From the NCBI GenBank assembly GCA_020055645.1, contig CM034547.1, positions 6,386,001 to 6,450,000 on the forward strand: DNA of 64,000 nt, read 5' to 3'. Shown piece after piece: positions 1-64,000 of the stretch. Position 1 is the stretch's first letter; every line of letters starts with the position of its first letter. Origin of the DNA: Tomocerus qinae (taxonomy: Eukaryota > Arthropoda > Collembola > Entomobryomorpha > Tomoceridae). Made by a program: the position numbers and the translations under genes. A model generated the notes under the pieces. The model saw only the letters and a list, made by a program, of their open reading frames with translations. It did no database searches and was not told the DNA's origin.

Positions 1-815
1 CTAAGCTATAGAGAAGAGATAAGGATATCCTTACGTATATCATGTTTATTTACTTATATACACGTTGAAAATATTTATATCGCAACTCGACCTTCCTTTT
101 CGACTTTTTTATTTATCTGCATATTATCCATCACACGCAGAAGTACCAATTGAGTTTAGGTACATGGTACATAGCACTTTGCCTTTTGTATGCCTAACAA
201 GTGCAAGTTCCAAGTTGGAGTCACTCTACGCATTTATGCCTGGCAGTTTATATTTTGTGCTTGCTGTATAGACACATTGACATATTGACTTTGATTTGCC
301 TCTTCATAATATCGACTATTGTAGGTACAGTACAAGTGCACTTTCTTTTATAATAATATTTTGCTTTCGTACTATTGATACCTCAAGGCTATTTGTATTG
401 TAATTTCATTATACAGAATGCGTTTGTGATGAGCTGTCATCTCATGAAATCATTTCCATGACCAGTGAGCCCATTGGAATTCGAAAAGCAAAAAATTGTG
501 CCTACTAAAAACTCACCCAAAAATACTTTTGGAGTTTTTGGTAAGAAGCCTAAAAGGTGTCTTTTGTAAGAAGCTTTTAAAAGTATAATTTATCAATTTA
601 GTATCTGTAACAGTATCTGTAAGAAATTACATGAAGGAGTGTCAAAGATATGATCCAATTCATTTTCATGTTGCGGCGATAATGCATCCATGCCATAAAT
701 TTTAAATCCTATTGTAAATTGCTATGTAATATATTGCTCGTAGGAGAATTAATTTTCAAATTAAATCTTTATTTTTGGAAAATAGACAAGCCTGTACACT
801 GTACAAGCAATAAGA
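1..815. other. Left-edge intergenic region before ACS copy 1
   Basis: I see no exon of the synthetase family and no other supported gene. Short open frames here lack any recognisable motif. The promoter of the first synthetase copy should lie in its right part, but I see no clear core promoter element. Confidence 0.5.
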
Positions 816-3295
816 ATGGATTCAAAAGAGCATACCCTATGCGGCCCAATAGAAGAGACTTTTGAGGAATGGAATACTGTATCTGAATATCTCTTGGCAA
901 GTGCGGAGAAACACGCTCGTAATGGTCATTCCAAATTTGCTGTGAGAAAAATGTAGTTAAAGTAATTTTAAATCATAATGTGTTGAAATAAGAAGTAAAC
1001 AATAATAAAGATTATAAAGGAACACTAACCCAACATTGTATTTAATCAGTTTTGGTTTAATGAAATGTTTATAAATACAATAGAACATCAAAACATTTTT
1101 TCTGTGATATTGTTTTTGATAGATTGATAGCATCACAGGAGAATCTTTCGAGTTTTCAGAGTTTGAAAAGCTTTCGAGGAATGTCGCGAGTGCTCTTTAC
1201 AAACGAGGAGTGAGAAAAGGAGATATAATTGTTTACCTTTGCTTCGATTTGGTGAAACTGCATATATTTTTCACTGGAGTCTGGAGAGCAAATGCTAGCG
1301 TCCGTTCAACCTACGTGGAAGAGTTAGTAGGTAATAAATATAGCAAAATTCTGTTTCATTTATGGGCCATTGGACAAATCAGCCTCTGAACGTTATATTA
1401 TTGTAAACATTGTATTTGCAGATAGCATTACTCAAATTGTGGTGGAGTCAAAATCCAAATGGATTCTATGTGAGTCTAGTGATTTTGAGAAGTGTATTCA
1501 GGTTGCCAAAAATGTGGAATGGCCCGTTGAAGTTATCGCAATGGGGAAGATCCCGGAAGGCTATACTTCCTATTCGCCAGTTTCGTCCATTTATGACTTG
1601 CTTCAAGATGATGGATCAGGTACAATTAAGAAATTGGAGATTTTTTAGCTACTAATCATTAATGATGCCCATTCAACTAACTTTGGATGTTAATATTACG
1701 TATTAGCTTGTCCTGCAATCGAAGTAGGACCAAATGACCCAGCATTGATATTAGCAACAAGTGGAACTACTGGGAGGAGTAAGGGCGCTGTTCACACACA
1801 CAAAGGATTGATTGACACTTGTAGAAAATTGATAGCAATCTCTCCTTTGGTGGATGGGAAGCCTAACTTGTGTATATCCAAAGGAACTCATATCAGTGCA
1901 TCGACTTTTGGACTAATAGCAATGATTACAGGAAGAACCGCACTTTACATGTCAAGGATCACTCTTGATAATATTATTTCTGCTGTGGAGCAATACAAAG
2001 TGCATTTTCACTCTTCAAACTTCTTAAAATTAACAATATATCCCAATTTGCTGAATAATTTAATTTTTTAAACAGCCAGGCTGCATAATTGGATTTCCTA
2101 CATTTCTTTTGGCCCTTGTAAATGATCCAAGACTTCAAAACTTGGATAAATCTTTCGTAGAAACAGTGATGACAACCGGGACGACAATTCATCCTTCTGT
2201 CGAAAAAGAGCTCCGGGAGAAGTTGCCAAACCTCAAAACATTTTGTGTGGTGAGGATTGTTATTATTTTCTATCTAACTTTATAATGGCAATGGCGGGAA
2301 TAAAATTGTCAACCTTTTTCTAGCTTTACGCTCTTACTGAAATTGCGCCAGTAACTGCGACCACCGTTAAACAGTCTGCAGGAGATGTAACAGCAAGGGC
2401 TATTTTCGGTAAATTATTGCTTATTAATGATGAGATAGTAATATTCATGGAATATTTCAAAGATTGTTCTTTCGAAAAGGTACGCCGTCATTTTCGATTG
2501 GGAAGGCAGTTCCAGGAGCAAAGATCCAAGTCAGAGATAGTAGTACTGGAGAAAGTCTTGGTACAAACCAACATGGAGAGATTTGTATAAGAAGCAGTAA
2601 TTTGTTTTCTTTCTACTTGCATCAAGATGAAGTAAGTAAACAATTACTTATTTAGATATTAATTTAATTTCATAAGGCTTCTTACTGTGCCCATTTGTTT
2701 GTTTAGGAGACTAAGAAATCGTTTTCTGAAGATGGATGGTTTTTAACAGGAGATACAGGATACTACGACGAAAATGGATTTGTCTTTCATGTTGGAAGAT
2801 ACAAGGAAATGTTTAAATGTGGTGGAAATCATGTGAGTATATTTATATCAATGCCTCTCCAATATATCAATTGGACATTATTTTTCATCTGATTATTTAA
2901 AATGTGGTCTGCCACTATTACTATTTAGGTTTACCCAGCCCAAATCGATGAAGTAGTAAGTCGTCATCCAGATGTTGCTAATGTATGCACTGTTGGAATT
3001 CCTGACGGAACTGAAAAAATTCCGCGAGCATTTGTTGTCCTTAAACCTGGTTCCAAAGCATCAGCACAAGATATTCTAGAATTTTCAAACGGTAAAAATA
3101 TAATTTTTACCAGAATAAGCTATCAATCATTTTCACTCTATTTATTTGCAGTAATTATTCTTTTTAGACAACTTGCCATCATACAAGCAGCTAACGGGTG
3201 GACTGTACATTGTCCCTGATCTTCCCAAGGGAGCTACCGGCAAAGTTACGAGAAGATTGGTAGAACAACTGTCTATTGACCTTAAATTAAATTAA
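816..3295 (+). CDS. ACS copy 1: ANL acyl-CoA synthetase / luciferase-like enzyme, 550 aa, ten exons
   Basis: Exons by hand: 816-941, 1123-1330, 1422-1619, 1707-1999, 2076-2249, 2324-2408, 2480-2631, 2707-2832, 2929-3091, 3168-3295. They join to 1653 nt with no stop. Every junction is GT-AG, and phases are 0,1,1,0,0,1,0,0,1. Family motifs are intact: P-loop TSGTTGRSKG (about residues 195-204), LYALTE (334-339), the TGD motif (426-428), GRYKEMFK in the hinge region, and the C-terminal PKGATGK with the adenylation lysine at about 534. ANL enzymes form an acyl-adenylate with ATP and usually transfer it to CoA; the substrate is unknown. This is one of the divergent copies, with a longer exon 3 (198 nt). 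The C-terminus ends LKLN, which is not a canonical peroxisomal signal. No AATAAA is obvious close downstream. Confidence 0.9.
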
Positions 3296-4353
3296 GTATT
3301 TTAGTAAGGACAGCTTTCTTGTTTTACTGTATACTATGTTACCCGTTCTACTAGCTACCAATAACTCTAAAATTCATTTATAATGTTTTGGAGCAGCACT
3401 AATGGTAATGTTACAAAAAGTTCGTAATTCTAGCTAAAGCAAAGAATATCTATGTATATGAAATGCCTATTATGTTACTTTTATTTGATTGGATAATAAT
3501 AAATATGTCAAATGGACCAGATCAAATGTTACCAAATCCAGGTTTTAATTGCATTTGGTGTGGTTTTAAGGCCAGAGAATATTTGAATGTAGCAATTCCG
3601 TTGAGTAGAGGTACAGAATTTAATATGGGTCCATTTGCGGTCCATTGTGCTTTAAGGTGCCTTGTTCATAATCCATTTTATCTTTAATCATACAGATATA
3701 GATATAATGAGGAAGATAAGAAAGCCTAGGAATCGGAATTTTTGGCGGTCGTATTTAAGACTTCATTTATTCCGTGCACAAAACGATAAGTGCAAGGGTT
3801 TGCGACTGTACATATTATGGCCTCGGTGATAAGCTAATCTGGGCCCTTATAATTTTTCATACCCAAGGGTCGGAGTGACTGACCACATGGAATATCATTT
3901 TTTGCTGAAGGTGCACGGGGCAAGTGAGAATCCTGTAAACGTAAATAAATGTTTGTATATGTACATGTAGCAGCGTGTATACCAATTACGTACTCACTCA
4001 TACTATGAAAGTGTAGTGTAGGTTTATACTTCAGGCATAAGCAAGTTCCAGACAAGTATATAAAAGCATTAGACAAGTAATACAGGTTTTTATATACCCT
4101 GTGGACCACAGGATCGCCAAATTAAAATTCTACTACCTACCAAGGCACAGCATAGGTTGTTGCAAAACATCATGTATACCTTCCATGATATTGCTCGTGA
4201 TGAAAAGACCCAAATATTTTTATAGCTAACACTGAGTCGAACTGTACCACAAGAAATTAAAAAACTCTACAGAAGTTAAACAGTACTACGTAAGTACACT
4301 AATTAGAATCGTCGACAGAAGCCATCATCTAAATTCTCTGTATAAATATTAAG
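3296..4353. other. Intergenic spacer between ACS copies 1 and 2
   Basis: About 1 kb. A 74-codon open frame begins with ATG at 3463, but it has no motif and no splice context I can use. Another lies on the minus strand. I see no gene, and the promoter of copy 2 is presumably in the right part. Confidence 0.45.
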
Positions 4354-7300
4354 ATGACATCCTATACAATTAAGGATTGTACTTTGACATGCAATCCGGT
4401 TGGAGTTGAAGAGACATATGATAAAACCGCATCAGAATATTTACAGGCAAAATGTGCTCAGCACATTGAAAATGGGAAAACTACTTGGACAGTAAGTTAC
4501 CAAATATTTCATAGCTAAATGCACAACTTTGGTATTGACAATTCAAACATCACAAATTTTGCTTAACTTAAGATGTGATTTTTGAAGATAGATTCCATAA
4601 CTGAAGAGTCGTACACATACTCACAATTTGAAGAATTGAGTAGAAATGTCGCAAGTGCGTTTTACAAACGAGGAATGAGAAAAGGAGATATTGTAATTTA
4701 TATGTGCTATGACATAGTAAAACTGCATATATTCTTCAATGGAGTTTGGAGAGCTAACGGAATACCCCACTCTCTCTATCCAGAAGAACTTGAGGGTAAA
4801 CGAACGATAGTTCCATTTCATTTTCGATAGATAAATTAAATAAAGAAAACATCATATATATAAACCAATAAAATAATAAACTGAATAGATTCGATACTTC
4901 GGACCGTGTTGAAAACAGAGGCGAAGTGGATCTATTGTGATCCTGACGAGGCCCCATTCTGCCTGGCTGTGGCAAAGAAAGTGAATTGGCCTTTGGAGGT
5001 AATCGTTACTAAATGTGAGGCTCCTGAGGGTTGTACATCAATCTATGAATTTTTACAAGATGATGGTTCAGGTAAGAATGTTATATAATATCAGGAATGA
5101 ATTTTTTGCTATTTATAATATTAAAACTTAGTATGTCACATTTTTATTATAGAATTTGATAAATATTTTATCTTTGAACAGAATGCCCTTGTTTGGAGAC
5201 AACCAAAGAGGATCCAGCATTGATATTGTGTACAAGTGGAACCACGGGCCCCAGTAAAGGAGCCGTTCACTCGCACGGAAGTCTAGTGCGATTTTGGCAG
5301 ATTGCTACATTCCAATATGACTTCTCTCCTGAAAAGATGTTATTTATTTGTAAAGGAACACATTTGAGCGGGTCGTTGATGGTGCTCTTTGCTTTTGTAG
5401 AGGGAAAAACATCCATAATCGTACCAAGAATTACACTGGAAAATGTTTTCCATGCTTTTGATAAGTACAAAGTAAGTAAATAGTAAATACTGATACTTGG
5501 ATTTATTCAGATACTTAAAAAGCCTAATCAAATTGACGATCATTAATACGCAATCAGAAATGCTACTGCTACATTACACTTGATGTGTATGCTTTTAAAT
5601 CTGCAGCCGGGATTTCTTTGTGCATTCCCCTCATTGATCATTTCCATTACAACTGACAGTCGCACAAAAACTATGGACAAATCTTGCGTCAAGTATATTA
5701 TGTCAGGTGGAACTAACCTGAAGTCGACATTTGAAAAGGATCTGAAAAAAGCGTTTATCAACCTTAAATACTTTAAAACGGTAATATGTCTGGTCCAGTG
5801 TACAAAATACCACTTACCAATGGTAAGTGGTTTTTAATGGTATTTAACGTTAAATACCACTACCTAAAAAGTAGTGGTAAGTGGTATAAATGGTAAAAAT
5901 AGTAAAAAATAGTTTCATTTAAATTTCGTGTTTGAATTTTGAATAAAATTCGGTGCCAAAGTATGAAATACCTTAGCAGATGATCATTGTTGTCACAAAT
6001 TGATAAGTGTTCATCAATCAGAGTAGGATTCAACTAATGAGGGTGCTAACAACCCTTGCCGATTGAGAAATTAATTGTAATTAAATTAGCATCAATTTTA
6101 AATGGGCGATACCAAATACAATCTTTCTTTCTTCATTCTTTTTATAACTTTTGGTGTACAATCAAATAAATATGATTAATTTAATTGATTAAGGGGCTAA
6201 TTGGAAACATTTCATACAAAATAATGTTTTAAAATTAATATTATAGGAAGTCTAGTTTATCCGTACTCAGCTGTCTAATCAATCGCTAAAATTTACCATT
6301 TTTACCATTAAATGCATTTTTACCATTAAGTGCATTTTTACCACTGTGATGGTAAAAAAGGCTAAAAAGTGGTAAATTTGTACACTGGTCTGGTCACATA
6401 TTTGACTAAACGATCCACTTTCGAATTGTATTTATTTGCAATTTTAGATATACGGTTTAACCGAAAGTGCACCAATAGTTGCATCATCATACAAACCGGA
6501 TGCCCTATCTTCCCACAAACAACATGAGGGTAATAACTAACATATCGATTTGACAGAAAGCAAAATAAAATGAATTTCACGAGAATTCAAAAATAATTAA
6601 TTGTAAAACGGAATAGGTATACCAGACGGAACAATAGGCAAGGTTTGTTGCTCTGTGTCTATTCAAATACGAGATGAAAATGGAGCTAAATGTTTGGGGC
6701 CTAATGAGGAAGGAGAAATTTGTGTCAAAAATTCAATGATGTTTTCATACTACTATAAACAGGAGGAGGTTAGCATTACAAATTAAACCAGTAAGATTTA
6801 TCCTTGTAAAATTCGTTCTCAGCTGATTTGTATTATACTCTGTTAAAACGACAACAAAACTGAATATCTATTTTTGTAGGAAACACGTAAAGCATTTACT
6901 AGTGATGGTTGGCTTCGTACGGGCGATATTGGTTATTATGATGAAAATGGATTTATATACTTTTCTGGTCGGCAAAAGGAGATGTTCAAGTGTTCTGGAA
7001 ATCACGTTAGCCATAGATATCAACAAATCATTAATCTGTCAATATTCGTGCCCAAAACGCTAATAATTATAATGACGTTACAACTTGTTTTAAAGGTTTA
7101 TCCTGCCCACATAGACGAAGTCATCAGCCAACATCCTGCCGTTGCTGATGTTTGCACTGTTGGAGTGGACGATCCTGAGGGAGAGAAAATGCCTAGGGCA
7201 TTTGTCGTATTGAAGCCAGGATGTACAGCCACTGCAGATGAAATAAAAGAATTTGCACACAGTAATTATTGCAATTTTAATCAATAGCTTCTTCCTAAAA

Positions 7301-7451
7301 CATCTGATTGCATTTTCTTCGTAATGATTTAGGGCTGCTGCCGACCTACAAACATTTGCGTGGTGGAGTTTACATTGTCGCGAGTTTGCCAAAGGTTTCC
7401 AGTGGAAAAGTTACACGTTATCTTGTTTCCCAACTCCCAATTCCAGAGTAA
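4354..7451 (+). CDS. ACS copy 2: ANL acyl-CoA synthetase / luciferase-like enzyme, 545 aa, ten exons
   Basis: Exons: 4354-4491, 4588-4795, 4889-5071, 5182-5471, 5607-5780, 6448-6529, 6617-6768, 6880-7005, 7096-7261, 7333-7451. They sum to 1638 nt in one open frame. Motifs: TSGTTGPSKG (about 194-203), IYGLTE (332-337), RTGD ending near 425, GRQKEMFK, and LPKVSSGK with its lysine at about 532. It groups with copies 3 and 4 by the exon-4 start (LETTK.DPA) and by the -PE C-terminus. Intron 5 (5781-6447) is far longer than in its relatives because it holds a complete MITE at 5796-6387. The donors of introns 7 and 8 are weaker (GTTAGC). An AATAAA lies about 45 nt after the stop. Role: ATP-dependent carboxylate activation; substrate unknown. 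Confidence 0.92.
5796..6387. mobile_element. Non-autonomous hAT-type MITE (592 bp) in intron 5 of ACS copy 2
   Basis: The element begins CAGTGTACAAA and ends with its reverse complement TTTGTACACTG. Imperfect inverted similarity extends to about 20 bp (TACCACTT on both ends). It is flanked by a perfect 8-bp duplication, GTCTGGTC, at 5788-5795 and 6388-6395. CAG-type termini with 8-bp target duplications are characteristic of the hAT superfamily. The subterminal regions carry many copies of TTTACCATT / GGTAAGTGG-like words, as expected for transposase-binding repeats. It has no transposase-length frame, so it would depend on an autonomous relative elsewhere. Confidence 0.88.
5838..5859. repeat. 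Perfect 22-bp palindrome inside the MITE
   Basis: A perfect self-complementary run centred on AACGTT with arms GGTATTTAA / TTAAATACC. It lies next to the left subterminal repeats of the element and could form a hairpin in single strands. Confidence 0.8.
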
Positions 7452-8225
7452 AATCTTGGCATTTTATATGATTGTCTTGATCCCCTTCTTTGGAAATAAA
7501 ACATGTTCTTGAATTATGTTATAATAATGATAAATATACCAATTTGTCTATTTTTATAATCGATTTATCATTAGAGGTCTTATATAGGCATCAGTAGTAT
7601 TATTATCACTTATCTTGATCAAAAATTAGAATAGGGACAGAAACACGAGTACAACTTATAACTCATGAAAATAGGATATGTCAGTAGTTGTTTAATTGCA
7701 TGATATCAACTATGGCCATGGCCATGAGGATAATAGAAAAGTGATAATCAAGTAATAAATAAAAAGATTATACAAAAAGGGACGAAAGTTTATAAGCATT
7801 TAATCTACTTATATCTTCATCAAACGTTTACTACATGTTACACATATACTGAAGGTCTATACTGAACCACATTTCGAGATTATGACTCAGCAATATCTTG
7901 ACAGGAGATATTATTATCAAAACATACATAGTTTGTATATTTAATACTAAAGAAACTACTGAAAGAAGTATAAACAACAGGTTACTGCAAATAGGACAAC
8001 CTAACTTTATATTATCATGATCCTTCCTCCCAACTCCCAACCAATAACATGCAATGACTGGAAAGTTATAAAATACAGATAACACGATACATCTACATCA
8101 TGAAACAAGTATTTATTTACGCACGAATGTTGTCCAGATCTTCCATGATGATCTAAGTAATAATTACACGTGAATATTTTGAATTCAGTTTTTTCTGCTG
8201 CTGCACGTAATTCGTTACTGCTATA
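7452..8225. other. Intergenic spacer between ACS copies 2 and 3
   Basis: It contains the AATAAA signal of copy 2 (near 7495). I see no supported gene; the 84-codon minus-strand frame at 7831-8085 has no recognisable feature. Confidence 0.45.
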
Positions 8226-11063
8226 ATGTCGACATCATTTTCAATAGAAGATTACACCTTGCGTTGCAACCAAGTAGGAATTGAAAGTCAATACGACAAA
8301 TCCGCCTCTGAATATTTACTGGAGAAATGCCGGCAGCATGTTCAAAATGGGAAAACTACTTGGACAGTAAGTTTCAATTATATTTTTGGGGAAAGCTATT
8401 TATTATGCTAGTTAAAATCGGTTTTTACTTTTTGGCTCACCTGAGTAAGGCATCTTTGATTGCATAAGTGAATAAAAACTTATTTCATCAGATATTATCA
8501 AGGGAGCTCTTTTACAGCAACATGCACATATAATATATCTGTTGCCTGTACTAAATTGAATCCCCTAAAAATTTGTAATTTTCATAGATAGATGCAATTA
8601 CTGGAGAATCCTTCACTTTCTCACAATTTGACGAATTGAGCAGAAACATCGCAAGTGCATTTTACAAACGGGGAATGAGAAAAGGAGATATAGTTGTCTA
8701 TATGTGCTATGACTTAGTGAAAGTGCATACATTCTTCAACGGAATTTGGAGAGCTAATGGAATACCCCGCTCTCTGTATCCAGAAGAACTCGAAGGTAAA
8801 TGAAATATAATTTTAGACAAAAATTACATATTTTTTTGGATTTTACAGATGCCTTAGAAAAGCTTCAATTTATAATTTTAAAAGTATACAATAGACACAC
8901 TTTCACACACTCTTTTGTATGAAATAGACTCAATCTTACGGACTGTCACGGAGTCAGAGGCTAAATGGATTTATTGTGGAAAAGATGAAGCTCCGTTGTG
9001 TCTATCGGTGGCCAAAAAAGTAAATTGGCCTTTGGAAGTCATCGTTAGTGAGCGTGAGGTTGTGGAGGGATGCACTTCTATTTATGAATTTTTAGAAGAT
9101 GATGGCTCAGGTAATTCGATACCTAATGATTTACACCTTCTATAAACTCTGCCACACCGTTTAAAATGCCCTACAAGTCAAAATTCGTTACTATTTGTCA
9201 AAAATGCCATTGTCAATGTATATAAATTGTTAGTTTGCATTAATTTTAACTTTTAGAACTTTTTAACATAAAAACTTTTAACTATCTGTGTAAAACTCAC
9301 ATACAGAGTGTCCAGCATTGGAGACAACTAAAGATGATCCAGCAATTATATTGTGCACAAGTGGAACCACCGGTCGTAGTAAAGGAGCTGTCCACTCTCA
9401 TAAAAGTGTCGTCAGGCACTGGCAGGCTATAGATTGTGTATACCCTTTATCAGAAAAGGTTTTATTCCTTACTAAAGCAGCTCATACCAGCGGCTCGTTG
9501 ATGGCACTTTCAACCCTATGTCAAGGAAAAACAATTATTACCGTGTCGAGGTTAACATTGGAAAATATTTTCCCAGCTTTTGACAAATACAAGGTATTAT
9601 GTCACTAAATCTGTCAGAAATTCCTTAAATTGCATCCCTTAAAAAGCCGCCACAAAAAGAACATGCTAATCGAAAGTATCTCTTTATATTGTTATTTAGC
9701 CTGGATTTATTTTTGGTTTTCCAAATTATATAATTTCTCTTTCAACCGACATTCGGACAAAGGATATGGACAAATCTTGCGTCGAGTATATCTTGTCAGG
9801 AGGGACTAATCTGAAATCGACATTTGAGACGGATTTAAAAAAGGAATTTGTCAACCTCAAATATCTTATAAATGTAACATGATCACCAAATCGTAAATCA
9901 AAAAATGTGCATTTAAAATTATGGTTATTTAAATTAATTTAATTGCTTCAAACAGATGTATGGATTGACTGAAAGCCTTCCCCTAATTGCAACAACTTAC
10001 AAACCAAATTCTATGTCATCTCACGCCGTGATTGATGGTAATTTATTCATATTTATAATTAGGTATAAAATAGCAAATTAATGCATTCATCATCACTTAC
10101 CTAGTCCAAAATTGTATTTTAAAAAGTTTATAAATATTTTCCTTACATTGTTTGTTTAGGTCTGCCATTCGGATCAATGGGTAAAGTTACCGGCACTGCG
10201 TCCATTCAAATACGGGATGAATCAGGGACAAAATGTCTGGGACCTAATGAGGAGGGGGAAATCTGTGCCAAAAATTCCATGATGTTTTCGGACTATTACA
10301 AACAACAAGAGGTCATAGCACCTTGAAAACTATATTATTATTTGTGGAAACAATATGGCTATTGTATATGTTCCTGTTGACTATATGTATCCATTCTAAC
10401 CAGATCCGCAATTCGTTAAAGCTTGTGCATATTTTCACAGGAATCACAAAAAGCATTTACTAAAGATGGATGGTTTCGGACAGGAGATTTTGGTTATTAC
10501 GATGAAAATGGCTTTTTATATTTCTTGGGGCGACAAAAGGAAATGTTCAAGAGTTACAGCAATCACGTTAGTCACAATGAGTCAATAAATATCTCAGTCC
10601 AACTTAGTAAAGTGCCTTGTTTCGGTAAATTCAATATTTTTGAACTGAATTAACGATGATTGCATTGATATTTTTGTTGTATACAGGTTTACCCTGCTCA
10701 AATCGACGAAGTAATTAGCAAACACTCTGCGGTTGCTGATGTTTGCACAATTGGCGTTGACGACCCAGCAGGAGAGAAAATGCCAAGGGCATTCGTCGTT
10801 TTGAAGCCAGGAAGCATTAGTACAGCAGATGAAATTAAGGAATTCGCTCACAGTAATAATATATAGAAAATCTTTATCAGATTTAATGTCCTGAATATTT
10901 GTACAGACATGGGAATTAATAAATAACTTCAATTTCAATTTCAGCCATGCTACCCACTTACAAATATCTGCGTGGCGGCGTTTACTTTGTGGAGAAGCTG
11001 CCGAAAGGCTCTAGTGGAAAAATAACTCGACTTCTTGTTTCTAAACTGGTAGTTCCAGAATAA
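8226..11063 (+). CDS. ACS copy 3: ANL acyl-CoA synthetase / luciferase-like enzyme, 545 aa, ten exons
   Basis: Exons: 8226-8366, 8588-8795, 8928-9110, 9307-9593, 9700-9873, 9956-10037, 10160-10311, 10441-10566, 10687-10852, 10945-11063. They total 1638 nt without a stop. Motifs: TSGTTGRSKG (about 195-204), MYGLTE at the start of exon 6, FRTGD in exon 8, GRQKEMFK, and LPKGSSGK near the C-terminus. It is closest to copy 4, with many identical codons and conserved flanking intron sequence. The donors of introns 7 (GTCATA) and 8 (GTTAGT) are weaker than consensus, but their positions match every other copy. An AATAAA occurs at 11305-11310. It should be an active ATP-dependent carboxylate-activating enzyme; substrate unknown. 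Confidence 0.92.
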
Positions 11064-12027
11064 TGTTTTTCTCCTGTTGCTTTATTGGCAGGTTTTTAAA
11101 CAAACTTCAACTTCGTCATCCTATTTAATTTTTTTCTTTTTGTGGGCTAGCCATTTTATACAAAATTATTGCTTACTTAATGTCATTTACTTACACAATG
11201 CTGATTATTGATGGGCGTGCAATTACGCAACAAAAATATTCTTATTTTCTTTTTTACCATTCTCTTCGTCTTGTCTTAAAACTGGTTCTTGTAAGTTTTT
11301 TTATAATAAATATTTCACGGAATAGGAAAATCCCAGAATAAATTAATAAACTGATAAAATTCGATACGTGTCTCAAGTATTCATTCTTTCAAGACGTGCT
11401 ATTTCCTTAGCTTTGGTATAATAGTTAAGATTTATAGTTTTGTGGTAAAGAAATATTTAACCATTTACAAAAAGTAGTATAACAGGTTACTACAAATGCA
11501 ACATTTAACTGCAAACTATATATTATGCATCTGTAGTGTAACAAATATATCATACTCCTTTCCTCCCAATAATCTCAACAGAACTCCCAACCAACCGAAA
11601 CAATTATTGAACTAGGCCCCCAGTACTATTGCTGAATTTCAAAATGATTATGCATATTAACATTGTTTAATTTCGAAATAAGCTAATGTTTACCCGATTA
11701 CCCGTATTGGACTTCCTTGTTTTATGCTTTGTATACGCGCATGTGCATTGCAACAAAAAGCTACATTGTCTATGGAATAGATAGATAGATAGATAGAGAC
11801 ATGCGACATATTAATAAATAATTTTATTATATAGAGATTATTACGATGATAAAAAAACTGAACACTATAGTGGCGAAACAAGCACTTACCAAGGTATAAA
11901 TTGTAAGGAATGTCCTTGCTGGTGAATATACTCATTGTAGTTGTAGTACAAATTAAATATTAAATTGCCATTGTAAAATCAGTTTAACAAATGTTTTACA
12001 TGTGATTTGTAAGTTATTAATTTTATA
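11064..12027. other. Intergenic spacer between ACS copies 3 and 4
   Basis: Holds the copy 3 polyadenylation signal (11305-11310) and a short tetranucleotide repeat. I see no supported gene. The 81-codon minus-strand frame at 11690-11935 overlaps the simple repeat and has no domain. Confidence 0.45.
11777..11797. repeat. Short (ATAG)n microsatellite
   Basis: About five tandem ATAG units, read directly, in the spacer upstream of ACS copy 4. Confidence 0.8.
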
Positions 12028-15000
12028 ATGTCAACCCTATTCTCCATAGAAGATTGTACTTTGCGTTGCAATTCAGTAGGAATTGAAAGTCAATATGAGA
12101 AAACTACCTGTGAATATTTACTAGAGAAATGCTCTCTTCATATTCAAAATGGGAAAACTACTTGGACAGTAAGTTGCTGAAATTTTCGACCTACATTCTA
12201 AATAAATAATTTAGTGGTGAGGGAGCTGGAAAAATTATTTTTGTGAATTGAATATTTCCTTTATCGCTTTATCCTTCAAATCAGATAAATTTTTTCTTGC
12301 AAGGGAGCTTGTTTATAGATAATTTGTAAAAGAAGTTCAGCCGTAAAATTAATTTTGTGATTTGTGTTTAGATAGATTCAATCAATGAGGAATCCTTTAC
12401 TTTCTCACAATTTGAAGAATTGAGTAGAAATGTCGCAAGTGCGTTTCACAAACGAGGAATGAGAAAAGGAGATATTGTGATTTATATGTGCTATGACATG
12501 GTCAAACTACATATATTTTTCAATGGAATTTGGAGAGCTAACGGGATACCTCACTCTCTCTATCCCGAAGAACTTGAAGGTATATTTACAGCTTATTATA
12601 AGGCACCCAGTTTTCTCGGTAGTAAAATAGCTATAATTTGCAGAGAAAAAAATGTATTCGGAGGATTGAACTGTACGCGAGGCTTAATATTACTGTGAAA
12701 ATGGATAATTGACTAAATTTATTATACTTCGCCATTATAATGACAAAAAAAATAATTTTGGAGAAACTTTAGATAGCAAATTCATATTGACGTCTGAAGG
12801 AGGATTCTGCTAAATATTATTTATATATTATTTAGTTTTTTATAATTGTGCCGTGTTGTAAATTACTGAAGTAATGTAATAATAATAACCATGTAATGTA
12901 ATAATTGCCAGCCTTTAGATAATAGAGTTGGAGAAATTATGTTTTGTATTGACAAAAATATGAATGAAATGTTTAACGGTTTTAGATGCATTAGGAAGAC
13001 TTCAATTTTCAAAATACGTACAAAATAAATTTCAATCAGACAAAAAAGGAAATGGACAAGTAATTGAACATCTGTCTATTAAATCTTTTGTATAGACTCA
13101 ATCTTTCGGACTATTTTGGAGTCGGAGGCTAAATGGATTTATTGTGGAAAGGATGAAGCTCCGTTGTGTCTAGCGGTGGCCAAAAAAGTAAATTGGCCTT
13201 TAGAGGTCATCGTTAGTGAGCGTGAGGTTGTGGAGGGATGCACTTCTATTTACGAATTTTTAGAAGATGATGGCTCAGGTAATTCTTTATCCCCTGTAAT
13301 GATGAAAGAATTGTACTTTAAGACATACATCATCAAAAATGTCATCAATCAAGATTTATTCCCATTTATTAAAACATGTCAGTTTTGATGCTTATGCAGA
13401 GTGTCCAGCATTGGAGATAACTAAAGATGATCCAGCAATTATATTGTGCACAAGTGGAACCACCGGTCCTAGTAAAGGAGCTGTCCACTCTCATAAAAGT
13501 GTCATCAGGCATTTGCAGGCTATGGATTGTGTATACCCTTTATCAGAAAAGTCGTTATTCCTTAGTAAAGCAGCTCATACCAGCGGATCTTTGATGACGC
13601 TTACTACTCTGTGCCAAGGGAAAGTAGCCATTACCGTATCGAAGCTAACACTGGAAAATATTTTCTCTGCATTTGACAAATACAAGGTATGTAACAATAA
13701 ATGCAAACTCCGAACCTTGACTCTGTTCCGTAAATTCGGAAAATAAAACGAAGACTATTAAACTCTAATTTGTTTTCTAATCCAGCCTGGATACATTTTT
13801 GGCTTTCCAACATTCATTATTTCTCTTTCAACCGATATTCGCACCCGGAATATGGACAAATCTTGTGTCGAGTATATTATGACTGGGGGGACTAATCTGA
13901 AATCGACATTTGAGACGGAGTTGAAAAAGGAATTTGTCAACCTTAAGTATCTAATAAGTGTAAAATCAAATAGCAAACAATTTGGACAATTTGACACCAA
14001 TCTCCAGTTATTTAATTCAAATAATTTAAATTCCTTTTGTTGCACAGCTGTATGGCTTAACAGAAACTCTTCCGCTGGTTGCGACAGTCTTTAAACCAGA
14101 TTCTTTAACATCTCACAGTCCAATTGATGGTAGTACACTCATAATTTTCCCAACAAATGGTCCTTGTGACTGTCATCTCCATCTCCAAAATTGAAAGTCC
14201 AAAGTTGTAAATCCTTCAATTTATTTCTAATAATATTCACACTGCCTATTTAGGTCTGCCATTGGGATCAATCGGCAAAGTTACGGAAACTGCATCCCTT
14301 CAAGTACGAAATGACACTGGGACAAAATGTTTGGGGCCTAACGAGGAGGGAGAAATTTGTGTCAAAAATTCGATGATGTTTTCATACTACTATAAACAAG
14401 AAGAGGTACTGTGAAACATAAATAATAAAATTATTGTTATTTGTACCTTTTATAGGTACTTTAATGGTCGCAAATAAAGCTGATAAATATCATTTTGGCA
14501 GGAAACACAAAAAGTATTTACTAGAGATGGATGGTTTCGCACAGGAGATTTTGGTTATTACGATGAAAATGGCTTCATATATTTTTTGGGACGGCAAAAG
14601 GAAATGTTCAAGAGCTATTGTAATCAAGTTAGTACAAGTGTCAAAATTGTTTTCAACCTAAAACTTATTACTTTCTTTTTATCCTTACCAAAAATTTATA
14701 TTTGCAGGTTTACCCTGCTCAAATCGACGAAGTAATTAGCAAACACCCTTCTGTTGCTGATGTTTGCACAATCGGAGTTGACGACCCTGAGGGAGAGAAA
14801 ATGCCTAGGGCATTTGTCGTTTTGAAACCAGGAAGCATTACTACAGTAGATGAAATTAAGGAATTCGCTCACAGTACATACAATATAGATATACAAATCC
14901 TCCTGGATGCCCTGGATATTTATATTATGGACATGTAAATTAATTGAGAACTGCAATTTCTGTTACAGCGATGCTACCCACCTACAAATATCTACGCGGC

Positions 15001-15087
15001 GGGGTTTATTTTGTGGAGAAGCTGCCGAAATGTTCCAGTGGAAAAATAACTCGACTTCTTGTATCTCAAATAGTGATTCCAGAATAG
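12028..15087 (+). CDS. ACS copy 4: ANL acyl-CoA synthetase / luciferase-like enzyme, 545 aa, ten exons
   Basis: Exons: 12028-12168, 12372-12579, 13096-13278, 13400-13686, 13786-13959, 14048-14129, 14254-14405, 14502-14627, 14708-14873, 14969-15087. The sum is 1638 nt in one frame. Motifs: TSGTTGPSKG (about 195-204), LYGLTE, FRTGD, GRQKEMFK and LPKCSSGK. The cysteine in the last motif replaces the usual glycine, while the catalytic lysine is kept. Exon 8 ends NQ, where most copies end NH. Intron 2 is enlarged to 516 nt. It is the sister of copy 3. An AATAAA lies at 15120-15125, about 33 nt after the stop. It is probably active; substrate unknown. Confidence 0.91.
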
Positions 15088-15546
15088 TATTTTTCTGAAT
15101 GCATTGTTATTGGGTTTTAAATAAACCTTGCTTTAACATTTCATTCTAATTTTTTGTTTCTTTAATTCCAATGGAAGTTAGCCACGTTATATCATCCCAT
15201 CATCTACTATAATATTTCTAATGCTAATCTTAATGCAATCATTCTGATAACTACATGTACATAAATGACTGATTACACCTTCATTTGAGTGGAATAAGGG
15301 CATCATATCAGATACTGAAAAGTGGCCAATTAGCATCTCCAGGAGATATAGGTATATCCAATCATTACAAAAAGATAAGTGGATATCTGGAGTAATTTTT
15401 AATCGTTTTTGGCGAATGTCAATTCGAGGTGTGGTGTTATCCATTCGAATTTAAACCATGATACACTTATACTGCCTTTTGAAGACTATACCTACACTCT
15501 TATGATATTCTAAAATTCTAGTATATAATCTATATTCAAATGTCCA

Positions 15547-15653
15547 GCAATCGCCAGTCCCCCTAATTTGCATAACCTACGGTACGGGTAAACGTTAAAT
15601 GTTACAATGTGTTAACATGGTTAGATAATGCAAATTAGGGGATTAGCGATTGC
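15547..15653. repeat. Small inverted-repeat element, possible MITE or hairpin
   Basis: The left arm, 15547-15573, reads GCAATCGCCAGTCCCCCTAA then TTTGCAT. The right arm, 15628-15653, is its near-perfect reverse complement, ending GGGGATTAGCGATTGC. About 54 bp separate the arms. Mismatches are few. I found no clear target-site duplication, so assignment to a transposon family is open. Confidence 0.65.
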
Positions 15654-16032
15654 CGTATGGATAAATCTATTTACGCGTAAACTATTCCAATAGCCATAAT
15701 GTAAATTACTTTACATACAATAGATAATAACCTTTAATGCTATCAGCCAATGATAAAAAGTATTTCCTAATAGATATCGATGAGCCATAATAAATATATT
15801 TATATAGTAGTACTTATATAATATTAGTGTAATTAATGATATAAAGTAAACGCATTATTTATGTCTATAGTATTCAATACTCCGTAAAGGTTATCAACTT
15901 TAGTATATAGATATTGCGTGTCCATGTGTAAAGGCTGAAGTGCGAAAATTTTTACGATTTTTACGTTTTAGACATTTTATTTTAGAGTTCGGGAAAGGTT
16001 GGCTCGTGCCCCCTGGCCTTGTATGGCCCAAT

Positions 16033-16058
16033 ATTCTCCTCGTGTCAGACTTCAGAGT
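16033..16058 (+). promoter_or_regulatory. Conserved upstream block of ACS copy 5
   Basis: The word CTCGTGTCAGACTTC, about 270 bp before the start codon, recurs in modified form upstream of copies 6 (20716-20740), 7 (24113-24132) and 8 (near 28549-28565). This may be a shared regulatory module or simply duplication homology. Confidence 0.35.
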
Positions 16059-16309
16059 TGTAATCAGATATAGCGCAATTACCTACTACATGCTTCTAAA
16101 TTACCTGAGAGTGTAATGTTTGACAGGGAACTAGTATAGCTTAATGCCAAATAAATATCTGCGATTAAAGTCAATTACAGACAGTCACAAGTTTGATAAA
16201 ACGGAACATACATCACTAAGCACAATTTCCTTTCGTTCATTCTGGCCACAGGCGCAACTTTCATAGGTGAACAGCATATCCTGTAAATTCCTTTTCTAGA
16301 TTGAGAATC

Positions 16310-19300
16310 ATGGCAATTAAATACGAACACTCCCTTAAGGATCATACTTTGAACTGCTCACCTTCAGTAAATTCAAGCTGCATAGAAGACAAAAGTGTCT
16401 GCGAATATTTACTCGAGAAATGCTCGGAACATGTTGCAAAAGGAAAAACGACATGGACAGTATGTACCGCTGATTTGATCTAATCGTGACTTTTAAATTA
16501 TTACATACCTTAATTTAAATTTATTTTATTACAGACCGATACGATTTCTGGAGAATCTTTTACTTTCGCGCAGTTTGAAGAATTGAGCAAAAATGTAGCA
16601 AGTGCCCTTTACAGACGAGGATTGCGAAAGGGGGACATAGTGGTTTACATGTGCTTCGATATTGTAAAACTTCACATGTTCTTCAATGGAGTCTGGAGAG
16701 CCAATGGAGTAATGAGGTCAATATATCCAGAGGAGCTGGAAGGTGACGAATACCTTTCATAGTAATTATAATTAGTGAATTAATATGTACGAGAATTATA
16801 CTATTATTGCTGAAACCTGGCATTATATGCTTTTCAGATTCTATTCTACAAACCGTCCTTGAGTCAAACACTAAATGGATCTTGTGTGAAGAGTCTGGGG
16901 CATCTAAATGTCTTTCTATGGCTAAGAAAGTTCCTTGGCCGGTGGAAGTGATTACGATGGGACGAAATGTAGAAGGATGTGTCTCAATCTACGATTTATT
17001 CCAGGATGATGGAAATGGTACACAATTGAAGTTTCAGAAATGGGCAACCTATTTTTACTTGGGTAGATTTTGAAATGCGTTCATGGTTTTCTTCAGAATG
17101 TCCTCCTTTGGAAACGAAAGGAGATGATATGGCGATAATCTTAAGCACAAGTGGAACAACAGGTCGCAGTAAAGGGGCAGTTCATACGCACAAGGGCGTT
17201 ATCGCAATACTACAAGCATCAGGGATTGCCATGCAATTTGCGGAGAAAAATTTATTTGTTAGCAGAGGAACGCATATGACTGGAGCTTTAATGGCACTTT
17301 ATCCTCTGACGGAGGGGAATGCAATTTTGACTATGTCTACAGTCACGCTTGAAAATATCTTCTCTGCCGTGGATTCTTATAAGGTCCTCATGACACTTTC
17401 AAATAACATTTAAAGTCTGAGAATATTACGCAGTTTAGTATAGCCTCTTTTCTTTATAGCCTGGATGGATTTTTGCTTTTCCTTATTATATTGTGGCCCT
17501 TGCAAACGACCCCCGAGCAGCCGGGATTGATATGACATCGTTTAAGTATGTTTATTCTGGTGGATCAAATATAAAGCCTACTTTGGAAGCCGAACTCAGA
17601 AAAAGATGTCCCCAATTTAAATTCTTTAGTGGGGTAACTCAACACTAGCACTAGAAAACTATATAAGCACTTTTCTTTACATATAGTATTACCTTATTAT
17701 TGTTATTATGTTATACAGGCGTATGGACTTACGGAAACTGCCCCTATCATAGCAGGGGCACACAGATCAGACTCCCAAAGCATTATGACTGCATTTAAAG
17801 GTACAGTAATCTATAAAGGTCCAAGTGACCATAATTTAATTGAACTTTTAAATACGGTACATTTTACATTAGAGATTGTAATTGATTTAATCGTGTTAAG
17901 ATTTGCCAAATGGGTCCATGGGAAAAGTTTGTTTAGGAGTTTCTGCACAAGTTCGTGGTGAGGATGGAACAAAACTCCTTGGTCCTAATCAAGAAGGAGA
18001 GTTATGCCTCAAAAATAAATTTATGTTTTCTCACTACTACAAACAAGATCAGGTAGCCAAATTCAAATATTTGTGTAATTATTTATTATTGCGATCCATA
18101 TCCGTATAGGAATCCAAATGCATGAATTAAAAATATTTTTCTTTACCTCTCTACTTCAAACAACAATTTATTTATAGCAAAATTGGCGCTCGAAGATTTA
18201 TTTGCCCAGGAATTTTGTAAATATGTCACGTAATCTGATTATCGTAATCAATACTTATGTAGATTTGTTTACACTCGACACTCACATAATAAATTTGTTT
18301 ATATAATGTTGTGTGCCAATGTTGACCTTGGGTTTGGACTTTGTGAACTTCTATGAAGACTCGTGAGACCTTCAGTTTATACAATTGTTTATGGTCTTCG
18401 ACTCTTCCACAAAGTCTCTTTTGTAGCGAAAATATTGTGAAAATCAATGAAAACGTGTCATTACAGCATTGCCTTTTCCTACATAGTTTAAATACTATAA
18501 TTAATCAGTGTAACGTATTTTTGGTATTTTTATCCAACAGGAAACCAAAAATGTATTTACTGAGGATAAATGGTTTCGAACAGGCGACATCGTCTATTAC
18601 GATGAAAATGGCTTTATATTCTATTGTGGACGCCAAAAGGAAATGTTCAAATCCTTTGCAAATCATGTAAAAATAATTTTTGAGGAATTTGGAATATTAA
18701 TTTACTGGTTGAAGTAAGGCAGCGGTTGTACAAATACATATCAGTGTTATTGTTTTAATTCGGTCAGGTCTTTCGAAAGCGGGTGCTGGTATGCCCTGTG
18801 TATTTCATTGTGCGATTTTTAAATTGTGAAACTTCTGCCTTACGTCAACCAATTTACTACATACTCCCCTGTGTGTATAATGTGTGCCGTATTAGTGTTT
18901 CTTTCCCATGAATAAAATTATTTTTCATATTCGAATAGGTATTTCCGGTTGAAATCGATGAGGTAATCAGTAAACACCCTTGCGTTGAAGATGTTTGTAC
19001 TGTTGGAGTGGATGATCCTGAAGGAGAGAAAATGCCTAGGGCTTTTGTCACTTTGAAATCCGGGGCTATGAGCACTGCCGAAGAAATCAAAGAATTTGCA
19101 CACAGTACGGCCATTTAATGATTTGCATATTACTAGCTATAGTTACATTAGGTGCTTATAATGATTAACCATTCAAGTTTAATCTATTTGCTATCTTTAA
19201 TTGACGATACATTTATTTAGAAAATCTACCTACTTATAAACATTTGCGTGGAGGACTCTATGTTGTTACAGACCTACCTAAAGGATCAACCGGTAAAGTT

Positions 19301-19339
19301 AGCCGCCTTCTTGTAGCGAAACTTCCTGTACCTGAATAA
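16310..19339 (+). CDS. ACS copy 5: ANL acyl-CoA synthetase / luciferase-like enzyme, 547 aa, ten exons
   Basis: Exons: 16310-16459, 16535-16742, 16838-17017, 17097-17383, 17460-17633, 17719-17800, 17901-18052, 18541-18666, 18939-19104, 19221-19339. They sum to 1644 nt, open throughout. Motifs: TSGTTGRSKG (about 197-206), AYGLTE at the start of exon 6, FRTGD, GRQKEMFK, and LPKGSTGK near the C-terminus, which ends -PVPE. It is the first member of the 5-8 sub-group, marked by LETKGDDMAIIL before the P-loop. Introns 7 (488 nt) and 8 (272 nt) are expanded. An AATAAA lies at 19463-19468. The start ATG is conserved with copies 6 and 8. Probable ATP-dependent carboxylate-activating enzyme; substrate unknown. 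Confidence 0.92.
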
Positions 19340-20966
19340 TGGAGACATTTTTACAGAAATGATTGTTAATTCCTTATATTCCCTATGTATACTATGCACA
19401 TCTAGGTGATCACTAATTACATCTTGATTAATCTAAATGATTGAATCTAAATGATTATTACTAATAAAATGAATATTACAGTATAGGTAAGATACCTTAG
19501 TTTAAACTGAAACTGAAATAATAATATCACATTGTATGTGGAGCATTTAATAACAATTAAATGGTAAATCCAAGATGTTCAATATTCAACCATTTGTTAT
19601 GCAACCCTGTGAAAAGCAAACTACGCAACATCACTTACACTTCGCCGGTATGTAGTAAAACTCATAATCACTCAATAGTATAATCGTGTTATTCGAGTTG
19701 CGCAGTGAAAAATTCCGTACGTATGTTTGTTTATATCATCGTGTGCTAATTTGCCGCTCTGATAACGCAGCTAAGCAGAACCCAATCTTAAACGTTACTT
19801 ATAAATGTGGTAAACTCCAAAAAGTTCGTATATTTCATAACAAAGCAGTTCATGCGTTCTGTATGCAAATATTTCCAGCTTTCGGTTCACTTAAGGTTCC
19901 TATTATTTCATGTGCGGGAAAATTTAAAATTTGGCCATTTACATTGTTGAAATTATGATACAATACAACATACTTGCCAAGTACCTCCTCCCTGGCCGGA
20001 GATACGGACAGTTTTCTAAAACAAAAGTCCCTATACCTATCAATGTAAAATCTCTACCTCCAACGCCGACCCACCAAATGAGAAACCATGAAAAGTTCAA
20101 TTAGAACAAGCTATGCATCTGAAATACTTTCTTCTCATCGTACAATATTGCCCCCGGAATACACACTAGCTTTATTTATAACAGGGCCTAGGTCCTGTGA
20201 CTGGCTAGTAACTTGATAATATCCATTAAAATTCATCAGTGTTTTGATAAACTGAGCATGAGCTTCGAGAATCTAAAACAAGTTTAATGTTGTATTCGAA
20301 GTAGTTACGACATTCACTAACTATTGATAACCAAGTTTATACGTAAATTCATAATAATAAATTATTATGTAGAACGAAGAGAGCTTTGGTATACTTACAT
20401 CTATACTTGATGATATTTAGTATTAGGATTACGTTGAGCCGTTTGCACCTCGTGACTTTTGATAATAAGGATATAATAGCAACACTATTTTTCTTGGTGA
20501 GACGAAGTGTACTAGACTGCTACGCACAAAATGTAAACGACCAAAAAACATATAAAATATAGTAATACCTATACCCCATATATTTATAAGTTATAAGGTT
20601 ATAAAATAAACATTCATTACCTATGTGTTGCAACATTCCACAAATATGGGAATACTAGGGTCAGCTTGTGTGAGTTTAACACAATACAAATAGCTATAGA
20701 TGTGTTAACTATTAGTCTCCTCCTCATGTCAGACTCCTCACTCATCCATCATTTTGTATAGCACAACTAATGCAATATTCAACTAATATCGAGTAATGAA
20801 TGGTATTCACAGCCTGTCACATTTCCCAATTACCGTTGTCTCAACTGAAAAATTGATAAGGCAGTATAATCACAATACTCACCCGCTCATTTTATTACTA
20901 GTTTCCATCGATAAAACAACATCTCCTTTTTAAAAAAAGTCATCAGGAGTTTAAGAATTAAGGATC
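19340..20966. other. Intergenic spacer between ACS copies 5 and 6
   Basis: 1.6 kb. It contains the copy 5 polyadenylation signal and, near 20440-20520 and 20716-20740, words shared with the spacers before copies 7 and 8. The 90-codon frame at 19686-19958 has no motif and I do not accept it as a gene. Confidence 0.5.
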
Positions 20967-23414
20967 ATGGCAATTAAATATGAACACTCCCTTAAGGATT
21001 TTACTTTAAACTGCTCCCCTACTGTAAGTGACATCAGAGACAAAAATGTGTGTGAATATCTGCTTGAGAAATGTTCGGATCATGTTTCAAAAGGAAAAAC
21101 GACATGGACAGTACGTTATGTTGAGAAATAAGTAATTAATAATATTTATGATACATTTTAATTATTTTTTCTTTTGAACATATCTTATTATATTTATTAC
21201 AGATTGATACGATTTCTGGAGAAACTTTTACTTTCGCCCAGTTTGAAGAATTGAGCAAAAATGTAGCAAGTGCCCTTTACAGACGAGGATTGCGAAAGGG
21301 GGACATAGTGGTTTACATGTGCTTCGATATTGTAAAGGTTCACATATTCTTCAATGGAGTCTGGAGAGCCAATGGAGTAATGAGGTCAATATATCCAGAG
21401 GAACTGGAAGGTGAGGAATAATTTACATATAGTAAACAGATAACAGGAGGACTCTGCTTAAAGCGCCTATTTATATTTTAGATTCTATTCTACAAACCGT
21501 CCTTGAATCAAATTCCAAATGGATCTTGTGTGAAGAGTCTGGGGCATCTAAATGTCTATCCATGGCTAAGAAAGTTCCTTGGCCGGTGGAAGTGATTACG
21601 ATGGGACGAAATGTGGAAGGATGTGTCTCAATCTACGATTTATTTCTTGATGATGGAAATGGTGAACAATTTAAGACTCAGAAATGGGCAACCTGGTTTT
21701 ACTTGGGTAGATTTTGAAATGTTTTCATGGTTTTTTTAGAATGTCCTCCGTTGGAAACGAAAGGGGAGGATATGGCGATAATCCTAAGCACGAGTGGAAC
21801 AACAGGTCGCAGTAAAGGGGCAGTTCATACGCACAAGAGTGTCATCGCCGTTGTACAAGCAAATGGGATTGCTATACAATTTGGAGAGAAGAATTTATTT
21901 GTTAGCAGAGGAACTCATGTTGGCGGAGCTTTGATAGCTTTGCTTCCGCTAATAAGAGGGAGCGTGCTTCTTACTATGTCAAATGTCACAATTGAAAACA
22001 TCTTTTCCGCCGTTGACTCTTATAAGGTTCTTATGCCAAAGACTAATTCGAGAACATTACGCAAACAGTGTTTAGTAATCATGATCCTCTCTTTCCTTTA
22101 TAGCCTGATTGGATGTTTGCTTTTCCCTACTACATGGTGGCCCTTGCAAACGACCCCAGAGCTGAAAACATTGATGTGTCATCGTTGAAGTATGTTTATT
22201 CTGGTGGATCAAACATAAAACCTACTTTGGAAGCCGAGATTAGAAAAAGATGTCCCAATTTTAAGTTCTTTACAGGGGTAAAGCAAAATTTGGAATGACT
22301 ACAAGTTATCTGTTATTATCAGTATCTTTATAGCAGTGTATTATGACTATACAGCTTTATGGACTCACGGAAACTGTCCCACTCGTAACAGGGATAAAAA
22401 GACAAGACTCCAACGGCATTATGGCTCCACTGAAAGGTATATTATTTATCTAAAGGTGTATATAGCTAACCATAATGTCAATTTTTAAATATGGCACTGG
22501 TTTGATCTTGTTAATTGTAAGATTTACCCAGCGGGTCCATTGGAAAAGTCTCCTTAGGAGTTACGGCTCAAGTTCGGGGTGAGGATGGGACAAAGCTACT
22601 TGGACCTAATCAAGAAGGAGAATTATGCGTCAAAAATATCTTCTTGTTTTCTCACTACTATAAACAAGATGAGGTAATCCAAATAATTATGTCATTATTT
22701 TTCTATTGTGATGCACATCAGTAGGAAATTCTATAACTTGTTTACCTCTATTGCAATGCAATTATTTATTCATGTGACATATTTTTATTCAAACAGGAAA
22801 CCAAAAATGCATTTACTAAGGATAATTGGTTCCGAACAGGCGACATTGTCTACTACGATGAAAATGGTTTCATCTTCTACTGTGGACGCCAAAAGGAAAT
22901 GTTCAAGTCCTTAGTAAATCATGTAAAAACATTTTTTATTGTTTGACGAATTTTCTAACGTTAATAATTTGTTAATTTACTTCGCACTTTGCTCTCTTTG
23001 AAATACATTAAACTCGGTTTTCAAAATTAATTAGGTATTTCCTATTGAAATCGATGAGGTAATTAGTAAACATCCATGCGTTAAGGACGTTTGTACCATT
23101 GGAGTGGATGATCCTGAGGGAGAGAAAATGCCAAGGGCCTTTGTCACTTTGAAACCTGGGGCCAACAGCACTGCCGATGAAATCAAAGAATTTGCACACA
23201 GTATTTAGTAGCCTTCATTTTATTACAGTCAATATAATTTATTTAAACTTGATCTATATTATTTTTTTGTACTAATTGAATATGTATTTATTTAGAAAAT
23301 CTACCAACTTATAAACATTTGCGTGGAGGACTCTATGTTGTTACAGATCTACCTAAAGGAGCAACCGGCAAAGTTAGTCGCATTCTCGTAGCAAAACTTC
23401 CTGTACCTGAATGA
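20967..23414 (+). CDS. ACS copy 6: ANL acyl-CoA synthetase / luciferase-like enzyme, 545 aa, ten exons
   Basis: Exons: 20967-21110, 21203-21410, 21482-21661, 21740-22026, 22104-22277, 22355-22436, 22522-22673, 22797-22922, 23035-23200, 23296-23414. They total 1638 nt with no stop. It is the most compact gene of the array, with introns of about 71-123 nt. Motifs: TSGTTGRSKG (about 195-204), LYGLTE, FRTGD, GRQKEMFK, LPKGATGK. Exon 5 begins PDW where its relatives have PGW or PSW. The exon 8 word preceding FRTGD is DNW rather than DGW or DKW. AATAAA at 23602-23607. Probable active carboxylate-activating enzyme; substrate unknown. Confidence 0.92.
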
Positions 23415-24324
23415 TGGAATGATAGTATTCCTAGTAGTACATCACGTCGATTACAAATATTTAGATTAACATAAGTTTAGTTTACAACTTAAACGGAAGC
23501 ATTTAAAATTTTGTGAAAAAAATTGTGTTTCAAAAGTATTCCATTTGCACTGTTATGTACATATACATACCAAAATAGAAAGGATAACTAGTATGGACTT
23601 AAATAAACTTTAACAAACTTGAATCCTGAGTCGTGAGAATTGAATCAAGACAAACCAAGCTTCAATACAAACTGAAATTATGTACAAAGTGTTATGCATG
23701 CAATGTAGTTTAGATTACGATATGCACTATTGATAACCCTTAATTTTATCGACTATGTTTAATGTGAAACGGATTTCCTAATAATAAATATAGATAAATA
23801 AATCGTATAATAACTTCAGAAAAATTAATATAGCAAGATTTAAAGTTATGGTCCTTTACATTTCGTGACTTTCGACAATAAGGATAAAGTGAAGTGTATA
23901 AACTCAGACTCACGAGATATAAACGACCACATTTAACTTTAAAAGTACTATGATACCAATTTAATTTTATATGATCATAAAATGTATACGCATTATGAGT
24001 ATGTAATACTCGGTAAATATTACTTTGATTAGAATTAGAACCAACTTGAATCTACTGCATAAACAATCTCCGTAGATATGTTTTGTTAAGCTGACTTCAA
24101 TGTGTGTCTATTCCTTGTGTCAGTCTTCGCAGTCATCAGCACAAACGCAACTTTTAACTTAATGACAGTTATATTAGGTCATTCACAAGAGCTGCCACTC
24201 ACATATTAATTACAGTTGTCTGCCTTTAAATTTGGTAAAAAACATTTACTTTAGACAGAGCTGCCTTCGTTCAATTGGTACATAACATCGTTTGAAGTCA
24301 TTACGAGATTAAGAATTAAGGATC
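23415..24324. other. Intergenic spacer between ACS copies 6 and 7
   Basis: Contains the copy 6 polyadenylation signal and words shared with the other 5-8 spacers (about 23850-23900 and 24113-24132). No supported gene. Confidence 0.5.
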
Positions 24325-27128
24325 AGGGCAATTATGTATAAACACTATTAAGGATTTTACTTTAAAATGCTATTCTTCTGTAAGCGACATCAGAGACAAA
24401 AATGTCTGCGAATATTTACTCGAGAAATGCTCGGATCATGTTGCAAGAGGAAAAACGACATGGACAGTAAGTAACGTCTAATTGTTGTAATTATTGACAT
24501 TAACAGTATATTAGATCATGTTTAATTTATTTAATTACAGATTGATACGATTTCTGGAGAATCTTTTACTTTCGCCCAGTTTGAAGTATTAAGCAAAAAT
24601 GTAGCTAGTGCCCTTTACAGAAGAGGATTGCGAAAGGGGGACATAGTAGTTTACATGTGTTACGATATTGTAAAACTTCACATGTTCTTCAATGGAGTCT
24701 GGAGAGCCAACGGAGTAATGAGGTCAATATATCCCGAGGAACTGGAAGGTATCCACGAAATAATTTTCATAGTAAAAAATTAACAGGAGGACTCTGTTGA
24801 AAGCGCCGATTCGCATTCTAGATTCAATTCTACAAACCGTTCTTGAGTCAAATTCCAAATGGATCTTGTGTGAAGAGTCTGGGGCATCTAAATGTCTTTC
24901 TATGGCTAAGAAAGTTCCTTGGCCAGTGGAAGTGATTACGATGGGACGAAATATAGAAGGAGTGTCTCAATCTACGATTTATTCCTGGATGATGGAAATG
25001 GTACACAATTTAAGTTTCAGAAATGGACAACCTTGCATACTTGGGTAGATTTTAAAATGCGTTCATGGTTTCCTTTAGAATGTCCTCCTTTGAAAACGAA
25101 AGGGGATGATATGGCGATAATATTAAGCACGAGTGGAACAACAGGTCGCAGTAAAGGGGCAGTTCATACGCACAAGAGTGTCATCGCCATGCTAGAAAAC
25201 CTTCCGATTGCAGTGCAAATGGGTCAGAGAAATTTATGTGTTAGCAGAGGAACGCATATTGGTGGAGCCATATTAGCCCTTGTTCCCTTGGCGGAGGGCA
25301 GCGTGGTGCTGTCAATGACCAATATTACATTTGAAAACATCTTTTCTGCTGTTGATTCTTATAAGGTTCATTTAAGCTAGTTTGATTCAAATACTAACTA
25401 AAAATAATATAGTGTGTTTGAAAAAATATGGAAAGACTTCTAAATGGATATAATATTCTATCTTTTAGCCTAGTTGGATATTTGCCTTTCCTACTTATTT
25501 ATTAGCGTTGGCCAACGATCCTCGAGCAGAAAACATTGACATGGAGTCATTTGAGTATATGTATTTTGGAGGAGCATGCATAAAGCCTTCATTTGAAGAA
25601 GATATCAGGAAGAAATGTCCCAAATTGAAGTACTTCAGTGGGGTAAAGCTAAACGGGCACATTCAAGTGAAACATTAATGAAAGTCGATATTGATTTATA
25701 TCTTCATTGATTTATCCAGCTTTATGGACTAACAGAATCTGTCCCGATCATAACAGCGGCACATAGACATGACTCTGAAGCTGTTATGACCATACTGAAA
25801 GGTATTAGTTGTAATTGAGTTGCTTTCTGCTGTATCTTAAGAAAATTTTGTGGTACAAAACATTAAAATACTGTAGTGAAGAGTATTTGAGTTGATTTAA
25901 TTTTGTTAACCATAAGATTTGCCAAGTGGGTCCATAGGAAAAGTTTCCGTAGGGGTTTCTGCACAAGTTCGTGGCGAGAATGGGAAAAAACTCCTTGGTC
26001 CTAACCAAGAAGGAGAATTATGCGTTAAAAATAACTACATGTTTTCTCAATACTACAAACAAGATGAGGTAATCAACTGAATATTATGTTATTATATTTT
26101 AGTACGATTTATATCAGTAGGAACTGAAACGCATTTTGCCTGCAAATACTGACACTTCTTCTTTATTTCACTATTGCAAATTCCAATTATCCATTGAAGC
26201 AGTTATGAAGTGAGAATTAGTTCTATTCTGTAACTCGGAAGTCTCGAAAAGTCTCCCCATGTTTTTGCACACATGTCATGTCAAATAAGCAATCAATACT
26301 GATGTAGATATGTTTACTTAAGCTTCCCTATGACGTCTTATTTGCAATCTATAGTCTAGACCTATGCTTTGGACTCTTTTCGTAGACTGTCTGAAGACTA
26401 GACTGTAAAGTATACAACTCTATAAAGAAGTTTCCGGTTCAAACGCACAATTATGGAAACCACCAAAATCATTGAAATTAAGCCATTATGACATATTCGC
26501 TCAGTTATACCTGTTATTTATCCAACAGGAAACTATAAAGGCATTTACTGAGGATAAATGGTTTCGAACAGGCGACATTGTCTCCTACGATGAAAACGGC
26601 TTTATTTTCTATTGTGGACGACAAAAGGAAATGTTCAAGTCTTTAGGAAATCAGGTAAAATAATGAAATACTTTCTAAAGTTTATTTACTTTTGCTTTAT
26701 CACTTTCTTTTGTTTTCAGATTGTCTTTCATGTGTTTAAGCAACTACTTTTTCTGTAATAGGTATTTCCTGTTGAAATTGATGAGGTAATCAGTAAACAC
26801 CCATGCGTTGATGATGTCTGCACTGTCGGAGTACATGATCCTGAGGGAGAGAAAATGCCAAGGGCCTTTGTCACTTTGAAATCCGGAGCTATTAGTACTG
26901 CAGACGAAATAAAAGAATTTGCACACAGTACGGTCATTTAATGCCTTATTGTGGTCACTAATTTATTTAATTTTATATTTTAGCCCTAATTAGTGCTGAC
27001 TTTTTATAGAAAATCTGCCTACTTACAAACATTTGCGTGGAGGACTCTATGTTGTTACAGACCTACCTAAAGGAGCAACCGGCAAAGTTAGTCGCATTCT
27101 TGTTGCGCAACTTCCGGTCCCGGAGTGA
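24325..27128 (+). pseudogene. ACS copy 7: start-lost, frameshifted synthetase pseudogene
   Basis: Exon equivalents: 24325-24466, 24541-24748, 24822-25000, 25079-25365, 25469-25642, 25720-25801, 25917-26068, 26529-26654, 26762-26927, 27010-27128. Three lesions are visible against copies 5, 6 and 8. The start ATG reads AGG at 24325-24327. Exon 1 lacks 2 nt near 24344. Exon 3 is 179 rather than 180 nt, with one base missing near 24961. No in-frame ATG rescues exon 1; the first available one is in exon 2. Exons 4-10 remain open, with P-loop TSGTTGRSKG, LYGLTE, FRTGD, GRQKEMFK and LPKGATGK, and all splice sites look intact. This suggests recent inactivation, or assembly errors if the read depth is poor. 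AATAAA at 27187-27192. Confidence 0.82.
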
Positions 27129-28786
27129 TTGGAATACTTTTACAAAAAGTGGTTGTGAACTTTGCCTAAGTACATCAAGTTAGCTTAATAAAAGGAATGT
27201 ACAGACTGTCGGTAAACTTAGCTTGTAAAATTAAACTTAGATATCACATTGTTCTCAAAAATTTAATAATAAAAATCCAAATTCTCCTACAATAAAAAAA
27301 TTGGTGTATGCTTATATGTATACAATCCACTTATTTTGCCATTTCGATTTTAACGATATCAGTGATTGACGAGGAAACACTTTTAACCTACATTAGATTA
27401 AATATAGACACAATGACATAGATAAAACATGCGTACAGGAAATGAAGATCATTGTGATCAACCATTATTAGTATAACTGCATTTCTACATGCAATATTCA
27501 ACTTCCGTGATGCACACACAATTGATACTACTATAATATACAAACGCCCTACGCATTAAATGGTACTTATACGTTATACTTTATAATATAATGATAATAA
27601 TGAAGTCTTTGCTACAGACAACCTTGATTGAGTTGAGACACATGGTTGGAGATTCTTAAAAATAATTTATTTTTATACATTCAAAAATTCTAATATTAAG
27701 ACGTAGTCATAATAATGCCGACAAATAGAAGCATATTTATAGTATATCCTATATTTCACTACAAATGTCTTACCTGCCTTAAGTTGTCATACATAAAAGG
27801 TATCTTCAATCCTAAAACAGAAATATATTGTTCACGTCAACAGGTATCCGCACAATTACCTAGCAGTAAACAAACGTCCGCAACCAGAAAGCAAAAAATT
27901 GCTTAGAATTTTTTTTATGTACTTTAAAACGTAAAACATTTTCTTCAGATGATTATTTTCCGTCATAAAAAACAGGAAAGCTAATATTAAAACAAAGCTG
28001 TTTGAAAAACAGTGAAGTGACATTTACAAATATTTCTGTGAAGATGAATTGTATACTTGAGCCATAAAAAAGCAACTTTTTATCCAAAATATTCTAAAAA
28101 ATAGAGTTTTGATATAAGCTGTAACATAATGTTATGATTTATGTTGTAGTTAATGGCTCTTGTTTTAATAATATCGAGCTATGGCCATGAAAAACTTACA
28201 CACCCAATACCCATAGTAAGTACCTATAACTTTCTAAATTAAGCTGGCCGTTATATCTCTTTTTATAAGTATAATAATAAGAATTCCTCGCTAAGGCTGT
28301 GCTCAGCTATTTTCTCGACAAGGCTTGTGGACATAGTTTCAGTTACGCATCCGATGTAAACAACATTTAACTTAAAAATTATACTTGTGTACTACCACTA
28401 CTTATCTATGTAAGGCTATGAAATAAACATAGGTATATTATTATGAAGTGTATTCTTATGCAATGCTCGCTAAATGTTACTTGGGTGGGTCCAGCTTCAA
28501 TCTGAGGCTAATACTTGTTGTAGATACATGAACTAGTTTTTTCTTTTATCTTATCAGTCTTCACAATCAAGTATGACGCAAATACAGTATTCAACATCAG
28601 ATTAGTTTAATTTCCAAAACAATAATAAAGCGGCTTCACATCCTGTCACATTAATTAACCAATTACAATTCTTTTGGGCTTGAGAACTCCACAAAACTAT
28701 GCATCGCAATTTCCATTCCTTCATTTCAGGCATAATTTCCATCGGTGAACAACACCTCATTTACAGTCCTTTCTACATTAATAATC
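27129..28786. other. Intergenic spacer between ACS copies 7 and 8
   Basis: 1.66 kb, holding the copy 7 polyadenylation signal. The 63-codon frame at 27715-27906 has no motif. The last 250 bp resemble the upstream regions of copies 5-7. No supported gene. Confidence 0.5.
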
Positions 28787-31417
28787 ATGGCAGTTATATA
28801 TGAACACTCCCTTAAGGATTTTACTTTAAACTGCTCTCCTTCTGTAAGCCACATCGAAGACAAAAATATCAGCGAATATTTACTCGAGAAATGTTCAGAT
28901 CATGTTGCAAAAGGAAAAACGACATACACAGTACGTAACGTAGATTTGATAATTATAATGACTTTTAAATTCAGTAATTATCTAAAGTTTTAGTCATTTT
29001 ATTACAGATTGATACGATTTCTGGAGAATCTTTTTCTTTCGCTCAGTTTGAAGAATTAAGCAAAAATGTAGCAAGTGCCCTTTATAGAAGAGGATTGCGG
29101 AAGGGGGACATAGTGGGTGGTTTATATGTGCTATGATATTGTAAAGGTTCACATATTCTTCAATGGAGTCTGGAGAGCCAATGGAGTAATGAGATCAATA
29201 TATCCAGAGGAACTGGAAGGTGAGGAATAATTTACATTTATAAACAGATAACAGAAGAACTGTGCTGAAAGCGCTTATTTATTTTTTAGATTCCATTCTA
29301 CAAACCGTCCTTGAATCAAACTCTAAATGGATCTTGTGTGAGGAGTCTGGGGCATCTAAATGTCTTTCTATGGCTAAGAAAGTTCCTTGGCCGGTGGAAG
29401 TGATTACGATGGGACGAAATGTGGAAGGATGTGTCTCAATCTACGATTTATTCCTGGATGATGGAAATGGTGAACAATTTTAATGTCAGAAATAGCAAAC
29501 CTATTTTTAGTTGGGTAGATTTTGAAATGTTTTAATGGTTTTCTTCAGAATGTCCTCCTTTGGAAACGAAAGGGGATGATATGGCGATAATCTTAAGCAC
29601 GAGTGGAACAACAGGTCGCAGTAAAGGGGCCGTCTATGCGCATAACAGTATCATCACCATGCTACGAAAATTTGTGATTGCTCTGGAATTTGCGGAGAAA
29701 AATATAATTCTTAGTAGAGGTACACATATTAGTGGAGTTATACTCGGACTTGTTCCCTTAACGGAGGGGAAAGTTATTCTTTCAATGTCCAAAATTACGC
29801 TTGAAAATGTGTTTTCTGCTATCGATTATTATAAGGTCCGTACTAAGTATGGTTTGTAAGTCGTATTTAAATATTTTTTAAGTCCACTTAATTATCTTTG
29901 ATGGCCCTATATAAACAATTCGCAGTGTGTGTAATAATATAATCTATTTCTTTTACAGCCTGGTTGGATTTTTGCTTTTCCAACATATTTATTAGCTCTC
30001 GTCAGCGATCCTCGAGCGGATAACATTGACATGGAGTCATTTGAGTATATATTTTTTGGGGGAGCAAATATTAAGCCTTCCTTTGAAGAAGAGATCAGAA
30101 AAAAGTGTCCCAAATTGAAATGCTTTGGTGGGGTAAAACAAAATAGCACCTATAAGTAGATCATCATAGTAAATAAAAGTTAACTCAATATTACTATATT
30201 AATGTCGTTAATTACTATATTAATGTCTATTTCTTAAATAGATTTATGGACTTACAGAAACTGCTCCGCTCATAATTGGGGCACAAAGACCTGACTCGGA
30301 AGCTATTCTGACTGCATGGAAAGGTACTAATATACCTGTAAAGGTGTGTAGGTGTCTTAGGTGAATTTTGTATTAAAATCAATATAAATTAAATAAGAGC
30401 TGATTTTATTTTGTCAATTGTAAGATTTGCCAAGTGGGTCTATGGGAAAAGTTTCCCTTGGAGTTTTTGCACAAGTTCGTGATGAGGATGGTACAAAACT
30501 CCTTGGTCCCAATCAAGAAGGAGAATTATGCGTCAAAAATAGCTGCATGTTTTCTCATTACTACAAACAAGATGAGGTAATGAAATAATAATTTCTTTTA
30601 TTGTGACCTATAAGTATATAGTAGCAGCATGTGTAAAATGAGAGTGGAAAATTTTGGACACAAGTTAGAATAATAGTCTATAGTCTGAAAACCTGAACAA
30701 TTACCTTTGCAGATTTTTTTACATGATTTAATTCCATGATTTATGAATCATAATATTGCCACATTTTTACTTTCTTTGTGATATTTATCCAATAGGAAAC
30801 TGCAAAGGCATTTACAGAAGATAAATGGTTTCGAACAGGCGACATTGTCTTCTACGATGAAAACGGCTTTATTTTCTATTGTGGACGACAAAAGGAAATG
30901 TTCAAGTCTTTAGGAAATCAGGTAAAACGAATAAAATACTTTCTAAAGTTTATTTAATATTGCTTTATTACTTTCTTTTGTGTTCGCATTCTCTTTTGTG
31001 TTTTTACAACTATTTTTCTGTAATAGGTATTCCCTGTTGAAATTGATGAAGTAATCAGTAAACACCCATGCGTTGATGATGTCTGCACTGTCGGAGTACA
31101 TGATCCTGAGGGAGAGAAAATGCCAAGAGCCTTTGTCACTTTGAAATCCGGAGCTATTAGTACTGCCGACGAAATAAAAGAATTTGCACACAGTACGGTC
31201 ATTAATGCCTTATGTGAATGTCATGTGTAAATTTATTTATTATGAGTATAATATTGTCACCAACTAGTTAAACTTTAATTAATGGACTTTCTATATAGAA
31301 AATCTACCTATTTACAAACATTTGCGTGGAGGACTCTATGTTGTTCCAGTTCTGCCTAAAGGAGCAACCGGCAAAGTTAGTCGCATTCTTGTTGCGGAAC
31401 TTCCGGTCTCTGAATGA
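28787..31417 (+). pseudogene. ACS copy 8: synthetase copy broken by a 4-nt duplication in exon 2
   Basis: Exon equivalents: 28787-28930, 29008-29219, 29290-29469, 29549-29835, 29959-30132, 30242-30323, 30425-30576, 30796-30921, 31027-31192, 31299-31417. Exon 2 is 212 nt instead of the invariant 208. A GTGG duplication near 29116-29120 shifts the frame and gives a TGA at 29134-29136. Everything else is intact: start ATG, splice sites, P-loop TSGTTGRSKG, IYGLTE, FRTGD, GRQKEMFK, LPKGATGK, stop. As this is a single small lesion in a tandem duplication context, it may be a young pseudogene, a segregating null allele or a sequencing error. In exons 2-3 it resembles copy 6; in exons 5-9 it resembles copy 7. 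Confidence 0.78.
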
Positions 31418-32517
31418 TGAGGATATTATGAAGATGATTTTTAACTATAGCTTAATGCATATGTACAATATGCATGTACTATTGTCAGCTTACTATTAAT
31501 AATATAAACTATTAAATCATATGGCTTTATGTTTTATTATGATTATTGTGCGTTGATGAAGGTTTAAATACATTGATGGAATATCGTTTCTGAAGCATTT
31601 GAGAATTTAAAGTAACTGCGTATAAATATAACCTATTTTGTCCCTGATGTGATGTCAGTCATTGTGATATTGTGATTTAAAGATACATAAATGAAATTGA
31701 CAACAGATGCGTTCAATATTATCTAAACCATCAATTATTATCCAACTTATGGGGTGCATAAACAGATAAAATTGTATAACTATAACGGTTTGTAACATCG
31801 AACACAACGATGAAATGGGTTTACATAATATTAAGCCTGTTCAGTTCACTAACAAGAAATAAAAACTGTAGTCATTGCATACTTAGTACACTTCTATAAC
31901 TTTCTCGTTGTTGTTGAAGTATTTCTCATTGTTGCCAAATTGATTACTATCTTCTAAGTGACTTTAAATATTTACTCAAAATGTTTCGACCTTTCAGTAG
32001 TCACGAGGGATAAGAAATCCGTGATTTGATAAGGATTTTTTTTCTAATCACATCATATTAACGTGAATACATTCAATTACTCAGTTACTGACATCCTGAT
32101 AGATAAACACATACACTCCGCAATAAAGAACTTTACACTTAATTTATGCTGTTATCAACAAGGATTTTAAGCCCAGCAGAGTTATTTGATATGATTTTAG
32201 CCAAGGGTATGCAATTAGAGAACATATACATATAAGTGCATAAAGAGATAAATTAGTCCAGCAGTCTTCCAGTTTAATTAGCTTAGTTGTAATGTGTCTA
32301 TATTACAATTGTTACATACATTGCCGATTCTCATATCATTCCAATACATATGGTTGGTTTAAAATTTAGTGCATGTTTCCGTTTACATTGATTGGATTAA
32401 TGATAACCTGTCTGGCAAAAGAAATCAATGTACAGTGAAAGAAAATCATATTTTACCTTTCAAATTTTTTTCTGTACAAGTTTTTATTATCTGAAGAAAA
32501 AAATTCTGCGAAATTGA
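31418..32517. other. Intergenic spacer between ACS copies 8 and 9
   Basis: 1.1 kb of AT-rich sequence. No supported gene and no recognisable repeat. Confidence 0.45.
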
Positions 32518-35326
32518 ATGATGAGAAAAATGACGGAAACATTTACTCTTCACGGTCCTGATTATGAAACAATATACAAAACTTTGCCGGAATGTTTGCT
32601 CGCCAAAGTAGATGAACACATTGCAAACGGAAAATCGACATACACGGTAAGAGAAAAAGAAGAATTACTCGTTCCAAATTATTTTCTCTATCATTCCCAA
32701 CAAATGCGAAATCAAAATTAGTCCAGGCATGAACCAATTAAAAACTAATCGAGAAATACAATTTATTGGATTATCTGGTTTTCATGTAAATGGTAATGAT
32801 TCAAAGATTGATGGAGTTTCCGGAGAATCCTTTACGTACCAGCAATATAAAGATCTGTCACGAAATTTGGCAAGTGGAATGTTTAAACGAGGGTTGAGAA
32901 AAGGTGACACAGTTGCTTACATGCAAATGGACATTGTGAAGTTGCAATTGATGTTTATGGGAATTTGGAGAGCCAACGGGAATGTGAGAGGGATTTATCC
33001 TGAAGAAATAGAAGGTACATGTACATAACTATCATCAAGCTACTTTCGATTTAGACGACTCATGTTTTAATATTCAACTTGAATTATAATTACAGGATCT
33101 GTTTTGGAAATTCTCCTTGAATCTAAAGTGAAATGGTTATTTTGCGAATCTTCCGTATTAGAAGTTTGTGCATCAGCTGCCAAAAACGTTCCATGGAAAG
33201 TAGAAATTATCATTTTAAGCCGGACACCTGTGCACGGTCACATTTCTATTTACGACTTGTTCGAAGATGATGGAAAAGGTAATATATTAGGCCTAAATAA
33301 ATGAATTACATTTAATCAAGGATGTATAGAGGGATGGGCTTCCAAAATCCAAGAAAAGGTCAATTTTTTCTCAAAACAGCAAAAAAATTTTCGCTCCGCG
33401 CAATTATATTATTTGCCATTTCTAGGCCATTTTTTTACTCATTTTCGTTAAAAAATGCCAAAAATTGTCGTGTCACGCTCGAATATATATAGTTAAAATT
33501 TGTATTCAAGTCTTGGCCCCCCTGAAACTCAGTTCTGTATACGTGCTTGCATTTTATATACCTATTTATATTATATTAATTATAATTTGTGCATGGTCAC
33601 TACAAAAATTAGAGTGTCCAGACTTGGAGATTGGACCCGAAGATCCGGCACTATTGATTTCCACAAGTGGAACAACGGGTCGCTGCAAAGGAGCTTTATA
33701 TCTACATAAAGAGATGGCTACTGCTTCATCCTTTGGAGGTTGGGTATTCCCTTTCATTGAAAATAAACCTAACTTTATTCTTGGTAAAGCTCCTCACATC
33801 AGCGCTGTCTCCGTCCTAATGATATTATTGTACGAAGGAAAAGTTTCCCTTGTTATTCCACAACTAACGAATGAAAATATCCTGAAAGCTGTAAAAAGCT
33901 ACAAGGTTTGTGAATTTAAAAAATGTACGTTTACTTTATAACTCATAATTCATGATAACTGACAAAAAGTTTTTTTGTTTTACAGCCAAGCTTTATTTTT
34001 GGATTTCCTGCATTGCTTGTGCCACTTGTCAATGATAACACAATTGAACAGTTTGACAAACACTGTATTGAGTCCATAATAACAACTGGAACTACTATAG
34101 ATCCCTCTCTTGAAGGACAGCTGAGAAGCAAACTTCCAAATCTCAAGAATTTCGGGATTGTAATTTTTATCAATGCATTTAATTTGCGTTAATTTTCCCT
34201 AAAACTTGAAAAACTTGCCATGATAAATGAGATTTTGGATTTTGACTAACAATTCTGATTTTATTAATAATTTTTGAAGGGATACGGTGCTACGGAGTGT
34301 GCACCTATATCAATGCCTTTTGGGAAAACGAAATCATGTGATGAAATTACCAAGTTCCCAGGCAAGTAAAGTAAAAAAAATTGAGATTAGTGACATTTCT
34401 ACATTGTACATTAGTATTTCTGCATGTGGGATAGTAAAAGATTATGAACGTTTGAGTAGCATTTGAATTTATAATTTAAAGGTTATCCTCCAACATCTAT
34501 GGGAAAGCTGTGCCCAGGAACTTCTCTGCAAATTAGAGATGCAGAGACTGGTATCTTATTGCGACCTGGTCAAGAAGGAGAAATCTGTATAAAGAGTGTC
34601 ATTATGTTCAACAAGTATTTTCAACAGCCTGAAGTAAGGAATGCAAGTGTTAATCAAAATATGAGTTGTTAGTGAAGTGATTTTAAAAATGAATATAAAA
34701 ATGACACAGGAGACTAAAGAAGCATTTACATCTGATGGATGGTTTAAAACTGGAGACACAGGATATGCGGACGAAAATGGATTTTTGTTTCATGGAGGAA
34801 GAATCAAGGAAATGTTTAAGTGTTCAGGAAATCATGTAAGCATCTAAAACCAAAGAATAAACATTTTCGGAATATTTGAATCTTTATTGAAAATGAATAT
34901 TTTAAATATCTTTGTCCGTGGTCGAAATCAGGTTTACCCTTCACAAATAGACGAAGTGATTTTTAAGCACCCCGCAGTTCAACAAGTTTGCACAATCGGG
35001 ATACCAGATCCCAATGGAGGCAGTGAGAAAATTCCTCGGGCTTTTGTCACACTGAAACCAGGAGAATCAGCATCACCAGAAGAAATTCAGAACTTTGCTC
35101 ACAGTACGCTTAATATTTAATGCCTGATTGAATATATTTATAAACTGGCAATTTTTTAAAACTATATTGTAATTTTTTGTACGCAGAAAATCTTCCCTCG
35201 TACAAACATTTAACAGGTGGGCTTTACATAATGCCCGACCTTCCTAAAGGACCAACGGGGAAAATTACTCGTCACCTCGTGGCCAAAATGTACAACAATC
35301 CTTCCACGATTCCAAATAATAAGTAG
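32518..35326 (+). CDS. ACS copy 9: divergent ANL acyl-CoA synthetase-like enzyme, 552 aa, ten exons
   Basis: Exons: 32518-32646, 32807-33014, 33096-33278, 33613-33905, 33986-34159, 34280-34361, 34482-34633, 34710-34835, 34932-35103, 35187-35326. Together they make 1659 nt, open. Three in-frame ATGs (32518, 32521, 32530) could start the protein. The P-loop reads TSGTTGRCKG, with cysteine where the other copies have serine. Later motifs are YGATE, FKTGD, GRIKEMFK and LPKGPTGK. Intron 6 appears to use a GC donor (AG then GCAAGT at 34362), because only that junction keeps the 82-nt exon 6 and the phase. Intron 3 (334 nt) contains foreign-looking sequence. The last exon is extended and ends NNK. 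It is probably active; substrate unknown. It is more distant from copies 2-8 than those are from each other. Confidence 0.88.
33310..33560. mobile_element. Probable transposon fragment in intron 3 of ACS copy 9
   Basis: This intron is three to four times longer than the same intron in the other copies. Its middle has a different texture: GCTCCGCGCAATTATATT, GTCGTGTCACGCTCG and CTTGGCCCCCCTGAAA. Such words are common near ends of dispersed elements. I see no terminal repeats or target duplication, so the family and limits are guesses. Confidence 0.35.
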
Positions 35327-35623
35327 CCCTTTAATTGGATTAAAAAATATAAAGTTCTCTCCACCCAAGATGATTTTAATTTCGCATATAAATGCATTAT
35401 TTAGTAAATGAAGAAATGCTAAAAGGTTTTATCGACCCGGCTAAAATGGTCGAAATTCGAAATGGCTATTGGCGGAAATAAAATGCACAATATTTCCTTT
35501 GTCGACGTATTTATAAAGCCTACCACCCGGAGAACATTGTCATGGTGTTCTACAGTATAAGTAGGAGGGAAAGAATTCTATGAATGGAGTTTTGAAGATC
35601 TATAAGACCCATGCAAAGTTCAC

Positions 35624-36927
35624 ATGCCTTGGAAAATTCCGATTTTGAGTTTTGAATGGGACATGGAAGGAACATGCCCCACTGGTTTACATATTCTGAT
35701 TATATTAATTGTAGCAGTTTGCATACCCTTAAGCTGCGGACAAGATTGTACTCAAAACACAGATTGCACTGATGCCGGACAGACATGCGAGACGGCTCCA
35801 AGTGGTAGTGGTAAAATCTGTTCAAATAAAGCATGTACGGCGGACAATGATTGTAGCACAGTTACGGATACAAAATGTCTTGATGATTTACTAAAATCTC
35901 CGCTAAAATCTTGCCAGATTCGTAAGTTCGGATCGGGAAATGTCATATTTTTGTACTTATTTTAAGCGAAAGAAAATGTTAGTTCTGCTACATTCAAAAA
36001 CATCAATGGTTATTAATTTATTAATTAGCGACGACGACTCCGATTCCAATACGAACGCCGATGGTTCGATACTACGGTCTTGGTGTTAAGCATGGCGCTC
36101 CCTGCAGATCCTTCCCCCATGAAATCCTTGAGATACAAAATTCGGGTATAAATGTGGAGGACAAGAAAAATAAATTTGACTCTGCGGCTGCTGCATCGCC
36201 AGAAAACTTTGACCATCCTGTCTGCAACTGGAAAATCTCCAGGCTACAATGTGTTCCCAACCGTGAGCAGCCACCTCCGTCTTCCTCGGGGAAAGGTGAT
36301 TCATTTGTACTCACGTTTTACTCATCCTTCAAAAAGTCTGGCCATTTTTTATTAGAGTTATCAATCAGACTGTTTCAGAGAATTTTCCTTTTCAGTCGTT
36401 TATCCTTTGGGAACTTGTCAATGTTTACTCGAAATGGGAGAGAGAGCAATTTGGGTTGATAATACGTACACATCGAAATCTGGTAATACATTTGGACAGT
36501 GCTTTATCCCTGCAGGTTTAGGTAACTCATTTATAACCATTTACTCATTTATTATTATTCTTTTGAATTTAAACAGTTTATTTATTCTATCAATGCCCAA
36601 TATTTATTTACCGATTTAGGTGAGAGTAGCAAGTGCGGACATGATATTGTCATTCCCACCGGACTAATAGACACTGGCAAAGATACTTCTATAATCGCAG
36701 GCAAGTCTGCCAATTTTTGTACTCCGGGTTCCGAATGTCGAATAGGTTACAAATACGTTGGTACCCAATGTAGCTGCAAGAAGGGTCACACGTTGGTTAA
36801 GAGTACAGCTACGTGCAAAGGAGAAAGTGGAGCAGCACAACGGATAAAGATAACTTTTATGATTTTTTACGTTCCCTTAGTCAATACAATTTTTACTCTG
36901 ATCAGATTTCAACTTAAAATTACATAA
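35624..36927 (+). CDS. Secreted cysteine-rich protein, 332 aa, four exons
   Basis: Exons: 35624-35921, 36029-36295, 36396-36521, 36620-36927. All introns are phase 1, and the total is 999 nt. An internal ATG at 35663 (residue 14) begins a convincing signal peptide, with a run of I/L/V ending in LSCGQ, so it may be the true start. The mature part has regularly spaced cysteines in its first 60 residues (DCTQNTDCTDAGQTC, then KACTADNDC), a central TTTPIP linker, and a second cysteine cluster in exon 4 (SECRIGYKYVG, CSCKKGH). The pattern recalls EB- or EGF-like extracellular modules, but I cannot name a family. The C-terminus is hydrophobic and could be a membrane or GPI-anchor signal. AATAAA at 36985-36990. 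It has no evident link to the synthetases. Confidence 0.75.
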
Positions 36928-38174
36928 CAGCTACTTTAAAATGAAGCGCCAAGCGGTTTGCATAAATGAAAATGTCCAATGTATAATAAATTTTAATAAT
37001 TATGTTATTTTATGCTGAAATGAAAGGAAGTTCAAAAAACAAATAGGAAGTGATGGCCATTTTAATTGGGAATATATTCAATGTTATTCTCTTTGTACAA
37101 AATGGGAATGGCAATCAGACAAATAGCTACAAGTTATTATAAAGAGCTGTACTAATTGCACTGTATATACAATACTTGATACACCTTCTATTTTGTAGCT
37201 TTATCTTTACAAATCAGCCAGGGAATTTTCTGTTTGGTATGTTTGCAGTTGTTTTCTTAAGCAACCTTAACCTCGAAGCAATATAAAAGTACTTTTAATT
37301 AACCTGATGTGATGACAGATTGTCGAGCTTCGTTCAAGTTAGTGGCATAGCTGTGTTATTTTTTAATATGTAAATCAAATGTAAATATTAAATGTGTAGA
37401 CAATTTGAATGATTATTGATATGAGATATTGTATACAGAAAAAGGGAAAACGTCTCGTGTCTTGACATTAATCGTGTAATTTATTACTCGAGGAGTTATA
37501 AAAATGTAGATTTACAAAGAGCTTTGCTATTTATATTTGTCCTTTATGCTTAGCTTTGAAATCCTGCTGTACATTAAAAAGGGAAGATAGCAAAGACCTA
37601 TTTATAACACAAGTGCAATAATTTTAACGAGGAGTAACATGAAAAAGTGACTTAATCGGTAAGGACAATCTGATACAATTAGAACTCAATAAAATATTAC
37701 TTAGCCTTACTTGTATGTATTTAGATGACCCTAATAATTAAATATACGTACTGTACTGTACTGAGGTATTATGTATAATATTGTAATACAGGAAATATTA
37801 CTATTAAATAGAACGAAATGTTAACAAACATGGAAAATTTGTGATAACACTGATATACAATATCTAAAATCAAGTAAACCTAGTTACATACTAAAACTTA
37901 TTCTTTATTATTTAACTATGGAAAATGGAAAACACTAGAATTAGAGTAAATTAATGCATTATTGCATTGAAAGCTGAAGGTATCATTTTATCGTGCAGTA
38001 CTCAATTTACAACAGGATTGTAAAGTATATATGCAATACTATACTTAATACATTATTATTATTACATTATTGGTACATTGTTCATTGCGCTATGTAATTA
38101 CAATACGCTGCTACTACGACATAGATTTGACTGACAGGAAATTGATTGGATTATCTGTTTGTAGTATTAACATT
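36928..38174. other. Intergenic, convergent between cysteine-rich gene and four-TM gene
   Basis: Holds the AATAAA at 36985-36990 for the plus-strand gene and presumably the 3' untranslated region of the minus-strand gene in its right part. No other gene seen. Confidence 0.45.
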
Positions 38175-40871
38175 TTAAGCCCTGAGCTTCAGTCTGCCAC
38201 TCGTGGCCACAATCTCTTTCCTAAATTCATTGACAACAACCAGAGCATAGATTCTGTACAAGTTGAGAGGCTCGAGTGCCCAGTCCACCCAGTCGTGCTT
38301 CAGGGTTATTATTGACACTATACTCACTATCAGAAATAGCAGCGTGATGAATAAACGGAACCAAAACCAAGTCTTGCAAGCTGCGCCGTCCCTCTGCACA
38401 AAAATATACATTTTCATCATTTACAAAGCCCAAATTTATATTTATCATTTATGTATTTACTAACAAAGAGCCTACAAGCGAGCATACTCATGAAAAACTA
38501 TGTTTAGTAATTTCTAGATTACATTTAAAAATACTTCCACAGTAAAAGAAACTGGAAAATCTGCCTTTATACTATTTCTGGCTAAATATATTGAAGTAAA
38601 TATTCCTGGGAGATTAAAAATCCTATGATGACCAAATTAACCATGCTGAAAGCTGTCTTAAGATGACTGTTATTCTTCCAAGGATTATCAATGAACTAAC
38701 AAATTCCTGGGAATTTAATGGAATGCAATAAAAACTTTAGATAAACTTGGATTACTGTCCCATCGTGGAGATTAGGAAAAGTCTTACTTAATTGTACCAT
38801 CATAGTAAAAGCTCATTTCGCCATTAGATTATTCCATGCTGCTATTTTTTCTCATTCAGTTTCCCTGTAGAGGCTAATAATAGTCACCAGAAAAAAACTG
38901 GTTTTCAAGAGATACAACTACAACAATTTTCTTTAACCGTATGGACAAGGAAAATATGTTCAAAATCTGATAGAGCAATTGCGTAAGTTTTTACAATTCA
39001 GACTGCACATTTGAAACACTCTTCAAGCATTGTGGAATAATGTTTAAACTGAGATAATTAAGTGAATGTAGGATTAGTCATCCTGTAAGGACTGTTGTTG
39101 CACAGAAACGGATAAATCCAGTTGCATAAAGTGTATTTTTCCTAATGGGTCTAAAGTTTAAGCTACGTACGTCATACTTGTTTTTGTTTTGCTTGACTAA
39201 TTGTATGTAGGGACTTACATTCTTGGAGGCTCTAAGGAGTAACCGGCAAAGCCATACTTCCATCCCAACGTAGACGATAAAGAAGACGATGGCAAGTACG
39301 ACGAGGAATATCACTAGACCCAACATGTGCATCATTCCAGGTTCTGAGAAGCAAGGTACAAGAAAAATGTAGGCTTTAATTGCTTCATCATTATCTTTAT
39401 CACTTAATCTATTTATCTACATTTTTATCAAGGTTTCTATTTTTATAGCTCTTATCTGCTTTGTTAAGAAATGTGTAAATTGGATACATGCTGAATAGAC
39501 AATTTCTTCAAAAATTGAAAGAAAGTAAAAATCTTAACGATTTGTATAGAGTTATGATTATAAAAGCTACTTCTTTACACTAAATAAATTTTACTTAGAA
39601 TGAATTAGTTTAATATCAATATTTTGAATCATTGTGTTAATAGGTACCTAAATGATGTGGTGTGTCATGATGAGTATATGACCCGAATTCTTGGGCATGT
39701 TGTATAGGATCATGAATCCCTGGAAGAGTTTCTCCGTATTCCGTAGCATTGTCACCAGTATTCCAGACAGTTTCTATTCATACAAAAGCTATTTATTTTT
39801 GTACAAGTGACCACTCAAGCAAAATACACAAGGAACTAATTCTATAGAATAATAATAAAATGTTGGACAGGAAAAAGTGTTATTGGAGTTAATTGGTAAA
39901 TATTAAATTAATTGCATGAGTTTGCCTAGAGAATGATAAGCGATAGAAAATTAAACTACAGCATCAAAGCACGTACCATTATATTCTCCTAAATCGACTT
40001 CATACTCTTTGTACATGTACTCATAAGCGATGCCTCGAGTTACGATCACAAAACAGCTAACAACCTGTAACACAACAGAACATGACAAAAATGTTAATAA
40101 TGCAATTGAACATGTGAACATGACTTCTGTACTGCGTCATTATCTCTATCCATTCCTGCATCTATACTTTACTTTCATATTGTATGTCGATATACAACTA
40201 AAATAATTTAAAATTACATAAAACTATTTCTTGTTATTCCTTCCTTAACTTTGTATACAAAGACTGTATTAAATTATCAGTAATTTAAATCAGAGTTAAC
40301 CGTTGCATTATGTGCGTCTATCATAGTAATAAATGCATTTCGATAACAAACTAAATTGTATAATAGAACAAAAGATTTAAATTGCAATGAAATTGCATAG
40401 CTACATATAATTGCATTTACAGTTTATCTAATGTCATCATACTTTTTTAAGATAAGATGAATTGATGCATCAGAGTTAATTATATTGTGATTTGTATGCA
40501 GTATACGTAAGCATTACGGAAATTAGCGATTAGCTACAATAACCACAGACTGCATTGACATTTCGTATGAATGAATGATAATAATTATGAGAAATTGGTT
40601 TAGAAACTACAGTTTAGAAAACAGAAACTTTAGTAAATTGTTTACAGATAAAATTGAGTTGCTTTACAATACGACAGAGTTAATGACGCATTATTAGTCA
40701 TTTAATCTTCTAAAACCAATTGTATATTGTACACACAATGGATTTAGTTTATGGTAAACGTTATTAGGTAATTAGGTTAGTTGTTGAATTATTGCTTACC
40801 AAATCAGCGATAGCAATCGCTTTCGCTCCTTTTTGCAGCGAATATCCGCAAATTGGATGAGGGATTTTCAT
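38175..40871 (-). CDS. Four-transmembrane protein, DUF4728/LAPTM-like, 209 aa, five coding exons
   Basis: Read on the minus strand, exons are 40871-40800, 40064-39977, 39773-39648, 39343-39219, 38393-38175. Phases are 0,1,1,0, all junctions are GT-AG, and the total is 630 nt. The protein starts MKIPHPICGYSLQKGAKAIA. It has one hydrophobic segment at about residues 18-38, then an extracellular or lumenal loop rich in acidic and histidine residues with an N-glycosylation sequon (NAT), two long hydrophobic segments (LVIFLVVLAIVFFIVYVG and LFITLLFLIVSIVSIITL), and a tail with NLYRIYALVVVNEF. This last motif and the layout resemble the small arthropod four-TM family annotated as DUF4728 and, more distantly, LAPTM-type lysosomal proteins. 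The function is unknown and the family call is by eye. Confidence 0.75.
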
Positions 40872-43800
40872 TTTGGATAGATTTTCACTTCCGTTGCTAA
40901 AATTTCACCTTTCAACCTTTTCAACTCACTCAGCACACACAATATAACAAAAACTAGTAAATCTTCGTATCTATCAGATAGACATTATTTTGCACATATT
41001 CTTAAAGTCGTGAACCCAAAACAAAATAATAATTACTTAAATTCGTCATAAAATGTTGAACTTAAAAAACAAGGCATCCAAAACAAGTCATCCGACGGTA
41101 TTTAATTACTAAGTCACAGAAGTTTGTGAAGAGAAGTGTGAAGTGAGATGCTGACTGAAGCTGAATGCAAAGCAGAGGAGAACAAATACCAACTCACATT
41201 GCACTTTGGTCGGAACTTGCCATTTGACTGAAAGATTGAGAAGAATTATTCGATGAGTTGCACTGCAGTCGCACGCACTTAGACTGGCTATCTCCAATCT
41301 CTTGCCTCTCTTACTTAACGTTAATTTTTCGGTGTTATATAAATATATAATGCATCAAACCAACCTTTTATATATATAAGCTATAGTGTATCCTACTTGT
41401 GTATAGAGATAAATACCTACTTAATTGTTATCTAGTTGGTTTAGACAGAAGGGAAGTGCAGAGGGGTTACCTTTTCCACGTTTAAAATGGTTTTGTGTAA
41501 TGCAGAAAAGCCAAGTCTCAATGTATTCTTTAGTGTATGTATTAGACTACGTAATGGAGTAGTGGACATTTATGTGGGCTGAATAACAGGGAACAGACAT
41601 AACAACAATAAAACGCCATAACTAGTCGTATTCACATAATACAAGTGCTAGCAAGTACCTAGAACCAAAGCAAATGTAGAAGCCAAAGTCAAATGAGTTT
41701 ACATAGGAAAGGTCTGAATTGTCAGTAAGAGTCTCAATCTCTATCTCTCTGTTTTGAATTCTGCTGTTTGTTTCTATCTCAAAATCTCTATTAACTTCTA
41801 TAGTTGGTTATATACATATAAAGTATAAACAATACAGGCTTTTTTGTCTCACTTATCACAGATAAGCTTGCTTTTCCTTCTTGTTTTTCCTTTATTCTAT
41901 TCTCACTTGTCCTATTCTTTCTATTATATTCCCATTTTGTTTAATCTTCCCAATTCATCTTAGTCAACTGGGCCATTCAATCTATGTAGTACAAGAATGA
42001 GTGTCTCACTTGAATAACTGAATGAATTTGTCTTCTTTTAATATATACACAGAACAGAAATTCATGCGTTTACTTTACATATTCGGTATAACTTGCTTTA
42101 CTTGACTTTGTAGTGTTAAATGATATAAATTGGCGAATTAACTCGAAGTACATAGAAACCGAAGCTAATAGGTATAAGAGCAAGCGAGTATTATTATAGT
42201 ACTAGTTAATAGAGACAACAATCCCTACTTAAATATTGCATGTGAATATAAAGTGCTTAGAGCTATAAAGTAACCAAGAATTAGACAAGGTCTTTTACTT
42301 CTATTCTTGCAGTTTGTTTCTGGAATGGAAATCTGCTCAAGTATGAAAAGAAATTCTTCCTACTTTTAGCTCCTCTTGCTTGGCACAATAAAATCTTTTT
42401 GTTCCCTGCCTTAACTGTGCTTTACTCCTATCGACATTGTCTTCTCGTATTTTGCATTCATTCATTGTTGTGAACGAGTCAAGATTTTGTGTCTCAAATA
42501 CAATAAAAGCACTAAGAGTATAGTATAAATCAACTTTTTATGCATATTATTATAAATTTGTCAGAGTATTGTAATGAAGGTGCGCTAATACTTAAAACAC
42601 TTATTGTTAATGAAAGTGTGAGTTCTCTTCTGGTATTGCCCTGTGGCTTCCTTTTGTTAAATTAGTACTCGAATAACAGTATTGTATTTCTGTAAGTAGT
42701 ATTCTCCTCTGGACTCATTGTAATAATAGTATACTTTTTATATTAGCAAGAAGAGTGATTTTACTAGAGAACAGAAAATAACCTTCACTCTCTCTGCACT
42801 TAATAGATATAACAATGAGTGATACTGCCATTAAACTTAAAGACACTTGTTATGAATTTCTGGTGAGATGGACTTGGCACTCTTGTCGAGAATGCACTTT
42901 ACGGATCCTTTCTATGCATAGAAAATAGATAAAGGCACTACTTATGAATTTACACAAGCTGTAATAAACCTTTAGTTGACTACTACTACTTAATGCTTCA
43001 CATTGTGCTACGATTAGATTCAATGTTAATAAGTTTCTCCTTCCAAGGTGTTACGTGTTAGCACATGCTTTATTTACTTGTGATTAAAATCAATGCATCA
43101 TTACTGATTTAACGAAGGTACTCGTTTCTAAATTGTTCAGTGCCATAAAAAATAGTTTAAACTAGTCTTCAAATGAAAATGAAAATACATTCTAAGATCT
43201 TTTGTTTGGAGCTATAATAGCAGTAACACGCGATCCTGTGACGATTGTCCTTTTGCAATAAAAATGTTTCATTTCTAATATTATTCTTGCAATCCCTAAA
43301 TAATTCTTTATTAATGCTACTAACACTCTTACCATTTTATTTTGATGTAAAATTTATCTGTGATTGTAGAAGACATGATAATCATTGCTATTGTAGTTAC
43401 TGAGGCATAGATATTCTTAGCTAAATACGCCCAGATGAACGAGGTTTACAGTTAAGAATAGTTGTCAGAGATGTTTTGTCGTGGGCGTAAGATTGGGCCA
43501 GTCAGAGTTTGACCAAAGGACAATGATAAATTCATAACAAAATTCTTCAGTGACATAAAGGAAAGGGCAATCTGTGTGACGATGATTAGTACATTTGCAT
43601 GAGAACAATTATATCATTCAATGCATGGGAGTTGCAACTTCCCATATAGGATGGAAGCGCATCTGTCACAAGGACCGCTATAGCAATTAGATGCAAACAC
43701 TTGGATAACTTATAAGAAAATCTAATGATAGCAGAATGAGAATCAAATGCTTCACAATAAAGTATGCCAGTGCCAATCGCATAGTGAACACAAATAATAT

Positions 43801-46778
43801 AACAAACACCGTGTCTTGGCATGGTTCATTGGCTAAAAGATTTCAATTTAGCTTGGCACAATTTGCAAAATTACTAACCTTGTACTAATCTTGGAGTGTA
43901 AGACGTACCTGAATTATTCTCCTGAACTATCCTGACCCTAGACTATTCTAAATATAGAGCTATCAATTTTCACACAAACAAATCAATTGAAAACTTTGTG
44001 CAGGTGCGAGTTTGGGGGACGGATAGAGAGTTTATAATATGGAATGATTTCTACGGTGAAGTGACAGCTAGGGCACGATTCGCTACCTTCATGATACTTT
44101 ACTGAAATCAGTTAATGTAATATTGCATTGTCAGTCAATTTCTCATAAAAACTTGCAAAAATTTAATTTCTGCTCTATTTTACAAATTTTCAATTAACTT
44201 AGAAAAAGTCCATGCACAATCAATTTTCATTCTAAACCATTATTTAAACACTTTCAGATGAATTCTTCAATCTTTTGTGTTCAGCAAAAAATGCAAGTAT
44301 TTCGCTATTTACGATAGAAATGCTCCGATGCACTACAAGATTACCAGATAATCAATTAAGCCTACCTAAAACGATCTTTCTAAATGTTCGAGATATTTGT
44401 CGAAGAAAGTTTTGAAACTTTGTCATCGTACAACAAGCCTTGAAGTAACAAAATATCTTGACATTCTTATATCCTATCTGACTTGTTTACAGAAATGAGA
44501 AGTCAGAATTTTAATCTGAATAAATCTTTCATGAGCATATGTGATTAATTTCACCTTATACAATACTAAAGTATAGACCTGTCAGAAACTTTTGCAGGAG
44601 TCGAAAGATAAACCACAACTAATGAGCTGAGTTTAAATTAATTATACCTGTATGAATTATCTCGAAAGAACATGTGTGACCGATATATTAACTTTTTATT
44701 CCACACAGAGCAATAATTCATAATTATTGATTTAATGGTGAGGATTTGGGAGTTCTGCTGCATTAGTTCCCAGCAGAAGAATGGCTAGACAACTAGTCAC
44801 GCACTAATGCGAAAATCGAGAGAATAAAAGGAGTGTTAACCATACTTATTATAGGTACCTACAGATACTTACTCTCTGTCTGTCCTTCTGTCCCTACTAA
44901 CTCACCCCAGACCACAACACAATGGTTTAAACAGCTGAAAGAAACGGACGCGATAGGAAAAGGGTTGAAAGGAAAGGAAGGTTTTTAGTTGAAATTTCCT
45001 ATCTCACTAATGTTAAATATGTAAATTTCAAACGTCTATAACTATAGCTTCGAACACCATCGGGCCTTGTAACTTACAGATGTAGTTAATTTGAATGCGG
45101 TGATTCCAATGATGTATATATGAACGGCGATCTCGACCGAGAACTTTGTCTAAACTAAGTTGGGAAAATTTAAGTAGGATTTTATGTGGTTAAGCAGTGA
45201 GCGGGAGTGGAAAAGTACTGGGGTAAAAAATGACCGTTTTATTTGTTGAGTTTAAACCTATGTGCACAACTAGAATGCCACATCCATACTTACACACAAG
45301 AACCCATGTGGACATTTGCTTTAGTCATTTGCTTTGCTTGTGGCAAGGCTAGAGGCACAAACTACTCAAATTATTAAGATATCAAATTATGTTCAATTTT
45401 TGACTTCTCGACAGTTATTAAATTAAAATGTATTTCATAAAATGTGTTTTTTGTTCCGTATTTAAGACTACAAATATCTTTGTCTTTATTCTTATACAGA
45501 TATTCATTTCCTTACTTTACTACCCATTAGTGCAGATACATTCGAATATTTTAAAAAAAGTTAGCCAAGCGAAAAAAAAATGTTGACACAGCATTTCCTC
45601 TTTACGACAAGTACACAATAGTGTAACTGAAGCTGAAATGGCGGAAAGGTAAAAGTTGCAGTCGCTTGGCACATAAAAATTTGGAAGTTGCAGTAATACA
45701 CACAAGACAGGTGGTCACAGTTCAAAAAATAATTACTTTTATCACATTATCTTCAGCTAAAGTAGATGTTTATGATAATCATATGCAAGACAGTTTATAT
45801 TTTCAGAGAAAAATTACATTTTTAACGTTAGTGCAAAATGCAAAGTGCAAGGAATAAGTAATTTACATCTTTACTTGTTTTTTAAAACTATTTTTGATGC
45901 AGTTAATTATAATGTGCATTATCTACTACTATAATATCTTAATATTACTACACGGCATTGTTTACCTGTTTGACCAGTAAATTCAGCTTTTTTGCAATTG
46001 AGTTGCTGTTAAAGATATTACAGCATAATTTACATGAAAATGTTTAAAGGCCATATTAAAAGTGAATTGCATTGGGATTTTGTACAAGTAGGTACCAAGT
46101 GTTACTATTCCAATTGTCGTATTAAGGAGTATGCTTAGCCTCTTTAGGTACCTACTTATCGTGTGTATGCTACAAGACGCATTGCGTAACATTTGGAGAA
46201 ACGGAAGGACGTGAAGGCAGTAGACAGGTATGTCAAAGAGAGCGAAAGGAAACATAAGTATGCAGGAGGCATAGCCCAATTGCAGAAATATTTGACGAGG
46301 CGAAGACCTTTAGAATTGTGCATAGGTACTTTCATTCATTCATTAGACTTCTGTTGAGGTTAAACTGATTAGAAGACAAATGCACCTCGTAGGTACTTAA
46401 AATTCTCGTCAGAGTACAATCTACACCTTGTACATAGTTTTTGCATAATACACAAGCACCCATTAAGTTAGATTGTGTTTACCTTCACATGATCTAAATA
46501 GGATCGTATTATCACCTCTCTGCTCCTACCTGCGACTTCTCATTTTAAATTAACATAATTATTGACTGATTATCATTTGACATTCGAAATCTGCATCTCA
46601 TTCACGTTACAAATAGCCATCATAAGCGCCTAATCACTTTTACTCTTATTCCTTTTACAAACAAAGGCGACTCAACTTTTGGGCGTGCATTATTTACCTT
46701 TGCATCTGCATCCACAGACATCGTTTCATAAAATGTTAAGGCTGGTACTATATTATTAGTTATGCATGCAATTTCACA
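40872..46778. other. Gene-poor interval of about 5.9 kb
   Basis: The left end should hold the promoter and any 5' non-coding exon of the minus-strand four-TM gene. Several open frames of 60-98 codons occur (for example minus 45983-46279), but none shows a domain, a plausible splice partner or repeat support. I see no RNA gene and no long repeat. Confidence 0.4.
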
Positions 46779-46838
46779 AACTACAAAACTAGGAACCTGT
46801 CTGTACGTTACTCTTCAAAACAAAATGATCGTGAGTGA
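46779..46838 (+). repeat. Relic of a lost upstream glycine/tyrosine gene unit
   Basis: The words CTACAAAACTAGGAACCTGT and CTGTACGTTACTCTTC followed by GATCGTGA match the sequence found just after the stop codons of the glycine/tyrosine-rich genes. They lie about 250 bp before the first intact copy. They look like the 3' flank of a former copy whose coding part is gone. Confidence 0.6.
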
Positions 46839-47020
46839 AGCTCATTGGATTACATAATGATTATCAACACCGCAAATTAATACCCAGACAACTACCCGTT
46901 ATCTTGCTATATATTTGAATTCGCTATCATTACGGACATAGATTTTATTTAGATACCAAGTGAAAGGATTTGCAGCTAGTATTATTGCAATTGTTGGGAT
47001 TTCAAGAAGTAAATCAAAGT

Positions 47021-47027
47021 TATAAAG
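47021..47027 (+). promoter_or_regulatory. TATA box of GY gene copy 1
   Basis: TATAAAG lies 60 bp before the start codon and sits inside a block conserved in all four copies (CAAAGTTATA). Equivalent boxes are at about 47986 (TATAAAG), 48969 (TATACAAAG) and 49943 (TATACTAAAG). Spacing to the ATG is similar in each. Confidence 0.6.
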
Positions 47028-47080
47028 CATGTTTCGAAAAGACTAAATAATTTCAAACCGCAAATGAGGAAGATTCCCCC

Positions 47081-47377
47081 ATGGCTTTTATTTATCCATC
47101 GTATATGCCAGCCTATGGTTTAGGCTATGGTGGCTATGGCTATGGTGGTGGCTTTGGAATGGATTACGAAGTTGGCCTGGGACTGGGTCTTGGACTTGGA
47201 TATGGTGGATATGGAGGATATGGTGGATATGGATATGACGGATATGGTGGATATGGCGGATATGGATACTACGGAGGTGGCTTTCTGGGGATTTGCCTCA
47301 TTATCTCTTTCTTTTTAATTGTTGCATTTATTATTATATTCACTACTAAAATGGACGATAATTTTTTTCAACGATGA
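47081..47377 (+). CDS. GY gene copy 1: glycine/tyrosine-rich small membrane-anchored protein, 98 aa
   Basis: Single-exon frame. It begins MAFIYPSYMPAYGLGYGG, followed by GGFGMDYEVG, a GLGLGLG stretch and repeated GGYG units (to about residue 65). A hydrophobic C-terminal segment (LGICLIISFFLIVAFIIIF) could insert in a membrane. There is no N-terminal signal peptide, so a tail-anchored orientation is likely. Compared with copy 3, one extra base after TTK removes the stop and adds a short tail ending NFFQR. A TATA box lies 60 bp upstream. The function is unknown. Gly/Tyr repeats occur in structural, adhesive and antimicrobial-type proteins, but I cannot choose among these. Confidence 0.8.
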   Translation: MAFIYPSYMPAYGLGYGGYGYGGGFGMDYEVGLGLGLGLGYGGYGGYGGYGYDGYGGYGGYGYYGGGFLGICLIISFFLIVAFIIIFTTKMDDNFFQR

Positions 47378-47556
47378 ATACTACAAAACTGGGAGCCTGT
47401 CTGTACGATGCTCTCCTAAACAAAGTTGTGATCGTGATACTGTAGTACGAATTTACATGTCTATTACATTCTTTAAGATCACAGAGCAATTGCATACCAA
47501 TTAACCAATTTGTTGCATATTCATATTTAATTGTATATGTTTTTATTTGATTGCAG

Positions 47557-47634
47557 TCAGAAGCTCTTTCTCTAGAAGAAGTAGAAAAGCATTTCTCTGT
47601 AGCGCTAGAAGCCTTAATTCATGACCACGAATGA
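47557..47634 (+). other. Candidate 3' exon with a 25-codon frame after GY gene copy 1
   Basis: A strong acceptor-like sequence (TTTTTATTTGATTGCAG) precedes a short frame beginning SEALSLEEVEKHFS and ending in HDHE stop. The same frame survives after copy 3 (49527-49601) with a clean 3-nt deletion, but is shifted after copy 2. I could not identify a matching donor, so it could be an alternative exon, a 3' untranslated exon or chance. Confidence 0.3.
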
Positions 47635-48045
47635 ATACAATTTCATATAATGTTATGTCGGAAACCGATTTGTAAAAATTCAAAATACAAGACCAGTTAG
47701 GAACAGGAAGTCTGTTATAATTAAATTCTTACGTTTATTTCTTACTGATGCTTACCAAAGAACTTAGACTACGTTTTATTAGAGCATGATTATCTAAATC
47801 GCCAATTGATACCCAGACAACTATACCGTCATCATCCTATCCAACTCCCCAAGTAATAATAATAAAAAATATTTGAATTTGCCAATGTAAGAATAGTATT
47901 GCTATCTCATTTAGTAGCTACGAAGTGAACGGTTTTGCGGCTGATATTATTGCAACTGTTGGGATTTCAAGAAGTAATTCAAAGTTATAAAGCATGTTTC
48001 GAAAAGGCTAAATAATTTCAAACCGCAAATGAGAAAGATTCCCCC

Positions 48046-48375
48046 ATGGCTTTTATTTATCCATCGTATATGCCAGCCTATGGTTTAGGCTACGGTGGCT
48101 ACGGCTACGGTGGTGGCTTCGGAATGGATTACGAAGTTGGCCTGGGCCTGGGTGTTGGACTTGGATATGGAGGATATGGCGGATATGGTGGATATGGCGG
48201 ATATGGTGGATATGGCGGATATGGTGGATATGGCGGATATGGCGGATATGGCGGATATGGATACTACGGAGATGGCATACAGTGTTGCCATCAAGGCTGT
48301 GGTTTTGTGGGGGCTTGTCTCATCATCTCTTTCATTTTAATTGTTGGATTGTTTTTTATATTCAGTATGAAATGA
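48046..48375 (+). CDS. GY gene copy 2: glycine/tyrosine-rich small membrane-anchored protein, 109 aa
   Basis: Same N-terminus as copy 1 (MAFIYPSYMPAYGLGYGG, then MDYEVGLGLG). The GGY repeat is the longest of the four, about ten GGY units in a row. Just before the hydrophobic tail it has CCHQGC, and another cysteine at the start of the tail. Such membrane-proximal cysteines could be lipid-modified or form disulfides. It ends FSMK. The repeat DNA alternates GGATATGGC and GGATATGGT, so other frames are also open; only this frame shares its N- and C-termini with all copies. Confidence 0.8.
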   Translation: MAFIYPSYMPAYGLGYGGYGYGGGFGMDYEVGLGLGVGLGYGGYGGYGGYGGYGGYGGYGGYGGYGGYGGYGYYGDGIQCCHQGCGFVGACLIISFILIVGLFFIFSMK

Positions 48376-49031
48376 ACGATTATTGTTTCAACGATGAATA
48401 CTACAAAACTGGGAATCTCTGCCTGTACGATGCTCTTCCAAAGTTATGATGGTGATATTGCAGTATGAATTTAATGTTTATTCTATTAGAACACATTGTA
48501 ATTGAATACCGATTTATTGCATATTTATATTCATTTGTGTGTTTTTATTTGATTGCAGAGTCAGAAGCTCTTTCTCTAGAAGAAGTAGACGCATGTCTCT
48601 GTAGTGCTAGAAGCCTTAATTCATGACCACGAATGAATACAATTTCACATAATGTTATGTCGGCAACCGATTTGTAAAAATTAAATACAAGACCAGTTAG
48701 GAACAGGAAGTCTATTATAATTCATGCCTTTATTTGCTACTGATACTTACCAAAGAACTTAGACTACGTTTTATTAGAGCATGATTATCAAAATCGCCAA
48801 TCAATACCCAGACAACTATACCCGTCATCTTCCTATCCAACTCCCCAAGTAATAATAATAATAAAAATATTTTGCCAATAAGAAATTATTGCTATTTCAT
48901 TTAGCTACGAAGTGAACGGTTTTGCGGCTGGTATTATTGCATTTGGTGGGATGTAAGCAAATCAAAGTTATACAAAGCATTGTTTCGAAAAGTCTAAATA
49001 ATTTCAATCCGCCAGTGAAAAAGATTCACAC

Positions 49032-49328
49032 ATGGGTTTTATTTATCCATCGTATATGCCAGCTTATGGTTTAGGCTACGGTGGCTACGGCTACGATGGC
49101 TACGGCTACGGTGGTGGCTTTGGAATGGATTACGAAGTTGGCCTGGGACTGGGTCTTGGACTTGGATATGGAGGATATGGTGGATATGGATATGACGGAT
49201 ATGGTGGATATGGATATGACGGATATGGCGGATATGGATACTACGGAGGTTGCTTTCTGGGTGTTTGCCTCATTATCTCTTTCTTTATAATTACTGTTGT
49301 ATTTATTATTATATTCACTACTAAATGA
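49032..49328 (+). CDS. GY gene copy 3: glycine/tyrosine-rich small membrane-anchored protein, 98 aa
   Basis: Starts MGFIYPSYMPAYGLGYGG, with a second-residue Ala-to-Gly change. An extra YDGYGYGG element comes before GGFGMDYEVG. The repeat region mixes GGYG with YDGYG units. The C-terminal hydrophobic segment (LGVCLIISFFIITVVFIIIF) ends TTK stop. The promoter block has TATACAAAG in place of TATAAAG. The function is unknown, as for the other copies. Confidence 0.8.
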   Translation: MGFIYPSYMPAYGLGYGGYGYDGYGYGGGFGMDYEVGLGLGLGLGYGGYGGYGYDGYGGYGYDGYGGYGYYGGCFLGVCLIISFFIITVVFIIIFTTK

Positions 49329-50006
49329 ATAATTATTTTTTTCAACGATGAATACTACAAAACTGGGAGCCTGTACGATGCTCTCCTAAACAAAGTTGTG
49401 ATCGTGATACTGTAGTACGAATTTACATGTATATCACATTCTTTAAGATCACAGAGAAATTGCATACCGATTAACCAATTTATTGCATATTCATATTTAA
49501 GTGGAAATGTTTTTATTTGATTGCAGTCAGAAGCTCTTTCTCTAGAAGTTGAAAAGCATTTCTCTATAGTGCTAGAAGCCTTAATTTATGACCACGAATG
49601 AATACAATTTCACATGTTATGTCGGTAACCGATTTGTAAAAATTTAAAATACAAGACCAGTTAGGAACAGGAAGTCTATTATAATTTAATTCATACGTTT
49701 AATATTCACTGTTGACACTCCTTGGACTATAGTACGTTTTATTAAAGCATGGTTATCAAAATCGGCAATACCCAGACAACTATACCCGTCATCTTCCTAT
49801 CCGTACTCCCCAAGTAATAACAATAAAACATATTTGAATTTACCTATTAGAATATTATTGCTATCTCATTTAGCTACTGAACGGTTTTGCGGCTGGTATT
49901 GTAGTATTATTGCAATTGGGATGTCAAGAAATAAATCAAAGTTATACTAAAGCATTGTTTCGAAAAGTCTAAATAATTTCAATCCGCCAGTGAAAAAGAT
50001 TCACAG

Positions 50007-50312
50007 ATGGCTTTTATTTATCCTTCGTATATGCCAGCTTATGGTTTAGGCTACGGTGGCTACGGCTACGGTGGTGGCTTTGGAATGGATTACGAAGTTG
50101 GCCTGGGACTGGGTCTTGGACTTGGATATGGTGGATATTGTCCCGGATATGGCGGATATTATCCCGGATATGGTTACGGCTATGGATATGGTGGATACTA
50201 CGGAGATGGCCTGCTCTGTTGCACTCAGGGTAATCAAGGCTGCGTCTATGTGACGGTTTTTATTTTTATCGCCTTCCTTGGAATTGTTGCATTTATTTTT
50301 ATACTGCTCTAA
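50007..50312 (+). CDS. GY gene copy 4: glycine/tyrosine-rich small membrane-anchored protein, 101 aa
   Basis: The N-terminus is identical to copies 1 and 2. The repeat region is more diverged, with CPGYGGYYPGYGYGYGYGG in place of simple GGYG units. It carries LLCCTQGNQGC before the tail, similar to the CC..GC motif of copy 2. The hydrophobic tail (YVTVFIFIAFLGIVAFIFIL) ends at the stop. Its downstream flank differs from the others and has an AATAAA at 50420-50425, so it is probably the outer copy of the array. Confidence 0.8.
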   Translation: MAFIYPSYMPAYGLGYGGYGYGGGFGMDYEVGLGLGLGLGYGGYCPGYGGYYPGYGYGYGYGGYYGDGLLCCTQGNQGCVYVTVFIFIAFLGIVAFIFILL

Positions 50313-50425
50313 CGATGAATTTTCAGTTCTGGCTTATCCGATTCAATTTATACATTTAATCGGGCTGGACCTTATTGTCATTTATGGTAGATTAGCTTTT
50401 TATTTTGGGAATGATTTTCAATAAA

Positions 50426-53400
50426 TCCACTAAACAGTAAAAAATATCTCGTTTTACTTAATTTTGTGATTTTGCAGTTCGTGTTGTAGAATGTATGTAA
50501 AGCAATGCAGGTTAGCTAACTCTAGGTTGATCATTGACCTAGCTTTGTTGGTACTGCAGTAAGTAAGTACTAATTTAGCTAAAGAAGACATTAACTTATA
50601 AAATGAAAGTAAGCCCTTGAAAATGAAACAGTAAATTAACACACATAATTAAATTCTATCTAGATTAATGTGTATTGTCTATTGTTAAGCTAAACCTAAC
50701 TTGTCTAAACCATTTGTGATTATGGAAATCGTAACTTGCTGTTCTCTTACGTAGAAATACATAAAATATGAATTCTTACATGAATCAGTATTACTTAGTT
50801 GTGCATAAATTCATATCGGCTAAAGTTATTCGCATCTATTACTTAAATAAGTGTACAAAAACTGAATGCAGAGCTTAGTTAGAGTCGTATTCACTAACTT
50901 GTATGCAAATGTGAAGTAATAAGGGCATTCTGCAGTTTAATGATCTAATGACATAGACAACAGAGTGTAAATATTATGATTACGCACCTACACAATGGAA
51001 TGGGTGGTAATAAGTAATATTCATTATTCCCTGTGGCTGTTGGTTGACTTGAGACAGTTTTCTCATTGTACATTCCACTTGTGAGTGCTAATAGCCATTT
51101 ACAAGGATTGCGTAACCGAGCATCAAGCGACTCATAATTGATGTTTAGCCAAAGTACAGTAGTTAATGCACCACAAGCCGGAATAAGTAGGTGGCTTGAC
51201 AAAAACTATCTTTAGACAACGTGCATTAGTTTCAATTTAAAAATGAGATCAGGGAAATTTCCCCCATTAACTAGGAAATATTGTATTCATATTTTATGAA
51301 TAGCAAAGCAAACAATAGCTGAATCTGTATCACTATATAGTCTATCACCAGATTTTACACAGCCCATTAAAATTTGTGCAAGTCCGAGCCAAATTTGATT
51401 GAATACAAATGGTACGGATAATGGAGATAGTCAAATTTCCGTTAATCAAACACTCTCTCGTTCATTTCATGCGTCATGCGTTTTATATCCTGAGCGCACT
51501 TATAACAATATAATCCACTGCTAATTGTAGGCAATTATGAGTTAATAAATAGAAAAAGCATGTAGATGTGTAGAGGAGCGAGGGATAATGAATTTTAGAA
51601 ACGTATAATAATAAGCAGTAGGAATTATTATATTGTATAGAGATAAATGAGGTAGAAGAGAAATATTAATTTAAAGTAAGGAAATTGCAATTCGTGCTGA
51701 TCTTTTCAGTTGAGTTCTCCCTGTCCTGTTTTATCTCTATGTGCTGGGCTATTTCACAGAATTGCATTTTCTATTGTATAATAATGTAAAAAATGTAATT
51801 CAGAATTAGAAAGTAGAAAAGTTGACTAAATGGCGTGCTATACAATTCTGTACGACTCTATGAAGCCAGACCAAGCCAGTCCTCGTGTCATGTTCACTCT
51901 TTTCAGTTCACTGTCCTCATACAAAATCTGACAACTAATAATATTGCCCTTTTAGTTCCGTTAATTCTGTGACTAGATACTCCACACTGATTGATATCCT
52001 ACATAGAATTACAAAAGTGTGGAAATGCTGCGGCGTGGACAGAGAGAATGCTCATGTGGTCGTGCTTTGTAATGAGAAAAAAACATACAATTATTATCGT
52101 AAGTGAGAATAGAACGGGAAACATATATTTGGGTGGCTTTGTTTTATGGATTCAGATAGTTTTTTATGCAATTGTAGCAAGTGAGAGCAATTCCATTGGA
52201 ATGCAACGTGCTCTGGTATTCTCCGCTGCACATACAATTTGGCAAGTCTTTTTAATGTTGACTTATGATCTGCACTTTGCACTTAAAGCATCATTTATTA
52301 TAGTTAACGTTGTATAGGACGTAACCATGTCTGTGCTGATTCAACTCACCTGTGTGCAAGTTGGTTGGTACCCACAGGTACGTGTGCATTTATGTGCAAT
52401 TGCCAATTTAATCCTCTACTACACTACTAAGGCAGTACAGTACACGCAGATAAATTAAATTAGGACTATAAACTGCAGTATTATATAAGGGAAAACCAGT
52501 TCTCTGTATTAATATCACTATGTTTATGACTCACGAAAAAAACCTCAAGGAAAATTACATTTTTTTAGAGATGATCAGATCTGTTTTTTAGTAGAGCGGA
52601 AAAATCTATATCTTGGTATACATTGAAACAGAAATCTCATTGATCTTATTTCATTATTGGGTCTTTCGTAATAAATATCTTTTTGTACTTCACTATCTAC
52701 TTCGTTTCATACCTTATTTAGGATTTGGAAATAAGGATAGTAATAGTGTAGCTGTATATAGTAGGAATATAAAAATTGTAAGTCATTTTAAGTGATGTTT
52801 CCATTTTTTATTTTCTAAATGTAGTATAGCATGACAGATGGTAAAAATGTGTCGCGGATTTAGACACTTAGACTAGTATATAGTTACGTAATCTCTGTGT
52901 ATAGACGGAATACTTTGTTTTTGATGTGAAAAATAGTTATCCGACCGGTAGAGTGCTCACATTATTTGGCTTGAGGATATTCGTTATTTTTCAGAATTAC
53001 GATTTTGTGCAGAGCAACAACAGAGCTGGCAATTATTTTAAACCAGACATGAGTTGAATGTGAAGAACGCTTTTCTTTACTACGCAATTGTTTAGTATAG
53101 GGGAAGCCGAGGCCAGGTGAGTTCATCAGCTTAGTATTGAAAGTATTTTCAGGTTTGACATGCTCTTGCTACAACGCAAACATAATCACAGTTGAAAGAG
53201 TTTCGCAGTAAGGTGTAATTTTAAAACGACTTTTTGTCTACCTGACACTACAGAGAAGTATTTTCCTAAATTCTATAGAGTCGAGAAGAATAATTATGAT
53301 CTCTCTCTGTTATAAATAAATAACTACTCCTTGCCGTACCTACTCAATTACTATTATTAAAATAAGCACACAGGCCTGTAGCACGTACTCTATGCATTAA

Positions 53401-55309
53401 CCATATACAACAGAAGCAGTCTCTACAGATTGTGAATTATCACACGATGATTTCACGTGTAGGTACACAGCATAATATTTATTTCAAATTAAATGAACTA
53501 TTTTATGGAATAGCATGATATTTGTCATGCTTTGGATTTATGCGGAAGACATGCCTTATCATCGAAGGAAGTGTTTAACTACAACTTATAAAGTGTACCT
53601 ACTTAGAGTGATACTATGCAAAGAATAAAAGAAATAAGAGTGAGGTGAGAAAGTAAGAAGGTTTAAAGGCAACTTTTAACAAGTTAAGGCCGTTTGGGTG
53701 GAGCGGACTGTCGAGAATTAAATTCTTTTAATCCTTGGAGACTACTGACTATGTACTAATCCAAACTTCCTACTACAATATTATTCCGGGCCTCGTTTCA
53801 CTAGATCTGGTGAATAAAATTTTGTGAAATACTATATTAAAATTACCTGTTTAACAAAATTGTATCTAAAACTTGTTCTACAACATAGTGTATTGTACCT
53901 AGTACATAATTATGCATCATTAGCATTGCAAATCCAAGTAACCTCACTGTTGCTGCACATGAAGGTGTTTTTGCATTACGAAATTCATATAGGAAAATGT
54001 ATTATTTACAGCTTAGCTTTGCTGGGAATTAATAGACTCTATTTTAATAGTTTCATAAAACAGAACGAGTAAAAAATTAAAGATGCAAAAATAGCTTCGA
54101 ATAATGTTGTAGTAAATCCTAAGTAAATGTAGCAGAGGGTCGTGAAATGTTATTTAGTTACTTAAATGGTCATAAGATAGCTTCTTATTATGTACTTGTC
54201 CACAAGAAAGGTGAAGGTTGTTCATTATGAAATTATCCCATCGTCAACCCTTGATGCAAGATCCAGGCAGGAGCAGATTGTGCATATTGAACAGATGCTT
54301 AAAATAATGTTTACTATCCACACACTCCCAGATTGCATAATAACTTTTGAGGAATTGTTTTTACTGCTGCATATATTTTTCTCATTATCACGAATATAAA
54401 AATTGGTTTCAGTCAGCAGTTAATAATATTCTGACATTGCTACGTTTTAGCACTCTTCAGTCAACATTTGTGCTTAATATTCACAATAACCTTCCTTCCA
54501 GTTGTTGGAATGGATATTTTTATGAACTTCATTTACATTTATTTTATGAACTTCAATGTTTACCTTGCCTCACATAGCGTCTTGTATAAAATGTAAACAC
54601 GCATATGGAAACAGTGAATAAGACTTTATCCCAAAGGTACATTTCAGTTCCTAATAATAATTATAGATGTACTTTATAAATGACTTATCAATGTAACATG
54701 CTATATAGATTATGTTATAGATAGCTCGAGTGAGATATCTACGCCTAAATGAACTAATGATCTAGGCAGGCTTATAAACAAGTTTTTCCTACGCAGTTGT
54801 ATCTTTTCGCGACACATTCTATAGACTTCCATTGAATTATATAATTTTCTTCGTTATGTAAAAGGGTATATAACCATTTAGCACGTAACAGATGAAACTA
54901 ATATCTTATAAGGAGGAGGCTTCACTCTATTTAGACTTATACAATATAGGTTCTGTATTTACACATGTAAATTGCCTATTTGGACAGACTTTGTGCACAA
55001 TAACAAGTTTTGGTTGGACAGAACTTCAAGTGTAGGGCCTTGAGACTAGGCTGTGAGAATAAACTACATTTATGTATAACTGAAACCATTTGTTAGTAAT
55101 TGTCAAGTGAACTCTTCTAGTTGCATTGAGAATTCTCACAGAGAATATTGTTCCAGTTTCCGCTGGCGTGGTCTTCAGAATACATACATAATAATTATCT
55201 ATTTAAGCTATTACAATTCATCTCGATACACTCAATTATATAGTTTACCGGCATTGCGTGAGTTGTAATTTAATTAGCAAAGTAGTTTTGCTACAATTTC
55301 CCACTTCCC
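50426..55309. other. Gene-poor interval of about 4.9 kb
   Basis: No exon with a recognisable domain. The longest open frame (51991-52317, 108 codons, with some hydrophobic stretches) has no family match I recognise and does not start from ATG. Other frames are shorter. No RNA gene or large repeat is evident. Confidence 0.4.
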
Positions 55310-58300
55310 ATGGCTTGTTTGCGGAAACCGAGAGTGAGGGCAGAGAGCACAAACCTCGACCAACAAAAGTTATTATCTAATGGAGACACGTTGGAAAGAT
55401 CACTTCCAGGATTTCTCCTCCAGGAAGCTGCACAGCATGCCAATTCGGGAAAAAATAATTGGATGGTACACTTCCTTCTTTCTATTCATAAATATTCTAT
55501 GTAAAAAATATAGTTTTTTGCGTATTCACATATCATTGCGTAAAAAATGATTGTCAATCAAAGAAGTTGATAGCAGCGTCAGATCATCCTATACTTGCAA
55601 TACAATGTGCAGTATGTTATACAGGATGGGAAATGATGTATCTATAAGGAGGAGACTTTTGAAACTATTTTTTGTATTTGATAAAGATACCTAAATCTAA
55701 TCTAATCTCATTGTAAATATCATTTTTTACAACTTCCTTGTGATTTCTATCAGCCTCTGACTCATTTTAAACCACAGGAAATTATTTGTGTGTACAGATC
55801 AATGCTGTGACAGATGAAGGAGTTAGCTTTTCAGATTTCGATCGTCTAAGCCGAAATGCTGCAAGTTGGCTCTGTAAAAAGGGAATTAGTAAAGGTGATT
55901 GCGTATGGGTTTCCTTATCTGCCTCAGAGAGACTTCATTGTGTACTCAATGGAGTGTGGATTGCTAATGGAGTCGTCAGATCCGCTTTCCTTGAAGATGC
56001 TTCAAGTATGTACCGTTTTCTATTTCCAATATTTATTACCTATGATTATGATGCACTTATTATACGTCTACTACTAGTATAATGCCGAGCAAAATATATT
56101 GTCATATGTATTGTATCTGAATTAGCACATTTTTTAGCGAAGTGACAATGGTCGTTGTAATAATTCATCCTTTCGCATCTACTTATGAGTACACGAAAAA
56201 AGTTGCTAAATAGGATTTGCATAAGTAATTTGTACGTGTGCTTAGTGAAGTGAAACAATCTCGCAGAGAGATTACCTTACGTAATACCAGAACTAACGTA
56301 GCTGAAAAAATTATCTTCAATCTTTTAGCCTAAGCTCAATAAAATTAATCTTGTAACAATGATGAAAGAATCTGGTTTTTGTGCTGCTGTAGGTAAATGT
56401 GTGATTAATAATTGTTCATGGTTTGTTTGTACACAAAAATAAGTATCTGCTGCATTATTCATTAATTTAACTTGTAATTCCAGTGTCCAGAGTCTGATTC
56501 TTTGTTTGCATTTATACATTTAGCAATGAACGAAGGAGCTGTTGTGGAGAAACTGAAGGAATTGAAAATCAAGATGATTTTTTGCAATCTAACAAATGCT
56601 GCGTTTTATCTGAGTGTGGTCTTGAAGGTCGACTGGCCCATCTACATCCTAACCAATGGAGATCAACAGGGATGTGTTTCGCTTAGAGAATTATTTGAAG
56701 ATGATGGACTCGGTGAGCTTTACAATCAGCAAAAAGCATGACACCATCAGATTCTTTTTATTTATCTTTTGGAAATCAATCCTTGTGATATGAGTTTTTT
56801 AATTTTAATAGTTCTATTTATAAGTGTAGGGTAGGGTATGGATATTTATTTCATGTAAATTGAATGTTTGTTATTTTTGTGGTAGTGTAGATGTACCTGC
56901 ATTGGAAATGATGCCTGAAGACCCAGCGCTGATGTTTTCATCTGTGACTTCCTCGTCCACTGACATCGTGCATTCTCACAAGGCTGTTATCTCAATGATC
57001 AAGAATTTCGTCGAGTTTATCCCTTTTCATGAGCGACCTTTACTAATCAGTTCAAACTTAACTCACGTTATTGGTGTGCTTTGTCCTTTGACTTTGCTCT
57101 TTTCTGGGAGAACTGGACTTATGATTCCTAAACCGGAGAGAAGAGACTTGAAATCTGTATCTAGACTCACGCAAAAGTATTTACAGAAAACCATCGACAA
57201 ATATCAAGTGCAATTTACTATAATAATGAGTAGTATTATGAAATCCTTGAATGGCATTGCAATAAAGTGTACTAATTACTGTATTTTGTAGCCAAATGCC
57301 ATAATTGGTCTTCCTTACTCATTAGATTGGATTTGTAAGACGGAATTAATGGACTTTAGTTCCATAGAATATATCTATACTGGAGGAGGTCCCAAATCAA
57401 CAAATTTTTCTCAAGTTATCAAATGTCTTCCCAACTTGAAGAGAAATGTGACTGTAAGTTTTCAATTAATGACACAGCTGATATCTATACAGAAAGAGAT
57501 AAACAATTTTTTCATTCCTAGGGATATTGGCTGAAGGAGTTTGGAATCGTGGCTTGTAATTCTTACTTCAATGAAAAAGATGGTATAAACTTATTTCCTT
57601 GTTTATGAAAGTCATAACTGAAGTACAAACACTTATGTACAAAAGTGCATGCATGAGTGGTCATTATCAAGACTTATCTTTTCTCCAGATGGATAATAAT
57701 GTGCTTTGCATCATTTTGTAAACATGCAGGTGTGCCATTATCTTTGTTTGCCGCTGGAAAACCTTTGCATGATATCTCAGTTGAAATTCGTGGTATAAGG
57801 ACAAAAGATCCCGTAGGGCCAAATGTTAAGGGAGAAATCGTCGTACGATCTGACATTTCATCTGTGTGCAAAACAAACAAAGTATAATTTTAAGCTTCCG
57901 CGTATTAAATTATGTGTACATATAGAAGAGAATATAATTTGCATAATGTGTATGATGTACCTAAAGAAATGTGTTTGATTGTTATTAGGGTGAATCTGCT
58001 GAAATATGGTCTTCAACTGGCGACCTTGGCTTTTTAGACGCTCATGGCATCCTTCATGTCACAGATTCCATTCAAGACATCATAAAATATAAGAAACATC
58101 ATTACGTACGACCATATAGATATTTTAATTAGAAATTAATTGCTGAAGATTATTTACAGGTCATATGAATGATTAATTCTCATCCATCCATCACAAATAC
58201 AATAGAATAATACTCTCTGTCTGATTTACAAATAGATATTCCCCTCTGAGATTGAAGATGCTTTAGCTCAATATCCTGGTGTGATTGAAGCCTGTGTCTT

Positions 58301-58622
58301 GAATACATCTAACAATGATAAGCACAATGTTATTACCGCAGTCAAAGTGTCTCCACAGGCAAATATTGACGAAGCCGATTTGATTGATTTTACTAAAAAA
58401 CTTTATGGTAAAAAATTATTCAATTCTGTCAAAGATGTCTTCAAAATAATTTTTGCATATTAAAAATGATTTTTTTGTGTTGTAGTCCAACTCGATTACG
58501 ATCCTACAGAGCTTGAAACAAATATTATCTTTGTCGAAGATTTACCAAAAGAAAAATCTGGAAAATTCTCCAGGGAATTGATCGCTTTGATGATCTCAGG
58601 GCAGAGCAATAATGAACCATAA
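55310..58622 (+). CDS. ACS copy 10: synthetase-like pseudoenzyme lacking the ATP-binding loop, 556 aa, ten exons
   Basis: Exons: 55310-55465, 55798-56005, 56524-56712, 56891-57207, 57292-57453, 57522-57582, 57730-57881, 57989-58105, 58236-58407, 58486-58622. All nine introns are GT-AG at the family positions and phases, and the 1671-nt frame is open. Exon 2 is still 208 nt and exon 7 still 152 nt. The P-loop is gone: where others have TSGTTGRSKG, this reads SSVTSSSTDIVHSHK. The YGLTE motif has become YWLKEFG. The hinge GRxKE reads DSIQDIIKY. STGD and the C-terminal PKEKSGK remain. An intact frame with an erased nucleotide site suggests a retained non-catalytic role rather than decay. Introns are longer than in copies 1-9. 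AATAAA at 58700-58705. Confidence 0.85.
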
Positions 58623-59623
58623 TATTTTATATGATTAATAATATTCGTTCAATGATGCTCATTTTCATGTTTCTGTGTACTTTGAAATGCAAATTCTCGA
58701 ATAAAAATATTTTTCTGTAAGTTTTATTATTATTAGCCTATCAATAATGGCAATAGATACGTCATATTATTTGTACTATCAGATAATATCGCTGAGTTGT
58801 CCTACGGTCCATTAAGATAACAAATAACGAGTACTTGACAAAAGAATATGGAGCAACGGCAACATTCATTAACTCTCATGCTCTACCATAATATACAAAG
58901 TGTGTAAAAGGTAAAAGGATTACAATGATAAGAATTATCCACACTGTTAGCAGGATTATTTCTCCTCCAGCATGTGAAAAGGTATCGAGACTAGTAGATG
59001 ACTCATTCTCCAGTCTAATAATCTAGTAAACAAATCCTTTAAAATAATCTGGTCAAAAGAGCCTTTTGAATGGTGATGAGCTAATCCGCGCCTTAATCCT
59101 TTTTCCAAGAACTACAAAAAGGTTAAAATGACCGACCGCAAGGAAAGAAACCCAATTTTCTACCCTGTGCTTTATAGGGTGAAGGAAAAGCTCACATACA
59201 CCAATTAATGTTTGCATTTAGTAGCTCAGGTTATTATATGCTACGCAGGAACATATAGAAAAGTGTAGTGTTGGTTGTGAAGCGTGCAAGCATAATATTA
59301 TGCTATATTTTATTCTGTCAATGTGCAGTGCATACGTTGCATTATTTAATTACAACATTTTCTAAAAACTACCTTCTAAAGTCGCTGCTACTTGTTAAAA
59401 AATATTAATAATTTCTAAAAAAATGGCTTCACCAATTTAATCAAAAAAATCCTAAAATCCGACTCTACATACTAATTGTTTTTAATAATTACTATCCTTT
59501 CTACAGAAAAATAATGCAATGAAATTTCTACTAAGATTTTCTACTAATATAATGTGATAAATCGTAGAAATCACAACGGAAATGTTAAGTGTACATTTGA
59601 AAAAACAAGGGCCTTGGAATTGT
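58623..59623. other. Intergenic, right of ACS copy 10
   Basis: Holds the copy 10 polyadenylation signal (58700-58705). Nothing else is supported. Confidence 0.45.
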
Positions 59624-60364
59624 TTAAAAAGTTTCGTCCATATAAATTTTTTCACATTTACAAAGTAACTTTAGATTGTTCTCAGCTCCTGAAATCTTCA
59701 TTCTGGCAAATAATATTAGATGGATTATAATATGTGCATTATTGCGGTTCAAAATATAATATAATTTAATTTGCTTTAATGCTGACCAAAAAGCGATTTT
59801 CCGTGTTGCCATCCCACAAAACGAAGTTCTCTTCATCTTTAGACAGCCGTAAGTTATCATTAAGATCAATTTCTGAACTATTTTTTGGAGACTTCGGTAG
59901 CACATTCCGTCTAAAGCATGTTAATGTATGACGCAACGATGAATATTGGGGCATTTCTGGACAAATTTCAACTGGAACTGGTTCAAGCTCTTTCCGTATA
60001 TTTAAATTATCAGCAAAATATTTAACTATCGCTATGTGAAACCATGTACATATACTTAATTTAAAGCTTGTTTAAAATTGCTTACCTTTAATAAATGTAA
60101 AACTACTCTCTCTATTATTTCGGATCCATGCGTATGTAGGCTTTGGTCTCTTTCACTTATGAGTAAATTATTTCCAGTAATTAAATCAACCTGACAATCT
60201 GATTGGCACTTCCAATACCGCACATTTCCTGCCAAACTGATTTTGTGTTTCGATATATTGTCATTAAAAATTAACAAGCTGCTCCCTATTCTTCCTCTTA
60301 AAAAATAAAATTGTTTACTATCCATATTAAAATAAATTATTTTAACTGATCTACGAAATTTCAT
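59624..60364 (-). pseudogene. Decayed FLYWCH / MULE-type transposase N-terminal region
   Basis: Read on the minus strand in three pieces. First, from ATG at 60364, a FLYWCH-type zinc-finger pattern: FYFLRGRIGSS, then YWKCQSDC, then LHTHGSEI. Second (about 60030-59766, another frame), a linker resembling that of MULE-associated proteins: LRHTLTCFRRNVLPKSPKN, then DEENFVLWDGN and ENRFLV. Third (about 59697-59624), ISGAENNLKLL and IYMDETF, recalling the first catalytic Asp region (MDGTF) of MULE transposases, followed at once by a stop. The second and third pieces could be joined by a short intron, but the first and second do not join in phase. No downstream transposase domain is seen. It is best read as a truncated relic; a domesticated FLYWCH gene is the alternative. 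Confidence 0.6.
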
Positions 60365-61473
60365 TAATTTATTTGCTAGAACAAGCTAGAAAGCAAAAAA
60401 ACCCGATGAAATTGTGCTTTTCAACAGATTTAAATAATGCATTAAGCAATTTACATTACGCAGTCATCATATATTTAACTATATTTGCAAGGTATAGTTC
60501 GTTACAATGGCCATGCGATAAAATATGCTGACCACATATACTCATACTGAACAACCAACATGATTGCCTAAGTGTACAGTACATTGAAGCTGTTTCTATA
60601 TGCATAATGTTTCTTCGTGTGAAAGAGAAGCAAGCATAAGCAGAGTAGTACTACCAAAAAAATATAAGCACAAGAAGGGCACTTTAAGGTTTTCTTACTC
60701 CCTGTGCAACGGCCAGGTAACAAAATTGCCTTTCGAGTACCTGCGGTCGGCAGGTAGAAAATATTTTTAGATTTATCCTTTAAGCTTTCGCAAAACAACA
60801 CACACCCCTTTTGAATAGACCTAGATAATGAACTGGACTCATTGTCACTCGAAAGCAAAGTTTACCAAGCGAAGGGAATTTTTCTGCCAATGTAAATACA
60901 TTACGACAGTTAGTTGTTTCAGGTTATGTTGATGATTATATGAAATCGATGACTACCCACATGAATTGTATAACAACAATATTATTTACCTTTCTCTATA
61001 AATAAAATAGACAGAAAGGTATTTACTACAAGTAAGGACTTATTGGTATTACTACTTACTGACAAACCTGACAAATAACAATTTGGGCAAACAATGCAAA
61101 CTAGCTTAAACCACACGAAAGTAATGGAAAAGTCTATAAGCATGTATATTCTACCTTCTACGTAATATACCTAATAGTGTCCATTAACAATAATATCTTT
61201 CTGAGAATGAGTTCAGGAGTTGTCTTTCAAAGTCATATTATCTTACTGTTAATCCTATTCACTGGTTTAAAGCAAGTTCCGAAAATAAATGTCTAGTTTA
61301 TTTTAGGTCGCTACCCACATTGTCAAAACTAGACATCAAAAGCTTCAATATCAAAACTGACTTCTGGATATCAACAAGGTCACATCCTAAAGACTTGTGC
61401 ATATTCAAATTTCATAGCTAAATTATAACATTTCATCAATTATATTTACCATTTACCACAATACCTGTTAACG
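60365..61473. other. Intergenic, left of ACS copy 11
   Basis: A 96-codon minus-strand frame (60568-60858) has a hydrophobic stretch, but its first codon is TTG and it shows no domain, so I do not call it. Nothing else is supported. Confidence 0.4.
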
Positions 61474-64000
61474 ATGGATTCATATAATAATGAAGAGAAG
61501 AAAGCTGACAAAATTTTCCACAGTTCATCTGAATACGATTTCGAACTTCCAGTAGAATGGACTGTTTTAGAATATATTTTGCGAAAAACTGAAGACAACA
61601 CTGCAAAAGGAATTACCGCCTCCATTGTAAGTTTTCAAAAGCATTCCTTTATACAGTCATATATCATTTACTCCCTAAATTATTATTTTATTTACTAAAT
61701 TAGACAAATTCGAATACAACTGAAACATGTAACTTTACGAATGTGGAAGAGATAGCTGAGAAAATTGCTAGCGCTTTGTATAAAAGGGGAATGCGTAAGG
61801 GAGACACGTTGATTTACTCATCACATCATGGGACAAAGTTGCATTTGTTTTTTCTTGGAGTTTGGAGAGCTAACGGAATTGTCCGCTCTTCCTATCCGGA
61901 AGACACTGGAGGTTTGTTGACTCGGTTCAAATATTTTTTTTACAACAATGATGTTCATATCGATGGATAATTAAATTAATGCAATGATATAATCTATTTA
62001 ACAGAAACTTTAACAGAGCGAATAATTGAATCAAAAGCTCGGTGGTTTTTATGTGACGAGAGCCACGCCTACGAAGTCATTTCTGCATCAAAGAAACTTC
62101 CATGGCAAATGAATATCATAGTATTTGGTCAGGCCGATGGTTGCGTCTCGGCAGAAGACATTTTATATGACGATGGACTCAGTAAGTACATTCTAGTTGC
62201 TAAAAGTAGTCAAAAAATAAAATAATAGAATTGTCACTTTGTCACCACATTCATTAAATAATAATTTATGTTCTAATGTATTCAGATATTCCATCTCTTG
62301 ATATTGGACGGGAAGATGTGGCGCTAATTTTGCCTACTAGTGGAACTTCTGGCGCAAGTAAGGGAGCTGTCTATACCCATGAAAATCTTTTGAAAAACAT
62401 TGTCGCATTTGAACATTTTCCATTCACTGACTCTGATGAACATGAAAAACCATTTTTGATCACATCTAAACTAACACATTTCACCGGATGCGTCATTCCA
62501 TTCTCATTCATTGCCAGAGGTCGTAGAATATATTTCATGCCGCATGTGACAGTAGAAAACGTTTTGGAAACTATCGACGAATTCAAAGTATGGAAATAAT
62601 AAGCATCTTTATGCCTTTTTAAACCCGTCAATTAGGAAGTTATATTTAAATTTTTTTCCACTAGATTTATGGCTTGTTTAGCTTTCCCAAATATATTACT
62701 GGGATCATCAACCATCCTTCAGCCAGGAGTTATAATTTGTCGTCACTTACTTACGTTACCACAGGCGGTCAAACAGTTACTCCCACAATGAATGCCGTTG
62801 TTAAAAGACTGAAAAGCATTCGCAATTTTTTGATTGTAAGTAATTATAGACAATTTTGTCAGAAAAATTATTAGCATTTCTTCATTGCGAGTTGAGTTTT
62901 GAATTTTTGCTCAATTTTATTACAGTTGTATGGAATGACAGAAGCTGGGTTACTAACCGCCACTGTGAATTGGAGCCTGGAATCTACTGGATGTTACAAA
63001 TCTCTAGGTATTTAACAAGAAAATATGTAAATCGAAACTAAGTCATCATGAGAAAAGATTATTTATCTTCTCATTTTAAGAAAACATGAACATGTTTATA
63101 ATTTGCGTGTAAACATTTTCAGAATATCGACCTTTCACTGTTGGAACCTTACCCCCTGGGAGTAGCTTGCAGGTCATAGATTTAAAAACTGGATGTCCTC
63201 TCGGCCCTGGAGAGAAAGGCGAATTGTATTTCAAAACACCTTTCAGTTGTTCAGAGTATTTTCGTCGGCCAAAGGTAAAATTGCCCACTACACAGTTTTG
63301 AGTAACAATAATTTTAAATTGTATTTAATTTATTTACATTTTAATTACCGTTCCAATCTATTGTAGGAAACCGAAGAAACTTTTCATAATGGCTGGCTAC
63401 GCACAGGAGATGTTGGCTACGTTGACAAAGATGGATTTATTTTTTTATTGGATCGGGCAAAGGAAATATTTAAATATTTTAACAATCACGTATGTTATAT
63501 GGTTCTTTAGTTTTCTAATTGAAAATAAATGTAGATAAAGAATAAGCGAACACACTAAAAGTACCCCCTGCACCATATGATTATTTTATGTGGTTAGTTT
63601 TTGATTTATAAGTTCACCAACCTGGGGGTGCGGGAGGTTCAAGAGGTGCATTTTAGCGTGACAATAAATTGAAAAGCAATCTTTTGATACAGGAAGCTTA
63701 AATATTCAGAATACAAAGAGCTCATTAAGCCTATTTTTGTTACAGATATCTCCCAGTGAGTTGGAAAATGTCCTTTTGCGTCATCCAGACGTGGTCGAGA
63801 CTTGTGTTGTCGGTGTTCCAGATCCAGATGGAGGAGATTTTATTCCCAGAGCATTTGTGGTGCTTAGGAAGTCCTCACAGGCAAATGTTGAAGAGATAAA
63901 AAAGTTTTTCAACTGTAATTAATTGTTCATTATTTTTACTTTAAATATTCTAAAAAATATTTTGCTACAAACTTTTCTGCCAATAGATGAAAATATAATT
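61474..64000 (+). CDS. ACS copy 11: divergent ANL acyl-CoA synthetase-like enzyme, 3' end beyond window
   Basis: Exons: 61474-61626, 61704-61911, 62005-62181, 62286-62587, 62665-62835, 62926-63007, 63123-63274, 63367-63489, 63746-63914, and 63987 to the window end. Phases match the other copies, and exons 2, 6 and 7 keep 208, 82 and 152 nt. Motifs: [10 protein letters not shown] (the P-loop has GTSG for GTTG), LYGMTE, LRTGD and DRAKEIFKY. The last exon, with the C-terminal lysine, is cut after about five codons. Exon 4 is 302 nt, with an insertion near TDSDEHEK. The N-terminal part of exon 2 ([13 protein letters not shown]) is quite unlike the ITGESF words of other copies. It is probably an active enzyme if the missing end is intact. 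Confidence 0.85.

Follow-up and report, generated by a model that had tools for sequence, protein, structure and literature searches.

Pseudoenzymes are well known among kinases, phosphatases and proteases. An instructive case is that of the sperm leucyl aminopeptidases (S-LAPs) of Drosophila: according to the available text of PMC3078892, a large group of these proteins is without catalytic residues, and the mean dN/dS in its two clusters is 0.12-0.14. The S-LAPs resemble the gene considered here, copy 10 of an array of acyl-CoA synthetase genes in the collembolan Tomocerus qinae, in that a duplicated enzyme family has lost catalytic residues while dN/dS is low; they differ in belonging to another enzyme family, and in that expression and presence of the protein have been shown for S-LAPs, whereas copy 10 is known from sequence alone. 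The arrays of beetle luciferase and luciferase-like acyl-CoA synthetases, as described in the available text of PMC10798137, likewise arose by tandem duplication with functional divergence of single copies, but there the new function is catalytic, whereas copy 10 has lost its ATP loop. Pseudoenzymes are a known kind of protein, and the pattern seen here has its parallel in the S-LAPs, outside this family. Among the acyl-CoA synthetases themselves, a search by titles and the beginnings of abstracts, in a coverage that leaves out most subscription journals, gave no direct precedent for a pseudoenzyme; the available text of PMC4899746 and PMC9342972 describes no ANL protein stripped of its ATP motifs, and the DIP2 domains retain theirs.

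In active relatives, the A3 loop holds the phosphates of ATP and the A10 lysine contacts the alpha phosphate; A7 and A8 are in touch with the ribose, and A5 serves to position both ATP and Mg (PMC8388817, in the text available). A table in that source, in which the enzyme is unnamed, reports that single changes in the loop reduce activity by factors of 4 to 2,000 according to the position, that the change of Pro168 abolishes it, and that change of the A8 Arg lowers it 100-fold.

The window (the whole stretch of DNA analysed, 64,000 nucleotides, C2:6386001-6450000 of a genome of 334 Mb in 115 contigs) contains eleven acyl-CoA synthetase copies, all on the + strand, with ten modelled exons in each of copies 1-10; the exon models of the array are homology-based, without transcripts. 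Two further copies, L029 and L030, lie past the right edge. We consider it likely that copy 10 is a pseudoenzyme, kept by selection with its ATP loop lost. Three of its neighbours are needed for comparison:

24341..27125, + strand: copy 7, motif-complete, with a one-base deletion in exon 3 and, judged by eye, an apparently lost start codon
28787..31414, + strand: copy 8, motif-complete, with a four-base insertion in exon 2
61492..63919, + strand: copy 11, next in the array, with its P-loop intact, cut by the end of the window

Copies 7 and 8 are the reverse of copy 10: their motifs are complete and their frame is broken. By eye, their insertion and deletion lie outside homopolymers. Intron 6 of copy 9 has an apparent GC donor (GCAAGT) at 34362 instead of GT. 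Four small Gly/Tyr-rich open frames lie about 970 bases apart at 47081-50312, with nearly identical starts (M[AG]FIYPSYMPAYGLGYGGYGY...), each with one hydrophobic stretch close to its end, and without a match in a Pfam search; a minus-strand frame at 60059-60364, between copies 10 and 11, has a weak FLYWCH zinc-finger match (17.6 bits, below the cut-off). Elsewhere in the genome (G000 C1), the loci L001, L002 and L004-L007 have open frames of 2,375-2,456 residues with apparently two AMP-binding domains each, and by these domains alone resemble non-ribosomal peptide synthetases in a eukaryote genome.

To model copy 10, its protein was read by hand and aligned, with splicing, to the window, and each exon was compared with those of the ten other copies:

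55310..58622, + strand: gene of copy 10, with 556 codons in ten exons, and TAA (spliced alignment, paralogue comparison, Pfam AMP-binding and AMP-binding_C)
55310-55465, 55798-56005, 56524-56712, 56891-57207, 57292-57453, + strand: exons 1-5
57522-57582, 57730-57881, 57989-58105, 58236-58407, 58486-58619, + strand: exons 6-10
57522..57582, + strand: exon 6, which has 82 bases in copy 5 and 21 fewer here, frame kept
58620-58622, + strand: stop codon TAA
58700..58705, + strand: AATAAA, candidate polyadenylation signal read from the sequence, 78 bases 3' of the stop

The sequence-only reading had described 556 codons open over ten exons with every splice site kept, and its coordinates and codon count were right: there is no internal stop, and all nine introns are GT-AG, at positions homologous to those of the other copies in the array. 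Two donors are weak (GTGCAA at 57208 and GTACGA at 58106), and copy 5 has similarly weak ones (GTCCTC and GTGACG). Exon lengths differ between copies 10 and 5 in eight of the ten exons (exons 6 and 8 being shorter in copy 10), and all eight differences are multiples of three; among the intron gaps of close copies this holds for 2 of 11, a small sample from overlapping pairs, so that the in-frame differences of the exons are more than would be expected by chance. Copy 10 matches both Pfam profiles of the family: AMP-binding (PF00501) with 92.5 bits (cut-off 29.9) over residues 56-406, and AMP-binding_C (PF13193) with 31.2 bits (cut-off 24.5) over residues 459-538. It also matches known ANL acyl-CoA synthetases, namely 4-coumarate:CoA ligase (3a9u, 5bsm), beetle luciferase and Drosophila CG6178 (7kyd), the 4-coumarate:CoA ligases being its best relatives of solved structure (E 9e-27). 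Judged from both profile matches, and from an exon-intron structure which is common to the motif-complete copies of the array, copy 10 is by descent a member of the ANL superfamily.

Like other ANL acyl-CoA synthetases, copy 10 matches both profile families and has the TGD, the A5 Glu and the A10 Lys; unlike them, it has no P-loop, has other residues for the Thr of A5 and for the Arg and Lys of A8, and has lost near-invariant residues of the C-terminal domain. The motif sites, all assigned by alignment, are as follows:

56938..56970, + strand: A3 phosphate-binding loop site, SSVTSSSTDIV in place of STSGTTGRSKGAV, two codons fewer
57525..57539, + strand: A5 motif, YWLKE for YGLTE, Thr changed to Lys, Glu kept
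58016..58024, + strand: A7 motif TGD, kept (as STGD)
58064..58078, + strand: A8 motif, DSIQD for (G/D)RxKE, near-invariant Arg (now Ser) and Lys lost
58560..58565, + strand: A10 Gly-Lys, kept (Lys538), in active relatives the lysine on which adenylation chiefly depends

With the P-loop of copy 5, STSGTTGRSKGAV, as reference, both near-invariant glycines and the Lys are gone from the loop site (SSVTSSSTDIVHSHK of copy 10 occupies 56938-56982, a position counted by hand like that of YWLKE), which bears out the claim that the ATP-binding loop had been replaced. Copy 10 thus fails the A3 pattern [T/S]SG[T/S]TGxxKG of active adenylate-forming acyl-CoA synthetases; it lacks the A8 Arg, and it has the A7 (S/T)GD and the A10 Lys. 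Among the 26 modelled copies (11 in the window and 15 elsewhere, leaving out the other AMP-binding exons of the genome), the pattern SG[TS][TS]G followed by Lys is intact in 25, the exception being copy 10. The change of YGLTE to YWLKEFG had been read correctly as a string but is milder than it appeared: the superfamily motif, aromatic-(G/W)-x-(A/T)-E, permits Gly or Trp at the second position (Table 2 in the available text of PMC8388817), and since the Trp is allowed and the Glu retained, only the change of Thr to Lys is off-consensus.

Conservation was scored in one alignment of copy 10 with 24 other sequences, in which 45 columns are near-invariant. Copy 10 keeps 28 of these (0.62), the lowest share among the 25 sequences; among the other 24, leave-one-out shares begin at 0.63 (the outgroup L046) and 0.75 (L030) and reach 1.0. 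Of the 17 lost columns, four belong to the loop (Thr, two Gly and Lys), one is the A5 Thr, one a Tyr that follows A6, two are the Arg and Lys of A8, one is the Arg of VWRAN, and eight fall in the C-terminal domain. Copy 10 retains one loop Ser, the Glu of A5, GE and TGD, as well as the lysine that follows A8 and the Gly-Lys-x-x-Arg of A10; by the alignment it also retains an A4-like His. General relaxation would also give such a low share. A loss confined to the nucleotide site is unsupported, as the C-terminal domain is affected as well. Of the earlier claim that the nucleotide site was lost, the part concerning the loop stands, but TGD, the A5 Glu, the A10 Lys and the A4-like His remain, and because part of the site is retained, residual ATP binding by copy 10 is possible. 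Another divergent copy, L030, in which positions 6900-10000 constitute copy 13 of the array, has Cys instead of the Gly that follows the loop Lys, carries inserted residues downstream of the A8 region, and may be a second copy drifting from catalysis.

The residues that remain bear on the foremost alternative, that copy 10 is still an enzyme, with a Ser/Thr-rich SSVTSSSTD loop and a reaction that is slow or of another type, such as hydrolysis of acyl-AMP or a CoA or ester chemistry independent of adenylate, served by the kept TGD, Glu, His and Lys. The loop has hydroxyl side chains still, and change of the loop Lys alone costs the tabulated enzyme only 4-fold; however, glycines, A5 Thr and A8 Arg changed singly cost 14- to 1,000-fold each (PMC8388817, table in the available text). 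In copy 10 the losses come jointly: the loop is without its two near-invariant glycines and its Lys, A5 is without its Thr and A8 without its Arg and Lys, and residues of the C-terminal domain are missing as well. By analogy, copy 10 combines many changes each of which singly lowers activity in the tabulated enzyme, which we take to be 4-chlorobenzoate:CoA ligase. We regard continued catalysis as unlikely.

The earlier reading had proposed a dN/dS test on the copy 10 branch, and this was carried out with paralogues from the window's own genome, in a codon model of 24 sequences and 509 codons. The family omega is 0.119; on the copy 10 branch dN/dS is about 0.05-0.09, with a grid-dependent upper bound of about 0.15-0.2, and as dS on this branch is saturated (about 6), omega is bounded from above only. 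Setting omega to 1 on the branch is 21.5 log units worse, and this value is rejected: the main tree gives an LRT of 43.0-43.3, and a tree in which copy 10 stands beside copy 11 and L029 gives 44.6, whereas the maximum LRT in 200 simulations at omega = 1 was 10.0. Among 24 terminal branches, that of the frameshifted copy 7 has the highest omega, 0.40, as expected of a decaying gene; that of the frameshifted copy 8 is 0.25, which intact copy 5 has as well, and where the break is recent the contrast is therefore weak.

The omega of the branch averages the time before and after the loss of the loop and is thus silent on selection after the loss; the length of a possible unconstrained phase was therefore estimated. 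If the copy 10 branch is given a late neutral phase that exceeds about 0.2 substitutions per site, the fit worsens by more than 2 log units. With the base composition of introns, the probability that no stop arises is 0.34, 0.12 and 0.0055 at 0.01, 0.02 and 0.05 substitutions per site; that of neither a stop nor a frameshift is 0.054, 0.003 and 6e-7 at the same neutral distances, with a frameshift rate taken from only 11 intron gaps per 82 substitutions in 550 aligned bases of close copies in overlapping pairs. At 0.05 neutral substitutions per site, the probability of at least 17 changes in the 33 loop bases is 3e-12, and that of at least 24 base changes behind the 13 near-invariant losses outside the loop is 2e-10. 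No length of neutral evolution accounts for the open frame and the motif losses together, and hence the frame was maintained during the loss of the motifs or afterwards. Had the loop been swapped in one event, its 17 changes would be no clock, but the 13 losses elsewhere would still be one. This neutral-interval argument supports the view that purifying selection kept the frame of copy 10 during or after the loss of the ATP loop, and the expectation that random decay would break the frame held up, as a neutral span sufficient for the motif losses would almost surely leave a stop or a frameshift.

A somewhat less likely alternative than continued catalysis is that copy 10 is a very young pseudogene, a former pseudoenzyme or fast-evolving enzyme that died too recently to have acquired stops. 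The data are compatible with neutral death within the last 0.01 or so substitutions per site; the array neighbours 7 and 8 are frameshifted, and copy 10 is indeed fast-evolving, with 1.5-1.6 amino-acid substitutions per site on its branch where copy 11 has about 0.5. However, the motif losses are much older than such an interval, and copies 7 and 8 show that local decay brings early frameshifts. We prefer to see copy 10 as a retained pseudoenzyme.

Its descent was examined by comparison with the other members of the family. Copy 10 is 27-31% identical to the other copies of the window over the protein, and its best-scoring non-self match in the genome (C1:130690-132079) is 30-31% identical, with single-exon matches of up to 43%. 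Of 43 placements of copy 10 compared by the AU test, 18 attach it to the clade of copies 1-9 and L036 or put it within that clade, and every one of these was rejected; 7 elsewhere are in the confidence set. This means that copy 10 is no recent dead duplicate of these genes; an origin as a recently decayed duplicate of copies 1-9 is excluded by this test. Its sister is copy 11 in a tree of 11 sequences (bootstrap 97); with the outgroup included it sits at the base of the tree, and without the outgroup it groups with L033, L035, L040 and L041 (support 53). Copy 10 is an old, separate lineage of the family.

In comparison with each single one of 24 paralogues, at least 17 of the 33 P-loop bases of copy 10 differ, and for all ten paralogues tested of the 24 available, its loop bases are no nearer to the paralogue loop than shuffled bases are. 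A compensated frameshift as the origin of the changed loop was ruled out, since a P-loop is read in none of the frames of the loop region, and its DNA has no similarity left to the ten paralogues; it is possible that the loop was swapped by a single replacement event. The remaining alternative, an artefact of assembly or gene model in which the loop lies in a missed exon (the refuting case named by the sequence-only reading) or exon 4 was misread, is very improbable: the exon-level models do rest on homology, but tblastn with copies 5 and 10 on both strands (E < 0.5) gave no second P-loop exon between copies 9 and 11, only exons of copy 10 itself matching between 35.3 and 61.5 kb, exon 4 is open and continuous with DPALMF and VHSHK as flanks, the same bases give no P-loop in other frames, and the first 38 bases of copy 10 have one exact match in the genome.

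Because its frame was preserved by selection though the ATP loop is gone, copy 10, as a retained pseudoenzyme, is probably a functioning protein with a non-enzymatic role. It would fold as a two-domain ANL protein, would not carry out ATP-driven adenylation at a useful rate, and may bind a ligand (fatty acid, AMP, acyl-adenylate or CoA) in the old acyl/AMP cleft; alternatively, it may pair with an active paralogue of the same array. With the grip on the phosphates and the A8 Arg gone, and A7, the A5 Glu and A10 kept, the best guess is a protein that binds an AMP-like or acyl ligand and does not turn it over. The aspartate of A7, the glutamate of A5 and the lysine of A10, all retained, would fit an AMP-like moiety without the beta and gamma phosphates, which a P-loop would hold. 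This last step, the binding of a ligand with an AMP-like moiety, is the weakest of the explanation and is offered tentatively. More speculative again, and improbable as it stands, is the idea that copy 10 could be a ligand sensor which still binds AMP or acyl-adenylate but has no hold on the triphosphate end of ATP, and which would thus monitor or buffer what its array neighbours make, rather than make it itself; the kept ribose Asp, Mg Glu and A10 Lys are its basis.

An ANL member which has the fold and the frame but no ATP loop would provide a test of what ANL proteins do without catalysis, and the motif-complete paralogues that lie alongside copy 10 would be the controls for such tests.
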